Shown here one piece after another: positions 1-58,955 of a stretch of 58,955 nucleotides of DNA. This stretch comes from Bacillus sp. AZ43 (lineage in GTDB: Bacteria > Actinomycetota > Actinomycetes > Mycobacteriales > Geodermatophilaceae), in the NCBI GenBank assembly GCA_004570425.1, contig SPQJ01000026.1:1-58955 (forward strand). Direction: 5' to 3'. The translations under genes and the position numbers were made by a program. Position 1 is the first letter of the stretch. Each line of letters begins with the position of its first letter. Below the pieces are notes generated by a model that did no database searches, was not told the origin of the DNA, and saw nothing but the letters and a program-made list of their open reading frames with translations.

Positions 1-35
1 CGGCCGGGAACGCCGCCGTCCGTCTGGTGGCAGCG

Positions 36-290
36 CTACACGGCGGCCTCGAGGAGCACGTCGGCAGGCGGGGAGGACTCGGGGGTGCGGACGGCCGTGG
101 GCACCGGGCGGGCCGCGGGGCGACCGGCACCGGAGGACCGCTCCCGGCCGGGAGCGGTCGGATGATCGCTCAGCTGGGCGGCCGCGCCGTTCCACAGCCC
201 GTCGGGAACGTCCGTACGCCGACGACCAGGGGCCACGGGGGCGCTTCCCCGGTCCCGTCCGTCACTGCCTGCTTCGGCGTGCCTGCCCAC
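36..290 (-). CDS. Possible leaderless hypothetical protein, 84 aa
   Basis: An 84-codon frame begins with GTG at 290 and stops at 36. I recognise no family. The middle and end (DGLWNGAAAQLSDHPTA and TPESSPPADVLLEAAV) look like a short acidic, Pro/Ala-rich tail rather than a folded domain. The main support for a real gene is a TAGATT box at 299-304 on the same strand, eight nt before the GTG, the spacing of leaderless actinobacterial promoters. It lies directly downstream of the DUF3263 gene in the same direction. An overlapping 90-codon frame on the other strand has no such signal. It may still be spurious, and bases 1-35 hold nothing I can name. Confidence 0.3.
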   Translation of the reverse strand: MGRHAEAGSDGRDRGSAPVAPGRRRTDVPDGLWNGAAAQLSDHPTAPGRERSSGAGRPAARPVPTAVRTPESSPPADVLLEAAV

Positions 291-298
291 GGTGAGTA

Positions 299-304
299 AA
301 TCTA
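299..304 (-). promoter_or_regulatory. Candidate -10 box (TAGATT) for the 84-aa frame
   Basis: TAGATT on the minus strand fits the actinobacterial TANNNT -10 and ends eight nt before the GTG at 290. The surroundings (about 290-330) are visibly less GC-rich than the rest. No convincing -35 is seen. Confidence 0.35.
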
Positions 305-317
305 ACGGGTGTAACTC

Positions 318-641
318 TCATTGGACAGGACCCTGAGACGAACGTGTCCGTTGCCGCGCGCGTCGCAGCCGCCGGAGCCGCCGGACGAGCAGCGGGTCGG
401 CGGCCAGCGCGTCGGGACGGTCGACCAGAGCGTTCAGCACCTGGTAGTAACGGGTCGGCGTCACCCCGAAACGGTCGCGGATCGCCGTCTCCTTCGCCCC
501 CGGCCGGCGCCACCACTGCCGCTCGAAGGCGAGCATCTCGTGCTCCCGGCGGGACAGCCCCACGCCCTGGACCAGCACGGACGGCTCCACGGGGCCCTCG
601 GGCCGGGGCAGGGAGACCACCGGGGTCGGGTCGTCGGTCAT
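318..641 (-). CDS. DUF3263 domain-containing protein
   Basis: A 107-residue protein of the DUF3263 family, small actinobacterial proteins of unknown role. After a Pro-rich N-terminus (1-25) comes LSRREHEMLAFERQWWRR and then a helix-turn-helix-like stretch (about 48-76, GAKETAIRDRFGVTPTRYYQ). Family members are presumed DNA-binding because this part resembles sigma region 4; that is inference. The C-terminus is an Arg-rich tail. An ATG at 641 is preferred; an in-frame start at 674 would add eleven residues that do not look family-like. The next gene upstream, rarD, reads the same way 129 bp away. Confidence 0.75.
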   Translation of the reverse strand: MTDDPTPVVSLPRPEGPVEPSVLVQGVGLSRREHEMLAFERQWWRRPGAKETAIRDRFGVTPTRYYQVLNALVDRPDALAADPLLVRRLRRLRRARQRTRSSQGPVQ

Positions 642-770
642 CGCTCGTCCATTTCCTGCTCGTGCCCGCCGCACCGGTACTCGGTGCGGCTACGACGCGA
701 CGGTAGCCCCGGGGTCGGACACTTCCGAGCTCCCCGGCGCGGGTGGCGCCGGGACACCTCCGGGAGAGGC

Positions 771-1688
771 TCAGAGGCCCGCGGGGACCGTTGCGGGCGT
801 CACTCGGCGGCTTCCCGCCCGGGCGTGTCGCACCATGTCGACCGTGAACACCGCCAGTGCCACCCACACGATGGCGAACCCCACCAGCCGCGCCGGAGGC
901 ATCGGCTCGCCGTAGACGAAGACGCCGATCGCCAGCTGCATCGACGGGGTGAGGTACTGCAGCAGCCCGACCGTGGACAGCGGAACGCGGCTGGCGGCCG
1001 CCGCGAACAGCAGCAGCGGGACGGCGGTGGCCACGCCGGAGAGCACGAGCAGGGACGCGTGGCCGGCGCCGGCGTTGCCGAACGTGCCGTCGCCCCCTGC
1101 GTGGGCCACGGCCAGCACCCCGACCGCGGGGAGCGCGACCAGCGCCGTCTCGACGAACAGGCCCGGCGCGGCGTCCGTGCGCACGATCTTCTTCATCAGC
1201 CCGTACAACCCGAAGGTGCCCGCCAGCGTCAGGGCGATCCACGGCGGGCGGCCGTAGTCGACCGTGAGGACGACGACGGCGACCGCGGCGATCCCCACGG
1301 CCGCCCACTGCAGGGGGCGCAGCCGCTCGCTGAAGACGACGACCCCGAGCAGCACGCTGACGAGCGGGTTGATGAAGTAGCCGAGCGAGGTCTCGACCAC
1401 GTGGCCGGAGTTCACGCCGTAGACGAAGACCAGCCAGTTGGCGGCGATCAGGACCGCGGCACCGAGCAGGACGAGCAGCCGGCGACGGTCGGTGACCAGC
1501 GCGCGGACCTGGCCCCACTTCCGCAGCACGGTGAGCAGGAGCCCGACGAAGAGCAGCGACCAGAGCACGCGGTGGGCGACGATCTCCAGCCCGCCCGCCG
1601 GCTCGAGCAGCGGGAAGTAGAGAGGGAACAGTCCCCACAGGGAGTAGGCGGCCAGCCCGGACAGGATCCCCAGGCGCCGCTCGTCCAC
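771..1688 (-). CDS. rarD: EamA-family transporter RarD
   Basis: A 305-residue inner-membrane protein with about ten hydrophobic helices, the usual length of RarD proteins in the drug/metabolite (EamA) superfamily. The opening LSGLAAYSLWGLFPLYF, then AHRVLWSLLF, and GYFINPLVSVLLG before the second half, are characteristic of the family. RarD proteins are thought to export small metabolites; E. coli RarD is linked to chloramphenicol sensitivity, but the substrate is unknown. The start is GTG at 1688, and TACCGT at 1695-1700 lies six nt before it, so the transcript is probably leaderless. The CBS gene upstream is read the same way, 28 bp away. Confidence 0.85.
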   Translation of the reverse strand: MDERRLGILSGLAAYSLWGLFPLYFPLLEPAGGLEIVAHRVLWSLLFVGLLLTVLRKWGQVRALVTDRRRLLVLLGAAVLIAANWLVFVYGVNSGHVVETSLGYFINPLVSVLLGVVVFSERLRPLQWAAVGIAAVAVVVLTVDYGRPPWIALTLAGTFGLYGLMKKIVRTDAAPGLFVETALVALPAVGVLAVAHAGGDGTFGNAGAGHASLLVLSGVATAVPLLLFAAAASRVPLSTVGLLQYLTPSMQLAIGVFVYGEPMPPARLVGFAIVWVALAVFTVDMVRHARAGSRRVTPATVPAGL

Positions 1689-1694
1689 GGCCGC

Positions 1695-1700
1695 ACGGTA
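1695..1700 (-). promoter_or_regulatory. Leaderless -10 box (TACCGT) of rarD
   Basis: TACCGT on the minus strand, six nt before the GTG at 1688, in the gap between the CBS gene and rarD. It suggests rarD has its own promoter. Confidence 0.45.
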
Positions 1701-1716
1701 CGCGGCCGCCGACCGC

Positions 1717-2148
1717 TCACGGCGTCTGGATGTAGTCCACCAGCTGCCGGCGCTCCTCCTCCAGCTCGTCGAGCCGGGCCTTGACGACGTCGCCGATCGA
1801 GACGATCCCCACCAGCGCGCCGTCGACCACGACCGGGACGTGCCGCACGCGCTTGTCGGTCATCGTGCGGGCGAGATCGTGGACGCTCGCGTCGGGCGGG
1901 CACGTGTGCACCTGCGCCGTCATCACGCTGGACACCGGGTCGGCGAGCAGCCCGGCGCCGCGGTCGTGGAGACCCCGGGCGACGTCCCGCTCGGAGACGA
2001 TGCCCTCGACCCGGCGGCCGTCGGGGGACACGACGAGCGCCCCGATGCCCTTCTCCGCCAGGAGCGCGAGCGCGGTCCGGACGCTCTCCCCGCCGTCGAT
2101 GGTGGCGACCTCTCCGCCCTTGTGCCGGAGCAGTTGGCTGATCTGCAC
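1717..2148 (-). CDS. CBS-domain pair protein
   Basis: A 143-residue cytosolic protein made almost entirely of two CBS motifs (about 8-64 and 73-130), which together form one Bateman module. The second carries MTDKRVRHVPVV followed by LVGIVSIGDVV, the typical end of a CBS repeat. Stand-alone Bateman modules usually sense adenylates such as AMP, ATP or S-adenosyl compounds and act on a partner; neither ligand nor partner is evident here. The GTG start at 2148 is fixed by a strong site, AGGAGGA, shortly upstream. The divergent DUF5313 gene starts 90 bp away. Confidence 0.85.
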   Translation of the reverse strand: MQISQLLRHKGGEVATIDGGESVRTALALLAEKGIGALVVSPDGRRVEGIVSERDVARGLHDRGAGLLADPVSSVMTAQVHTCPPDASVHDLARTMTDKRVRHVPVVVDGALVGIVSIGDVVKARLDELEEERRQLVDYIQTP

Positions 2149-2225
2149 GGCAGTTCCTCCTCGTGACCGGTGCGGGGAGTGTGCACCCGACGCAGGTGGA
2201 GGGCAACGGCACGCCGAACCGGGCC

Positions 2226-2231
2226 TACCGT
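2226..2231 (+). promoter_or_regulatory. Leaderless -10 box (TACCGT) of the DUF5313 gene
   Basis: TACCGT ends seven nt before the ATG at 2239. There is no ribosome-binding sequence in between, so the transcript probably starts at or next to the ATG. Confidence 0.5.
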
Positions 2232-2238
2232 CGGGGGC

Positions 2239-2637
2239 ATGGCCCGCACGCGCCCCTCACCCCTCCAGTGGGTCTGGTACGCACTGGGCGGCGGGCTGCC
2301 CCGAGAGCTCTCCGCGTGGGTGCTGCACGACACGACCACCCGCACGTGGGTCTGGCGCCACCTCGCCCGGGCGACCGTGCAGCTCCTGCCGCTGATGGTG
2401 CTGTGCCTGGTCGCCGTCCCGGTGCCGCTCGCCTACCGGCTGTCGGCCGCGGTGGGCGGGCTGTTCCTGGGCCTGTTCTTCTCCCTCGCGTTCATGACCG
2501 AGACCATCGAGCACCGCGTCGCCAAGGCCGGCTACCCGTCGGGGACGGCGGGCCGGCTGCGGGCCGAGCGGGCCGAACGCGAGCGCGTCGAGCGCCACTC
2601 CCCCTACCGCCGGGACGGCGCGGGCAGCTTCGACTGA
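2239..2637 (+). CDS. DUF5313 family membrane protein
   Basis: A 132-residue small membrane protein matching the actinobacterial DUF5313 family, of unknown function. The N-terminus carries a Trp-rich segment (PLQWVWYALGGGLP, about 8-21) and a conserved-looking WVLHDTT. Two hydrophobic helices follow at about 45-86, then a charged cytoplasmic tail rich in Arg and Glu. The ATG at 2239 is chosen over an in-frame start at 2170 because TACCGT lies seven nt before it. It is divergent from the CBS gene. Confidence 0.75.
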   Translation: MARTRPSPLQWVWYALGGGLPRELSAWVLHDTTTRTWVWRHLARATVQLLPLMVLCLVAVPVPLAYRLSAAVGGLFLGLFFSLAFMTETIEHRVAKAGYPSGTAGRLRAERAERERVERHSPYRRDGAGSFD

Positions 2638-2680
2638 CCGCGCTGTACCTCCCGGGGCCCGTTCGGCCTCCTCCCTACGT

Positions 2681-2698
2681 CGCCGGTGCCCTCCGGCG
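2681..2698 (+). terminator. Small GC hairpin after the DUF5313 gene
   Basis: CGCCGG and CCGGCG flank a six-base loop, 43 bp past the stop. There is no T-run. It could end the DUF5313 transcript or simply be part of the structured region before the sigma gene. Confidence 0.25.
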
Positions 2699-2709
2699 CC
2701 CGCGGTGCG

Positions 2710-2725
2710 TACGTACGCGTACGTA
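2710..2725. promoter_or_regulatory. Perfect 16-bp palindrome upstream of a sigma-factor gene
   Basis: TACGTACGCGTACGTA reads identically on both strands. It lies 96 bp before the sigma-gene ATG and is built from TACGTA units around a central CGCG. A symmetric site of this size in a promoter region suggests a dimeric or tetrameric DNA-binding protein. No candidate binder can be named from the sequence. Confidence 0.4.
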
Positions 2726-2784
2726 GTTCCGGGGGCGCGAGATACGTCGTTCGACAGATTTGCCGAGGCGGCGTCCGCAGAAGT

Positions 2785-2815
2785 CTTCGAGTCGTTCCGA
2801 ACGACCTCGAAGGAG
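2785..2815 (+). promoter_or_regulatory. Leader hairpin that overlaps the sigma-gene ribosome-binding site
   Basis: CTTCGAGTCGTT (2785-2796) can pair with AACGACCTCGAAG (2800-2812), leaving a CCG loop and one bulged C at 2805: twelve base pairs. The right arm takes up the first three bases of the ribosome site AAGGAG (2810-2815), which lies six nt before the ATG at 2822. An upstream segment, GTCGTTCG at 2746-2753, is exactly complementary to 2798-2805, so a competing structure that frees the ribosome site is possible if the transcript begins upstream of 2746. The transcript start is not known. Confidence 0.45.
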
Positions 2816-2821
2816 CCCCCG

Positions 2822-3433
2822 ATGACCGTCCTCGCCGACGCCCCCGCCGCCCCCGCCATCCCGACCCCCCGCCGGGCCGACCGGGCCGACGTCCCGGTCG
2901 TCGACCGGCAGCACCTCCAGGCCCTGGCCGCGGGCGACGACGCCGCCTGGCAGACGACGGTCCGGCGCTACGAGGGGCTGCTGCGGTCGGCCGCCCGCGT
3001 GGTCCTGCGCAGCGACAGCGACGTCGACGAGGCGGTCCAGCGCACCTGGGTGCTGCTGTTCCGAAACGCGGCGCGGATCAACGACCCGCAGTGCCTGCCG
3101 GGCTGGCTGTCCACGACCGCGCGCCGCGAGGCGCTGGCCATCCTGCGAGCGCAGCAGCGTGCCGTGCCGAGCGAGGACGTCGCCGACCAAGTCGCCCCGC
3201 ACGACCCGGACATGGCGGCGGCTCTCATCGACGACGAACTGCGCCGCGCCCTGGACCGGGCGGTGGAGACGCTGCCGGACACCCAGCGCCGGATCGTGCG
3301 GGCGCTGCTGCGCGAGCCCGACTCCTACGACGCCCTCAGCCAGGAGCTGGGCATCCCCCGGGGCAGCCTCGGCCCGCTGCGGGGCCGGGCCGTGAAGGCC
3401 CTGCGGGCCCGGCTGGAGCCGAGCCTGCGCTGA
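2822..3433 (+). CDS. Sigma-70 family (ECF-like) RNA polymerase sigma factor
   Basis: A 203-residue sigma factor with only regions 2 and 4, the ECF layout. Region 2 spans about 40-110 (AWQTTVRRYEGLLRSAAR, then DVDEAVQRTWVLLFRN and the helix WLSTTARREALAILR). Region 4 spans about 155-198, with LPDTQRRIVRALL and the recognition helix near YDALSQELGIPRGSLG. The first 25 residues are Ala/Pro-rich and unstructured. The ATG follows AAGGAG at six nt. No anti-sigma gene is next to it: the convergent neighbour ends four bases away and is the LAL-coupled peptide. Upstream lie the palindrome at 2710-2725 and the RBS-overlapping hairpin, which suggest layered control. Confidence 0.85.
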   Translation: MTVLADAPAAPAIPTPRRADRADVPVVDRQHLQALAAGDDAAWQTTVRRYEGLLRSAARVVLRSDSDVDEAVQRTWVLLFRNAARINDPQCLPGWLSTTARREALAILRAQQRAVPSEDVADQVAPHDPDMAAALIDDELRRALDRAVETLPDTQRRIVRALLREPDSYDALSQELGIPRGSLGPLRGRAVKALRARLEPSLR

Positions 3434-3436
3434 GGG

Positions 3437-3628
3437 CTACTGCTGGCCGCCGCCCGGACGGCGCTTCTGGACGACGTGCTGCAGGCCCTCGCGGAGCGCA
3501 CCCTCGAGCGTGAGGTCCGGGGTGTCCGCGACCACCTGCCGCAGGTCGTCGGCGAGCTGGTCGTCGATCTCCACGGTCTCCTCTGCATCGTCGTCGCGGT
3601 TGTACAGCGAGAACTTGACGGGCGACAT
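3437..3628 (-). CDS. 63-aa acidic protein coupled to the LAL regulator
   Basis: A 63-residue protein I do not recognise. It has no hydrophobic helix. An acidic first half (NRDDDAEETVEIDDQ) is followed by a helical stretch (DLTLEGALREGLQHVVQKRR, about 38-57) and a GGGQQ end. Its ATG (3628-3626) overlaps by one base the TGA that ends the large LAL regulator (3630-3628). A GGAAGGA site lies just upstream inside the regulator. That arrangement normally means translation is coupled, so the peptide is probably made with the regulator and may act with it; that is inference. It converges on the sigma gene, three bases apart. Confidence 0.7.
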   Translation of the reverse strand: MSPVKFSLYNRDDDAEETVEIDDQLADDLRQVVADTPDLTLEGALREGLQHVVQKRRPGGGQQ

Positions 3629-6420
3629 CACGGTCCTTCCACCAGGGCCTCTCGGGGTCGTGGAGCCACCTTGGCGGCCAGTGCGGCCGCTTGTCCACGG
3701 TTGCTGACCTGGAGTTTGTGCAGGACACGGGACACATGGACGCCGACCGTGCGCTCGCTGATGAACAGGCGGCGGGCGATCTGCCGATTCGTCGCACCGG
3801 TTCCCAGCAGCTCCAGGACCTCCAGCTCCCGCTCGGTCAGGCCGTAGGGACGCTCCTCTGCGGGAGGCCGAGGCGCAGGCGCCGATGCCAGACGAGCGCG
3901 AGCAAGCAACGCATCGATCTCGCCGACGAGGGGGACGGCTCCCAGCCGTTCGGCCATGGCACGGGCGACCGACGCGGCAGCAGCCGCTCGATCCCGGCGC
4001 TTCTCCGCGACCCGGCACTCCGCCTCCCGGAACAGGCAGTACGCCTGCTCGAGCGGCCGGTCCACTGCCCTCCACAGGTCGGCTGCCGCAGCCCAGCCGC
4101 CGCCGGTGCCCACCCCGCGGGCGCGATCCAGCTCGTTGCGCGCGGTGCGGTGGTCGGCTTCCTGGACGGGGTCGTCGTCCCCGGTCGGCGTGAGCTCGTC
4201 GAGCTCCGCCGCCAGCTGTGCGATGCGCGCCTCGGCGCCCGGGGCGGGCACGGTCCCCCGTCGATCGGCTTCGTTGCGCAGCCCGATCGCCGTGAGCTCG
4301 GTCCGGAAGGCCCTGTCCTGCGTCTCCGCCAGCCGGCGCAACGCCTCCACGACGGTCCGGTGACATCCGTCGCGATCTCCCTCGCGCGCCTGCAACGCGG
4401 CGGTGGCGGTGGCGAGCGCAGCCACGACCGTCGGTTCGTCGGCATCGTGCAGCGGCGCCGCCGCGTCCAGACTGGCCCGCGCTCCGGCGGTGTCCCCGAC
4501 GGCGAGCCGGCACTCGGCCCGCTCGATGTACAGATGCAGCCCCTGGCCCTGGACGACCCGCCCGTCGAGCAGCTGGGAGAACACCGCCTCGCACCGCCCG
4601 TACTGACCGCGACGCCGGAGCATGGTCACCGCATTCGAGGCCAACGCCGAACCGACGGCCAGCTCCAGCCCGTACTCCGGGAGGAGGCTGAGGCCTTCCA
4701 GCGCCGCTGCGCTGGCCTCGGCGGGCAAGCCCGCGTAATCGTAGGCGATCATCAGGTTCGCGTAGCTCCGGCAGAGCACCGCCCGGTCCTCGACGTCGCG
4801 CGCCAGGCGGACCCCTTCGCGCAGGAGGTCCAGGGCGGACGAGTCACCGTGGAACGTCCCGGCGACACCGCGGGTGGTGAGCGCGTCGGCCAGGACGGCG
4901 TCGGTGCCGTGCTCCCGCGCCGCCGTCACGGCCTGCTCGGACAACCGGATGGCCTCGTCGAACTCAGCCATGATGAAGGCCGCCCTCGCCATCGCGCCCC
5001 AGACCTGCGCGTGGCAGGAGTTGACCTCCGGCCCGAGCACCTCCGTCGCCTCCGCATACACCGCCTGGCTCCGGCCCGGCTGACCCGCCTCCCAGAGAAA
5101 GCAGCCCAGCCGCTCGAGCGCGGTCGCCCGCTCCGCCGCCGGGATGTCCGGGTCTTGCAGGGCATGCTCCAGGAGCGCGGCGGCAGCACCGGGGTCGCCC
5201 GCCAGGCGCGCCACCCCGGCCGCCTCCAGCGCGAACTCGAGACCCCCGGCGTCCCGGCTCACCGGCCGGAACTGCAGGGCCCGCCGGTAGTGGGCCCAGG
5301 ACTCCGCGTACGCGTTCAGCCGGCGCGTGCTCCGAGCCGCGCGGAGGCTCCACTCGGCCGCCTGCTCGGACGATCCCGCCGCCTCCCAGTGGACGCTGAC
5401 CGCCGCCGCGGTCACGACGTCGTCCGACCGCCCGGCGGCCAGGGCACGGGCGGCGCGCTCGTGCAGCTCGCGCCGTTCGAAGGGCAGCAGCTGCGCCAGG
5501 ACCGCCTCGCACATGAGGCTGTGCCGGAACGCGTAGTCGGCGCCCTCCACGACGAGGACGCCGACGTCGACGGCCTCGCGCACCGCGGCGCCGTACCGCT
5601 CCGCGAGGAACCCCGACGCCCGGAAGAGGTGCTCGTCGGGCACCCAGAGACCGAAGACGGCCGCCACCCGCACGAGGGCGGCGGCGTCCTGACCGAGGCG
5701 CCGCACACGGGCGAGCAGCATGTCCGTGACCCGCCGGGAGCTGGGGTCCTTCACGAGCTCCCCGAGCAGGTAGGGGTGCCCCTGCGTCTGCTCGTACCAA
5801 GCACTCGCGTCTCCGGGATCGGTGCCGGTCAGTGCCGCGACCAGCTCGCGGGTCTCCGCCGGGTCGAGACGCTGCAGCTCCACGCAGGAGGCGCCCGGCA
5901 GCCGGGTGAGTTCGCCGATCGCCTCCTGCACCCGCGCCACGGGAGGGGTCTCGTCGTCGCGGATCGTGAGGACGATGCTCAGGGCGCGCCGGCGCGCGGT
6001 GGACCCCAGGTAGACGAGGAAGTCGCACGTGGTCTCGTCGGCCCACTGCAGGTCGTCGATGACCAGCGTCGTGGGGCTCGACGACCCGGCCGGCGCCAGG
6101 GCGTCGGCCCAGCGACGGATCGAGCGCAGGCGCTGCTCGGCCGACTGCTCGGCTCCGTCCGGGGCGTCCGGCCAGCCGCCGCGGGCGTCGAAGATCTGCT
6201 CGAGCGCGGCCAGCGGCAACGGTTGGCCGGCCAACTGGAGGCACGCGCCCTCGATGACGTCGGTGGCCGCTCCCCCGCGTTCGGCGGCCACGAGGGAGGT
6301 CTTGCCGACCCCGGCCTCGCCGAAGATCAGCACGACGTGACCGGGCTCGGCGAACGCGGCGGCGACCGTGGCCCGATGTTCAGCGCGCCCCACGTAGGGA
6401 ACAGCCCCTGCCCCGATCAC
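3628..6420 (-). CDS. LuxR-family (LAL-type) ATP-binding transcriptional regulator
   Basis: A 930-residue cytoplasmic regulator of the LAL class: N-terminal AAA-type ATPase, long helical TPR-like middle, C-terminal LuxR helix-turn-helix. Walker A GEAGVGKTS lies at about 34-42 and Walker B TLVIDDLQWAD at about 120-130, before a sensor-like region. The C-terminal domain (LTERELEVLELLGTGATNRQ ... RRLFISERTVGVHVSRVL) is complete. LALs activate genes in response to ligand and ATP, MalT being the model; this one's ligand is unknown. I prefer GTG at 6420, preceded by AGGA and starting just before the conserved VGRAEH; an ATG at 6546 would add 42 residues with no family character. The 63-aa gene overlaps its stop. 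Confidence 0.85.
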   Translation of the reverse strand: MIGAGAVPYVGRAEHRATVAAAFAEPGHVVLIFGEAGVGKTSLVAAERGGAATDVIEGACLQLAGQPLPLAALEQIFDARGGWPDAPDGAEQSAEQRLRSIRRWADALAPAGSSSPTTLVIDDLQWADETTCDFLVYLGSTARRRALSIVLTIRDDETPPVARVQEAIGELTRLPGASCVELQRLDPAETRELVAALTGTDPGDASAWYEQTQGHPYLLGELVKDPSSRRVTDMLLARVRRLGQDAAALVRVAAVFGLWVPDEHLFRASGFLAERYGAAVREAVDVGVLVVEGADYAFRHSLMCEAVLAQLLPFERRELHERAARALAAGRSDDVVTAAAVSVHWEAAGSSEQAAEWSLRAARSTRRLNAYAESWAHYRRALQFRPVSRDAGGLEFALEAAGVARLAGDPGAAAALLEHALQDPDIPAAERATALERLGCFLWEAGQPGRSQAVYAEATEVLGPEVNSCHAQVWGAMARAAFIMAEFDEAIRLSEQAVTAAREHGTDAVLADALTTRGVAGTFHGDSSALDLLREGVRLARDVEDRAVLCRSYANLMIAYDYAGLPAEASAAALEGLSLLPEYGLELAVGSALASNAVTMLRRRGQYGRCEAVFSQLLDGRVVQGQGLHLYIERAECRLAVGDTAGARASLDAAAPLHDADEPTVVAALATATAALQAREGDRDGCHRTVVEALRRLAETQDRAFRTELTAIGLRNEADRRGTVPAPGAEARIAQLAAELDELTPTGDDDPVQEADHRTARNELDRARGVGTGGGWAAAADLWRAVDRPLEQAYCLFREAECRVAEKRRDRAAAAASVARAMAERLGAVPLVGEIDALLARARLASAPAPRPPAEERPYGLTERELEVLELLGTGATNRQIARRLFISERTVGVHVSRVLHKLQVSNRGQAAALAAKVAPRPREALVEGP

Positions 6421-6513
6421 CGGGACATCCTGCCGCCCGCGGCGGCCGAAATCCAGACTTCCCGACCTCCCGCCCCGGTCGACGCATTCGCACGCGAGAT
6501 GTCCGGTGGCACG

Positions 6514-6585
6514 GGAGAACATTTCTGCGAATTGCGACCATTCCACTGCAGGGCGGTCGGCCGGAGACCATTCACCATTTCAGGG
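6514..6585 (-). promoter_or_regulatory. Candidate operator region upstream of the LAL regulator
   Basis: Two direct copies of GACCATTC lie at 6536-6543 and 6566-6573, start to start 30 bp, close to three helical turns. Each is followed a few bases later by CAGGG. GGAGAACAT at 6514-6522 recurs at 7030-7038 upstream of the 65-aa gene. The stretch is richer in A/T than its surroundings. This is a pattern seen in the sequence; binding is inferred. Confidence 0.4.
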
Positions 6586-6695
6586 AACGGTCCGGAGCGG
6601 CCCGGCGATGGCGACGCGGTCAGCGGCTCGCGCGACCGGGTACCCACCGACCGGCGGGCGGCCACCTCCGCGGTGGCCGCCCGAGCCGTGTCGCC

Positions 6696-6893
6696 TCAGG
6701 CGGAGGTGGGCGTCTCGGCCGTCCCGGCCAGCCGCGTCCGAGCAGCTCGCAGGCCGAGGAAGGCGACGAGCCCCGCAGCCGGGACCAGCGAGACGAGGGT
6801 GCCGTCGAACCCGGACCCCGTCTCCATCGTCGACTGCAGCGTGCCGGTCAGGCCGTCGGTGACCGAGGGGAGCTCGGAGAGCTTGATGGGCAT
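6696..6893 (-). CDS. 65-aa small membrane protein
   Basis: A 65-residue peptide of no family I can name. The first part is hydrophilic (MPIKLSELPSVTDGL), then Gly-rich (TGSGFDG), followed by one hydrophobic helix (LVSLVPAAGLVAFLGLRAA, about 37-55) and a short positively charged C-terminus. The layout suggests a single-pass membrane peptide with a cytoplasmic tail. The ATG at 6893 is preceded by GGAGG at seven nt. A longer in-frame start at 7052 is rejected because it lacks such a site. The LAL gene lies downstream in the same direction (275 bp), and the two upstream regions share GGAGAACAT. Confidence 0.65.
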   Translation of the reverse strand: MPIKLSELPSVTDGLTGTLQSTMETGSGFDGTLVSLVPAAGLVAFLGLRAARTRLAGTAETPTSA

Positions 6894-7029
6894 GGCGGTA
6901 CCTCCGAAGAAGTTGAGCGGAATGGAGACGACAGGGAGTGGAAGCCATTTTCGCCCCCCTGTCGGGGCGACGCGCAGAAAGCTAGTGCACCCCTCGACCC
7001 CACGTAAAGAGCGGGCGTGAACATTTTTC

Positions 7030-7038
7030 GGAGAACAT
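7030..7038. promoter_or_regulatory. Second copy of the GGAGAACAT motif
   Basis: The nine bases match 6514-6522 exactly. A further GAACAT lies at 7019-7024, giving two half-sites 15 bp apart. The site is 137 bp before the start of the 65-aa membrane peptide gene. Confidence 0.3.
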
Positions 7039-7145
7039 GAATGGTATGGCAATCGATCGCGCGCGACGGGGCGTGCGGCCGGGACGAGACGCTGCCGGGA
7101 GAGGTGGACGCGCGTTCGAGGATCGCCGGGGAGCCGGACGAGGAG

Positions 7146-7218
7146 AGCCGACGAGGGGACTTGAACCCCTAACCGCCCGATTACAAGTCGGGTGCGCTAC
7201 CAATTGCGCCACGTCGGC
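7146..7218 (-). tRNA. tRNA-Thr (anticodon UGU)
   Basis: Read on the minus strand the segment folds as a cloverleaf: acceptor GCCGACG pairing with CGTCGGC, D-stem GCGC, anticodon stem CCCGA/TCGGG around loop CTTGTAA, and T-arm with GGTTCAAGTCC. The anticodon is TGT, which reads ACA (threonine). CCA is not encoded. The length is 73 nt including the discriminator. It stands alone between the 65-aa peptide gene and a membrane-protein gene. Confidence 0.95.
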
Positions 7219-7266
7219 GGCGGTCGCGGTGACCGGGTCGATCGTAGGTGCAGACCCGCCGCGCGC

Positions 7267-7962
7267 TCAGGCGGCGTCGGTGCCGGCGGTCGGGTCCTCC
7301 TGGACCGGCCGGCCCTGGACGTAGGCGGCGGGGTCGCTGCCCGGGGTCGGGCCGTCGGCGAGCCACCGGGCGAAACCGGCGGGGTCGCGCCGTTCCAGCT
7401 CGTCGAGGAGCTCCGCCCGCCGCCGCGCCAGCGTGGCCCGCGCGATCGCCGCCGGGTGACCGGCCAGCGCGGCCGACGTGCGCTGCCACTCCCGTCCGAG
7501 CGCGGCGGTGTCGAGCAGCCGGGCCGGGGACACCGGCTCGGCCGCGTGCGCGGTCGGCAGCAGCCGCACCTCGGCGGGTGCGGCGGACACCGGTGGGGCG
7601 GCCGGTCGCGGCGTCGCACCCCGGGACCGCAGCGCCCGCAGCCCGAGCCAGGACCCGGCCACGACCACCGCCACCAGCAGCGCCACCGCCCCTCCGGCCA
7701 GCGCGGCGACGCCCGCCAGGGCGAGCAGCGCGGCCACCGTCCACGCCGCCGCCTGGACGGCGGCCTCCACCAGGGAGCGGCGATCGTGCCCGGGGGTGTC
7801 CCGGACGATGCCGACGGCCGTGCAGGCGGCCAGCGCCCCGGCCAGGCCGACGGCGACCAGGCCGGGGCCGCGGAGCCCGAGCCCACCGACGACGGCCAGG
7901 GCCCCGGCGCAGAGCACGCCGGTCGACCGGAGCAGCCGGGGCAGGGGTCCGCGGTCGGGCAC
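7267..7962 (-). CDS. Hypothetical membrane protein, 231 aa
   Basis: No family recognised. The N-terminal half (about 10-110) is almost all Ala/Leu/Val/Gly and likely forms four membrane helices, with a short charged break (RDTPGHDRRSLVEAA) between the second and third. The C-terminal half is soluble, with a helical stretch (ARATLARRRAELLDELERRD) and a Pro/Gly-rich end. The GTG start at 7962 follows TGGAGG. It is divergent from the universal stress protein gene with 146 bp between. Sharing that promoter region hints at stress-linked expression, but nothing in the protein shows it. Confidence 0.7.
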   Translation of the reverse strand: MPDRGPLPRLLRSTGVLCAGALAVVGGLGLRGPGLVAVGLAGALAACTAVGIVRDTPGHDRRSLVEAAVQAAAWTVAALLALAGVAALAGGAVALLVAVVVAGSWLGLRALRSRGATPRPAAPPVSAAPAEVRLLPTAHAAEPVSPARLLDTAALGREWQRTSAALAGHPAAIARATLARRRAELLDELERRDPAGFARWLADGPTPGSDPAAYVQGRPVQEDPTAGTDAA

Positions 7963-8108
7963 GGGGGCCTCCAGGGAAGGGCCGGGACGGGCCGTCTGCT
8001 CCTACCCGGTCGCGCCCCGGATGCACACGGCGACCGGAACTCTTCCCTCCGCGCGCCAGGACGAGGACCCTCGACACCAGGAGAGGACCCGGCTCCCGGA
8101 GGTGCACC

Positions 8109-8999
8109 GTGACGACCTCGACCTCGACCCCGCTCGCCCGGCCCGACGCGGCCGGCGGCCCGGACGGCGCGCGTGAGGTGCTCGTCGGCGTCGACGGCTC
8201 CGAGTGCGGCCTGGAGGCCGTGCGATGGGCGGCGAGGGAGGCCGCCCGGCGCGAGGCCCCGCTGCGGATCCTGCACGCGGCGCCCTACCTCGGGCAGCCG
8301 AGCGCGGACGGCGCCCCACCGCCGGAGCTGCCCCGCGCGCGGCGCATCACCGCACAGGCCTACACCGTCGCGCGGCACACCTCCCCCGGCGTCCAGGCGG
8401 CGACCGAGGTGGTGCCGGGCGACCCGGTGCCCACCCTGCTGAGGGCCGCGGCGGGCGGCCGGCTCGTCGTCCTCGGGAGCACCGCCACGGGCGCGCCCGA
8501 CGAGTACGTGCGCGCCTCGGTGACCCTGCGCGTGGCCGCCCGCTCCCCGCAGCCGGTCGTCGTCGTGCCGCGGCAGCGGGGCACCGACGCCGGGCGGCCC
8601 GTCGTCGCGGTGCTGGGCGTCGGCGACCGGGACGACGACGCCGCGGTGGCCACGTTCGCGGCGGACGCCGCGACACGCTCCGGCGTCGGGCTCCGGCTGC
8701 TGCGGACCCGTTCGGCGACCGGCAGCTGGGTCGACGACGCGGACGAGTGGCGGGAGCGCCACCCCACGCTCGAGGTGCAGACCACCGACATGCCCGGGCT
8801 CCGCGGGGACCAGCTGCTGCGCGCGACCTGCCCCACCCCGCTGCTGGTGATCAGCGCCGGCCACGGCACCCTGCTGCACCGCGACCTCGACGGCCCGCAC
8901 CGGCGGCTGCTGCGGCACTGCACCTCGCCGATGGCGCTGGTGCCGCCGGTGCACCGGCCGGAGCTCGAGCCGCGCGAGGAGATCGTCGCCCTGGGCTGA
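8109..8999 (+). CDS. Universal stress protein (tandem UspA-like)
   Basis: A 296-residue cytosolic protein about the size of two Usp domains. The first (about 22-155) is clear: EVLVGVDGSECGLEAVRWAA at its start and, before its last strand, LGSTATGAPDEYVRAS, the place of the ATP-binding G-x2-G-x9-G(S/T) loop, which looks degenerate. The second half (about 165-290) keeps the alternating strand/helix pattern and the closing strand CTSPMALVPPV but has no recognisable nucleotide loop, so it may be a structural domain. Usp proteins help actinobacteria survive starvation and hypoxia; a specific role is not visible. GTG at 8109 follows GGAGG. Confidence 0.85.
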   Translation: MTTSTSTPLARPDAAGGPDGAREVLVGVDGSECGLEAVRWAAREAARREAPLRILHAAPYLGQPSADGAPPPELPRARRITAQAYTVARHTSPGVQAATEVVPGDPVPTLLRAAAGGRLVVLGSTATGAPDEYVRASVTLRVAARSPQPVVVVPRQRGTDAGRPVVAVLGVGDRDDDAAVATFAADAATRSGVGLRLLRTRSATGSWVDDADEWRERHPTLEVQTTDMPGLRGDQLLRATCPTPLLVISAGHGTLLHRDLDGPHRRLLRHCTSPMALVPPVHRPELEPREEIVALG

Positions 9000-9175
9000 T
9001 CCACGCGGTCCCCGGTCCCGCCCGTCGTCCTCCCGCCGGGCCGCTGCCGCGTGTCCGGGTGAAACGTCCGGCGCCGTCCAGGAATCTCACAGGGCGTGCA
9101 CAGCGCTGCACCAGAGCACACACGCAGAGTGGAACCAGTCGCGGCCGCCCGGCTGCGCGCAGGGAGGACACCGCA

Positions 9176-10489
9176 GTGACTGAGCACGGACACCCGACGG
9201 TCCCGGGAGGCACGCCCGGAGAGGGAGCGGCCCCGCAGCCGCCGGCCCAGGGGTACGGGGGTCACGGCGGCTGGTCCCCCGGCGGCCACTACCCGACCGC
9301 GCCGCAGCCGGCCTACTCGGCACCGGGTGGCCAGCCGGCCGCGCCGCAGGCGGAACCGGTGCCGGAGCCCCCGGCGGCGCCGCCGGAGAAGCGCGGATCC
9401 GGTCGGCTGCGCATCGGGCTGGCCGGTCTCGTGGCCGGCGCCCTGATCGGCGGCGGCGCCGGAGCCGGCGTGGCGGCGCTGGTCGACGACCCGGCGCCCG
9501 CGGCGAGCTCCGGGTCCTCCGCGCAGAGCGTCGTCATCGAGAACCCGGAGACCGCGACGACCGCCACCGCGGCCGCGGCGAAGGCGGCCCCCAGCGTGGT
9601 GACCGTCTACGTGAGCAGCGGGTCGGGGTCCGGGAGCGGCTCGGGCGTCGTCCTCACCGAGGACGGCTACGTGCTCACCAACAACCACGTCGTCGCCGGG
9701 AGCGGCGGCTCGCCCTCGGTGCAGGTGCGCACCGCCGACGGCGAGCTCTACGACGCGACCGTGGTCGGCACCGACGTCGCCTCCGATCTCGCCGTCCTCC
9801 GCCTCGAGGGTGCCGAGGACCTCGAGCCCGCGACCTTCGCCGACTCCGACGACGTCCAGGTCGGCGACGTGGCCGTGGCCATCGGGGCCCCGCTCGGCCT
9901 GTCCAACACCGTCACCGACGGCATCATCAGCGCCACGGGTCGGGCCGTGCAGACCGGCTCCAGCCAGGACGACGCGACCGTGCTCGACGCCCTGCAGACC
10001 GACGCCGCGATCAATCCGGGCAACTCCGGCGGCGCGCTGGTGAACGGCGCCGGCGAGGTCATCGGCATCAACACCGCCATCGCCACCGTCGCCTCGGGAC
10101 TGCCCGGGTCGCAGTCGCAGAGCGGGAACATCGGGGTCGGTTTCGCCATCCCGAGCAACGCCGCCCAGCGCATCGCCCAGGAGATCATCGAGAACGGCTC
10201 GGCGACACGGGCCTACCTCGGGGTGCGCGCGCAGACCGCCGGGGACGACCAGAACCCCGAGGTCGGGACGGGCGCGGAGATCGTCTCCGTCGAGCCCGAC
10301 AGCGCCGCCGCCGAGGCGGGCCTGCAGCCCGGCGACGTCATCACCGCCGTCGGCGACCGGCCGGTGACGACGTCGACCGAGCTGACCGCCGCGGTGCGCA
10401 GCCAGGATCCGGGCGAGACCGTCAGCCTCACCGTGCGGCGCGGGAACCAGGAGCGCACCGCCGAGGTCACCCTCGGTTCCACCAGCTGA
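9176..10489 (+). CDS. HtrA/DegP-type membrane-anchored serine protease with PDZ domain
   Basis: 437 residues in four parts: a Pro/Gly/Gln-rich cytoplasmic N-terminus (about 1-75), one membrane helix (about 80-105, LAGLVAGALIGGGAGAGVAA), a trypsin-like domain and a C-terminal PDZ domain (about 345-437). The catalytic triad is complete: His171 in NNHVV, Asp204 in SDLAVL, Ser284 in NPGNSGGAL. The PDZ has the usual AGLQPGDVI. Such proteases degrade or refold misfolded exported proteins outside the membrane. GTG at 9176 follows AGGGAGGA. It stands alone between usp and the DUF445 gene. The upstream region has a partial dyad near 9096-9111 but no clear SigE-type promoter. Confidence 0.9.
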   Translation: MTEHGHPTVPGGTPGEGAAPQPPAQGYGGHGGWSPGGHYPTAPQPAYSAPGGQPAAPQAEPVPEPPAAPPEKRGSGRLRIGLAGLVAGALIGGGAGAGVAALVDDPAPAASSGSSAQSVVIENPETATTATAAAAKAAPSVVTVYVSSGSGSGSGSGVVLTEDGYVLTNNHVVAGSGGSPSVQVRTADGELYDATVVGTDVASDLAVLRLEGAEDLEPATFADSDDVQVGDVAVAIGAPLGLSNTVTDGIISATGRAVQTGSSQDDATVLDALQTDAAINPGNSGGALVNGAGEVIGINTAIATVASGLPGSQSQSGNIGVGFAIPSNAAQRIAQEIIENGSATRAYLGVRAQTAGDDQNPEVGTGAEIVSVEPDSAAAEAGLQPGDVITAVGDRPVTTSTELTAAVRSQDPGETVSLTVRRGNQERTAEVTLGSTS

Positions 10490-10496
10490 GCCCTTC

Positions 10497-10502
10497 TAGG
10501 CT
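10497..10502 (+). promoter_or_regulatory. Leaderless -10 box (TAGGCT) of the DUF445 gene
   Basis: TAGGCT lies seven nt before the GTG at 10510 and eight nt after the htrA stop. It explains why the apparent GGAGG overlaps the start codon: translation would begin at the 5' end. Confidence 0.5.
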
Positions 10503-10509
10503 CCTGGAG

Positions 10510-11790
10510 GTGCCCGGCTCCCGACCGCTCGCCCCGCTCGCCGGATCCCTCGACGACCCGGCGCGGGCCCGCGACCTCGCCCGGATGAAGCGGCTGGCGA
10601 CCGGGCTCTTCCTGGTCGCCGCCGCCGTCTTCCTCGCCTGCGTGCTGCTCGGCGAGGACGCCGGCGCCTGGGTGGGGTACGTCCGGGCGACCGCCGAGGC
10701 CTCGATGGTCGGCGCCCTGGCCGACTGGTTCGCCGTCACCGCCCTGTTCCGGCACCCGTTGCGGCTGCCCATCCCGCACACGGCGATCATCCCGCGCAAG
10801 AAGGACCAGATCGGCGAGAGCCTGGGCACCTTCGTCCAGGAGAACTTCCTGACCCGTGCCGTGGTCGAGGAGAAGCTGACCACCGTCGACGTCCCCGGGC
10901 GCCTGGGCGACTTCCTCGCCGCCCCGGGTCGCGCGGAACGCCTGGCCGGTGACGCGTCGGCGGTGCTGACCGCGGTCACCCAGTTGCTGCGCGACGAGGA
11001 CCTGGAGCCGGCGGTCGCGGCGCTGGTCGACCGCAAGCTGCACGAGACGCCGGCGGCCCCCGTGCTGGCCCGCGTGCTCGAGCTGGTCGTGGAGGGCGAC
11101 CGCCACCAGGAGGTGCTCTCGGCCGCGCTCCGGCTGCTGGCCCGGTTCCTGCACGAGAACCGCGTGGTCTTCCGCGCCCAGCTGGGCGACGCCTCCCCCG
11201 CCTGGGTCCCCGACTGGGTCGACGACAAGGTGTTCGACAAGGTCTTCGCGGGGCTGCAGGGCTTCCTCGAGGAGGTGGGCGCCGATGCCCGGCACGAGCT
11301 GCGCCGGTCCTACGACGCCCGGCTGCGCGCCTACGTCCACGCGCTGCGCACCGATCCGGGCACCGCCGCGCGGGTCGAGGACCTGAAGAAGGAGCTGCTC
11401 GAGCACCCGGCGGTGCGCACCTGGTCGGGCTCGCTGTGGACCAATGCGAAGAACGCCGTGCTCACCGCCGCCGCGGACCCGGGGTCGGAGCTGCGGGCCC
11501 GCGTCGCCGGGCTGATCACCGACGGCGCCCGGCTGCTCCGGACCGACCCGACCGTGCGGGAGCTCGTGCAGCGGCACACCCACCGCATCGCGGGCTCGGT
11601 GGTGGAGCGGTTCTCCGGCGACCTGGCCGACCTGGTCAGCAGCACGGTCGCCCGCTGGGACACCGAGGAGACCAGCCGGCGCATCGAGCTGCAGGTGGGC
11701 CGCGACCTGCAGTGGATCCGGGTCAACGGCACCGTCGTCGGCGGGCTGGCCGGCCTGGTCATCTACACCGTCGCCCAGCTCCTCGGCTGA
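10510..11790 (+). CDS. DUF445 family protein
   Basis: A 426-residue protein of the DUF445 family, widespread in actinobacteria and of unknown function. It has a membrane helix near the N-terminus (about 27-46, KRLATGLFLVAAAVFLACVL), the family signature ASMVGALADWFAVTALFRHP (about 61-80) followed by IPHTAIIPRKKDQIG, a long helical body, and a closing helix (GTVVGGLAGLVIYTVAQLL). Both ends are therefore probably in the membrane with the helical body on one side. GTG at 10510 is chosen because of the leaderless box seven nt upstream; ATG at 10585 is the alternative. It converges on rlmB across a 61-bp gap. Confidence 0.8.
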   Translation: MPGSRPLAPLAGSLDDPARARDLARMKRLATGLFLVAAAVFLACVLLGEDAGAWVGYVRATAEASMVGALADWFAVTALFRHPLRLPIPHTAIIPRKKDQIGESLGTFVQENFLTRAVVEEKLTTVDVPGRLGDFLAAPGRAERLAGDASAVLTAVTQLLRDEDLEPAVAALVDRKLHETPAAPVLARVLELVVEGDRHQEVLSAALRLLARFLHENRVVFRAQLGDASPAWVPDWVDDKVFDKVFAGLQGFLEEVGADARHELRRSYDARLRAYVHALRTDPGTAARVEDLKKELLEHPAVRTWSGSLWTNAKNAVLTAAADPGSELRARVAGLITDGARLLRTDPTVRELVQRHTHRIAGSVVERFSGDLADLVSSTVARWDTEETSRRIELQVGRDLQWIRVNGTVVGGLAGLVIYTVAQLLG

Positions 11791-11797
11791 AAGAGGA

Positions 11798-11848
11798 CCC
11801 CCTTGCTCCCCACCGCTCGCAGGCTCGCGGCGGGCCCCTGCAAGGGGG
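11798..11848. repeat. Inverted repeat between convergent genes (CCCCCTTGC ... GCAAGGGGG)
   Basis: Nine-base arms (11798-11806 and 11840-11848) are separated by 33 GC-rich bases. They fill the gap between the DUF445 stop and the rlmB stop. The position suits a bidirectional terminator, but the loop is long. The motif may be a dispersed repeat of this lineage; I cannot test that here. Confidence 0.35.
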
Positions 11849-11851
11849 CCA

Positions 11852-12811
11852 TCAGCGGCGGGCGGCGCCCGCGGCGTAGAGGGCGATGCCGGCGGCGACG
11901 CTCACGTTGAGCGACTCGGTGTCGCGGTCGATCGGGATGCGGACGACGACGTCGCACCTCTCCCGCACCAGCCGGGACAGCCCCGTGCCCTCCGCGCCCA
12001 CGACGAGCGCCACCGGGTCGGCGAAGCCGTCGTAGTCCTGCAGCTCGACGTCGCCGTCACCCGCCAGGCCGACGGTCTGCAGGCCGGCGTCCTGGTAGGA
12101 CCCCAGCGCGCGGGCCAGGTTGACCGCACGCGCCACCGGGATGCGGGCGGCCGCGCCGGCACTGGTCCGCCAGGCCGACGCGGTCATGCCGACCGCCCGG
12201 CGCTGCGGCACGACGACGCCGTGGGCGTCGAACGCGGCCGCCGAGCGGACCACGGCACCGAGGTTGCGCGGGTCGGTGACGCCGTCCATCGCGACGATGA
12301 GCGGCGGGCGGCCGGAGTCGCGGGCGAGGTCGAGCAGCTCGTCCGGGTGCGCGTACTCGTAGGGCGGAACCTGCAGGCCGATGCCCTGGTGCAGGGCGCC
12401 GCCCGACATCCGGTCGAACTCGGCCTTGCCGACCTCGAGCAGCGGCAGTCCGCGGTCCGCGGCCAGGCCGAGGGCCTCGGCGATCCGCTCGTCGGTCGTC
12501 CGCTGGGTGTCCCCGGTGACGACGTACAGCGCCGTGGCCGGGATCTTCGCCCGCAGCGCCTCGACGACGGGGTTGCGGCCGAGCAGCAGCTCGGGCGCCT
12601 CCTCGGCGCGCTGGCGGGCGCGGGCACGGTCGGCGCGGGCGCGCTGCTCGGCGGCGGCGCGACGCTGGGCCGGGTGCCCGGGGCGGGCCTCCGCCGGCGG
12701 TGTGGCGCCGCGGCCGGCCAGCGACCGTCGGTTCTTGCCGCCGGTGCCGGCGGTGGCGCGCTTCTTGCCGGCGCCGTCGCTGCGGCCTCGGCGCTGACTG
12801 TTGCCGGCCAT
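11852..12811 (-). CDS. rlmB: 23S rRNA (guanosine-2'-O)-methyltransferase RlmB (TrmH/SpoU family)
   Basis: 319 residues: a basic, low-complexity N-terminal tail (about 1-75), an RNA-binding substrate domain ([12 protein letters not shown]) and a C-terminal SpoU domain. The three SpoU motifs are present: [27 protein letters not shown] and [19 protein letters not shown]. RlmB methylates G2251 (E. coli numbering) of 23S rRNA with S-adenosylmethionine. In mycobacteria the gene also follows cysS. Its ATG overlaps the cysS stop by one base (TGATG), so it is probably translated by coupling. The long Arg/Ala-rich tail is common in high-GC homologues. An exact target other than G2251 cannot be excluded. 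Confidence 0.85.
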
Positions 12812-14214
12812 CAGCGGCTCAGCTCCCATCGGGGTCCTTGCGGGGTGTCCTCGACGGAGACGCCGAGGGCGGTGAGCTGGTCGCGGATCGCGTCGGCGGC
12901 GGCGAAGTCCTTGCGGGCGCGCGCGGCCTGTCGCTGCTCCAGGGCGAGGGCGACCAGGCCGTCGGTGGCCTGGGCCAGCCGGTCGTCGGAGCCGGTCGCC
13001 CAGCGCGGGTCGAGCGGGTCGAGGCCGAGCACGCCGAGCATCGCGCGCACCGATCCCAGGGCGCCGGCGACCGCGGCCTCGTCGCCGTCGGCCAGCGCGG
13101 TGTTGCCCTGGCGGACGGTCTCGTGGATCGCCGCGACGGCGGCCGGTGTGCCGAGGTCGTCGTCGAGGGCGGCGGTGAACTCGGCGCAGAGCACCGGCGC
13201 ACCGGCGTCGGCACCGACGCGCTCGGCCGCCCGCTTCACGAACGACTCGATGCGCCGGTAGGCCGAGCCGGCCTCCTCGAGCGCGGCGTCGGTGAACTCG
13301 ATCGTCGAGCGGTAGTGCGGGGCGACCAGGTAGTAGCGCAGCTCGACCGGCCGGACCCGCTGGACGACCTCGTCGACGAGGGCGGTGTTGCCCAGCGACT
13401 TGCTCATCTTCTCGCCGCCGAGGGTCACCCAGCCGTTGTGCAGCCAGTACTGCGCGAAGCCCCCGCCGGCGGCGCGCGACTGGGCCTGCTCGTTCTCGTG
13501 GTGCGGGAAGCGCAGATCCAGGCCGCCGCCGTGGATGTCGAACTCCGGCCCGAGGTAGCGCTCGGCCATGGCGGAGCACTCGATGTGCCAGCCCGGCCGG
13601 CCGGGCCCCCAGGGGGTCGGCCAGGACGCCGTCTCGGGCTCGCCGTCCTTGCGCCCCTTCCACAGGGCGAAGTCGCGGGGGTCCCGCTTGCGCTCGTCGG
13701 TGTCGGTGTCGGCCGCCGGCTCCAGGTTCTCCAGCTTCTGGCCGGTGAGCGCGCCGTACTCCGGGAAGGAGCGCACGTCGAAGTAGACGTCGCCGTCGAC
13801 GGCGTAGGCGTGGCCGCGGTCGATCAGCCGCTGGATCAGCGTGACCATGTCGGGCACGTGGCCGGTCGCCCGCGGCTCGTACGTGGGCGGCAGCATGCCG
13901 AGGGCGTCGTAGGCGCGGGTGACCGCCAGCTCGTATCGGTACGCCCAGGCCCACCACGGGACGTCGTGCTCGGCGGCCTTGGCGAGGATCTTGTCCTCGA
14001 TGTCGGTGACGTTGCGGATCAGCGTCACCGCCATGCCGTGCCCCTGCTCCAGCCAGCGGCGCAGCACGTCGAAGACGAGGGCGGCGCGGACGTGGCCGAC
14101 GTGCGGAGGGCCCTGCGGGGTGAGGCCGCAGACGTACATGGAGGCCTCGCCCGGGCGCAGGGGCGTGAAGTCGCGGACCGCGCGGGCGGCCGTGTCGTAC
14201 AGGCGGAGGCTCAC
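12811..14214 (-). CDS. cysS: Cysteine--tRNA ligase
   Basis: 467 residues, the normal length of a class I cysteinyl-tRNA synthetase. The HIGH-type motif is [10 protein letters not shown] (about 37-46) and the KMSKS loop is EKMSKSLGN (about 267-275). The zinc ligand region has Cys in MYVCG and CSAMAERY. The MshC paralogue (mycothiol ligase) has similar motifs, but this protein's length, its C-terminal anticodon-binding part and its position after ispD-ispF, as in mycobacteria, favour cysS. The ispF stop is ten bases upstream and rlmB overlaps its end, so the genes form one transcript. Confidence 0.92.
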
Positions 14215-14224
14215 TGCGCGGAGT

Positions 14225-14746
14225 CTACGGAGTCTCCGCGCTCTCCCCGGTCCCCGCCGGAGCGGTCTCCCCCGTCCGGACCACCAGCGCGGTGGCGATC
14301 GCGGCCCGGCCCTCGCCGCGCCCGGTCAGCCCGAGCCCGTCGGTGGTGGTGGCGGTCAGGCTCACCGGTGCGCCCAGCGCGGCGGTGAGCACCGCCTCCG
14401 CCTCGGCCCGGCGCGGGCCGATCCGCGGGGTGTTGCCGATCAGCTGGACCGACGCGTTGCCCACGACCCAGCCGGCGGCCGCGAGCACCTCCCGGACGTG
14501 GGCCAGGACGGCGGCGCCGCGGGCGCCGGCCCAGCGCGGGTCGTCGGTGCCGAGCAGGCCGCCGATGTCGCCGAGCCCGGCCGCCGAGAGGACGGCGTCG
14601 GTGAGGGCGTGCGCCACGACGTCGCCGTCCGAGTGGCCGGCGCAGCCGTCGGCGTCCGGCCATTCGAGACCGGCCAGCCAGCAGGCCCGGCCCGCCTCGA
14701 CCGGGTGCACGTCGGTACCGGTGCCGACGCGCGGGAGCGCGGTCAT
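14225..14746 (-). CDS. ispF: 2-C-methyl-D-erythritol 2,4-cyclodiphosphate synthase
   Basis: 173 residues, fifth enzyme of the MEP isoprenoid pathway. It closes CDP-methylerythritol 2-phosphate to the cyclodiphosphate with loss of CMP. Metal ligands are visible as Asp12 and His14 in TDVHP and His46 in GDVVAHAL. The substrate-binding [17 protein letters not shown] is intact near the C-terminus. The ATG at 14746 overlaps the ispD stop by four bases (ATGA), so the two are translated together; in some bacteria they are a single fused protein. Confidence 0.93.
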
Positions 14747-15420
14747 CGCCGGTCCTCCGCGGCGCTCAGCGACAGCTCGGCGACGACCAGGTCGTGGGGC
14801 ACGGTGATCTTGGCCGACCGCTCGTCGCCGGTCACGGTCGCGACCGGCACCCCGGCGGCACGGACGACCGCGGCGTCGTCGGTCAGGTCCGCGTCCTCGT
14901 CGAGGGCTGCGTAGGCGGCCACCAGCGCCGACCGGGCGAACCCCTGCGGGGTCTGCACGCGGCGCAGCGTGGCCCGGGGGACGGTCTCGGTGACCAGCCC
15001 CTCGCCGTCCACCACCACGGTGGTGTCGACGACCGGCAGCACCGGGACGACGGCCGGCGCGCCGGCGGCCAGCGCGCCGAGGACCCGGGCGACCACGTCG
15101 GGAGGGGTGAGCGGCCGCGCGGCGTCGTGCACGAGGACGACGTCGGCGGCCGGGCTCGCCACGGCCAGCCCGGCGCGGACCGAGGCGGTGCGGCTGGACC
15201 CGCCGTCGGCGATCCGGACGTCGGCCGGCAGGACGGCGGCGAACGCCTCGCGGGCGGACGACGGGACGGTCACGACGACCTCGTCGACGCCGCCGGCACG
15301 CAGGCCGTCGACCGCCCAGCAGACCAGTGGCCGGCCGGCGAGCGGCACCAGCGCCTTCGGGAGTTCTGCCCCCAGACGCGAACCACTCCCGGCCGCTGCG
15401 ACGATCGCGACAGCGTGCAC
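14743..15420 (-). CDS. ispD: 2-C-methyl-D-erythritol 4-phosphate cytidylyltransferase
   Basis: 225 residues, third enzyme of the MEP pathway, joining CTP and methylerythritol phosphate. The nucleotide-binding loop [13 protein letters not shown] (about 5-17) and the [10 protein letters not shown] motif are typical, as is [16 protein letters not shown]. The start is GTG at 15420, close to the family start. carD lies 50 bp upstream in the same direction, as in mycobacteria, so CarD and the isoprenoid genes are likely co-transcribed. Confidence 0.93.
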
Positions 15421-15470
15421 GGGAGTGGTCCGGGCGGTTCTGGGGTGGTGCGGAGCGCTCAGCGGAGTGC

Positions 15471-15953
15471 TCAGCTGGCGAGGACCTCGTCGAGGAGCAC
15501 CTCGGCCTTGTCCTCGTTGGTGCCCTCGGCCAGGGCCAGCTCGCTGACCAGGATCTGGCGGGCCTTGGAGAGCATGCGCTTCTCGCCGGCGGAGAGGCCA
15601 CGGTCCTTGTCGCGGCGCCAGAGGTCGCGCACGACCTCGGCCACCTTGTTCACGTCGCCGGAGGCCAGCTTCTCGAGGTTGGCCTTGTAGCGGCGCGACC
15701 AGTTGGTCGGCTCCTCGGTGTGCGGCGCGCGGAGCACCTCGAAGACCCGGTTGAGGCCCTCCTGGCCGACGACGTCGCGGACGCCGACGATCTCCGCGTT
15801 GTCGGCCGGGACCCGGACGGTGAGGTCGCCCTGGGCGACCTTCAGCACGAGGTAGGCCTTCTGCTCGCCCTTGATGGTGCGCTGCTCGATCGCCTCGATC
15901 AGTGCGGCACCGTGATGCGGATAGACGACGGTCTCGCCGACAGTGAAGCCCAT
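15471..15953 (-). CDS. carD: CarD-family RNA polymerase-binding transcription factor
   Basis: 160 residues. The N-terminal domain (about 1-55, [18 protein letters not shown]) is the RNA-polymerase-interacting Tudor-like fold; the C-terminal helical domain (about 65-160) contacts the upstream edge of the -10 element. In mycobacteria CarD is essential and stabilises the open complex at rRNA and many other promoters. The ATG at 15953 follows AAAGGGG, and a TAACCT box lies at 15981-15986. It heads the carD-ispD-ispF-cysS-rlmB unit. The C-terminal leucine-rich helix ends in [10 protein letters not shown], as in homologues. Confidence 0.93.
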
Positions 15954-15980
15954 GTGGATGTGACCCCTTTCGCTGTTCCC

Positions 15981-15986
15981 AGGTTA
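15981..15986 (-). promoter_or_regulatory. Candidate -10 (TAACCT) of the carD operon
   Basis: TAACCT on the minus strand would give a leader of roughly 20 nt that holds the AAAGGGG site of carD. No good -35 is seen, which is common for actinobacterial housekeeping promoters. Confidence 0.4.
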
Positions 15987-16074
15987 CCACGGCAGACTGA
16001 CCAACGGATCGGCATCGGGCAGTAAATATGCAGGTCAGAGCGCCGATGCACTGACGAAGGGGGCTTGACAGAGC

Positions 16075-16932
16075 GTGCGCGATGTGCCTCTGCCGAGCCG
16101 CGGGTGGGTCGCCAGGACGCGCGCCCTCGTCCTCGCCACCCATGCCGGGCCGGCCCTCGCCGTGACCACCGTCGCGACCCTCCTGGCCGTCGCCGCGGAC
16201 CTCCCCGTGGCGGGGGTCACCCTGGTGTGCGCGGCCGTACTCGCAGGTCAGGCGTCCATCGGGTGGAGCAACGACTGGCTCGACGCGGACCGCGACCGCG
16301 CCGTCGCGCGCGCCGACAAGCCGGTCGTGCAGGGCGCCGTGAGCCCCCGCCTGCTCCGCTCGGCGGCCGTGCTGGCGGTGGCCCTCGCGGTGGTCCTGTC
16401 GCTGCTGCTCGGGCTGGTCCCGGGCGCGCTGCTGCTCGCCCTGGTGGCCAGCGGGTGGGCGTACAACGCCGGGCTCAAGCGGACCGCGGCGTCCGTGGTC
16501 CCCTACCTGACCGGCTTCGGCGCGCTCCCCGCCGGCGTGGTCGCCGCCGCCCCGGGCGGCCCGGCGGCCCCGTGGTGGCTGGTCACCGCCGGCGCGGCCC
16601 TGGGCGGCGCCGCGCACCTGGCCAACGTCGCCCCCGACCTCGAGGACGACCTCGCCACCGGTGTGCGGGGCCTCCCCCACCGGCTCGGCGCGCGTGGATC
16701 GGCGGTGGTCTGCGCCCTCGTGCTGGGCGCCGCCTCGGCCGTGCTCGTCCTCGGCCCGGACGGTCCGCCGACGGCCGCCGGCTGGGCCGGGCTCGCGCTC
16801 GCCGTGCCCGCCGTCGTCGTCGCCGCGCTGGCGGGCACGGCGCGGTACCGCCGGCTGGCGTTCCCGGCGGTCATGCTGCTGACCGTCCTGGACGTCGTCC
16901 TGCTGCTGGCCGGCGGGGCCGCGCTCGTCTGA
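16075..16932 (+). CDS. UbiA-family membrane prenyltransferase
   Basis: 285 residues with about eight hydrophobic helices. Both Asp-rich motifs are present: NDWLDADRD (66-74) and a second, PDLEDDLATG, at about 186-195. They bind the Mg-diphosphate of a polyprenyl donor, so the enzyme should be catalytically competent. Family members make menaquinone, haem O, arabinan precursors or tetraterpenoid products; the acceptor here cannot be told. It is divergent from carD and converges on the anti-sigma gene with six bases between stops. The GTG at 16075 has only a distant AAGGGGG, so the start is uncertain. Mycobacteria have no such gene at this place. Confidence 0.8.
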   Translation: MRDVPLPSRGWVARTRALVLATHAGPALAVTTVATLLAVAADLPVAGVTLVCAAVLAGQASIGWSNDWLDADRDRAVARADKPVVQGAVSPRLLRSAAVLAVALAVVLSLLLGLVPGALLLALVASGWAYNAGLKRTAASVVPYLTGFGALPAGVVAAAPGGPAAPWWLVTAGAALGGAAHLANVAPDLEDDLATGVRGLPHRLGARGSAVVCALVLGAASAVLVLGPDGPPTAAGWAGLALAVPAVVVAALAGTARYRRLAFPAVMLLTVLDVVLLLAGGAALV

Positions 16933-16938
16933 GCCGCG

Positions 16939-17877
16939 TCAGTCGCGGCCGTTGCCCTGCCCGGCGCCCTTGCCGTGGGCACCGGCGCCCTTGCCGTCGC
17001 CGGTCTTCCCGCCGCTGGGCGTCGCCTTGCCGTTGCCCTTGCCGGCCGGTGCCGGGCTCACCTGCGGCTGCGGCTCCTCGACCGGCGGCGCCGCCTCCGG
17101 CGCGTCCGGGGCCAGCTCGGCGACGTCGATCCCCTCGGCCGCGAGCTGGGACTCCAGCTCGGCGTCGTCCATGCCCTTGCGGTGGGCGTGCGTGCGGACG
17201 ACCTGGCCGAAGCTCAGGCCCTCGGCCTTCAGGGCCGCCTTGAACTCCTGGTTGCCGGCGGCCTGGCTCACCCAGCCGCCGAAGGACTCCGCCTCCTGCG
17301 GGCCGAGCAGCCACACCTCCGCGTCGAAGGTGGTGGGGGCGGCCGCGTCGACCGGCGTCTCCTCCACCTGCTCCTCCGGCTCCGACTCCTCCGGGGCCGG
17401 CTCGTCGACGGGAACCTCGTCGCCGCCCGGGAGCTCGAAGGGGGTGACGGTCTCGACCGCGGTCGCGACGGTGTCCTGGACCGGACCCGGCAGGGCACCG
17501 GCCGCGCCGGCGCCGGTGACGGCGACGAGCACGACGCCGGCACCCGTGGCGGCCTGCGCGACGGCGCCGGCGGACAGGAACTTGGCGAGCAGGGCGGGGA
17601 GGATCATGGCGAGTCTTCTCCGGTTCCGGGCGGGCCTGCGCGACGGCGGGCTCCCGGCGGATGGGGCCGTCCGGGTGGACGGGCTGGGCTGGTCGGTGAG
17701 GCGACCGGTGGCCAGCAGTTCGGCGAGAGCGGCGTCGGGCCGCCCGGGCCGGGTGGCGTCCGCACGGACCGCCTCGGCGAAGGCGGCCAGCGCGGCCCCC
17801 TGCTCCGGGACGGGCCGCCCGGCGAGGTAGGCCTCGAAGGCCTCCTCGACGGCGGGATCGTCGGCTGCTGTGGTCAT
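16939..17877 (-). CDS. Probable anti-sigma membrane protein with low-complexity tail
   Basis: 312 residues directly after a sigma-factor gene (ten bases between). The N-terminal part (about 1-85) is cytosolic, acidic and helical. One membrane helix follows at about 90-125 (LLAKFLSAGAVAQAA ... GVVLVAVTGAG). The rest would be outside: a Pro/Glu-rich linker, a short helical region (FGGWVSQAAGNQEFKAAL) and a Gly/Lys/Asn-rich tail ending GAGQGNGRD. Placement and layout suggest an anti-sigma factor, but I see no zinc (ZAS) motif, so the call rests on context. Regulated proteolysis of such proteins is a common release mechanism; nothing here proves it. Confidence 0.6.
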   Translation of the reverse strand: MTTAADDPAVEEAFEAYLAGRPVPEQGAALAAFAEAVRADATRPGRPDAALAELLATGRLTDQPSPSTRTAPSAGSPPSRRPARNRRRLAMILPALLAKFLSAGAVAQAATGAGVVLVAVTGAGAAGALPGPVQDTVATAVETVTPFELPGGDEVPVDEPAPEESEPEEQVEETPVDAAAPTTFDAEVWLLGPQEAESFGGWVSQAAGNQEFKAALKAEGLSFGQVVRTHAHRKGMDDAELESQLAAEGIDVAELAPDAPEAAPPVEEPQPQVSPAPAGKGNGKATPSGGKTGDGKGAGAHGKGAGQGNGRD

Positions 17878-17887
17878 CTCGATCCCG

Positions 17888-18478
17888 TCATCGCCGGAGC
17901 GCGGGAAAAGGGTGCGCGCCCGTTCCCACCCGTTCGGAGGAGTTCTCGAGCTCGGCGCGCAGCGCCCGCAGGCCGCGCCGCTGGAGCGCCTTCACCGAGG
18001 CGACGCTGCGGCCCATGACCCGGGCGACCTGCTCGACGGTCAGGTCGGCGAGGATCCGCAGCAGGACCACGGCCCGTTGGTCCTCCGGCAGCCGCGCGCA
18101 CAGCTCGTGGACGCTCCCGGCGCCGATCCGCGCGAGCGCGTCGTCCTCGACGTCCCCACCGGGGAGCACCGCCAGCCCCTCCGGGTGGTCGGCCGCCTGC
18201 GGCCGCCGGCCCCGGCGGCGCCAGTCGTCGACGAGCCGCCGGTGGGCGATGGTGAACACCCAGGCGCGCAGCGCCTCCTCGTCCCCGCGGAATCCCGCCA
18301 GGCCCGTGAAGACCCCCAGGAAGGTCTCGCTGGCCAGGTCGTCGGGCTCGGCGGCCCCGTGCAGGCGCAGGTAGCCGGTCACCGCCGGGGAGAGGTCGCG
18401 GTAGAGCCTCTCGAACGCCCAGGCCGCCCCCGCCTGGGCCGCCGCGAGGACGTCGTCGAACGGCAGCCCCGTCGCCAT
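17888..18478 (-). CDS. Sigma-70 family (ECF) RNA polymerase sigma factor
   Basis: 196 residues with regions 2 and 4 only. Region 2 runs about 12-80: WAFERLYRDLSPAVTGYLR, DLASETFLGVFTGL and WVFTIAHRRLVDDWRRR, a clear ECF signature. Region 4 runs about 128-180: LPEDQRAVVLLRILADLTVE, then GRSVASVKALQRRGLRALR. The ATG at 18478 is preceded by GAGGGG. The next gene in the operon is the probable anti-sigma membrane protein. Together they form a regulatory pair inserted, with the UbiA gene, between carD and the LpqE-like gene. The C-terminus (GTGAHPFPALRR) is a short extension. Confidence 0.88.
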   Translation of the reverse strand: MATGLPFDDVLAAAQAGAAWAFERLYRDLSPAVTGYLRLHGAAEPDDLASETFLGVFTGLAGFRGDEEALRAWVFTIAHRRLVDDWRRRGRRPQAADHPEGLAVLPGGDVEDDALARIGAGSVHELCARLPEDQRAVVLLRILADLTVEQVARVMGRSVASVKALQRRGLRALRAELENSSERVGTGAHPFPALRR

Positions 18479-18594
18479 CCCACCCCTCTCGTCGACCCCG
18501 GTCCCTTCCTTGATCGGCAGCCGGAGCACCCGGCCGGACCGGCGACGCGCGGGACCGCGGCCTTCCCTCCGGGCGGAGCGCGGGGGGAGCCCGT

Positions 18595-18600
18595 TAGGCT
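18595..18600 (+). promoter_or_regulatory. Candidate -10 (TAGGCT) of the LpqE-like gene
   Basis: TAGGCT lies 64 bp before the GTG at 18665. It would give a leader of about 55-60 nt holding the GGAGG at 18651-18655. Confidence 0.35.
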
Positions 18601-18664
18601 CCGGAGGACCCCGCGTCACCGATCCCCGGCGGCGCGGCCCAGAGCTGTGTGGAGGTCGACGGCT

Positions 18665-19318
18665 GTGAACCGCGCGCTGCGCGCCGCCACTGTGGGCGTG
18701 CTGCTTCTGTCCCCCCTCGCGCTCTCCGCGTGCAGTGCGGGGCAGGTCACCCAGACCGCCACGCAGGAGCGCGACAAGGTCGGTGCCATGGCGCAGGTCG
18801 GTGGCATCACCATCCGGGCGGCCGAGTTCGAGAGCCCCCGGGAAGGCACGTACGCCGCCGGCGACGACGCCGAGCTGCTCATGGCGATCGTCAACAGCGG
18901 CCAGGAGGCCGACACGCTGGTGGCCGTCGAGGGCGAGGGCTTCGGCGATGCCGAGATCCAGGGCGCCGCGGCCGGCACCACCGCCTCGCCGTCCGCCGCC
19001 GGCACGACGACCGGCGTCGGGCAGACGCAGCGCCGTGCCAGCGAGATCGAGATCCCGGCGGACAGCAGCGTCTTCGTCGACGGCGACGAGGTCTCCATCA
19101 CCCTCACCGATCTCGACGAGCCTTTGACGCCGGGGCAGTTCCTGGAGATCACCCTCGTCTTCGAGAACGCCGGCGAGGTGACCCTGCCGGTGAGCGTGGA
19201 CAACCCCGACGACGAGGGCGACCGCGGCGAGGCCTTCGACTTCCACCACGAGGAGGGCCACAGCGAGGAGGGCCCGGAGGACACCGCCCGCGAGCGCGAG
19301 TCCGCCGAGGACAACTAG
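18665..19318 (+). CDS. LpqE-like lipoprotein
   Basis: 217 residues with a lipoprotein signal: hydrophobic helix GVLLLSPLALSAC and lipid-attachment Cys23. The mature part starts SAGQVTQTAT and carries a beta-sandwich ending in PLTPGQFLEITLVFENAGEV, resembling the PCu(A)C-like fold found in LpqE; a copper role is inference, since I cannot place the metal-binding residues. An Ala/Thr-rich loop sits mid-domain and the tail is His/Glu-rich (DFHHEEGHSEE). Mycobacterial lpqE occupies the same place just before radA. GTG at 18665 follows GGAGG. Confidence 0.75.
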   Translation: MNRALRAATVGVLLLSPLALSACSAGQVTQTATQERDKVGAMAQVGGITIRAAEFESPREGTYAAGDDAELLMAIVNSGQEADTLVAVEGEGFGDAEIQGAAAGTTASPSAAGTTTGVGQTQRRASEIEIPADSSVFVDGDEVSITLTDLDEPLTPGQFLEITLVFENAGEVTLPVSVDNPDDEGDRGEAFDFHHEEGHSEEGPEDTARERESAEDN

Positions 19319-19364
19319 TCCCGGCCCGGCCCGCCGCCTCCCGGGAACTGTCGTCCCCCGGGGT

Positions 19365-19370
19365 TAGCGT
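19365..19370 (+). promoter_or_regulatory. Leaderless -10 box (TAGCGT) of radA
   Basis: TAGCGT lies six nt before the GTG at 19377, with no ribosome-binding sequence between. Confidence 0.5.
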
Positions 19371-19376
19371 CGCGGC

Positions 19377-20744
19377 GTGCCGCCCGCTGGAGTGAAGTCC
19401 GCCCGTCCCGCCCACCGCTGCACCGAGTGCGGCTACGCCTCGGCCAAGTGGGTCGGACGCTGCCCCGAGTGCCAGGCGTGGGGGACGATCGAGGAGGCGG
19501 GCACGCCCGCTGCCGCGCTCCGCGCCGTCCCCGCCGGGCCGGTCACCGCACCCGCCCGCCCCATCGCGCAGGTCGAGCTCGCCGGCGCCCGCGCCGTGCC
19601 CACCGGCATCGCGGAGTTCGACCGCGTGCTGGGCGGCGGGCTCGTCCCGGGCGCGGTCCTCCTGGTCGCCGGCGAGCCCGGGGTCGGCAAGTCCACGCTG
19701 CTGCTCGAGGTCGCCCACCGGGTGGCGGAGCGCAACGGTCCGGCCCTCGTGGTGTCCGGCGAGGAGTCGGCCGGGCAGGTCCGGCTGCGCGCCGAGCGGA
19801 TCGGCGCCCTGCACGAGCAGCTCTACCTGGCCGCCGAGACGGAGCTGTCCGCCGTCCTGGCCCACGTCGAGCAGGTGAACCCGAGCCTGCTGATCCTCGA
19901 CAGCGTCCAGACCGTCCGGTCCCCGGCCGTCGACGGCACCGACGGCGGGGCCAGCCAGGTCCGCGCCGTGGCCGGCGCCCTGACCGCCGTCGCGAAGAGC
20001 CGCGGGATGACGACGATCCTCGTCGGGCACGTCACCAAGGACGGCGCGATCGCCGGCCCGCGCACGCTGGAGCACCTCGTCGACGTCGTCGTGTCCTTCG
20101 ACGGGGAGCGGCACTCGACGCTGCGCCTGGTGCGCGCCACCAAGAACCGGTTCGGCCCGGCCGACGAGATCGGCTGCTTCGAGATCGGCGACACCGGCGT
20201 GGTCGGCGTCCCCGACCCGTCGGCCTTGTTCGTCTCCCGGCGCACCGCGCCGGTGCCGGGCAGCTGCGTCACCGTGACCATGGAGGGCAGCCGGCCGCTG
20301 CTCGCCGAGGTCCAGGCCCTCGTGGCGAGCACCGGTGGCGGAGGATCACCACGGCGGGCCGTGAGCGGCCTGGACGCTCAGCGCGTCGCCATGGTGAACG
20401 CCGTGGTCGAACGCCGCGGCGGGGTCAAGCTCGCCGACGCCGACGTCTTCGCCGCCTCCGTGGGCGGCGTCCGCATCGCCGAGCCGGCCGCAGACCTGGC
20501 GCTCGCGCTCGCGATCGCCTCCGCCGCCCGCGACCGCGCGCTTCCCGAGGGCATGGTCGCGCTGGGCGAGGTCGGGCTGTCGGGCGAGATCCGCCGGGTC
20601 GGCGGGGCCGGGCGGCGGCTGGCGGAGGCCGCCCGCCAGGGCTACACGGCCGCGCTCGTGCCGCCGGACTCCGGAGCGGCGCCGTCCGGCATGCGGCTGA
20701 TCGAGGTCCCCGACCTGGGTGCCGCCTTCCACCGCCTCTTCTAG
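19377..20744 (+). CDS. radA: DNA repair protein RadA
   Basis: 455 residues with the full RadA layout. A four-Cys zinc finger is at the N-terminus (Cys15, Cys18, Cys29, Cys32). The RecA-like ATPase has Walker A GEPGVGKST (about 99-107) and Walker B LLILDSVQ. The KNRFG motif (256-260) is unique to RadA/Sms, and a Lon-protease-like C-terminal domain follows. It drives branch migration of recombination intermediates. disA follows 113 bp downstream on the same strand. In B. subtilis RadA modulates DisA cyclase activity, so adjacency is functionally sensible. The GTG start fits the leaderless box. Confidence 0.93.
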   Translation: MPPAGVKSARPAHRCTECGYASAKWVGRCPECQAWGTIEEAGTPAAALRAVPAGPVTAPARPIAQVELAGARAVPTGIAEFDRVLGGGLVPGAVLLVAGEPGVGKSTLLLEVAHRVAERNGPALVVSGEESAGQVRLRAERIGALHEQLYLAAETELSAVLAHVEQVNPSLLILDSVQTVRSPAVDGTDGGASQVRAVAGALTAVAKSRGMTTILVGHVTKDGAIAGPRTLEHLVDVVVSFDGERHSTLRLVRATKNRFGPADEIGCFEIGDTGVVGVPDPSALFVSRRTAPVPGSCVTVTMEGSRPLLAEVQALVASTGGGGSPRRAVSGLDAQRVAMVNAVVERRGGVKLADADVFAASVGGVRIAEPAADLALALAIASAARDRALPEGMVALGEVGLSGEIRRVGGAGRRLAEAARQGYTAALVPPDSGAAPSGMRLIEVPDLGAAFHRLF

Positions 20745-20821
20745 ATCTCTAGAGTCTCGTTCGACGACGCGGTGGCGCCGACCCGGCACCCCGCGCCACG
20801 ACCAGGGCCGTCCGCGACACG

Positions 20822-20827
20822 TAGACT
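20822..20827 (+). promoter_or_regulatory. Candidate -10 (TAGACT) of disA
   Basis: TAGACT lies 30 bp before the disA GTG at 20858, leaving a short leader that contains AGGAG. disA may therefore have its own promoter in the radA-disA gap. Confidence 0.45.
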
Positions 20828-20857
20828 CAGCCCATCACTCGACCGTCAGGAGCGCTG

Positions 20858-21943
20858 GTGCCCACCGAGGTGGATCCCGAGGTCGCGTTGCGCGAACTCC
20901 TCGGCCGCATCGCCCCGGGGACGGCGCTCCGCGACGGGTTGGAGCGCATCCTGGCCGGCCGCACCGGCGCGCTCATCGTGCTCGGCTACGACCGGGTGGT
21001 CGAGTCGCTGTGCACCGGCGGCTTCGCCCTCGACGTCGCCCTGTCGGCGACCCGGCTGCGCGAGCTGGCGAAGATGGACGGCGCGGTGATCGTCTCCTAC
21101 GACGGCACCCGGATCGTCCGCGCCGGCGTGCACCTGATGCCCGACCCGACGATCCCCACCGAGGAGTCGGGCACCCGGCACCGCACGGCCGAGCGGGTCG
21201 CCCTGCAGACCGGCTTCCCGGTGATCTCGGTGAGCCAGTCGATGCACATCATCAGCGTGTACGTCGCCGGGCGGCGCTACACGCTGGAGCACCCGACCAC
21301 GATCCTGGCCCGCGCCAACCAGGCCCTGGCGGCGCTGGAGCGCTACAAGCTGCGCCTGGACGAGGTGGCCAGCACGCTGTCGGCGCTCGAGATCGAGGAC
21401 CTCGTGACGGTCCGCGACGCGATGAGCGTGAGCCAGCGGCTGGAGATGGTCCGCCGCATCGCCGACGAGATCGAGGGATTCGTCGTCGAGCTGGGCACCG
21501 ACGGCCGCCTGCTCGCCCTCCAGCTCGACGAGATGCTGGCCGGGGTCGAGGAGGACCGCGGCCTGCTGGTCCGCGACTACCTGCCCGGCGGGGGTCGCCG
21601 TCCGCGTTCGATCGACCAGGTGCTCACCGACCTCCGGGCGCTGACGGCCACCGAGCTGCTCGACCTGTCGGCCGTCGCCCGCTGCTACGGGCTGCCCACC
21701 TCCCCCGACGCGCTCGACTCCCCCGTCAGCCCGCGCGGCTACCGGCTGCTCAACCGGGTGCCGCGGCTGCCGTCGGGGATCATCGACCGGCTCGTCGAGC
21801 ACTTCGGCGGGCTGCAGAAGCTGCTCGCCGCCACGATCGAGGACCTCCTGGCCGTGGAGGGCGTGGGCGAGGCGCGGGCGCGGGGCATCCGCGAGGGCCT
21901 CTCCCGGCTGGCCGAGACCTCGATCCTCGACCGCTACAGCTAG
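20858..21943 (+). CDS. disA: DNA integrity scanning diadenylate cyclase DisA
   Basis: 361 residues. The N-terminal DAC domain makes cyclic di-AMP from two ATP. Its active-site motifs are present as DGA (74-76) and RHRT (107-110). A helical linker follows, then a C-terminal helix-hairpin-helix DNA-binding domain ([20 protein letters not shown] ... [12 protein letters not shown]). The protein scans DNA and adjusts c-di-AMP to DNA state; c-di-AMP in turn controls potassium and osmotic balance. GTG at 20858 follows CAGGAG. Its stop TAG shares the four bases CTAG with the stop of the convergent gene. Confidence 0.94.
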
Positions 21944-22605
21944 CCGACCGTGAGCGGGACCTCCGCCGACACCTTGGTGTCCAGCCGGGCCCGCAGCAGG
22001 TAGGTGCCCGGCGCCGGCGTCCGGCGGGGCGCCGTGCAGGTCGGCTCGCTGGTGAGCCCGCCCCACACCAGCGGGAGCGTCACCACCTCACCGGGGGCCA
22101 GGGTGCGCGGGTCGCTGCTCGTCTCGGGGAAGCAGTCGTTGCTGCCCCACACGCGGACGCCGGCCCCGTCGGTCAAGACGAACTCCTGCAGCTGCTTGTC
22201 CAGCGACCGCACGCAGGGCACCGCCGACACGTTCGCGACCGCCAGCTCGAAGGTGGGCTTGCTGCCGGCGGCCACGCTGCCTGGCGCCCGCACCTCCACG
22301 GTGATCATGTCGTCGGCGCAGGGCCCGCCCGCGGCCGGCCCGGCGGGCGCCGCCACGGGCTGCTCCGCGGCGGCGTCGACGCCCGGGGGGCCGGGCGTCG
22401 CGACGGCGCCCAGCGAGGGCACCACCCGCTCCAGCGCGGGCTCGGGAGCGGGACCGGCGTCGGAGGCCGCGGCCCCGTCCCGGTCGGTCAGCAGCGTGAC
22501 GCCCAGCCACCCGGCGCCCCCCAGCACCGCCAGCAGCACGAGCAGCACGACCGCCCGCCGCCGCCAGTAGACGCGCGCAGGCAGCTCGCCGACCGGGTGC
22601 AGCAC
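21940..22605 (-). CDS. Membrane-anchored beta-sandwich protein (Rv3587c-like)
   Basis: 221 residues. A short cytoplasmic N-terminus ([17 protein letters not shown]) leads into one membrane helix (about 18-38). A Pro/Ala-rich extracellular linker follows, then a domain with four cysteines (PCADD, VPCVRS, NDCFPE, PTCTAP) and a closing strand [18 protein letters not shown]. The fold resembles small secreted actinobacterial beta-sandwich proteins. The position after disA matches mycobacterial Rv3587c, a membrane protein reported as linked to cell-envelope fitness; function here is not established. GTG at 22605 is chosen because TACCGT lies seven nt upstream; the longer GTG at 22671 would leave only 11 bp to divergent mutY. 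Confidence 0.75.
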
Positions 22606-22612
22606 GCCGGGA

Positions 22613-22618
22613 ACGGTA
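22613..22618 (-). promoter_or_regulatory. Leaderless -10 box (TACCGT) of the Rv3587c-like gene
   Basis: TACCGT on the minus strand, seven nt before the GTG at 22605. It decides the start of this gene. Confidence 0.5.
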
Positions 22619-22682
22619 GTGGGCGCCCCGGTGCCGGGAGGCACCGGCACGCCGCTCCCCGGGGACGGCACACTGGTCCCCC

Positions 22683-23570
22683 GTGACCAGCAGCCCGACG
22701 GCCGGCCCGGCGGCCGGTGAGGCCATCGTCGACTGGTACGCCACGGCGGCCCGGGACCTCCCCTGGCGCCGTCCCGGCGTCGACGCGTGGGCCGTCCTCG
22801 TCAGCGAGGTGATGCTGCAGCAGACGCCGGTCGCCCGCGTGGAACCGGTCTGGCGGGAGTGGATGGCGCGGTGGCCCACGCCGGCCGACCTGGCGGCCGT
22901 GGCGCCGGCCGACGTCATCCGCGCGTGGGGCAAGCTCGGCTACCCGCGCCGGGCGCTGCGGCTGCGCGAGGCCGCCGCGGCGGTCGTGGAGCGGCACGGC
23001 GGCGTCGTCCCGTCCGACGTGGCCGCACTGGAGGCCCTCCCGGGCATCGGGACGTACACGGCCCGGGCGGTGGCCTGCTTCGGCTACGGGCAGCCGCAGC
23101 CGGTGGTCGACACCAACGTCCGGCGGGTGGTGGCCCGGCTCGTGCACGGCCGCGCGGAGGCGGGCAACGCGCGCGCCTCCGACCTGGCCGACATCGCCGC
23201 GCTCACCCCGCCCGATCCCGGCCGCGCGACCCGGTTCTCGGTCGCGGCCATGGAGCTGGGCGCGCTGGTCTGCGTCGCGCGCACGCCCCGGTGCGGCGCC
23301 TGCCCCGTCCGGGACCGGTGCGCCTGGCGGCTGGCGGGTTCCCCCGCGCACGATGGGCCGGCGCGCCGGGTGCAGCGGTTCGCCGGGACCGACCGCCAGG
23401 TGCGCGGCCGGCTGCTCGACGTCCTGCGGGCGGCGCACGAGCCGGTGGACGCCGCCGCCCTCGACGCCACCTGGGACGACGCGGTGCAGCGCGGCCGCTG
23501 CCTGGACTCGCTGCTCACCGACGGCCTGGTCGAGCAGACCGCCGACGGCCTCTTCCGCCTCCCCTCCTGA
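22683..23570 (+). CDS. mutY: A/G-specific adenine glycosylase MutY
   Basis: 295 residues. MutY removes adenine mispaired with 8-oxoguanine. The catalytic pair is visible as Glu in VSEVMLQQTPV (about 42) and Asp143 in PVVDTNVRR, with the helix-hairpin-helix LPGIGTYTARAVACF between. The 4Fe-4S cluster motif Cys-x6-Cys-x2-Cys-x5-Cys is complete (Cys197, 204, 207, 213). The C-terminal region (about 225-295) is much shorter than the MutT-like domain of E. coli MutY and looks like a winged-helix remnant; this is usual in actinobacteria. The GTG start has no ribosome site. An imperfect -10 (CACACT) eight nt upstream suggests a leaderless transcript. Confidence 0.9.
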   Translation: MTSSPTAGPAAGEAIVDWYATAARDLPWRRPGVDAWAVLVSEVMLQQTPVARVEPVWREWMARWPTPADLAAVAPADVIRAWGKLGYPRRALRLREAAAAVVERHGGVVPSDVAALEALPGIGTYTARAVACFGYGQPQPVVDTNVRRVVARLVHGRAEAGNARASDLADIAALTPPDPGRATRFSVAAMELGALVCVARTPRCGACPVRDRCAWRLAGSPAHDGPARRVQRFAGTDRQVRGRLLDVLRAAHEPVDAAALDATWDDAVQRGRCLDSLLTDGLVEQTADGLFRLPS

Positions 23571-23578
23571 CGACCCCC

Positions 23579-23602
23579 TGCCGAGATCCCGTGATCTCGG
23601 CA
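23579..23602. repeat. REP-like palindrome, copy 1
   Basis: TGCCGAGATC and GATCTCGGCA flank four bases, beginning nine nt after the mutY stop. It could double as a mutY terminator. The core is repeated 21 bp further on. Confidence 0.5.
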
Positions 23603-23622
23603 GTTCGGGGCCGGTGATGTGC

Positions 23623-23640
23623 CGAGATCGCGCGATCTCG
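23623..23640. repeat. REP-like palindrome, copy 2
   Basis: CGAGATCGCGCGATCTCG is a perfect 18-bp palindrome. It shares CCGAGATC and GATCTCG with copy 1. Confidence 0.5.
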
Positions 23641-23662
23641 ACTGGGGGGGACCGAGCGGCAG

Positions 23663-23713
23663 GGACGACGGAGGGGCCGCCTCCCTCACGGGAGACGGCC
23701 CCTCCGGTCGTCC
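23663..23713 (-). terminator. Terminator of clpC
   Basis: A long hairpin starts nine nt past the clpC stop. Inner arms 23671-23685 and 23690-23704 pair with one mismatch around a TCAC loop. The stem can extend with GGACGAC/GTCGTCC outside. There is no T-run, as usual in high-GC actinobacteria. It may also stop mutY transcripts from the other side. Confidence 0.7.
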
Positions 23714-23721
23714 TGCGGGTG

Positions 23722-26253
<2,532 letters not shown>

Positions 26254-26353
26254 CTGCTGCTTCTCCTTCGACCGGCTGGTCCGGCACTGTCCTTCCCTGG
26301 TCTGGGGAAGGAGCACCCGACATCCGTCGGCGCTGGGGGGCACCGGTCTTTCC

Positions 26354-26359
26354 ACTGTA
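26354..26359 (-). promoter_or_regulatory. Candidate -10 (TACAGT) of clpC
   Basis: TACAGT on the minus strand would give a leader of about 95 nt before the clpC ATG at 26253. The -35 is weak. Confidence 0.35.
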
Positions 26360-26527
26360 GTCGCGGACCACGCCGTCCCGTCGCGTGTGCACGGAGGCGG
26401 TGGGTGGCTGCCCGTTCCAACCGATGGTGCCGGGGTGGTGTTCCGGTGCCGTTACGCCGACAGCGGACGCCGGCGTCGGCGCAGGTAGCCCTCCCACCCG
26501 CGGCCCGGGAGACCCCGGGGACGACGA

Positions 26528-26558
26528 CGGCCCGGCTCCCCCACGGGGAGCCGGGCCG
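26528..26558 (-). terminator. Terminator of lsr2
   Basis: A perfect 14-bp stem (26528-26541 with 26545-26558) and a CAC loop, 49 nt past the lsr2 stop. It is the strongest short hairpin in the window and is symmetric enough to work in both directions. Confidence 0.75.
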
Positions 26559-26606
26559 GCCGGCGCGCGGACACGCGCGGATGTCACAAGGACATCACGG
26601 GACGCT

Positions 26607-26951
26607 TCAGTGCGCGGCCTCGTAGGCCTCGACGACGCTGGCCGGGATGCGGCCGCGGTCGCTGACCGCGTGGCCGTTCTTGCGGGCCCAGTCGCGGATG
26701 GCGCCGGCCTGCTCGCGGTCCATGCGACCGCCGGTGGCACGGCTGCGCCCGCCACCGGAGGCGCGGGTGCCGCGGCCCACCTTGCGGGCAGCGGAGACGT
26801 AACGGGCGAAGGCGTCGCGCATCTCCTTGGCGTTCTTCTCCGCCAGGTCGATCTCGTACGAGGTGCCGTCGAGGGAGAAACTCACCGTCTCGTCGGCCGG
26901 CAGGTTCTCGTCGAGGTCGTCGCTCAGGATGACCTGAACCTTGCGCGCCAT
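26607..26951 (-). CDS. lsr2: Nucleoid-associated protein Lsr2
   Basis: 114 residues, normal for Lsr2. The N-terminal dimerisation domain (about 1-58) starts [17 protein letters not shown] basic linker with AGGGRSR-type residues follows. The C-terminal DNA-binding domain ends in [20 protein letters not shown], where RGR inserts into the minor groove of AT-rich DNA. Lsr2 silences foreign and virulence genes, the actinobacterial counterpart of H-NS. The ATG at 26951 follows GAGGA. It lies between lysS and clpC, as in mycobacteria, with its own terminator. Confidence 0.95.
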
Positions 26952-27111
26952 TTATGGTCCTCACTTCTCGCAGTGGCCCGGGAGCCGAACGGAATGGACG
27001 CCCGGGAGGGGCGACACATCCATTACATCACAGCGTCGCGCCATTTACGCCACGTACTCCCCTTACCGCCCCGAAAGGATTGGTAACGAGCCCGAGTCGT
27101 TCCCGTGCGTG

Positions 27112-28644
27112 TTACTGGGAAGTGATAGGCCTGACCAGCGGAAAGAGGATGGTTTCGCGGATTCCCAGACCGGTGAGCGTCATCATGAGCCGGTCCATGC
27201 CCATTCCGACGCCGCCCGTGGGCGGCATGCCGTACTCCAGCGCCTCCAGGAAGTCCTCGTCGAGCGCCATCGCCTCCGGGTCGCCGGCAGCGGCCAGCAG
27301 CGCCTGCTGCGTGAACCGCTCGCGCTGGACGACCGGGTCCACCAGCTCCGAGTAGCCGGTGCCGCGCTCGATGCCGCCGATGTAGAGATCCCACTTCTCC
27401 GCCACACCGGGATCGGTCCGGTGCGCCCGGGTCAGGGGCGAGGTGTCGACCGGGTAGTCCATGACGAACGTCGGCTCCTGCAGCGAGGGCTGCACCAGCG
27501 CCTCGAACAGCTCCTCGACGACCTTGCCGTGGATCCACGCCGGGTCGACGCCGATCTCGTGCCGCTCGGCGATCGCCCGCAACTGCTCGATCGGCGTCGC
27601 GGGGGTGACCGTCTCCCCCACCGCCTCCGACACGAGGTCGAACAACCGCACCTGCCGCCACTCCCCGGACAGGTCGATCTCGGTGCCGTCGTGGTGCCGG
27701 GCGACGTGGTCGCCGAACAACGCCGCACAGCTCTCCTGGATCAGCTCCCGAGTGATGGCCGCCACGTCCCGGTAGTCGGTGTAGGCCGCGTAGAACTCGA
27801 GCATCGCGAATTCCGGGGAGTGCGAGCTGTCGGCGCCCTCGTTGCGGAAATTGCGGTTGATCTCGAAGACCCGGTCGAGCCCGCCCACGATGCAGCGCTT
27901 GAGGAACAGCTCGGGCGCGATGCGCAGGTAGAGGTCGAGGTCGAAGGCGTTCATGTGGGTGCGGAACGGCCGGGCCGCGGCACCGCCGTGCACCGTCTGC
28001 AGCATCGGCGTCTCGACCTCGAGGAACCCCCGCGAGGTCAGCCCGTGGCGCAGGGTGGCCATGACCGTCGCGCGCTGGCGGACCGTGCGGCGGGCCTCGT
28101 CGCGGACGATGAGGTCGACGTAGCGACGCCGGACCCGCAGCTCCTCGCTCATCGGCTTGTGCGCGACGGGGAGCGGGCGCAGCGACTTCGCGGTCAGCTG
28201 CCACGAGTCGGCGAACACCGACAGCTCGCCGCGGCGCGACGTCCCGACCTCGCCGGTGACCAGCACGTGGTCACCCAGGTCGACGTCGGCCTTCCAGGCG
28301 GCGAGGGCGTCCTCGCCCACCCGGTCGCGGGACAGCATGATCTGCAGCTCGGCGTCGCCCTCGCGCAGGGTCGCGAAGCAGAGCTTGCCCGTGTTGCGGG
28401 AGAAGATGACCCGACCGGTGACGCCGACGGTCTCGCCGGTCATCGTGTCCGGCTCGAGGTCGGGGTGCGCGGCGCGGACGGCGGCCAGCGTGGTCGTGCG
28501 CGGCACGCTCACCGGGTACGGGTCGGCGCCGTTCTCGCGGAGCCGGTCGAGCTTGGCCCGGCGGACCCGCATCTGCTCCGGGAGCTCCTCACCCCCGACG
28601 TCGTCTCCGCTGCCGTTGCCGGGGTCGTTCGGGCCTTCACTCAC
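27112..28644 (-). CDS. lysS: Lysine--tRNA ligase (class II)
   Basis: 510 residues. The N-terminal OB anticodon-binding domain (about 60-165) and the class II catalytic core are both present, with motif 2 [19 protein letters not shown] and motif 3 near the end, [13 protein letters not shown]. The N-terminus is acidic and Gly-rich. It charges tRNA-Lys in the cytosol. GTG at 28644 is preferred because TAGGCT lies eight nt upstream, suggesting a leaderless mRNA. coaX ends 43 bp upstream on the same strand, so lysS may also be read from the pantothenate operon. Confidence 0.94.
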
Positions 28645-28652
28645 GGGGGAAC

Positions 28653-28658
28653 AGCCTA
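28653..28658 (-). promoter_or_regulatory. Leaderless -10 box (TAGGCT) of lysS
   Basis: TAGGCT on the minus strand, eight nt before the GTG at 28644, inside the 43-bp coaX-lysS gap. Confidence 0.5.
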
Positions 28659-28687
28659 CGGGCAGGCCTTTTCCCCGGGCGGGTGAA

Positions 28688-29476
28688 CTACCGCGTCTGC
28701 TGGCGCTCGAAGGCCAGCCGCAGACCGTGCACCGTCAGGTCGGGGTCCCGCTCGCCGATCGAGCGGCAGCTGTCGGCGATCACCGGAGCGAGGCCACCGG
28801 TGGCGACCACGACGGGGGCGGCGCCGAACTGCCCGACGATCTCGGCCGCGATCCGGGCCACCAGCCCGTCGACCAGGCCGGCGAAACCGAGCACCAGCCC
28901 GGACTGCAGCGCGGCCACCGTGTTCTTGCCGATGGCGTGCGGCGGGCAGGTCAGCTCGACCGAGCGCAGCTGCGCGGCACGGGAGGCCAGGGCGTCGAGG
29001 CTCACCTCCACCCCCGGGGCCAGGGCGCCGCCGAGGAACTGCCCGTCGGGGCCGACGGCGTCGACGTTGGTCGACGTCCCGAAGTCGACGACCACGACCG
29101 GCCGGCCGCCGCCGTCGGGACGGCGCCCGTACAGCTCGTGCGCGGCCAGGGCGGTGACCACGCGGTCCGCGCCGACCTCGCGCGGGTTGTCCACGTGCAG
29201 CGGGACGCCCGTGCGCACCCCCGGGCCGATGAGCACCACCGGCACCTCGAGGGAGTCCAGCAGCTGGCGCAGCGAGGGCAGCAGCGCCGGCACGGTCGAG
29301 CAGGCCGACACCCCGGTGACCTCGGTGTCGCGCAGCAGCCCGCGCCACTGCATCCGCAGCTCGTCCGCGGTGGCGCGCGGGAACGTGGTCGCCCGCCAGC
29401 CGCCGGTCCGCGTCGCGCCGTCGAACGTGGCGAGGACGGTCTGGCTGTTGCCGACGTCGACCGTCAGCAGGGTCAC
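28688..29476 (-). CDS. coaX: Type III pantothenate kinase
   Basis: 262 residues of the ASKHA fold. The phosphate loop is [14 protein letters not shown] at the N-terminus, [16 protein letters not shown] carries the pantothenate-site region, and [11 protein letters not shown] is the second phosphate motif. CoaX phosphorylates pantothenate, the first committed step to coenzyme A, and is not feedback-inhibited by CoA. Its GTG overlaps the panD stop by four bases (GTGA), so kinase and precursor enzymes are made together. Mycobacteria keep the same gene here but rely mainly on a type I kinase. Confidence 0.92.
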
Positions 29477-29898
29477 CGGACGGGGACGCCCAGGTCGCTG
29501 CGCCGCTGGTCCTCGGCGCCCGGCACCGGGGCCGACGGGTCGCCGCCCAGCTCGACGATGCGGTTGGCGCCGTCGACGTGGACGACCTTGGGGATGTAGC
29601 TCTTCGCCTCGGTCTCGTCCATGACGCCGTAGCTGATCATGATCACCATGTCGCCCGGGTGGACGAGGTGCGCGGCCGCACCGTTGATCCCGATGACGCC
29701 GGTCCCGCGCTCGCCGGGGATGACGTAGGTCTCCAGCCGCGCGCCGTTGGTGATGTCGACGATGGCGACCTGCTCGCCGGGCAGCAGGTCCGCGGCGTCG
29801 AGGAGGTCCTCGTCGATCGTCACGGAGCCCACGTAGTGCAGGTCGGCCTGGGTGACCGTCGCGCGGTGGATCTTGGACTTGAGCATCGTGCGCATCAT
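29473..29898 (-). CDS. panD: Aspartate 1-decarboxylase proenzyme
   Basis: 141 residues. PanD makes beta-alanine from aspartate with a pyruvoyl group formed by self-cleavage. The site is Gly24-Ser25 in HYVGSVTID, exactly as in E. coli when counted from the first Met. The double Met start (MMRTML) leaves either ATG possible; I use 29898 because it overlaps the panC stop (ATGA) and aligns with the family. The C-terminus ([14 protein letters not shown]) is a short extension; C-terminal tails of mycobacterial PanD matter for pyrazinamide action. It lies between panC and coaX. Confidence 0.93.
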
Positions 29899-30749
29899 CG
29901 GAGGTCTCCCAGGGTCACGGCGACGTTGTCGAGGAGTCGGGTCGTGCCGGCGCGGACCGCGACCAGCAGGCGGGCGGGGCCGGCGGCGGGTGCCGGTCCC
30001 AGATCGGTATCGGTGAGTTCGAGGTAGTCCTGGAGCAGATCCGGTCGCTCCGCCAGGACGGCGCGGGCGGCGGCCAGGACGGCGTCGGCACCCCGCGGTC
30101 CCGCGGCGGCGCCGGCCCGGAGCGCGGCCGAGATCGTGGCGGCGGCCGCCCGCTGGTCGGGGTCCAGGTAGCGGTTGCGGCTGGAGAGCGCCAGCCCGTC
30201 GTCCTCGCGGACGGTCGGGACGCCGGCCACCTCGACCGGCAGCGCCAGCTCCCGGGCCATCGCCCGGATCAGCGTCAGCTGCTGGTAGTCCTTCTCGCCG
30301 AACAGCGCCACGTCGGGACGCACCAGGCCGAACAGCTTCGCGACGACGGTGAGCACGCCGGCGAAGTGACCGGGGCGGACGGCGCCCTCGAGCACCGACC
30401 CGAGCGGACCCGGGTCGACCGTCACGCCCACGGCTCCGGGTGGGTAGACCTCGTCGACCGGCGGGTGGAAGACGACGTCGGCGCCCTCCTCGGCCAGCGC
30501 GGCCAGATCGGCGTCCCACGTGCGCGGGTAGCGGTCGAAGTCCTCGCCCGGCCCGAACTGCGTCGGGTTGACGAACACGGAGACGACGACGGTGGCGGCG
30601 CGCTCGCGGGCGGCGCGGACCAGCGTGCGGTGCCCCTCGTGCAGCGCACCCATGGTGGGGACGAGCGCGACGGGGCCCGGCAGGCCGGCGACGAGCTGCC
30701 GCAGCTCGGCGGCCGTCTCCGCGACAGCGGGCGTCATGACGGCGGTCAC
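29895..30749 (-). CDS. panC: Pantothenate synthetase
   Basis: 284 residues. It joins pantoate and beta-alanine with ATP. The HIGH-type motif is MGALHEGH (about 33-40), [18 protein letters not shown] binds pantoate, and FGEKDYQQL and LSSRNRYL mark the rest of the nucleotide site. GTG at 30749 overlaps the stop of the DUF2520 gene (GTGA). Upstream and downstream overlaps make a coupled DUF2520-panC-panD-coaX unit. panB and a canonical panE are not in the window. Confidence 0.94.
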
Positions 30750-31690
30750 CGGAGGGGCGTCCCGTCGCGGGCCTCGCCGAGCAGGTCGAGGAGCGGGGTG
30801 GCCTCGTGCCGCTTCAGCCGGCCCGCGGCCAGGGCGCGCTCGGTGGTGCGCTGCGCCATGGCGACGTAGGCCGCGACCGACTCGGGCGCCCGCTCGGTCA
30901 GCGTGCCCAGGTGGTCGCGCACGGTGCCGACGTCACCCCGGCTGACCGGACCGGTCAGGCCGCGGTCGCCCCGGCGCAGGCCGTTGTCCAGCGCGGCGGT
31001 GAGCAGCGGCGAGAGGACCCGGGCGGGGTCGCCGACCCCGGCGGCACGCAGCAGGTCGGCGGCCTCCGCGACCAGGGTGACCAGGTGGTTGGCGCCGGTG
31101 ACCAGCGCCGCGTGGTAGAGCCGACGGTCCTCCTCGGCGACGAAGAAGGGCTCGCCGCCCATCTCCAGCACGAGGGTCTCGGCGACGGCGCGGAACTCGG
31201 GCCGGCTGGTGACGCCGAAGGGCGCCCCGGTGAGCCGGTCGGCGTCCTCGTCGGCGCCGGAGAAGGTCATGGCCGGGTGCAGGGCGAGCGGCAGGACGCC
31301 GGCGCGCTCGGCCGGCTCCAGCACGGCGAGGCCGTGGGCGCCGGAGGTGTGGAAGGCGATCTGCCCGGGCCGCCAGCGGCCGGTCCCCGCGAGGCCCGCG
31401 ACCAGACCGGCCAGGGTGTCGTCGGGGACGGCGAGGACGACGAGGTCCGCCGCGGCGACGACCTCGTCGGCGGGCAGCAGGGGGGTGCCCGGCAGCAGGC
31501 GGGCGGCCCGCTCGGCGGAGGCGGTGGAGAGGCCGGAGGCGGCGACCACGTCGTGGCCGGCGGCGGCGAGCGCGGCGCCCAGGACGGCGCCCACGCGGCC
31601 GGCACCGATGACGCCGACCCGGAGGCGGGCGGGGGCCTCGGCGGCGTCGCGCAGACCGGCAGCTCGCGGGGTCCTGCGTGCAGCAGGCAT
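30746..31690 (-). CDS. Rossmann-like/DUF2520 protein, candidate ketopantoate reductase
   Basis: 314 residues. The N-terminal Rossmann domain starts with [17 protein letters not shown] (about 25-41), a dinucleotide-binding Gly-rich loop, and has [11 protein letters not shown] and HTSGAHG. The C-terminal DUF2520 domain is helical, with [10 protein letters not shown] at the junction. The architecture is that of NAD(P)H-dependent beta-hydroxyacid/ketopantoate-type reductases. Its first place in a coupled panC-panD-coaX operon suggests it makes pantoate from ketopantoate, as reported for the non-canonical PanG type; that is inference. ATG at 31690 follows GAGAGGG. The same family lies here in mycobacteria. 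Confidence 0.8.
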
Positions 31691-31981
31691 CGTGCACCCT
31701 CTCGTTCCAGTCCCTGGCGGGTACCGGACGTCGGTGGCATCCACCGTTGGATGCCGCTCGGGGTCGTGCGGGTGGTGCGGTCGTGCGGTGGCGCCTGCCC
31801 CGCTGCAACCGGACGTGTCACGCGGAGGGAGCGCCGGAGGCGAGTGTGTGACCGCTTCGGGCGCCCCGCAACGTCTGCGGGCTGTGTCCTGGCTCACCCC
31901 GCCCCCGGGGGCACCCGGACGGGTGGGATCCGGGCACCCCTAGCGTGGGCCCCGTCACGGCACCGAGGACGGGAGAACGGC
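31691..31981. other. 291-bp divergent intergenic region
   Basis: It lies between the DUF2520 gene (minus) and the SDR gene (plus). On the SDR side TAGCGT at 31941-31946 is a likely -10. I see no gene-like frame with a ribosome site and no strong dyad on the pantothenate side. Confidence 0.5.
31941..31946 (+). promoter_or_regulatory. Candidate -10 (TAGCGT) of the SDR gene
   Basis: TAGCGT lies 36 bp before the GTG at 31982. The short leader contains GGGAG five nt before that GTG. Confidence 0.4.
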
Positions 31982-32731
31982 GTGCGCACGATGGAGGGAC
32001 GGACCGCCCTGGTCACCGGGGCGAGCCGGGGCATCGGGCTGGCGATCGCGCAGAGCCTGGTCGACCGCGGCGCCCGCGTGGTGGTCACCGCGCGCAAGCC
32101 CGACGCGCTCGCCGAGGCGGTCGACGGCCTCGGCGGCCCCGAGGTCGCCGTCGCCGTCCCCGGACACGCCGCCGACCCCGAGCACCGCGCGGAGGCGGTG
32201 CGGACGGCGGTGGAGCGGTTCGGCAGCCTCGACATGCTGGTCGGCAACGTCGGCGTGAACCCGGTCTACGGGCCCATGGTCGACATGGACCTCGACGCCT
32301 TCCGCAAGATCCTCGACACCAACGTCGTCTCCTCGCTCGGCCTGGTGCAGGAGGCGTGGCGGGCGTGGATGGCCGAGCACGGCGGCTCGGTGCTGTTCGT
32401 GGCGTCCGTGGCGGGGCTGCGCTCGTCGGAGAACATCGGCGCCTACGGGGTCAGCAAGGCCGCGGTGATCAACCTGACCACCCAGCTGGCCGTGGAACTC
32501 GGGCCCACGGTGCGGGTGAACGCCGTCGCGCCGGCCGTGGTGAAGACCCGCTTCGCCGGGGCCCTGTACGAGGGCCGGGAGGAGGAGGTCGCGGCCGAGT
32601 ACCCGGTGGGCCGGCTCGGCGTCCCCGAGGACGTCGGCGAGGCAGCCGCCTACCTGCTCGGCGAGGGCGCCGGCTGGGTGACCGGCCAGACCCTCGTGCT
32701 CGACGGCGGACGGCTCTCGCGCGGCCGCTAG
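31982..32731 (+). CDS. SDR family oxidoreductase
   Basis: 249 residues, a classical short-chain dehydrogenase. The NAD(P)-binding TGASRGIG is at about 12-19, the NVGVN motif replaces NNAG, and the catalytic Ser142, Tyr155 and Lys159 (YGVSK) are all present. The C-terminal VTGQTLVLDGGR is typical of FabG-like and 3-hydroxyacyl reductases. The substrate cannot be told. GTG at 31982 has GGGAG at five nt; ATG at 31991 is the alternative. It is divergent from the pantothenate operon and converges on the DUF6779 gene, with the two stop codons sharing CTAG. No such gene is expected at this point in the mycobacterial order. Confidence 0.85.
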   Translation: MRTMEGRTALVTGASRGIGLAIAQSLVDRGARVVVTARKPDALAEAVDGLGGPEVAVAVPGHAADPEHRAEAVRTAVERFGSLDMLVGNVGVNPVYGPMVDMDLDAFRKILDTNVVSSLGLVQEAWRAWMAEHGGSVLFVASVAGLRSSENIGAYGVSKAAVINLTTQLAVELGPTVRVNAVAPAVVKTRFAGALYEGREEEVAAEYPVGRLGVPEDVGEAAAYLLGEGAGWVTGQTLVLDGGRLSRGR

Positions 32732-34194
32732 GAGTTCGAGCGCAGGACGCGGGCGAGGACGTCGTCGGGCTCGTCGTCGTCCCGGTACCGCCGCCGCCGG
32801 CGGCCGCCGCTGGGCGGCTGGACACCGTTCTCGGCCAGGATGTCCTCGAGCCGCTTGTCGTGCCGCGAGGGACCGGCCGGCTCGGCCGGCCGCTCGTCCC
32901 GGACCGCCACGCGATAGCTGCCGCGGTCGTCCACGCGCAGGGGCGGGTTCGGCGGGACGGCGGGCCGCTGCGCGGTCGGCGCGGCTGCGGGCTCGGCCGG
33001 GGCGTCGTCCGAGCGACGGCGCCGGGGCGCCTCGGCGTCGAGGGCCGACCGGGCGGCGAGCCAGTCCAGCGGTGAGGGCGGCTCGGGCGCAGGCGGCTGG
33101 GTGACGGCCCGGGGCCCGAACGAGAAGGTGGTCGTGGGCGGCGGCGACTCGGGCTGCGGAGCGGTCGCGGCTCGCGCCGCGGCCGACCACAGCGGGGTGT
33201 CCTCGACGTCGTCCGCGGCGGTCGACGGGGTCTGCGCCTCCCAGGACGGCCGGGAGACCGACTCCCACGCGGCCGTCACCGGCATCTCCCAGGAGCGCGG
33301 CGCCTCGTGCTCGGACTCCCAGCTCGGCCGCCACGACGGCGACGGGACCGGACGGGACACCGGCGGCACGGGCGGCGGCGGGACCGGCGGACGGACCGCC
33401 GACCGCTCGACCGGCTCGGCGGACCGGGTCTCGCGGGGCTCGTCCAGCCGGACGGCCGGCCAGCCGCCGGTCAGCTCGCGCGGCGGGGCGTCGTCCCGCC
33501 AGCGCGTCGCGGCGTCCAGGGCCCGGCCCGGCGCCTCCTGCAGCTCGCCGGTCAGCCGGCTGGCCTGGGTGCGCATGACGATGCGCTCGATGAGCATCTC
33601 GCTGGACAGCTGCTCCATGAGCTCCTGCCGCAGCCGCCCCACGTCGGCGCGCAGCTCGCCGAGCTGACCGAGCTCGTGCCGCAGCGCGGACAGGCCGGCG
33701 ACGTCGTCGCGCAGCGCGGCGACCCGCGCGACGTCGTCGCGGAGGGTCGCCAGGGAAGCGAGGTCGGCGCCCAGGTCGGCGATGCGCGCGACCTCGTCGC
33801 GGAGGTCGGCCAGGCCCGCGAGCTCGCCGCGCAGCGCGTCGAGCTCGGCGCGCATCGACTCCTCGGCCTCCCGCCGCAGCTGCGCTTCGAGGTCGAGCTC
33901 GTACTCCCGGCGGGCGGCGACCTCCTGGTCGAGCTCGTACTCGTAGGCCCGGCGCAGCTCGCGCTCCCGCGCCCGGGCCGCGACCCGCTCGGTGGACAGC
34001 CGGCCGGCCGCGAAGGTCGCGAGGACGAACGCCCAGGCCACACCGACCACGGCGAGGCGCAGGACCTGCGGGTTGTCGGTGAGGAAGACGGCGAGCGTGG
34101 CCAGGATCGCGAGCGCGAAACCGGCACCCTGCAGCAGGGTCCGGCGCCCGGGGACGCCACTGCGAGGAGCGACGTCGTCCTCGCGCAGGGGCAT
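32728..34194 (-). CDS. DUF6779-like membrane protein with decapeptide repeats
   Basis: 488 residues. Two membrane helices lie at about 25-65, with LRLAVVGVAWAFVLATFAAG typical of DUF6779. A charged helix (about 70-120) follows. Residues 121-190 are seven consecutive ten-residue units in perfect register, consensus LRxDVAxLAx (for example LRDEVARIAD, LRDDVARVAA). The C-terminal half is Pro/Arg/Ser-rich and disordered, ending RYRDDDEPDDVLARVLR. Its counterpart in mycobacteria lies between DUF3180 and DUF2520 genes; here it is separated from DUF3180. ATG at 34194 has TACCCT six nt upstream, so the mRNA is probably leaderless. Function unknown. Confidence 0.75.
   Translation of the reverse strand: MPLREDDVAPRSGVPGRRTLLQGAGFALAILATLAVFLTDNPQVLRLAVVGVAWAFVLATFAAGRLSTERVAARARERELRRAYEYELDQEVAARREYELDLEAQLRREAEESMRAELDALRGELAGLADLRDEVARIADLGADLASLATLRDDVARVAALRDDVAGLSALRHELGQLGELRADVGRLRQELMEQLSSEMLIERIVMRTQASRLTGELQEAPGRALDAATRWRDDAPPRELTGGWPAVRLDEPRETRSAEPVERSAVRPPVPPPPVPPVSRPVPSPSWRPSWESEHEAPRSWEMPVTAAWESVSRPSWEAQTPSTAADDVEDTPLWSAAARAATAPQPESPPPTTTFSFGPRAVTQPPAPEPPSPLDWLAARSALDAEAPRRRRSDDAPAEPAAAPTAQRPAVPPNPPLRVDDRGSYRVAVRDERPAEPAGPSRHDKRLEDILAENGVQPPSGGRRRRRYRDDDEPDDVLARVLRSNS
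33625..33834 (-). repeat. Seven tandem 30-bp (decapeptide) repeats inside the DUF6779 gene
   Basis: The segment encodes residues 121-190 as seven decapeptides beginning LRGELAGLAD and ending LRADVGRLRQ. Position 1 is always Leu, position 2 is Arg in six of seven, and positions 5 and 8 are always Leu, Val or Ile. There is no insertion or deletion between units. Confidence 0.75.
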
Positions 34195-34200
34195 GGTCCC

Positions 34201-34206
34201 AGGGTA
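34201..34206 (-). promoter_or_regulatory. Leaderless -10 box (TACCCT) of the DUF6779 gene
   Basis: TACCCT on the minus strand, six nt before the ATG at 34194, in the 50-bp gap to the divergent DUF1684 gene. Confidence 0.5.
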
Positions 34207-34244
34207 GCGGCGGAGCGGCCCGTTCTCCGGACCGAATCCACGTC

Positions 34245-34925
34245 GTGACCGAGCTGTCGCCGACCGTGGCTGGAACAGTGGGAGCGGTGAGCCTGCCCCT
34301 GCTGGACTGGCGCCGCGCGACGGCCGGCCTCTACGCCGCCGCGCGAGCCGCCACCGATCCGGAGACCGGCTGGCGGACCTGGCGCGACGGCCGCGACGAG
34401 CTGTTCGCCGGCCACCCCGAGTCACCGCTCGACGAGGCCGCGCGGGCGGGCTTCCGGGGGCTGCCGTACGCGCCGTACGACCCCGGCCTGCGCTTCCAGC
34501 CCCTCGTCGAGCCGGCTCCCCCGGACCGGCGGGACATCGCGACGGCGGCGGACGGCGTGGTGCGCCTGGAGCGGATCGGCCGCGTGGCGCTCGGAGCCGT
34601 GGGCCGCGTCGACGTCTGGTGGCTGGCCGGCTACGGCGGCGGGGTGTTCCTGCCGCTGCGGGACGGCACCGCCGGTGCCACCACGTACGGCGGCGGGCGC
34701 TACCTGCTCGACACGATCAAGGGCGCCGACCTCGGCGGCGACGCCACCCGGCTGGTGGTGGACCTGAACTTCGCCTACCACCCGTCCTGCGCCTACGACC
34801 CGCGCTGGTCGTGCCCGCTCGCCCCCGAGGGCAACCGGGTGAGCGCCCCCGTCGCCGCCGGGGAGCAGTTGCCCCCCGGCGGCGACGGCTGGATCAGCCT
34901 CGCGCGAGGGCGCCGTCGGAGCTGA
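34245..34925 (+). CDS. DUF1684 domain-containing protein
   Basis: 226 residues of the DUF1684 family, whose function is not known. The hallmarks are GGRYLLDTIKGADLG and DLNFAYHPSCAYDPRWSCPL near the C-terminus, a conserved Tyr/His/Cys cluster that looks like an active or metal site. There is no signal peptide or membrane helix. GTG at 34245 is used; GTG at 34266 and 34287 are alternatives and none has a good ribosome site. The last 32 bases overlap the 3' end of the convergent binding-protein gene. Its place here interrupts the usual folate-pantothenate neighbourhood. Confidence 0.75.
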   Translation: MTELSPTVAGTVGAVSLPLLDWRRATAGLYAAARAATDPETGWRTWRDGRDELFAGHPESPLDEAARAGFRGLPYAPYDPGLRFQPLVEPAPPDRRDIATAADGVVRLERIGRVALGAVGRVDVWWLAGYGGGVFLPLRDGTAGATTYGGGRYLLDTIKGADLGGDATRLVVDLNFAYHPSCAYDPRWSCPLAPEGNRVSAPVAAGEQLPPGGDGWISLARGRRRS

Positions 34926-35889
34926 ACACCAGGCCGATCGAGATCTCGCCCTGCTGGATGGCGGCCTTGGTCAACGGACCACCGGCGTCCAGCTCGCGGA
35001 AGCTGTCGAACTCCAGGCCGTAGGTGTCCTCCAGGCCCGGCTGGCAGAACGGCCGCTCCGGGCACTCGGCGGGGCCGCCGAGGACAAGCGAGCCGTCGCC
35101 GCAGGCCTCGGCCAGCTCCGACAGCGTGCTCACGCCGAGCTCGTCGGCGAACGCCTGGGTGACGGCGAACGCGTTCTGGTCGGCGGCCTCCGACGGCTCG
35201 CCGAAGACCAGGCCGTTGGCCTCGGCGAGCGGGGTCAGCGCCTCGACGGTGGCCTCGACGTCCCCGGAGGCCACCTCGGTCGCGTCGTCCCCCTCGAGGA
35301 ACTCGGTGACCGTGGAGAGGTACTCCGGGAAGACCTGGATCTGGCCGTCCTTCAGCGCCTGCAGGTAGAGCTCGCGGTTGCCGACCTCCTGCACCGTGGC
35401 GTCGAAGCCCGCGGCGGTGAGCACGTCGGCGTAGATGGTGGCGAGCACCGTGGACTCGGTGAAGTTGGCCCCGCCCACGACGATCGAACCGCTGCCCTGC
35501 TCCAGCCCGTCGGTGACACCGCTCTCCTCGACCCAGCCGGCCGCCACGTCGGCGGCGCTCTGCCGCTCGACGTCGACGGCCGCGTTGAGCTCGATGAGGT
35601 CGTCGGTGGTCAGCGCCGCCGACACCGCGTTCAGCGCGGGGAGGAGGGCCGGGTCGGCCTGCGCGGCCGCCGCGTTGACCGCGGGGATGACGTTGTCGGC
35701 GTTCTGCAGCTGCTGGTCGTCCTCGAGGACGACCAGCTGGTCGCCCTCGATCGGGGCGCAGGCGTCGCCGGAGGCGGTGCCACCCCCGCTCCCGCCGTCG
35801 TCGGTGCCGGAGGAACCGGACTCCCCGCAGGCCGTGGTCAGCGCGAGTGCGACCGCGATCGGCGCGAGGATCCGAGTGCGTGCGCGCAT
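34894..35889 (-). CDS. Circularly permuted osmoprotectant-type ABC substrate-binding lipoprotein
   Basis: 331 residues with a lipoprotein signal (LAPIAVALALTTAC, Cys about 21) and a Gly/Ser spacer. The OpuAC-type fold is present in swapped order. Residues about 50-130 (VVLEDDQQL, NVIPAVN, ALNAVSAALTTDDLIELN, VDVERQSAADVAA) match what is normally the C-terminal end of OpuBC/OpuCC proteins. Residues about 137-331 (IVVGGANFTESTVLATIYAD ... GGPAECPERPFCQPGLEDTYG ... LDAGGPLTKAAI ... LVFSSDGALARG) match the normal first part. The protein ends where a canonical one would continue into VLEDD. It should still bind a quaternary amine; the ligand is unproven. A 124-bp gap with two hairpins separates it from the permease genes. 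Confidence 0.82.
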   Translation of the reverse strand: MRARTRILAPIAVALALTTACGESGSSGTDDGGSGGGTASGDACAPIEGDQLVVLEDDQQLQNADNVIPAVNAAAAQADPALLPALNAVSAALTTDDLIELNAAVDVERQSAADVAAGWVEESGVTDGLEQGSGSIVVGGANFTESTVLATIYADVLTAAGFDATVQEVGNRELYLQALKDGQIQVFPEYLSTVTEFLEGDDATEVASGDVEATVEALTPLAEANGLVFGEPSEAADQNAFAVTQAFADELGVSTLSELAEACGDGSLVLGGPAECPERPFCQPGLEDTYGLEFDSFRELDAGGPLTKAAIQQGEISIGLVFSSDGALARG

Positions 35890-35915
35890 GGTTTGACGCC
35901 CCGCCTTCTGTGTCC

Positions 35916-35960
35916 CGTGGCAGGCCGGCTGCCACGCGTGTCTGGCGGGAGGACTCCCGC
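35916..35960 (-). promoter_or_regulatory. Two hairpins in the permease-to-binding-protein gap
   Basis: Hairpin one: CGTGGCAG and CTGCCACG around GCCGG (35916-35936). Hairpin two: GCGGGA and TCCCGC around GGAC (35945-35960). They lie 27-71 nt before the binding-protein start and 54-98 nt after the permease stop. Such structures often lower or protect different parts of an ABC operon mRNA. Confidence 0.4.
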
Positions 35961-36013
35961 ACCCCTACCCAAGCACCTGTGTTGTGCACGACGCAATCGG
36001 GTTCGCCGTGGGC

Positions 36014-36751
36014 TCACAGGGGCACGCCGGAGACCGGCAGCGGCTCGGCGGTCCCGCCCGGCCGACCGCGCCGGATCCCGGCGAAAGGGGACGTCCGGGG
36101 TCCCGGCGCGAGCGCCCACGAGACGACGACGAGGACCAGCTCGGTGAGCAGCGCGAGGACGGCGATGAGGAGCGCCCCGGCGATGATCTGGCCGTAGTCC
36201 TGCTGGCCGAAGCCGAGGTTGACGATCCGCCCGAGGCCGCCGCCCCCGACCAGCGCGGCCAGCGAGGCGGTCGCGACGACCTGCACCGCCGCCGTCCGCA
36301 CGCCGGTCATGACCAGCGGCAGGGCGAGCGGCAGGTCGACCCGGGCCACCACCTGGCCGCGGCGCAGCCCCATGGCCCGCGCCGCCTCGCGGACGTCGGG
36401 GTCCACCCCCCGGATCCCGACGAAGGTGTTGGTCAGGATCGGCGGCACCGCGAACACCGCCAGCGCGATCGTCGTGGCCCGGTTGCCGAAGCCGATCGGG
36501 CTGACGGCGAACAGGGTGAGCAGGGCCAGGGTCGGGACGGCGCGGCTGACGTTGGCGACGACGACCACCAGGCCGCTCCCCCGCCCCGAGACGCCCATCG
36601 CGACACCCACCGGCACGGCCAGGACGACGGCGGCCAGGACCGCGACCGCGGAGATGCCGAGGTGCTCGCCGAGGAGGTCGAGGATGCCGCCCCGGCGGGT
36701 CCAGTTGAGCGGGTCGTTGAGGTAGACCAGCGCGTCGGAGAAGCCGGTCAC
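36014..36751 (-). CDS. Osmoprotectant-type ABC transporter permease (second)
   Basis: 245 residues, about six membrane helices, binding-protein-dependent (BPD) permease fold. The cytoplasmic coupling loop is EAARAMGLRRGQVVARVDLP. The start VTGFSDALVYLNDPLNWTRRGG matches the second OpuB/OsmU permease, which typically has a short soluble N-terminus. GTG at 36751 overlaps the first permease stop by four bases (GTGA). The C-terminus has an Arg/Pro-rich extension (RRGRPGGTAEPLP). Confidence 0.88.
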   Translation of the reverse strand: MTGFSDALVYLNDPLNWTRRGGILDLLGEHLGISAVAVLAAVVLAVPVGVAMGVSGRGSGLVVVVANVSRAVPTLALLTLFAVSPIGFGNRATTIALAVFAVPPILTNTFVGIRGVDPDVREAARAMGLRRGQVVARVDLPLALPLVMTGVRTAAVQVVATASLAALVGGGGLGRIVNLGFGQQDYGQIIAGALLIAVLALLTELVLVVVSWALAPGPRTSPFAGIRRGRPGGTAEPLPVSGVPL

Positions 36752-37440
36752 GTCCGCACCCGCGCCCAGGGGGTGAGCAGCCGTCCGGCGCCGGCCAGCA
36801 GCAGGTCGGCGACCAGCGCGAGCAGCACGCACCCGACCGTCCCGGTGACGATCTCCGCCCGGTAGAAGTTCGCGTTGAAGCCGCCGATGATCAGCTGGCC
36901 GAGACCGCCGTGCCCGACGATCACGCCCACGGTGGTGAGCGCGACGGTGGACACGGTGGCGATGCGCAGCCCGGCCATGAAGGCCGGCAGGGCGAGCGGG
37001 AGGTCGATCCCCCAGAACAGCCGCGCCGGGCCGTAGCCCATCCCCCGGGCCGCCTCGCGGACGTCGTCGGGCACGCCCTGCAGCCCGGTGAGGAAGTTGC
37101 GCACCAGGATCACCAGCGAGTACGCGGTCAGCCCGACGAGCACCGTCGTCGCGGTGAGCCCGGTGAACGGGAACACCAGCGCGAACATCGCCAGCGAGGG
37201 GACCGTGTAGACGACCGTCGACAGCCCGAGCACCGCGCTCCCCAGGAGCCGGTTGCGGCGGGCCAGCAGCGCCAGGGGCAGGGCGATGGCCGACCCGATC
37301 AGGACGGCGCCGGTCGTCAGCCGCACGTGCTCGCCGAGGTACCCCAGAATGGTGTCCCAGTTGTCGGCGACGTAGGAGCCGTCGAACCAGGGGTTGGGTG
37401 CCTCGTCGAGTGCGAGCACCCGGCCCTCCGCCGCGCTCAC
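36748..37440 (-). CDS. Osmoprotectant-type ABC transporter permease (first)
   Basis: 230 residues. The opening FDGSYVADNWDTILGYLGEH is typical of the OpuBB/OpuCB type, and the coupling loop is EAARGMGYGPARLFWGIDLP. With the second permease, the ATPase and the binding protein it forms a complete importer for glycine betaine, choline or carnitine-like solutes; substrate unproven. GTG at 37440 lies only 26 bp from the divergent ATPase start, so the two promoters must lie within or across each other's coding sequence. Confidence 0.88.
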   Translation of the reverse strand: MSAAEGRVLALDEAPNPWFDGSYVADNWDTILGYLGEHVRLTTGAVLIGSAIALPLALLARRNRLLGSAVLGLSTVVYTVPSLAMFALVFPFTGLTATTVLVGLTAYSLVILVRNFLTGLQGVPDDVREAARGMGYGPARLFWGIDLPLALPAFMAGLRIATVSTVALTTVGVIVGHGGLGQLIIGGFNANFYRAEIVTGTVGCVLLALVADLLLAGAGRLLTPWARVRT

Positions 37441-37466
37441 CGGGCGCCGTCCAGGAAGGCCACGGC

Positions 37467-38654
37467 GTGGACGCTACTGCGCACGCTCGCGACCGCGCGA
37501 GCACTCCGGCCGCCGCCGAGATCCGGCTGGAGGGCGTGAGCAAGGTCTTCGCCGACGGCACGGTGGGCGTCGCGGAGCTGGACCTCACCGTCCCGGCCGG
37601 CGAGCTCACCGTGCTGGTGGGCCCGTCCGGGTGCGGCAAGACGACGACGATGAAGATGATCAACCGGCTGATCGAGCCGACGACGGGGCGGATCCTCGTC
37701 GGCGGCGAGGACGTCACCCGGGTCGACCCGAACGAGCTGCGCCGCCGGATCGGCTACGTCATCCAGAGCATCGGGCTGTTCCCCCACCAGACCGTGCGCG
37801 CCAACGTCGGCACCGTCCCCCGGTTGCTGGGCTGGGACAAGCGGCGGACCCGGGCGCGCGTCGACGAGCTGCTGGCCACGGTCGGCCTCGACCCCGCGGT
37901 GCACGGCGACCGCTACCCCGCCCAGCTCTCCGGGGGCCAGCGGCAGCGGGCGGGGGTCGCCCGGGCCCTGGCGGCCGACCCGGCGGTGCTGCTGGTCGAC
38001 GAGCCGTTCTCCGCCGTCGACCCGGTCGTGCGGGAGCGGCTGCAGTCGGAGTTCCTCCGGCTGCAGGAGACGGTGCGCAAGACGATCGTGTTCGTCACCC
38101 ACGACATCGAGGAGGCCGTGCGGCTCGGCGACCGGATCGCGGTCATGAGCCAGGGCGGGCACGTGGAGCAGTTCGCGACGCCGGCCGAGCTGCTGGGCCG
38201 GCCGGCCAACGCCTTCGTCGCCGACTTCGTGGGCGCCGACCGCGGCCTCAAGCGCCTGGCGGTCACCGCCATCGACGCCGCGGACCTGGAGCAGCCGCCG
38301 ATCGTGCACGTCGACGACGGGCTGGCCGACGCCCGGTCGGCGCTGACGCGCAGCGGTGCCCGGTGGGCCGTCGTGCTGGACGGCGCCGGCAGCCTGCACG
38401 GGTGGCTGTCCGCCGAGCGGGCCGGGGGCAGCGGGACCGTCCGCGACGCCTGCCGCCGCATGGATGCCTGGGTGCCGCGGAACGCCTCGCTGAAGACGGC
38501 GTTCGCCACGATGCTGCAGCACGAGGCCGGCTGGGTCGCGGTGCTGGACGGCGACCGGTTCCTCGGCGTCCTGACACCGGAGTCGCTGCACGCGGCGCTG
38601 CGCCGCTCGGTCGAGGGCTGGGCGCCCGAGACCGCAGGCGCGGCCCGCTCCTAG
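37467..38654 (+). CDS. Osmoprotectant-type ABC transporter ATP-binding protein with CBS pair
   Basis: 395 residues. The ABC domain (about 15-255) has Walker A GPSGCGKTT, signature LSGGQRQRAGVARAL, Walker B AVLLVDEPF and the switch FVTHD. The C-terminal 135 residues hold a degenerate CBS pair (RWAVVLDGAGSLHGWLS and GWVAVLDGDRFLGVLTPES), the module that senses ionic strength in OpuA/OpuC ATPases. GTG at 37467 is set by AGGAAGG seven nt upstream. It is divergent from both permeases instead of heading one operon. Its stop shares CTAG with the stop of the RibD-domain gene. Confidence 0.9.
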   Translation: MDATAHARDRASTPAAAEIRLEGVSKVFADGTVGVAELDLTVPAGELTVLVGPSGCGKTTTMKMINRLIEPTTGRILVGGEDVTRVDPNELRRRIGYVIQSIGLFPHQTVRANVGTVPRLLGWDKRRTRARVDELLATVGLDPAVHGDRYPAQLSGGQRQRAGVARALAADPAVLLVDEPFSAVDPVVRERLQSEFLRLQETVRKTIVFVTHDIEEAVRLGDRIAVMSQGGHVEQFATPAELLGRPANAFVADFVGADRGLKRLAVTAIDAADLEQPPIVHVDDGLADARSALTRSGARWAVVLDGAGSLHGWLSAERAGGSGTVRDACRRMDAWVPRNASLKTAFATMLQHEAGWVAVLDGDRFLGVLTPESLHAALRRSVEGWAPETAGAARS

Positions 38655-39202
38655 GTGCGGTCCTCCAGCAGCGGGCCCAGCACCCGGTAGCGGGCGCAGA
38701 CGAAGGCGCCGCTGCCCTCGGTCTCCACCAGCTCGAGGTCCAGCCGCCGCGGCAGCAGCGGCCGTCCCGCGCCGAGCGTCACGGGCGCGACCGAGACGAC
38801 CACCTCGTCGAGCAGCCCCGCCTCGGCGAACTGCCCGGCCAGGTCTCCCCCGCCGACCATCCAGAGGTCCTTCCCGGCGGCCGCGGCCGTCATCGCCTCG
38901 TGCACCGGCCGCACGTCGCCGGTGGCGAACCGGATGTCGGCGCCCTCGACCGGCGCGAGCTGCCGGCCGGTCATCACCCAGCACGGCATCGCGTACGGCC
39001 ACGCCTCGCCCGTCCGGCGCAGGTGGTCGACGACCCACTCGTAGGTCGTCGACCCCATCACCGCCGCTCCGACCCCCGACAGGAACGCGTCGAAGTCCAG
39101 GGAGCCGCCCTGACCACCCTTCTGGCGCAGCAGCCAGTCGAGCGAGTCGTCCGGGTCGGCGAGGAAGCCGTCCAGCGTGGTGGCGGTGTGGTAGGTCAGC
39201 AC
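38651..39202 (-). CDS. Dihydrofolate-reductase-like (RibD C-terminal) family protein
   Basis: 183 residues. The fold signature is TATTLDGFLADPDDSLDWLL at the start, VMGSTTYEWVV mid-chain and LWMVGGGDLAGQFAEAGLLD before the last strands. These proteins use NADPH but true folate or riboflavin roles are rare for stand-alone copies; the substrate is unknown. GTG at 39202 overlaps the end of the AraC-type gene by seven bases, so the two are co-translated and the regulator may control it. Confidence 0.8.
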   Translation of the reverse strand: MLTYHTATTLDGFLADPDDSLDWLLRQKGGQGGSLDFDAFLSGVGAAVMGSTTYEWVVDHLRRTGEAWPYAMPCWVMTGRQLAPVEGADIRFATGDVRPVHEAMTAAAAGKDLWMVGGGDLAGQFAEAGLLDEVVVSVAPVTLGAGRPLLPRRLDLELVETEGSGAFVCARYRVLGPLLEDRT

Positions 39203-40122
39203 GGGGTTCCTCCCGGGGTCTCGCCGCGGCGCGCGCGGAGCCATTCGATGGGGTCGCCGGTGTCGATGTCGCGCCCGGCGGCGCGCAGCAGGTGCCGGAC
39301 CAGCTGCCGGCGGTGCGCGGAGTAGGTGAGGACGTGGGCGACGACGCTGCTGAGCACGAAGCTCTCCGGCGGCTCGCACAGGGCGTCGATCAGCCGGTCG
39401 TCCCAGCCGCCCCGGCGGTCGACGTCCCTCACCACGGCCAGCCAGCGCGGCGCCGCGGCGTCGTGCCGCTCCAGCAGCCGGGCCGGGTCGGGGTCGTCGT
39501 CCCGGGCGGGGACGTCGCGCCCCTCGATCGAGGCTAGCCAGATCTCCACGGAGAACACGAGGTGTTCCAGCACCGCCTGGACCGACTCCTCCGGTCCGTC
39601 CCACGGCAGGACGACGAGGCCGGGCAGACGCGACGCCCGGAACTCCTCGGGCGTCAGCCCCTTCGCCACGTCGATGAGGTGGCGGGTGTCGTCGAGGTCG
39701 TGGGCGACGAGCTGCTCGGTCAGCGGGTTCATGACGTGCTCCGTGCTCTGCACCCAGAGCGAGGTGGGCGGGTGGAAGTGGATGCCGTTGGGCGCCGGCA
39801 GCCAGTGGCCCGACGACGCGTCGACCGTGCTGGGCGCGCGGCCGTACGCGCGGGTGAAGGCGCGGCTGAAGCCCTCGACCGACTCGTAGCCCGCCGTCCA
39901 GGCGACGTCGGTGACGCTCCTGCCCTGCCGCAGCTCCCACGCCGCGCGCTCGAGCATCACCCGTCGCCGCATCGCCACCGGCGACTCCCCGGCATCCCGG
40001 CTGAGCACCCGGCTGAAGTGGTACGGGGAGGCGTAGGCGTCGCCGGCCATCTCCCCGAGCGTGCGGTTGTCCTCGTCGAGCACCGCGTCGAGCAGCTCGC
40101 GCAGGCGGTCCCGTCCGGTCAT
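39196..40122 (-). CDS. AraC-type HTH regulator with DinB-like C-terminal domain
   Basis: 308 residues. The AraC/XylS helix-turn-helix is N-terminal (about 18-100): LGEMAGDAYASPYHFSRVLS, then SVTDVAWTAGYESVEGFSRA. The rest (about 130-308) is a four-helix DinB-like domain, with HDLDDTRHLIDVAKGLTPEE, VLEHLVFSVEIWLASIEG and HVLTYSAHRRQLVRHLLRAAG. This pairing is found in a group of actinobacterial regulators that react to small electrophiles or unknown ligands; the ligand is not known here. ATG at 40122 has a near-consensus CAGACT six nt upstream. Confidence 0.8.
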   Translation of the reverse strand: MTGRDRLRELLDAVLDEDNRTLGEMAGDAYASPYHFSRVLSRDAGESPVAMRRRVMLERAAWELRQGRSVTDVAWTAGYESVEGFSRAFTRAYGRAPSTVDASSGHWLPAPNGIHFHPPTSLWVQSTEHVMNPLTEQLVAHDLDDTRHLIDVAKGLTPEEFRASRLPGLVVLPWDGPEESVQAVLEHLVFSVEIWLASIEGRDVPARDDDPDPARLLERHDAAAPRWLAVVRDVDRRGGWDDRLIDALCEPPESFVLSSVVAHVLTYSAHRRQLVRHLLRAAGRDIDTGDPIEWLRARRGETPGGTPC

Positions 40123-40186
40123 GCCGCCAGTCTGGTGGGCCGGCCCCGGGCGGCGCTTGACCGTTCTTGCCCGGTCCGGCGCTCCC

Positions 40187-40705
40187 CTAGACCGACACGC
40201 CGGGAGCGGGCTCGTCGTCGGCCGAGCCGGGCGGGACCCGGCAGACCGACTCCAGCCACAGCGCGGCCGCCACCAGGGCGGCGGAGCTCACGACACCCAG
40301 CACGGCGGTGACGGTGTCTCCGCCGGCGGTCTGCAGGCGGCCGACCTGCGGACCGACGTGCGCCAGGATGCCGGCCCAGACGCCGGCGAAGACGGCGCCG
40401 ACGTAGGCGCTGGCCTGGGCCAGCACCGCGAGCCGGGCCACGAGCATCGGCTCGACCGGCCGGACCGCGGCGGCGCGGGCCTGGTCCGCGGGGGTCGTCC
40501 GGCTCCGCGCCTCCCGCAGCGCGGCCAGGCGCGCCTTGAGCGTCCGTGCCCCGAGCGCCTCGGCGACGGCCAGGACGGCGAGCGGGACGGGCAGCCACCA
40601 GTCCAGGGGCGGCAGCTCGCCGTACCAGGCCCGCACCAGCAGCCAGGCAGCGAGCGCCAGCCCGGCGGCCAGGACGGCGAGGTCGCGCCGCGGGACGGGT
40701 CTCAC
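40187..40705 (-). CDS. DUF3180 domain-containing membrane protein
   Basis: 172 residues with four likely membrane helices (LAVLAAGLALAAWLLVRAW, LPVPLAVLAVAEALG, VLAQASAYVGAVFAGVWAG, VTAVLGVVSSAALVAAALW). DUF3180 proteins occur next to folK in most actinobacteria and their function is unknown. GTG at 40705 overlaps the folK stop by four bases (GTGA), so it is the last member of the folate operon. Confidence 0.85.
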   Translation of the reverse strand: MRPVPRRDLAVLAAGLALAAWLLVRAWYGELPPLDWWLPVPLAVLAVAEALGARTLKARLAALREARSRTTPADQARAAAVRPVEPMLVARLAVLAQASAYVGAVFAGVWAGILAHVGPQVGRLQTAGGDTVTAVLGVVSSAALVAAALWLESVCRVPPGSADDEPAPGVSV

Positions 40706-41205
40706 TGCAGGTGGTCCCACCGGGTGACCGCCCGCACGTCCTCGGCGGGCAGCGCGGCGAGCAGGTCGGCCACCCGTCCCCGCCCGGGCAGCTCGGCGCG
40801 CGGGTCGAGGGTGGACCACGGCAGCAGGACGAACGCCCGCTCGTGCGCCCGCGGGTGCGGGAGGGTGAGCTCCGGGTCGTCGGACACCACCGGCGTCCCG
40901 TCGTCGCCGGTGACCGTGACGACGTCGACGTCGAGGGTCCGCGGCCCCCAGCGCACCTCACGGGTGCGGCCGGCGGCCTGCTCCAGCTCGTGCGCGCGCG
41001 CCAGCCAGCCGCGGGCGTCCCGCTCACCCCGCACGACGACGACGGCGTTGAGGTAGGGCGGCTGCTCGACCGGTCCCCACGGCGGGGTCTCGTAGAGGGT
41101 GGAGCGCGCCACGAGGCCGTCGGCCCTGAGCGCGGTGATGGCCGCCCGGATCGCGCCGGCCCGGTCGCCGAGGTTGGCGCCCAGGGAGAGCACCGCGCGA
41201 GTCAT
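40702..41205 (-). CDS. folK: 2-amino-4-hydroxy-6-hydroxymethyldihydropteridine diphosphokinase
   Basis: 167 residues. It transfers pyrophosphate from ATP to hydroxymethyl-dihydropterin. SLGANLGDR at the N-terminus, TPPWGPVEQPPYLN for pterin and the signature RWGPRTLDVDVV are intact; LPHPRAHERAFVL closes the site. ATG at 41205 overlaps the folB stop (ATGA). Together with folB, folP and folE it forms the de novo dihydropteroate branch. Confidence 0.93.
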   Translation of the reverse strand: MTRAVLSLGANLGDRAGAIRAAITALRADGLVARSTLYETPPWGPVEQPPYLNAVVVVRGERDARGWLARAHELEQAAGRTREVRWGPRTLDVDVVTVTGDDGTPVVSDDPELTLPHPRAHERAFVLLPWSTLDPRAELPGRGRVADLLAALPAEDVRAVTRWDHLQ

Positions 41206-41564
41206 GCGCGCGTCCTCCGGATGCCGACGGTGACGTCGTCGAAGGGCACCCCGAGCTCGGCCTGCGGCTTGTGCACGGTGATCTCGACGGCCTCGACCAG
41301 CGGGTTGGCCAGGCAGACGTCGGCCAGCCGCTGGGCCAGGGTCTCGATGAGGTTCACCGGCTCGCCGGTGACGACCGCGTAGAGCTGGTGGGAGAGCTCG
41401 GCGTAGTTGACGGTCCGGGCGAGGTCGTCCCCCGCCGCCGCGTCGGTGGTGTCGAGCTCCAGGACGGCGTCGACGACGAACACCTGCCCGCGCTCGCGCT
41501 CGAAGTCGTAGACGCCGTGCCGGCCGTGGGCCCGCAGGCCGCGGAGGGCGATCCGGTCAACCAC
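41202..41564 (-). CDS. folB: Dihydroneopterin aldolase
   Basis: 120 residues. The fold markers are LRGLRAHGRHGVYDFERERG, the catalytic region NLIETLAQRLAD and VEITVHKPQAELG. FolB cleaves dihydroneopterin to hydroxymethyl-dihydropterin and glycolaldehyde. GTG at 41564 is chosen because GAGGGGG precedes it; GTG at 41585 would add seven residues. It overlaps the end of folP by eight bases. The protein is a homo-octamer in other bacteria. Confidence 0.92.
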   Translation of the reverse strand: MVDRIALRGLRAHGRHGVYDFERERGQVFVVDAVLELDTTDAAAGDDLARTVNYAELSHQLYAVVTGEPVNLIETLAQRLADVCLANPLVEAVEITVHKPQAELGVPFDDVTVGIRRTRA

Positions 41565-42405
41565 GGCGGCCCCCTCGGGCGGCACGGACGGCCTCGACCG
41601 TGCGGATGGCGTCCACGGACGCGCCGGCGTCGTGCACCCGCACGCCCCAGACGCCGGCCTGGGCGGCGAGCACGGTGGTGGCGAGCGTGGCGTCGTCCCG
41701 CTGCTCGGCGGGCCGGGGCTCGCCGTCGGGGCCGGCGAGCAGCCGGCCGAGGAACGTCTTGCGCGAGGAGCCGACGAGCACCGGCAGACCCAGGTCGACC
41801 AGGCGGTCGAGCCCGGCGAGCAGGGCCCAGTTGTGCTCGGCGCGCTTGGCGAACCCGAGGCCGGGGTCGAGCACCAGCTGCTCGGGGGCCACGCCGGCGG
41901 CCACCACGTCCTCGACCCGCGCGGTGAGCTCCGCGCAGACCTCGGTGACGACGTCGCCGTACCGGGCGGCCGCGTACATCTCGCGGCTGTGGCCGCGCCA
42001 GTGCATGAGCACCCACGGCACGCGTGCCTCCGCGACCAGCTCGGCCATGTTCTTGTCGGCGAGCCCCCCGCTCACGTCGTTGACGAGGGTGGCGCCGGCC
42101 CCGATCGCCGCCTCGGCGACCTCGGCACGGGTGGTGTCGACGCTGGTGCGCACCCCGGCGGCGGCCAGCTCGCGGATGACCGGGAGCACCCGGCGGCACT
42201 CCTCCTCGGCGTCGACGCGGTCGGCACCGGGGCGGGTCGACTCACCGCCGACGTCGACGTAGTCGGCGCCCGCGGCGTGCATCTCCAGGCCGTGGGCGAC
42301 GGCGGACGCGGTGTCGGCGTAGCAGCCGCCGTCGGAGAAGGAGTCCGGGGTGACGTTGAGGACGCCCATGACGACGCACCGGCCGGGGCGAGGGAGCGTG
42401 ATCAC
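41557..42405 (-). CDS. folP: Dihydropteroate synthase
   Basis: 282 residues, the sulfonamide target. [15 protein letters not shown] and [11 protein letters not shown] bind pterin and pABA, VNDVSGG and the [11 protein letters not shown] region complete the site, and GSSRKTFLG is the C-terminal substrate motif. The protein has the length and motifs of catalytically active FolP1. GTG at 42405 overlaps the folE stop by four bases. Confidence 0.94.
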
Positions 42406-43015
42406 CGGCCCAGCACGAGGCTCATCGCCTCGCTGCGGGTCGCCGGGTTGTCGCGGAAGATCCCGCGCACGGCGGAGGTCACCGTCGTCGACCCCGGCTT
42501 GCGGATGCCGCGCATCGCCATGCACAGGTGCTCGGCCTCGATGACGACGATCACGCCCTGCGGCTTGAGCACCTCGTAGAGGGCGTCGGCGATCTGGCGG
42601 GTCATCCGCTCCTGCACCTGGGGGCGCCGCGCGTAGACCTCGACCAGCCGCGCCAGCTTCGACAGGCCGGTGACCCGGCCGTCGGAGCCGGGGATGTAGC
42701 CGACGTGCGCCTGGCCGTGGAAGGGCACCAGGTGGTGCTCGCAGGTCGAGTACATCGGGATGTCCTTGACCAGGACCATCTCGTCGTGGTCCTCGTCGAA
42801 GACGGTCGCGAGGACGTCGTAGGGGTCCTGCCAGAGGCCGGCGAAGGTCTCGGCGTACGCCCGCGCGACCCGGCCCGGGGTGTCCTGCAGGCCGGGCCGG
42901 TCGGGGTCCTCGCCGATCGCCAGCAGCAGCTCGCGGACGGCGGCCGCGGCCCGCTCCTCGTCGACCCCACGGGGCCGGTCGAGCAGCTGGTCCTCCGGCT
43001 CCGCCGGGATCTCGC

Positions 43016-43019
<4 letters not shown>
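42402..43019 (-). CDS. folE: GTP cyclohydrolase I
   Basis: 205 residues. It opens GTP to make dihydroneopterin triphosphate. The zinc site is formed by Cys in [12 protein letters not shown] and the Cys of [19 protein letters not shown] closes the site. The acidic N-terminal extension is disordered. ATG at 43019 overlaps the ftsH stop by four bases (ATGA), so the folate enzymes are translated behind the protease. Confidence 0.94.
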
Positions 43020-45007
<1,988 letters not shown>

Positions 45008-45148
45008 ACACCGATGCCGGGCTCCGGGTGGCCCCGGCCTGCCCGTCGACCCTCCTGATCGTCCGGGGACGCCGCCTGCGATCCGGGCGAGGACCCCGGC
45101 GCTGGGAGCAGCGTCGTCGGCATCGACGGTACACCGGCGCCCCTGTGG

Positions 45149-45172
45149 AATCCCTGGACGCGAGCAGGGATT
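45149..45172. promoter_or_regulatory. Inverted repeat AATCCCTG-N8-CAGGGATT upstream of ftsH
   Basis: Perfect eight-base arms with an eight-base spacer, total 24 bp. Size and placement suit a dimeric regulator of the ftsH-folate operon. Confidence 0.35.
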
Positions 45173-45258
45173 GGCCCCGAGGAGTGGGGCCCGGAGGCTC
45201 CCCGAGGCGCGCCGAGCAACGGCTCAGCGCAGCGGGGGGACGGCTCCTGGTGGCGGTC

Positions 45259-45277
45259 GTCGGGCCGACGGCCCGAC
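45259..45277 (-). terminator. Terminator of hpt
   Basis: GTCGGGCCG and CGGCCCGAC around a single A, five nt past the hpt stop; as RNA this gives a seven-pair stem with a five-base loop. It separates the hpt operon from ftsH. Confidence 0.6.
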
Positions 45278-45282
45278 AAGGG

Positions 45283-45867
45283 TTACGAGTAGATCTCCGG
45301 CTTGAGGGTGCCGATGTAGGGCAGGTCGCGGTAGCGCTCGGCGTAGTCCAGGCCGTAGCCGATGACGAACTCGTTGGGGATGTCGAAGCCGATGTACTTC
45401 ACCGGCACCTCGACCTTCACCGCGTCGGGCTTGCGCAGCAGGGCGCAGACCTCCAGGGACGCCGGCTGGCGGCCACCGAGGTTCTTCAGCAGCCACGACA
45501 GCGTGAGGCCGGAGTCGATGATGTCCTCGAGCACGAGGACGTGCTTGCCGGTGATGTCGCGGTCGAGGTCCTTGAGGATGCGGACGACGCCCGAGGAGCT
45601 GGTCGCGGAGCCGTAGGACGAGACGGCCATGAACTCCATCTGGGTCGGCAGCTGCAGGGCCCGGGCGAAGTCGCTCATGAACAGCACGGCGCCCTTGAGC
45701 ACGCCCACCAGCAGGATCTCCTTGCCGGCGTAGTCGGCGGCGATCTGGGCGGCGAGCTCGCCGATCTTCTCCTGGATCTGCTCCTCGGACAGGAGGACGT
45801 GGTCGATGTCCGGGCCGTAGCCGTGGTCGGGGCCGAGGGCCCCGGGGGTGGTGGCGGGCTGGCTCAC
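45283..45867 (-). CDS. hpt: Hypoxanthine phosphoribosyltransferase
   Basis: 194 residues. It salvages hypoxanthine and guanine with [18 protein letters not shown] is the PRPP loop, [13 protein letters not shown] the pyrophosphate region, and [13 protein letters not shown] the base pocket. GTG at 45867 overlaps the tilS stop (GTGA). In many bacteria TilS and Hpt are partners; here they are translationally coupled. Confidence 0.93.
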
Positions 45868-46880
45868 GGAACAGGCTCCTCGAGATCGGCTGCGGTTCGC
45901 GGGTCGCCTCCCGTGCCGGGGGGAGGCAGGTGGACAAGCGTGCCAGACGTGCGGACGACGCCTGCGCCGCCGGGTAGGTCCACGCGGCCCTGCCCGCGCC
46001 ACCGCGTGAGCAGCGCGTCCACCGCGACCAGGTGCACGGCCTGCAGGTCGGGGACGGCGCGCTCGCGCAGCCACAGCCGGAGGACCCTGCGGCGCAGCGC
46101 GGTGGGCAGTCCGGCGACGTCGGCGACCGGGAGCTGCTCGGCACCGGCCGTGCGGTGCGCCTCCGCGAGCTCGTCGAGGGCGTCGAGGTCCTCGCGCAGC
46201 TGGGCCGCGGTACGGGCCAGCGCGGGGGCGACACCGCCGCCGAGGACCTCCTCGAGCAGCGGCAGCACCTCGGTGCGCAGCCGCACGCGGGTGTAGGCGG
46301 GGTCGTCGTTCCACGGGTCGTCCCACACCGGCAGCTCGAGCGCGGCGCAGGCCTCCCGGGTGGTGGCCCGGCGCACCCCGAGCAGCGGCCGCCACCAGGT
46401 CACTCCCCCGGCGTCGCGCTCCTCCACCATGCCGGCGACCGAGCGCGGGCCCGAGCCGCGGCCGAGGCCCAGCAGCACCGTCTCCGCCTGGTCGTCGAGC
46501 GTGTGACCGAGCGCCACCCGGGCGCCCAGCTCGCGTGCCGCCGCCGTCAGGGCGTCGTAGCGGGCGGCGCGGGCCGCGCCCTCGGGTCCGCCGTCGCGGC
46601 CCACGTCGACCCGCACGACCGTCACCGGGTCGAGGCCCAGGTTGCGCAGCAGGACCGCCGTCGCCGCGGCGCGCTCGGCGGAGCCGTCCTGGAGCCCGTG
46701 GTCGACGGTGACCGCGCCGGCCGGCACGCCGGCCCGCGGGGCCTCGAAGGCGACGGCGGCGGCCAGGGCGAGGGAGTCCGCTCCCCCGCTGCACGCGACG
46801 AGGACCGGGCGGTCGGAGGCGCCCACGCCCCGCCGGACGGCGGCGCGCACCTGGGCCACGGCCGGGGCGGGCCCGGGCAC
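45864..46880 (-). CDS. tilS: tRNA(Ile)-lysidine synthase
   Basis: 338 residues. It modifies C34 of tRNA-Ile(CAU) so that it reads AUA. The PP-loop ATP site is [36 protein letters not shown] and [11 protein letters not shown] are also typical. The C-terminal region is shorter than that of E. coli TilS, usual in actinobacteria. GTG at 46880 lies five nt after the upstream stop; the ribosome site is weak and coupling is likely. Confidence 0.9.
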
Positions 46881-46885
46881 GGCGC

Positions 46886-47968
46886 TCAGGCCGGGATGGC
46901 GGGGCGGCCGTGCACCCGCTCGACCCACCGCTCGGGGGCGGTCAGCTCGTCGATGCGCGGCAGGTTCTCCGGTCCCTCCCAGACCCGGTTGAAACCCTCC
47001 ATGCCGACGAGCTCGACGACCCCGCCGACGAAGACCCGTCCCTCGGCGTACTGCTTCATCTTCTGCTCGAGCCCGAGCATGCGGCGCAGCACGCGGTCGA
47101 GCGGGCCGCGGCCCTTGCGGCGCTGCGCGAACCGCTTGCGGAGGGTCGTCACCGTCGGGACGACGTCGGGGCCGACGCCGTCCATCACGTACTCGGCGTG
47201 CCCCTCGACGAGGCTCATGACGGCGGTGACCCGGTCGAGGACGGCCCGCTGCTCGGGGTCGCGGACGAGGGCCATCAGGCCCTCCGAGTCGCCGTCCCCA
47301 CCGCGGACGGCGTCGCCGATGCTGCGCAGCACGTCCTGCAGGCGCTCGCGCAGCACGTCGGTCGAGAGGTCGCTGGCCTCGACGAAGCGGGCGATCTCCG
47401 CCTCGAGGTGGTCCTTGAGCCACGGGAAGGCGGTGAACTGCAGCTGGTGGGTGACCTCGTGCAGGCACACCCAGAGCCGGAAGTCGCCCGGGTCGACCCC
47501 CAGCTTGCGCTCGGTGGCGACGATGTTCGGGGCGACCAGCAGCAGCCGCCCACCGGTGCCGAAGACCTCGTACTGGCCCAGCACCCGCGAGGAGAGGAAC
47601 GCCAGGAGGCCGCCCGCCTGGATGCCGGTGGCCCGCGAGCCGATCGCGGTGGCGAGCACGCCCGGCCGCGTGTCCTGCTTGGCGGTGAGGGCCTCGACGA
47701 GCGGGTCGAGCAGGGCGGCCATGCCGCTGGCGTTGGCGTCGACCCACGCGGGGCGGTCGACGACGGCCACCTCGGGCACCGGTCCGCCGGCGACGGGCGT
47801 CAGCCCGGTCAGCCCCTCGACGTGGGCGACGGCGACGGCGGCCTTCTCGTGGAGGTCGCGGACGACCGCGGCGGCCTCCTCGCGGGTGGTGGCCGGGCCC
47901 GCGCCCATCAGCTTGCGGGCGGTGCGTCCGGCCAGAGCCCAGTCGACCAACGAGGAGGCGCTGCTCAT
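46886..47968 (-). CDS. Zinc-dependent metalloprotease-like protein (DUF2342)
   Basis: 360 residues of the DUF2342 family (some database entries call it F420-biosynthesis associated, without proof). The zinc site is H170-E-V-T-H174, and a downstream [10 protein letters not shown] supplies the third ligand region, as in minigluzincin-like peptidases. There is no signal peptide, so it is probably cytosolic. It always sits between dacB and tilS in actinobacteria (Rv3626c position). Function unknown. Confidence 0.82.
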
Positions 47969-48008
47969 CGCCTCACCGTACGCGGAGCGCGGGTCACCGC
48001 GCCTCGCG

Positions 48009-49427
48009 TCAACAGCCGCAGCGGGCCAGTTCGGCGGCGACGTCGTCCAGGGCTCCCTCGGCCGCGGCCTCGTTGCCCGACCCGTCGGCGATGACGGCGA
48101 AGGCCAGCAGTCTGCCGTCGGCGGTCACCACCGTGCCGGCGAGGGCGTGCACGCCGAGCAGCGTGCCGGTCTTGGCGCGGACTGTGCCCGGGGCTGCCCC
48201 GGCGTCGCCGCGGTCGAACAGCGTGCCGTCGTAGCCGGCGACCGGGAGCCCGGAGAGCAGGGCCGAGGCACCCTCCAGCGTGCCGTCGGCGGCCGCCGTC
48301 ACCACCTCGGTGAGCACGCCGGCGGGGATGCGGTCCTCGCGGGAGAGCCCGCTGCCGTCGGACAGGGCCACGCCGGTGACGTCGATGCCGGCGCCGCGCA
48401 GCGCGTCGACGACCGCCTGCCCCCCGCCGTCGAAGGTGGCGGGCTTGTCGGTGGCCAGCGCCACCTGACGGGCCAGGGCCTCGGCCAGCATGTTGTCCGA
48501 CAGCGACAGCGCCTGCTCGACCAGCCGGGCGATCGGCGCGGACTCCACGGTCGCGAGCGTCTTCGCGCCCGCGGGCGCCTCGCCGAGGACGACGGTGGCA
48601 CCGGGGGCGCCGAGGGCGTCGGCCAGGGCGGAGCCGGCGTCGATCCCCGGCTGGCCGCTGCGGGCCACCGAGCCGGGGCTCACCCGGGCCCCGTCCACGG
48701 CCGTCGCCGTCACCGGCGCGGCGTAGGTGGACGGCGCGTCGCCGGTGCCCCAGCCGGAGGCGGTCAGCGGGCCGCTGAACAGCGAGTTGTCGACGACGAT
48801 GCGGGTGACCGGCGCGCCGGCCGGCATGGCGGCCACGACCTGGGCGGCGAGGTCGGCGACGGTGGCCGCCCCGGGGTAGCTCTGCGACGGCGAGGTCCGC
48901 GACAGCGTCGGATCGCCGCCACCGACCAGCACGACCTCGCCGGGGGTGGCGCCCTGGACGACGGTGGTCGGGATCCGGTCGGCCGGATCGAGCGTGATCA
49001 GGGCGGCGGCGGCCGTGAGCAGCTTCGCCGTCGAGGCGGGGACGGCGGGGTCGTCGGCGTCCAGGCCGAGCAGGACGTCGCCGCTGGCGACGTCGACGAC
49101 CTCGGCCGAGACGCCGGTGCCGAGCCCGGCGGAGGCCAGCAGCGGGGTCAGCCGGCTGCCGAGGACGTCGGGATCGGGCGCCGGCGCGTCGCTGGACAGC
49201 GACGCGAGGACCGGTGAGGCCTCGCCGAGGTCGGGCAGCTCGGCGTCGGGGACGGCGACCGGCTCGGTCGGGTCGTCCGACCCGCCCCCGGTGAGCAGCA
49301 CGCCGACACCCACGCCGGCACCGATGAGGACCATGACGAGCCCGATGACGCCCATCGCGAGACGCCTGCGGAAGCGCCCGGTCTTCGCTGTGACGATCGT
49401 CGAACCACTCGACGCGATGGTGCCCAC
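48009..49427 (-). CDS. dacB: D-alanyl-D-alanine carboxypeptidase/endopeptidase (PBP4 type)
   Basis: 472 residues. One N-terminal membrane helix (about 25-46) anchors it. The penicillin-binding motifs are complete: SxxK at Ser132-Thr-Ala-Lys135, SxN in [11 protein letters not shown], and KTG in RAKTGTLLG. It trims pentapeptides or cuts 4-3 cross-links in peptidoglycan. The GTG at 49427 is used because it keeps a short cytoplasmic N-terminus; the exact start is uncertain. It is divergent from ppa over 57 bp and starts the dacB-DUF2342-tilS-hpt operon. Confidence 0.88.
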
Positions 49428-49484
49428 CCCCCAAAAGGTGACCTCCGCGGAACACGCGGGGCCACCGTGCGCAAGACTAGGCGG

Positions 49485-49979
49485 GTGCAGTTCGACGTGA
49501 CGGTAGAAATCCCGAAGGGCCAGCGAAACAAGTACGAGCTGGACCATGCCACCGGACGCATCCGCCTGGACCGGATGCTGTTCACCTCCACCCGCTATCC
49601 GGCGGACTACGGCTACATCGAGAACACCCTGGGCCAGGACGGCGACCCGCTCGACGCCCTGGTGCTGCTCGAGGAGCCGACGTTCCCCGGGTGCCTGATC
49701 ACCTGCCGGGCCATCGGCATGTTCCGCATGACCGACGAGGCGGGCGGGGACGACAAGGTCCTCACCGTGCCGGCGACCGACCCGCGGATGTCGCACCTCA
49801 AGGACATCACCGACGTGTCGGAGTTCGACCGCCTGGAGATCCAGCACTTCTTCGAGACCTACAAGGACCTCGAGCCCGGCAAGTCCGTCGAGGGCGCCGA
49901 GTGGGTCGGTCGCGAAGAGGCCGAGAAGGAGATCCTGGCCTCGCTCGAGCGCGCCAAGAACGAGGCGCCCCACCACTGA
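49485..49979 (+). CDS. ppa: Inorganic pyrophosphatase (family I)
   Basis: 164 residues, the soluble Mg-dependent enzyme that pulls biosynthetic reactions forward. [39 protein letters not shown] and [13 protein letters not shown] carry the metal-binding acids. GTG at 49485 gives the family start [12 protein letters not shown] at 49467 with GCGGGG upstream would add six residues and cannot be excluded. A strong hairpin follows at 50016-50051. Confidence 0.93.
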
Positions 49980-50015
49980 CCCCCGTCCCCGGCCCTTCGG
50001 GTCCCCGAGCGCACC

Positions 50016-50051
50016 GACGGCGGCTCACCTCGTCCGAGGTGGGCCGCCGTC
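50016..50051 (+). terminator. Terminator of ppa
   Basis: A 16-pair stem (one G-T pair) with a GTCC loop, 37 nt after the stop. No T-run follows. It also shields the tRNA-Thr gene beyond. Confidence 0.75.
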
Positions 50052-50118
50052 AGCGTTCCGGGCCGGGAACGACTCAGCGGGCCCGTCCTGGTGGACGAAC
50101 CCGCTGGGAGTGGAGGAG

Positions 50119-50191
50119 AGCCGCCTGTCGGAATCGAACCGACGACCTTCTCATTACGAGTGAGATGCTCTACCGACTGAGCTAAGGCGGC
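50119..50191 (-). tRNA. tRNA-Thr (anticodon CGU)
   Basis: On the minus strand: acceptor GCCGCCT with AGGCGGC, D-arm AGCTCAGTCGGTAGAGC, anticodon loop CTCGTAA with CGT (reads ACG, threonine), T-arm GGTTCGATTCC. 73 nt with the discriminator, no encoded CCA. It lies downstream of holB on the same strand, 55 bp away. Confidence 0.95.
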
Positions 50192-50246
50192 GGACTGCCC
50201 GAACAGCCTACGACACGGACGCGGCCGCCCCGCGCAGGGTCCTGGT

Positions 50247-51404
50247 TCACGCGGGCAGTCGGAGCGCCACGGTCAGCGCCTCCAGCGCGATCCGCGGCTT
50301 CACGTTCTGCTCCAGCGCGAGCCGGCACTCGAGGACGGCGTCGATGCGGCGCAGCGCCCCCTCCGCGCCGATCCGGCGGGCCAGCTCGGCGGCGTCGGCC
50401 CTCCGGTCCGGGTGCAGCAGCTGCGGCGGGTCCTCGGCGGTGGCGTCGAGGACGAGCGCGTCGCGGTACAGGCCGGCGAGGTCGACCAGCGCGCGGTCGA
50501 GCGAGTCGCGGCCCAGCCGGGTGGCCCGCGACTTCTGCCGCTTCTCCAGCTCCTTGAGCTGACCGGCGCCCCGGCTCGCGGCGGCGACGCCCGGCCCGCG
50601 GGCACCCACGCCGAGGCTCGCCTTCACCGCCTCGGTCTCGGCGCTGTCGAGCGCGGCCGACGCCTCGTCCGCCTCCTCCTGCGCGGCACCGACCAGGTCG
50701 TCGGCGGCGTCCAGGCAGGCGGCGAGGGAGACGAGCTTGAGCGGGACGTCGAGGACGGCCTTGCGGGCCATCCGGGCGGCCTCGTCACGGGCCAGCCGGC
50801 GGGCGCGGCCCACGTGGCCGGCGGCGGCCGCCGCGGACCAGGCCGCCAGCGCCGGGTCGACGCCGTCCCGACGGACGAGCACCTCGGCGACCGCGTCGAC
50901 CGGCGGCGTCCGCAGGCCGACGACGCGGCAGCGGGACCGGATGGTCACCGGCACGTCGTCGGGGTGCAGGCTCGGCGCGCAGAGCAGGAAGACCGTCCGG
51001 GCCGGCGGCTCCTCGAGCATCTTGAGCACGGTGTTGGACGCCTGCTCGGTCATCCGGTCGGCGTCCTCGACGAGCACCACCTGCCACCGGCCCTGGGACG
51101 GCGCCCGGCCGGCGATGCGGACGATCTCGCGCACCTCGGCCACGCCGATCGACAGGCCCTCGGGGACGACGGTCTGCACGTCGGCGTGGGTGCCGGCCAG
51201 CACCGTGCGGCAGCTGTGGCAGGTGCCGTCGCCGCCGTCCGGGCACTGGAGCGCGGCCGCGAACGCGCGGGCGGCCACCGACCGTCCCGACCCCGGAGGG
51301 CCGGTGAACAGCCAGGCGTGCGTCATGGCGGCGGGGTCGGCCACCGCGGCCCGGAGCTCGGCGACCACCGCCTCCTGGCCGATGACCTGGGACCAGACGC
51401 TCAC
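50247..51404 (-). CDS. holB: DNA polymerase III delta-prime subunit
   Basis: 385 residues of the clamp-loader family. The ATP loop is GPPGSGRS, with Arg in place of the usual Lys, fitting the non-hydrolysing delta-prime. The zinc module has CPDGGDGTCHSCRTV, and VVLVEDADRMTEQASNTVLK and SRCRVV are typical. Later parts are helical and Lys/Arg-rich. GTG at 51404 overlaps the end of the MFS-tmk gene (GTGA). It helps load the sliding clamp. Confidence 0.9.
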   Translation of the reverse strand: MSVWSQVIGQEAVVAELRAAVADPAAMTHAWLFTGPPGSGRSVAARAFAAALQCPDGGDGTCHSCRTVLAGTHADVQTVVPEGLSIGVAEVREIVRIAGRAPSQGRWQVVLVEDADRMTEQASNTVLKMLEEPPARTVFLLCAPSLHPDDVPVTIRSRCRVVGLRTPPVDAVAEVLVRRDGVDPALAAWSAAAAAGHVGRARRLARDEAARMARKAVLDVPLKLVSLAACLDAADDLVGAAQEEADEASAALDSAETEAVKASLGVGARGPGVAAASRGAGQLKELEKRQKSRATRLGRDSLDRALVDLAGLYRDALVLDATAEDPPQLLHPDRRADAAELARRIGAEGALRRIDAVLECRLALEQNVKPRIALEALTVALRLPA

Positions 51405-53689
51405 GGGTGCAGCTGCGGGGTCGCGCCCGTCTGGGCGTGCGGGCGGTGCGGCCCCGCGTCCGCGGGGTCCTCGCGCGGGACCGGCGTGCCGTTCGCCGGC
51501 GACGCCTGCGCACCGGTCTGGGCGAGCTGCTGCAGCGGGAGCCCGGAGAGCAGCTGGGCCACCCGGACCCGGATCTCGGCGGCGATCTCGTCGGGCGAGC
51601 GCCGGGCGTCGATGACGAGGTAGCGGTCGGGGTCGGCCTCGGCGAGCGCCAGGAACGTCTTGCGGACCCGCTGGTGGAAGTCGAGCGACTCCGACTCCAG
51701 CCGGTCGGCCACGGCCCGCCCCCGCGCGCGGGCCAGACCCACCTCGGGCGGCAGGTCGAGCAGGATCGTGAGGTCGGGCTCGAGGTCCTGGGTGGCCCAG
51801 CGGGACAGCATCCGGACGTCGTCGAGCGGGATGGTGCGCCCTGCGCCCTGGTAGGCCAGCGAGCTGTCGACGAACCGGTCGGTGATCACCACCTCGCCGG
51901 CGTCGAGCGCCGGGCGCAGCACGTCGTGCACGTGCTGCGCGCGGTCGGCGGCGTAGAGCAGCGCCTCCGAGCGCGGGGAGATGCCTACCTGCGCGCGGTC
52001 GAGGACGATCGCCCTGATCCCCGCACCGGACGGGGTCGCGCCGGGCTCGAACGTGGCGCGGGCGACCAGGCCCTCGTTGGTGAGCCACTCCTGCAGGCGA
52101 CGGACCTGGGTGGACTTCCCGGCGCCCTCACCGCCCTCGAAGGCGATGAACACCCCGCCACCGGCGAGCCGCCGGCGGGCGGTGGTGTCGCGCCGCAGCG
52201 CGGTGACCACGTCGGCCAGGAGCGGGACCGGGCGGCCGTCGTCCATCTGCCGGTAGGCCAGCACACCGACGCCCAGCGCCAGGAGCCCGGCGACGAACAG
52301 CATGATCCGCTCGCCGGTGACCGGGACGGCCAGCACACCGAGGTCGAGCTCGTGCTCCCCGATGAGCCCGACCCCGAAGGGCACGACCGCCAGGGACAGG
52401 ATCAGCGCCGCCCGCACCAGCGACTGCACGATCGCGAAGGTGCGGCCGCGGATCTCGTCCTCGACCTCGGTGCCGAGCAGCGTGAAGCCGGCCAGGTAGG
52501 CGATGCCGGCGAAGAAGCCCATGAGGACCACGAGCAGCAGCGCGATCCACAGCGTGAACGTCCACGACATCAGCAGGACCATGATCCCGGCGCCCACGAT
52601 CGCGATGCCGAAGATGCGCTCGCGGGCGAGGTCGCGGGCGACGCTCGGCCCGACGGCGATGCCGAGGCCGAGGCCGACGAACACCGCGCCGAAGAGCAGG
52701 CCGAACGCGGCCTCCCCGCCCCCCAGCGCGTTGGCGAAGGCCTGCCCGGTCGCGATGATCACGCCCGCGGCGGCCATGGCACCGGTGATGCCGACGACGA
52801 GACCCCGGACCAGCGGCGTGTGGCCGGCGAAGGAGAAGCCGTGCACCAGCGACCCGAGGAAGGAGTCCTTCGGGCCGGTCGCACCCGCCGCGCGCTTGCC
52901 GCTGATCGAGGGCAGGTTCCAGATCACCACCGCGGCGACCAGGAAGGTGAGCGCGTTCAGGAACAGCGCCAGATCGACCTCGTCGAACCCGGGCAGCAGC
53001 TCCGAGACGTTGCCGCCGATCGTGGTCAGCAGTGCGAACACGATCGCCGCGAGGACGGGCGTGAACCCGTACGTGGTGACCAGGGAGAGCTGGTTGGCCG
53101 GCTCGAGCTGGTCCTTGCGCAGCATGTTCGGGACGGCGGCGTCCTTCGCCGGGATCCAGAACAGGCTGAACGCCTCGATCAGGAACTGCGCGACGAACAG
53201 CCAGATCAGCTCGTCGACGATCGGGATGGACGCGAAGAGCCCGAACCGGATGATGTCGGTGATCACCATCGTCTTGCGCCGGTCGAACCGGTCGGCGAAG
53301 GCGCCGGCCACGGGGCCGAGCAGGATCGCCGGGGCCAACCGGAACAGCAGGACACCGCCGAAGGCGAAGTTCGCGGCCATGTAGCTGTCGAACTGGGCGT
53401 AGGCGGTGGCGCTGATCGCCAGCAGGCCCAGCCAGTCGCCGAAGCTGGACAGCGTCATCGACAGCCACAGCTTGCGGAAGTCCTTCACCCGCAGCACGGC
53501 CCGCAGCTTCGCCCCGAGGCCCACGGCGTCGTGGTGCGCCCCCGCGTCGGCGCCGCTCTGGTCCACCGGCGCGGGCGTCCCCACGACCGCGGGGCCCTGC
53601 TCGGGCGGCGGCACCGGGGACGTCGGGTCGGACGGAATCGGAACTCCCGGGGTCGGAGGTGAGGCGCGGGCGGCCTCGGGCAGCCTCAC
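51401..53689 (-). CDS. tmk: MFS transporter fused to thymidylate kinase
   Basis: 762 residues. After a Pro-rich tail (1-50), about twelve membrane helices (about 65-490) of the major facilitator fold follow, with the loop GAFADRFDRRKTMVITD. A cytoplasmic thymidylate kinase comes next (about 510-720): P-loop AFEGGEGAGKSTQ, DRFVDSSLAYQG and LDLPPEVGLARARGR. The tail is Pro-rich. Tmk makes dTDP and is essential; no other tmk is seen in the window. The fusion is known in several actinobacteria. What the MFS half moves is unknown. GTG at 53689 lacks a ribosome site, so the start may lie a little downstream. Confidence 0.88.
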   Translation of the reverse strand: MRLPEAARASPPTPGVPIPSDPTSPVPPPEQGPAVVGTPAPVDQSGADAGAHHDAVGLGAKLRAVLRVKDFRKLWLSMTLSSFGDWLGLLAISATAYAQFDSYMAANFAFGGVLLFRLAPAILLGPVAGAFADRFDRRKTMVITDIIRFGLFASIPIVDELIWLFVAQFLIEAFSLFWIPAKDAAVPNMLRKDQLEPANQLSLVTTYGFTPVLAAIVFALLTTIGGNVSELLPGFDEVDLALFLNALTFLVAAVVIWNLPSISGKRAAGATGPKDSFLGSLVHGFSFAGHTPLVRGLVVGITGAMAAAGVIIATGQAFANALGGGEAAFGLLFGAVFVGLGLGIAVGPSVARDLARERIFGIAIVGAGIMVLLMSWTFTLWIALLLVVLMGFFAGIAYLAGFTLLGTEVEDEIRGRTFAIVQSLVRAALILSLAVVPFGVGLIGEHELDLGVLAVPVTGERIMLFVAGLLALGVGVLAYRQMDDGRPVPLLADVVTALRRDTTARRRLAGGGVFIAFEGGEGAGKSTQVRRLQEWLTNEGLVARATFEPGATPSGAGIRAIVLDRAQVGISPRSEALLYAADRAQHVHDVLRPALDAGEVVITDRFVDSSLAYQGAGRTIPLDDVRMLSRWATQDLEPDLTILLDLPPEVGLARARGRAVADRLESESLDFHQRVRKTFLALAEADPDRYLVIDARRSPDEIAAEIRVRVAQLLSGLPLQQLAQTGAQASPANGTPVPREDPADAGPHRPHAQTGATPQLHP

Positions 53690-53781
53690 GGTACCGGTGC
53701 GGAGGGACGATTTCGGCCCTCCCGTGCCCGGACGGGGGAACCGATCGCGCCGTCCTCCCGGGAAGGTGTCGAGCGGATGAC

Positions 53782-53787
53782 TAGGGT
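53782..53787 (+). promoter_or_regulatory. Leaderless -10 box (TAGGGT) of the methyltransferase gene
   Basis: TAGGGT lies eight nt before the GTG at 53796. Confidence 0.5.
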
Positions 53788-53795
53788 CGGAACCG

Positions 53796-54632
53796 GTGGA
53801 GGACCCTGGGCGGACGGCGGCCGACGCCGGTGCGCGGAGCGTCTCCCGGGCCGGCGCCTGGGACGTGTCCGGCTACCTCGCCTTCGCCGGCGAGCGCGCC
53901 CGGCCGTTCGCCGACCTGGTGGCCCGGATCGGCGGGCCGCCCCCCGCGTCGGTGGTCGATCTCGGCTGCGGCCAGGGCGGCCCGGCCGCGTCCCTCGCCC
54001 GCCGCTGGCCGGAGGCGCTCGTCGTCGGCGTCGACTCCTCCCCGGAGATGCTGGCCGCCGCGGCGGCGCACGCCGTGCCCGGCCGGCTCGAGTTCGTCGA
54101 CGGCGACGTCCGGGACTGGTCCCCCGCCGGCCCGGTCGACGTCGTCGTCAGCAACGCCGTCCTGCACTGGGTGCCCGGGCACGACCGGCTGCTCGCCCGG
54201 TGGGCCGGGTGGCTGCGCCCGGGCGGTCGGCTGGCCGTGCAGGTGCCGGGCAACTTCCGCGCGCCCACGCACACGGTGCTGGCCGGCCTGTGCCGGTCCC
54301 CCGCGTGGGCCGACCGTCTGGCGGCCGCCGCCCCCGTGCCGGACGCCGTCCTGGAACCGGCCGGGTACTTCGACGTCCTGAGCGCGGCCGGTCTGTCGGC
54401 GGACGTCTGGGAGACGACCTACCTGCACGTGCTCACCGGCGACGACCCGGTGCTGGCGTGGGTGCGCAGCACCGTCCTGCGGCCCGTCCTGGCCCTGCTC
54501 CCGGACGACGACGCCGAGGCGTTCACCGCCGAGTACGCCGCCGGGCTGCGGGCCGCCTATCCGCGCCGCGCCGACGGGACCACCCTGCTCCACTTCCGCC
54601 GGGTCTTCGCCGTCGCCACCCGCCCGTCCTGA
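53796..54632 (+). CDS. tam: SAM-dependent methyltransferase, probable trans-aconitate 2-methyltransferase
   Basis: 278 residues. SAM-binding motif I is VVDLGCGQGG (about 53-62), acidic loop VVGVDSSPEML and NAVLHWVPGHDRLLARW follow. The tail with RPVLALLPDDDAEAFTAEYA is typical of Tam, which methylates trans-aconitate formed spontaneously in the citric acid cycle. Assignment rests on similarity to the family rather than catalytic residues. GTG at 53796 fits the leaderless box. It is divergent from the MFS-tmk gene and is followed by a VOC protein 16 bp away. Confidence 0.8.
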   Translation: MEDPGRTAADAGARSVSRAGAWDVSGYLAFAGERARPFADLVARIGGPPPASVVDLGCGQGGPAASLARRWPEALVVGVDSSPEMLAAAAAHAVPGRLEFVDGDVRDWSPAGPVDVVVSNAVLHWVPGHDRLLARWAGWLRPGGRLAVQVPGNFRAPTHTVLAGLCRSPAWADRLAAAAPVPDAVLEPAGYFDVLSAAGLSADVWETTYLHVLTGDDPVLAWVRSTVLRPVLALLPDDDAEAFTAEYAAGLRAAYPRRADGTTLLHFRRVFAVATRPS

Positions 54633-54636
54633 CCCG

Positions 54637-54642
54637 AGGAGG
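54637..54642 (+). promoter_or_regulatory. Ribosome-binding site that decides a TTG start
   Basis: AGGAGG, six nt before TTG at 54649. It supports TTG as the start of the VOC gene; no ATG or GTG nearby keeps the family N-terminus. Confidence 0.7.
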
Positions 54643-54648
54643 TCCGCG

Positions 54649-55017
54649 TTGCTCACCGGTCTGCACCACGTCCAGGTCGCGTGCCCGGCCGGCAGCGAGG
54701 ACTCGCTGCGTGCCTTCTACGGCGGGGTGCTCGGCATGACCGAGGTGGAGAAGCCGCCGGTGCTCGCCGCGCGCGGCGGGGTCTGGTTCCGGTCGGGCAC
54801 AGCGGAGATCCACTGCGGCGTCGAGACGGATTTCCGCCCGGCCCGCAAGGCCCACCCCGGGCTGCTCACCGGCGACCTCGACGGGCTGGCGGCCGCGTGC
54901 GAAGCGGCGGGGCACCCGGTGGAGTGGGACCCGCACTTCCCCGGGCACCGCCGGCTCTACGTGGCCGACCCGGTGGGGAACCGGCTGGAGCTGCTGGAGC
55001 CGCTCAGCGGGGGGTGA
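54649..55017 (+). CDS. VOC (glyoxalase/bleomycin resistance) family protein
   Basis: 122 residues, one VOC domain with two beta-alpha-beta-beta-beta modules. LTGLHHVQVACPAGSEDSLR opens the first and HRRLYVADPVGNRLELLEPL closes the second. Metal ligands expected at the His of HHVQ and Glu of ELLEP are present. The substrate is unknown. The start is a TTG with AGGAGG in front. It follows the methyltransferase in a likely two-gene operon and converges on topA, 20 bp away. Confidence 0.85.
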   Translation: MLTGLHHVQVACPAGSEDSLRAFYGGVLGMTEVEKPPVLAARGGVWFRSGTAEIHCGVETDFRPARKAHPGLLTGDLDGLAAACEAAGHPVEWDPHFPGHRRLYVADPVGNRLELLEPLSGG

Positions 55018-55037
55018 GCCGGTCGGCGTCGGGGTCC

Positions 55038-57878
55038 TCAGCCCGTGACGACCGGGGTCCCGGTCTTCTTGGCCGCCGCCTTCTTCGCGGGGGTCTTCTT
55101 CGCGGGGGCCTTCTTGGCCGTCGTCTTCTTCGCGGCCTTCTTCTTGGTCACCGGGCCGCGGGCACGGCGGTCGGCCAGCAGCTCGGCCGCCCGGTCGATG
55201 GTGATCGTCTCGACGTCGTCGCCCTTGCGCAGGCTGGCGTTGGTCTCGCCGTCGGTGACGTAGGGACCGAACCGCCCCTCGCGCACGGTGATCTGCCCCT
55301 GGGTGACCGGGTCGGGGCCCAGCTCCTTGAGCGGGGCCTTCGCCGCGGCACGTCCGCGCTGCTTGGGCTGGGCGAAGATCGCCAGCGCCTCGTCCAGCGT
55401 GGTCGTGAAGAGCTTCTCCTCGCTGTCGAGCGAGCGGGAGTCGGTGCCCTTCTTCAGGTACGGCCCGTACCGGCCGTTGAGCGCCTGGATCTCCTCGCCG
55501 TCCGGCGCGGTACCGACCGTGCGCGGCAGGGTGAGCAGCTTGAGCGCGTCCTCGAGGGTCACCGTCTCCGGCGACATCGAGGAGAACAGGCTGGCCGTGC
55601 GCGGGCTGTCCTTGCTGCCCTCGGGCACGACGGTGGTGACGTAGGGGCCGTAGCGGCCGGCCTTCACCACGACCGGGTGCCCGGACTCCGGGTCGGTGCC
55701 GAGCTCACGGTCGCCCGAGGGCGCCTCGAGCAGCTCGCGGACCTTCTCGGTGGTCAGCTCGTCGGGCGCGAGGTCCTCGGGGATGCTGACCCGCGCGCCC
55801 TCCTCGCCGCCGGCCTGCAGGTAGGGGCCGTAGCGGCCGACCCGGACGACGACCGGCTTGCCGTCGGGCGAGGTGGCCTGCAGCGGGATGGAGTTCACGC
55901 CGCGGGCGTCGATCTCCTCCAGGCGCTGGCCGACGATCTGCTTGAGGCCACCGGACTCGGCGATCCCGCTCCCGCGTCCCGAGCCACCGAAGTAGAACTC
56001 GGTCAACCAGTCGACCCGCTGCAGGGTGCCGCCGGCGATCTCGTCGAGCTCCTCCTCCAGCGAGGCGGTGAAGTCGTAGTCGACGAGCTGCGCGAAGTGC
56101 TGCTCCAGCAGGTTGACGACGGCGAACGCGACGAACGAGGGCACCAGCGAGTTGCCCTTCTTCCACACGTACCCGCGGTCCTGGATCGTCTGCATGATCG
56201 AGGCGAACGTCGACGGCCGGCCGATGCCCAGCTCCTCGAGGCGCGCGACCAGGCTCGGCTCGGTGTAGCGGGCGGGCGGGGTCGTGGTGTGGCCCTTGGG
56301 CTCCAGCTCCCGGGTGTCGAGCTGCTGCCCCCGCTCGAGGCGGGGCAGCCGGCGCTCGCTGTCGTCCGCGGCGTCGTCGTCGCCGCCCGAGGCGGGGGCC
56401 TCGTCGCGGGACTCGACGTAGGCCTTGAGGAACCCGGGGAAGGTGATCGTGCGGCCGCTGGCGGTGAACTCGACGGCCTCGTCGGTGGCGCTGCGCCCGG
56501 CCAGCCGGATGCTCACCGTCTGGCCGACGGCGTCGGCCATCTGCGAGGCGACCGTGCGCTGCCAGATCAGCTCGTAGAGGCGGAACTCGTCGCGGGCGAG
56601 CTGCGGTGCGAGCTGACCCGGCGTCCGGAAGTTGTCGCCGGCGGGACGGATCGCCTCGTGCGCCTCCTGGGCACCCTTGGCCTTGCTCTTGTAGCGCCGC
56701 GCCTCGGCCGGCACGTACGCGTCGCCGTAGAGCTCGCGGGCCTGCTGGCGGGCGGCGTTGATCGCCTCCTGCGACAGGTTCGTCGAGTCGGTGCGCATGT
56801 AGGTGATGTGGCCGTTCTCGTACAGCCGCTGGGCCACCCGCATGGTCTGCGCCGACGACCAGCCGAGCTTGCGGCCGGCGTCCATCTGCAGCGTCGAGGT
56901 GGTGAAGGGCGCGTACGGACGGCGGCGGTAGGGCTTCTCGTCGACCCGCGTGACGGCGACCTGGCGGCCCTCGAGCCGGGCGGCCAGCCCTCGCGCCCCG
57001 GCCTCGTCGAGGTGGACGACGTCGCCGCTGACCCGGCCGGTCGCGGGGTCGAAGTCGCGCCCCGTGGCGACCCGGCTGTCGTCGACGCTGACCAGCTTGG
57101 CGCGGACCGTCGTCGGCTCGCCCTCGTCGGTGGCGGTGCCGGCCTTCTGGACGGCGAAGGTGCCCTCGAGCGACCAGTAGTCGGCGGCGTGGAACGCCAT
57201 CCGCTCCCGCTCGCGCTCGACCACGATCCGGGTGGCGACCGACTGCACGCGGCCGGCCGAGAGCTTCGGGAGGACCTTCTTCCAGAGCACCGGGGAGACC
57301 TCGTAGCCGTACAGGCGGTCGAGGATCCGGCGGGTCTCCTGGGCGTCGACCAGCGCGGTGTCCAGCTCGCGCGGGCTGGCGACGGCGCGGGCGATGGCCT
57401 CCGGGGTGATCTCGTGGAACACCATGCGGTGCACGGGCACGCGCGGCTTGAGGGTGTCGACCAGGTGCCAGGCGATCGCCTCGCCCTCGCGGTCCTCATC
57501 TGTCGCGAGGTAGACCTCGCTGGCCTGCTTCACCAGCTGCTTGAGCCGGCTGACCTGCTGCTTGCGGTCGGGGCTGACGACGTAGAGCGGCTCGAACGAG
57601 TTGTCCACGTCGACGCCGAGGCGGGCCCAGGCGGCGCCCTTGTGCTCGGCCGGGACGTCGGCCGCGTTGCGCGGCAGGTCGCGGATGTGGCCGACGCTGG
57701 CCTCGACGACGTACCCGCTGCCGAGGTATCCGGCGATCTTGTTGGCCTTCGTCGGCGACTCCACGATGACCAGCGGCTTGCTCCCGGCCGCGGGCGCGCG
57801 GCGCCGCGCGGGCGCCTTCGTCCCGCCGGCGGTGGCCTCGGGGCTCTCGCTGCCGGTCTGGCTGGTCTTCGTGGGCAC
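55038..57878 (-). CDS. topA: DNA topoisomerase I
   Basis: 946 residues. The Toprim domain starts near residue 35 (PLVIVESPTKANKIAGYLG), DEDREGEAIAWHL holds its metal acids, and the catalytic Tyr is Tyr360 in ITYMRTDST. The Cys4 zinc fingers of E. coli TopA are absent. Instead four GRYGPY-type repeats (GRYGPYLQ, GRYGPYVTT, GRYGPYLKKG, GRFGPYVTDG) and a Lys/Ala-rich tail (KKAAKKTTAKK ...) follow, the actinobacterial type where the tail speeds DNA relaxation. GTG at 57878 has AGGAG at five nt and is preferred to ATG at 57914. A 178-bp gap separates it from the DUF1023 gene upstream. Confidence 0.93.
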   Translation of the reverse strand: MPTKTSQTGSESPEATAGGTKAPARRRAPAAGSKPLVIVESPTKANKIAGYLGSGYVVEASVGHIRDLPRNAADVPAEHKGAAWARLGVDVDNSFEPLYVVSPDRKQQVSRLKQLVKQASEVYLATDEDREGEAIAWHLVDTLKPRVPVHRMVFHEITPEAIARAVASPRELDTALVDAQETRRILDRLYGYEVSPVLWKKVLPKLSAGRVQSVATRIVVERERERMAFHAADYWSLEGTFAVQKAGTATDEGEPTTVRAKLVSVDDSRVATGRDFDPATGRVSGDVVHLDEAGARGLAARLEGRQVAVTRVDEKPYRRRPYAPFTTSTLQMDAGRKLGWSSAQTMRVAQRLYENGHITYMRTDSTNLSQEAINAARQQARELYGDAYVPAEARRYKSKAKGAQEAHEAIRPAGDNFRTPGQLAPQLARDEFRLYELIWQRTVASQMADAVGQTVSIRLAGRSATDEAVEFTASGRTITFPGFLKAYVESRDEAPASGGDDDAADDSERRLPRLERGQQLDTRELEPKGHTTTPPARYTEPSLVARLEELGIGRPSTFASIMQTIQDRGYVWKKGNSLVPSFVAFAVVNLLEQHFAQLVDYDFTASLEEELDEIAGGTLQRVDWLTEFYFGGSGRGSGIAESGGLKQIVGQRLEEIDARGVNSIPLQATSPDGKPVVVRVGRYGPYLQAGGEEGARVSIPEDLAPDELTTEKVRELLEAPSGDRELGTDPESGHPVVVKAGRYGPYVTTVVPEGSKDSPRTASLFSSMSPETVTLEDALKLLTLPRTVGTAPDGEEIQALNGRYGPYLKKGTDSRSLDSEEKLFTTTLDEALAIFAQPKQRGRAAAKAPLKELGPDPVTQGQITVREGRFGPYVTDGETNASLRKGDDVETITIDRAAELLADRRARGPVTKKKAAKKTTAKKAPAKKTPAKKAAAKKTGTPVVTG

Positions 57879-58092
57879 GGTGCTCCTGTCGGTGGTGCTG
57901 CGGTGGTGACGCATCGGTGCGGGCCGCCCGTTCCGGGCCGGTCTCGTCGCGGAAACGCCCCCTCGGCGGGCCACGGTAAGCCACCCGCCCGACATGGCGC
58001 GGAGGGCGACCCACCGTGGGCGTGCCGTCACCCGGACCAACGCGGCGGGCCGACGGGTGTTCCCCGGACCGCCGGTCCACCCCTCCGCGTGG

Positions 58093-58955
58093 TCACGGCG
58101 GAGGCGACGCCCCGGCCACGACCCGGCCGATCGCGGCCACCGTCGGCCGGTCCGGGTCGAGGTACCCGGAGTGGCCGGTCCCGGGTGCGACCCCCAGCCC
58201 GGTGGAGCCGAAGCGCTCGTCGTCGGTCGCCCGGCCGAACCAGCGGAGGGCCACGACCGGGTCGTCCCGCGCCGCCGCGTCGTACACCTCGGGCGCCTCC
58301 AGCGCGGCGGCGTCCTCCTCCATGCCCGGGCTGCCCAGCAGGACGACGGCGTCTGCCTCGAGCCGGCCCCGGACGTCGGCCGCCTCGTCGACCACCACGG
58401 TGCCGTAGCTGTGCGCCACCACCGTGGTCCGGGCGTCCGGCGCGACGACCGCCTCGCGGCCGGCACGGAGGCCCTCCAGCGCGCCCGCGAGCGCGGCGCC
58501 GCCGGAGGCGGCGTTCCGGCGGCCGAGGATCTGGGCGACCGTGCTCGGGCTGTCGTAGCCCAGCCAGACCAGGGTGGCGACCGTCAGCCCCGGGGCGGCG
58601 GTGCCCGCCGCGTCGGCCACGGCACGGGCGTCGGCGAGCAGCGCCCCGAGGTCGTCGCCGGGGGTGTTCCAGATGCCGGGGACGTGCAGCGCCACCGCGT
58701 CGGCGGTGTCCAGGTCGCCGTAGCCCAGCGCCACCCGGTCGCCGGGCAGGTCGAGGAGGTGCAGCTGCACCGGGCGGCCGGCCGCCTCCTCCTCGGCGAT
58801 CCTGCGGGCGACGACCCGCGCGGTGAAGGCGGCGTACGGCTGGGCGGACGGGCCGGCCAGCGCGCCGGCCAGCAGCACGCGGTTGGCCCGGTCACGCGCC
58901 CAGGCGGGCACGCCGTCCCGGCTGCCCAGCCCGGCCGGGTCCGCGCGCAGCGCGG
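58093..58955 (-). CDS. Alpha/beta hydrolase, DUF1023 family (5' end beyond the window)
   Basis: At least 287 residues; the frame stays open to the window edge, and upstream residues RADPAGLGSRDGVPAWARDR match the family, so a start at 58911 is not the true one. The nucleophile elbow is VVAHSYGTVVV, with LLGSPGMEED and GHSGYLDPDRP near the acid and His. DUF1023 hydrolases are common in actinobacteria, often beside type VII-like or WXG100 genes; the real N-terminus and operon lie outside. Function unknown. Confidence 0.75.
   Translation of the reverse strand, partial: ALRADPAGLGSRDGVPAWARDRANRVLLAGALAGPSAQPYAAFTARVVARRIAEEEAAGRPVQLHLLDLPGDRVALGYGDLDTADAVALHVPGIWNTPGDDLGALLADARAVADAAGTAAPGLTVATLVWLGYDSPSTVAQILGRRNAASGGAALAGALEGLRAGREAVVAPDARTTVVAHSYGTVVVDEAADVRGRLEADAVVLLGSPGMEEDAAALEAPEVYDAAARDDPVVALRWFGRATDDERFGSTGLGVAPGTGHSGYLDPDRPTVAAIGRVVAGASPPP

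Follow-up and report, generated by a model that had tools for sequence, protein, structure and literature searches.

In this soil actinobacterium, the open reading frame (ORF) at positions 34894-35889 (minus strand) very likely codes for a substrate-binding lipoprotein that belongs to an OpuB/OpuC-type ABC importer and has a circularly permuted mature domain. The ORF of 331 aa was confirmed as present in the window, i.e. the whole analysed stretch of 58,955 nucleotides. Canonical relatives are built in the order A-B-C and carry the lipid anchor ahead of block A; here the order is C-A-B, and the chain of the C-A-B clade is opened between SSDG and VLEDD, at the cut proposed by the sequence-only reading.

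Gene, protein and block order

The following features were mapped:

34894-35889, minus strand: permuted substrate-binding lipoprotein, 331 aa, order C-A-B (ORF; split PF04069 match; relatives aligned in single HSPs)
35827-35889, minus strand: signal peptide with lipid-bearing Cys21 (LTTAC), invariant in 47/47 aligned rows
35758-35760, minus strand: Cys44, on the new N-terminal arm, which may form a disulfide with Cys263
35509-35739, minus strand: block C, residues 51-127, C-terminal part of canonical OpuBC (PF04069 187-257 at 35524-35739)
35491-35508, minus strand: short linker within GLEQGSGS that bridges the former C- and N-termini
35098-35490, minus strand: block A (the N-terminal part in canonical OpuBC), residues 134-264, IVVGGANFTES to SELAEAC
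35101-35103, minus strand: Cys263, directly past helix 256-262
34909-35094, minus strand: block B, residues 266-327, LVLGGPAECPERPFC to SSDGA, ending near the new C-terminus
36014-36751, minus strand: permease 2 (BPD_transp_1; PF00528, 4.3e-23; position conserved)
36748-37440, minus strand: permease 1 (BPD_transp_1; PF00528, 1.4e-19; position conserved)
37398-38654, plus strand: divergent ATPase with CBS region (PF00005, 3.5e-35; PF00571, 2.7e-08); the start is approximate, the Pfam search having run from 37455

As in OpuB/OpuC-type importers, an ATPase with a CBS region and two BPD_transp_1 permeases adjoin the gene, and the protein carries a lipoprotein signal: the LTTAC motif, a lipobox spotted by eye, which we take to be of the Gram-positive type. 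The chain, A-B-C in such importers, runs C-A-B. Block C holds the VVLEDD strand, the NVIPAVN strand and helices (strands 52-56 and 66-72 in the AlphaFold2 model). It had been described as following straight upon the lipoprotein Cys; this did not hold, because 22 residues, many of them Ser or Gly, separate Cys21 from Cys44. A convergent DUF1684 ORF (34245-34925, plus strand) shares 32 bases with the 3' end of the binding-protein gene (34894-34925).

The whole protein matched PF04069 with 150.4 bits (9.5e-44; cut-off 21.2 bits). The match was not collinear over its full length and fell into two stretches, each above the cut-off: profile positions 2-184, covering blocks A and B, at 34903-35487 (99.3 bits), and positions 187-257 at 35524-35739 (51 bits). 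Since the gene is read from the minus strand and the 187-257 stretch lies upstream, the C-terminal part of the profile precedes 2-184. As this shows, domain profiles split proteins permuted in this way. Controls were collinear: L088 gave one stretch (2-257), as did L133 from the genome of the window (2-256). This genome also has two canonical-order PF04069 matches, on contigs C54 and C60. A phmmer search against the PDB gave the same swapped order. Residues 131-324 correspond to 3-192 of Archaeoglobus fulgidus ProX (1sw2) and residues 51-125 to 200-273, the second piece being weak by itself (i-Evalue 0.061); in EgtUC (9egh), residues 135-330 correspond to 7-198 and residues 45-125 to 194-274 (i-Evalue 0.00038). 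Hence, the claim that the halves are swapped, with the VVLEDD block first and the IVVGGANFTES block second, after the junction QGSGS and with a chain ending in LVFSSDGALARG, was borne out, and the collinear order named as a possible refutation was not found.

The AlphaFold2 fold was confident, and sequential aligners matched it to canonical ProX and OpuBC only in pieces. Structure comparison revealed the same fold as ProX-type proteins over model residues of about 134 to 331; the best among the 50 structural matches listed were ProX/OpuAC-type proteins, and TpMglB-2 was absent from those 50. Four lines of evidence, namely Pfam, phmmer, the sequential structure comparison and the persistence of the order across many genomes, thus support the circular permutation relative to OpuBC and ProX that was proposed from the sequence. 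A tblastn search matched 354 plasmid records, and in none of these did a single place cover as much as 80% of the query. The 30 plasmid rows listed span about 55-60% of it, corresponding to block A-B, as expected for the canonical order.

Conservation and separate origins of rotated orders

Relatives were obtained by scanning genome contigs, and the best 80 of 148 were kept. Blocks C, A and B lie within one HSP in all 80 of these (identity 53-88%), which come from Blastococcus, Geodermatophilus, Modestobacter, Demequina, Actinotalea, Cellulomonas, Catellatospora and a few metagenome bins. Whole-genome surveys were carried out with the permuted alignment A1, and the counted matches run through all blocks. 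The C-A-B order was found in at least 2/396 genomes of the phylum, at least 17/394 of the class and 79/96 of the own family, where G776 has a partial match at a contig end and 16 genomes are without match at E 1e-60. Five candidates per genome were scored in the phylum and class surveys; because not all candidates were scored and the phylum matches listed are a subset, the survey counts are lower bounds. An assembly or gene-model error that exchanged two halves of an ordinary gene was named beforehand as a possible refutation. The order is indeed unusual for the family, which is all that speaks for such an error, and it is excluded by the same order in so many separate assemblies, in the class and family surveys just given, and in the divergent member L152, which retains both the order and the Cys44/Cys263 pair.

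Two adjacent C-A-B genes were observed in five genomes of one genus (g363: G772, G779, G790, G800, G804). Furthermore, a C-A-B gene (L067) lies on a contig binned as Spirochaetaceae; its short branch stands beside actinobacterial bins, and the contig is probably mis-binned.

Seven segment profiles made from our own alignments were used to read the block order of 150 ORFs. Four orders were found: A-B-C in 41, C-A-B in 94, B-C-A in 11 (plus one truncated by a contig end) and a split-B order, B2-C-A-B1, in two; these counts reflect the way in which loci were fetched and are not frequencies. Segment i was undetected in 7 of the 41 A-B-C ORFs, and segments d and e are separated by a linker of 6-10 residues in the 94 C-A-B ORFs. 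L126, with five segments detected, was assigned to split-B on the basis of its Pfam match and visual inspection. Genomes of the phylum contain B-C-A in at least 12/396 cases, two of them (G058, G064) ending at contig ends, and split-B in at least 2/396 (G374, G382); E 1e-50 applied in the second of the two scans behind these counts. Pfam, which is independent of the segment profiles, agrees with them: the best stretch ends at profile position 111 for L108 (B-C-A), at 145-148 for L128, L129 and L126, and at 183 for L075 (C-A-B). A seemingly duplicated block B in L095 and L103 ('BCAB') proved to be a single block B divided by the cut. L135 (G107:C16:243500-252500) has an 878-aa frame with two tandem PF04069 domains at 3645-4394 and 4473-5219 and a permease-like match upstream; tandem domain duplication therefore exists in the superfamily.

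Trees were computed on sequences rotated to one common order. A quick tree comprised 92 rows, including 35 of the 94 C-A-B ORFs and excluding L126 and the incomplete L124; for a careful tree of 74 rows, 18 more were removed, among them E. coli OsmF and L002, which have long branches. The C-A-B proteins are placed among canonical relatives from the class, and the other rotated types elsewhere among other canonical relatives. In AU tests based on these 74 rows, a single clade of all permuted rows was rejected (p 1e-6). Each pairing of the rotated types was rejected as well: C-A-B and B-C-A at p 3e-7, and split-B with either C-A-B or B-C-A at p 2e-4 each. As a clade of its own, B-C-A was rejected (p 0.007) and C-A-B was not (p 0.33); B-C-A minus L121, a grouping defined after viewing the tree, was not rejected either (p 0.08). 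Without L121 the rejections hold, the weakest being that of B-C-A with split-B (p 0.02). L126 (2615-3538, minus strand) has its cut halfway through block B. It clusters with E. coli OsmF (100/99), and on 35 hand-picked rows a common group of L126 and split-B was rejected (p 0.002); it is probably a separate permutation, represented by a single gene from a draft genome. Thus, other actinobacterial relatives seem to have been permuted separately at other points. If L121 and L126, each a single gene from a draft genome, can be relied upon, the number of events is at least five; otherwise it is three. One ancient permutation followed by reversals is compatible with the AU tests, but it would be the longer route because the cut points differ.

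Signal peptides were compared between 10 B-C-A proteins and 11 canonical neighbours hand-picked from the tree. The mean score was 25.5, as compared to 3.2 (s.d. 6.7) for shuffled partners, and 60 of the 110 pairs exceeded the shuffles' 99th percentile. This likeness suits a permutation behind a retained signal peptide, but B-C-A also scored above the shuffles when compared with other canonical proteins (14.2) and with C-A-B (15.6). C-A-B against its own canonical neighbours scored 15.6, no higher than these other comparisons, and signal peptides are therefore uninformative for C-A-B.

Relation to known binding proteins

ProX, OpuBC, OpuCC and EgtUC are solute-binding proteins of subcluster F-III, according to the available part of PMC9732360. 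Both blocks of A. fulgidus ProX and EgtUC are homologous to the C-A-B protein, and importer genes adjoin in this group as they do here; the group differs by its order A-B-C, an N-terminus on lobe I and an aromatic cage.

The structures 2B4L, 1R9L and 1SW1 were reported to reveal permutation within the glycine betaine binding proteins (PMC2395249, accessible text). B. subtilis OpuAC (2b4l) has the order B-C-A when compared with E. coli ProX; it is opened ahead of block B, a cut different from that of C-A-B. An order inherited from this known permuted class (B. subtilis, L. lactis type) appears highly unlikely: the ORF does not have the B-C-A order, its best solved relatives by sequence are ProX and EgtUC, no OpuAC chain occurs among 24 PDB matches, its nearest relatives in the trees, which were built without Bacillus-type OpuAC, are canonical A-B-C proteins, and the structural match shares the C-A stretch. 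TpMglB-2 (Tp0684) was described as a circularly permuted glucose-binding lipoprotein, 'Type Ic', with tethering proposed as a possible reason for the permutation (PMC4990184, in the part available). It is lipid-tethered and rotated like the C-A-B protein and differs, as far as that part of the source goes, by its Type I/cluster B fold, its sugar ligand and a permutation in the N lobe.

Permuted binding proteins are thus already known (OpuAC versus ProX; TpMglB-2), and the C-A-B order, the Cys pair and the repeated permutation appear to be new: no description of these was recognised in the literature searched, a scope with most subscription journals outside it. The sequence-only reading had foreseen neither the Cys pair nor the other permutations. 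In PMC2861598, neither 'permut' nor 'swap' occurs.

Anchor, cysteine pair and ligand pocket

EgtUC consists of the domains D1 (232-331 and 445-503) and D2 (341-432), as given in the accessible section of PMC9732360. In EgtUC numbering, the cuts fall at about 423-428 for C-A-B, about 366 for B-C-A and about 396 for split-B, all inside D2 (lobe II); these positions are approximate, being read by hand from one pairwise alignment consistent with the numbering in that section. Since all cuts lie in lobe II, the lipid anchor, which canonical proteins have on lobe I, would in each case end up on lobe II. The earlier suggestion that the membrane tether moves to another face is consistent with these domain limits. 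An initial idea, that the cut breaks the hinge crossover and the Cys pair replaces it, was dropped because the EgtUC limits, as far as available, together with phmmer put the cut a few residues before the second linker and hence inside lobe II.

All 47 rows of alignment A1 have both Cys44 and Cys263. A cysteine census covered 150 ORFs with distinct sequences and at least 5/7 segments each, ORFs below that being omitted. Both residues occur together in 94/94 C-A-B ORFs versus 0/56 others; the 41 canonical actinobacterial ORFs, unlike the C-A-B proteins, never have them as a pair. Two of the 56 others (L120, L190) carry the first-window Cys alone, and none of the 56 has a Cys at the Cys263 position. 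Another pair, Cys276/Cys282, is common to C-A-B and other orders. By elimination, this sequence pattern suggests that a Cys44-Cys263 disulfide pins the new N-terminal arm to lobe II. The 94 C-A-B proteins are related, and their Cys pair may stem from one evolutionary event.

From these data the following course can be envisaged. A-B-C would be the ancestral order, and C-A-B would likely have arisen when the mature coding region was duplicated and the outer parts were then lost. The rotated chain would fold into the same two-lobed clamp, catch a small solute between the lobes and hand it to the two permeases; the anchor would leave lobe II rather than lobe I, and the disulfide would tie down the freed arm.

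The aromatic cage of EgtUC is formed by F293, Y341, Y419 and Y443 (PMC9732360, available text). With reference to this portion of the source, the corresponding residues here are Tyr190, Asn239, Phe322 and Asp65, only 2/4 being aromatic, and Asp237 replaces Asn339; the cage of quaternary-ammonium (betaine/choline) binders is thus largely absent. The 94 C-A-B ORFs have Tyr190, Asp237, Asn239 and Asp65 without exception. Tyr190, Asp237 and Asn239 are mostly retained, with Asp or Glu at position 65, in 42 canonical, 12 B-C-A and 2 split-B rows (rows L002, L126 and L198 were excluded from this alignment, and L134 was never included). As pocket residues are kept across rotations, the group may share one ligand type, which, judged by sequence, is probably not a betaine. 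M. tuberculosis ProX, also actinobacterial, is likewise reported to be without the conserved aromatic residues; according to the accessible text of PMC5894108, it does not bind betaine, choline or carnitine and was reported as a polyphenol binder (20-70 uM).

The layout of divergent ATPase, permease 1, permease 2 and binding protein was found in 78/80 of the best 80 of 148 relatives; the other two, L020 and L046, show no ATPase match with about 1.4-1.7 kb of upstream sequence present. Canonical L136 and L137 and split-B L128 and L129 have a layout identical to that of the C-A-B loci, and at six B-C-A loci the ATPase is on the same strand instead of divergent. Loss of most of the betaine cage could indicate that the protein has left transport and acts as a sensor or extracytoplasmic scaffold; this is improbable, as the gene adjoins importer genes in those 78 relatives.

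Natural circular permutations have mostly been seen as old, single differences between distant proteins. In the present case, one family in one phylum contains the canonical order besides three with other openings, and close canonical relatives are available; having the same neighbours and a similar pocket across orders, it offers a natural experiment on protein permutation and on lipid-anchor placement in ABC importers. The chance is nearly even that the permutation is neutral and without consequence, the Cys pair merely stabilising an unavoidable new end. Tyr190, Asp237, Asn239 and Arg172 are much alike across rotations and the neighbouring genes are unchanged, as a neutral accident would have it, whereas rotation seems to have occurred separately several times, each time with a cut that aligns to lobe II, and this, like the strictly retained Cys pair, hints at some constraint. 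A selective explanation is possible but less likely than not: at least five separate permutations (two of them known from one gene each, L121 and L126), with three different cut points, would all have transferred the anchor to lobe II under selection for a benefit in docking or for the binding lobe, with the C-A-B staple bearing tether strain. If so, an anchor on lobe II would relieve the ligand-binding lobe or fit docking to the two-subunit permease. Neither the lobe II cuts nor the Cys pair prove selection, and lobe II may just tolerate chain ends better.

Two canonical-order proteins, L159 and L160 (genomes G406 and G484), carry one Cys in the arm of the tether (SLCGGQ, AYCGGQ) and another in block A (ECGYD, GCGYD), possibly forming an analogous staple on their own anchor-bearing lobe.
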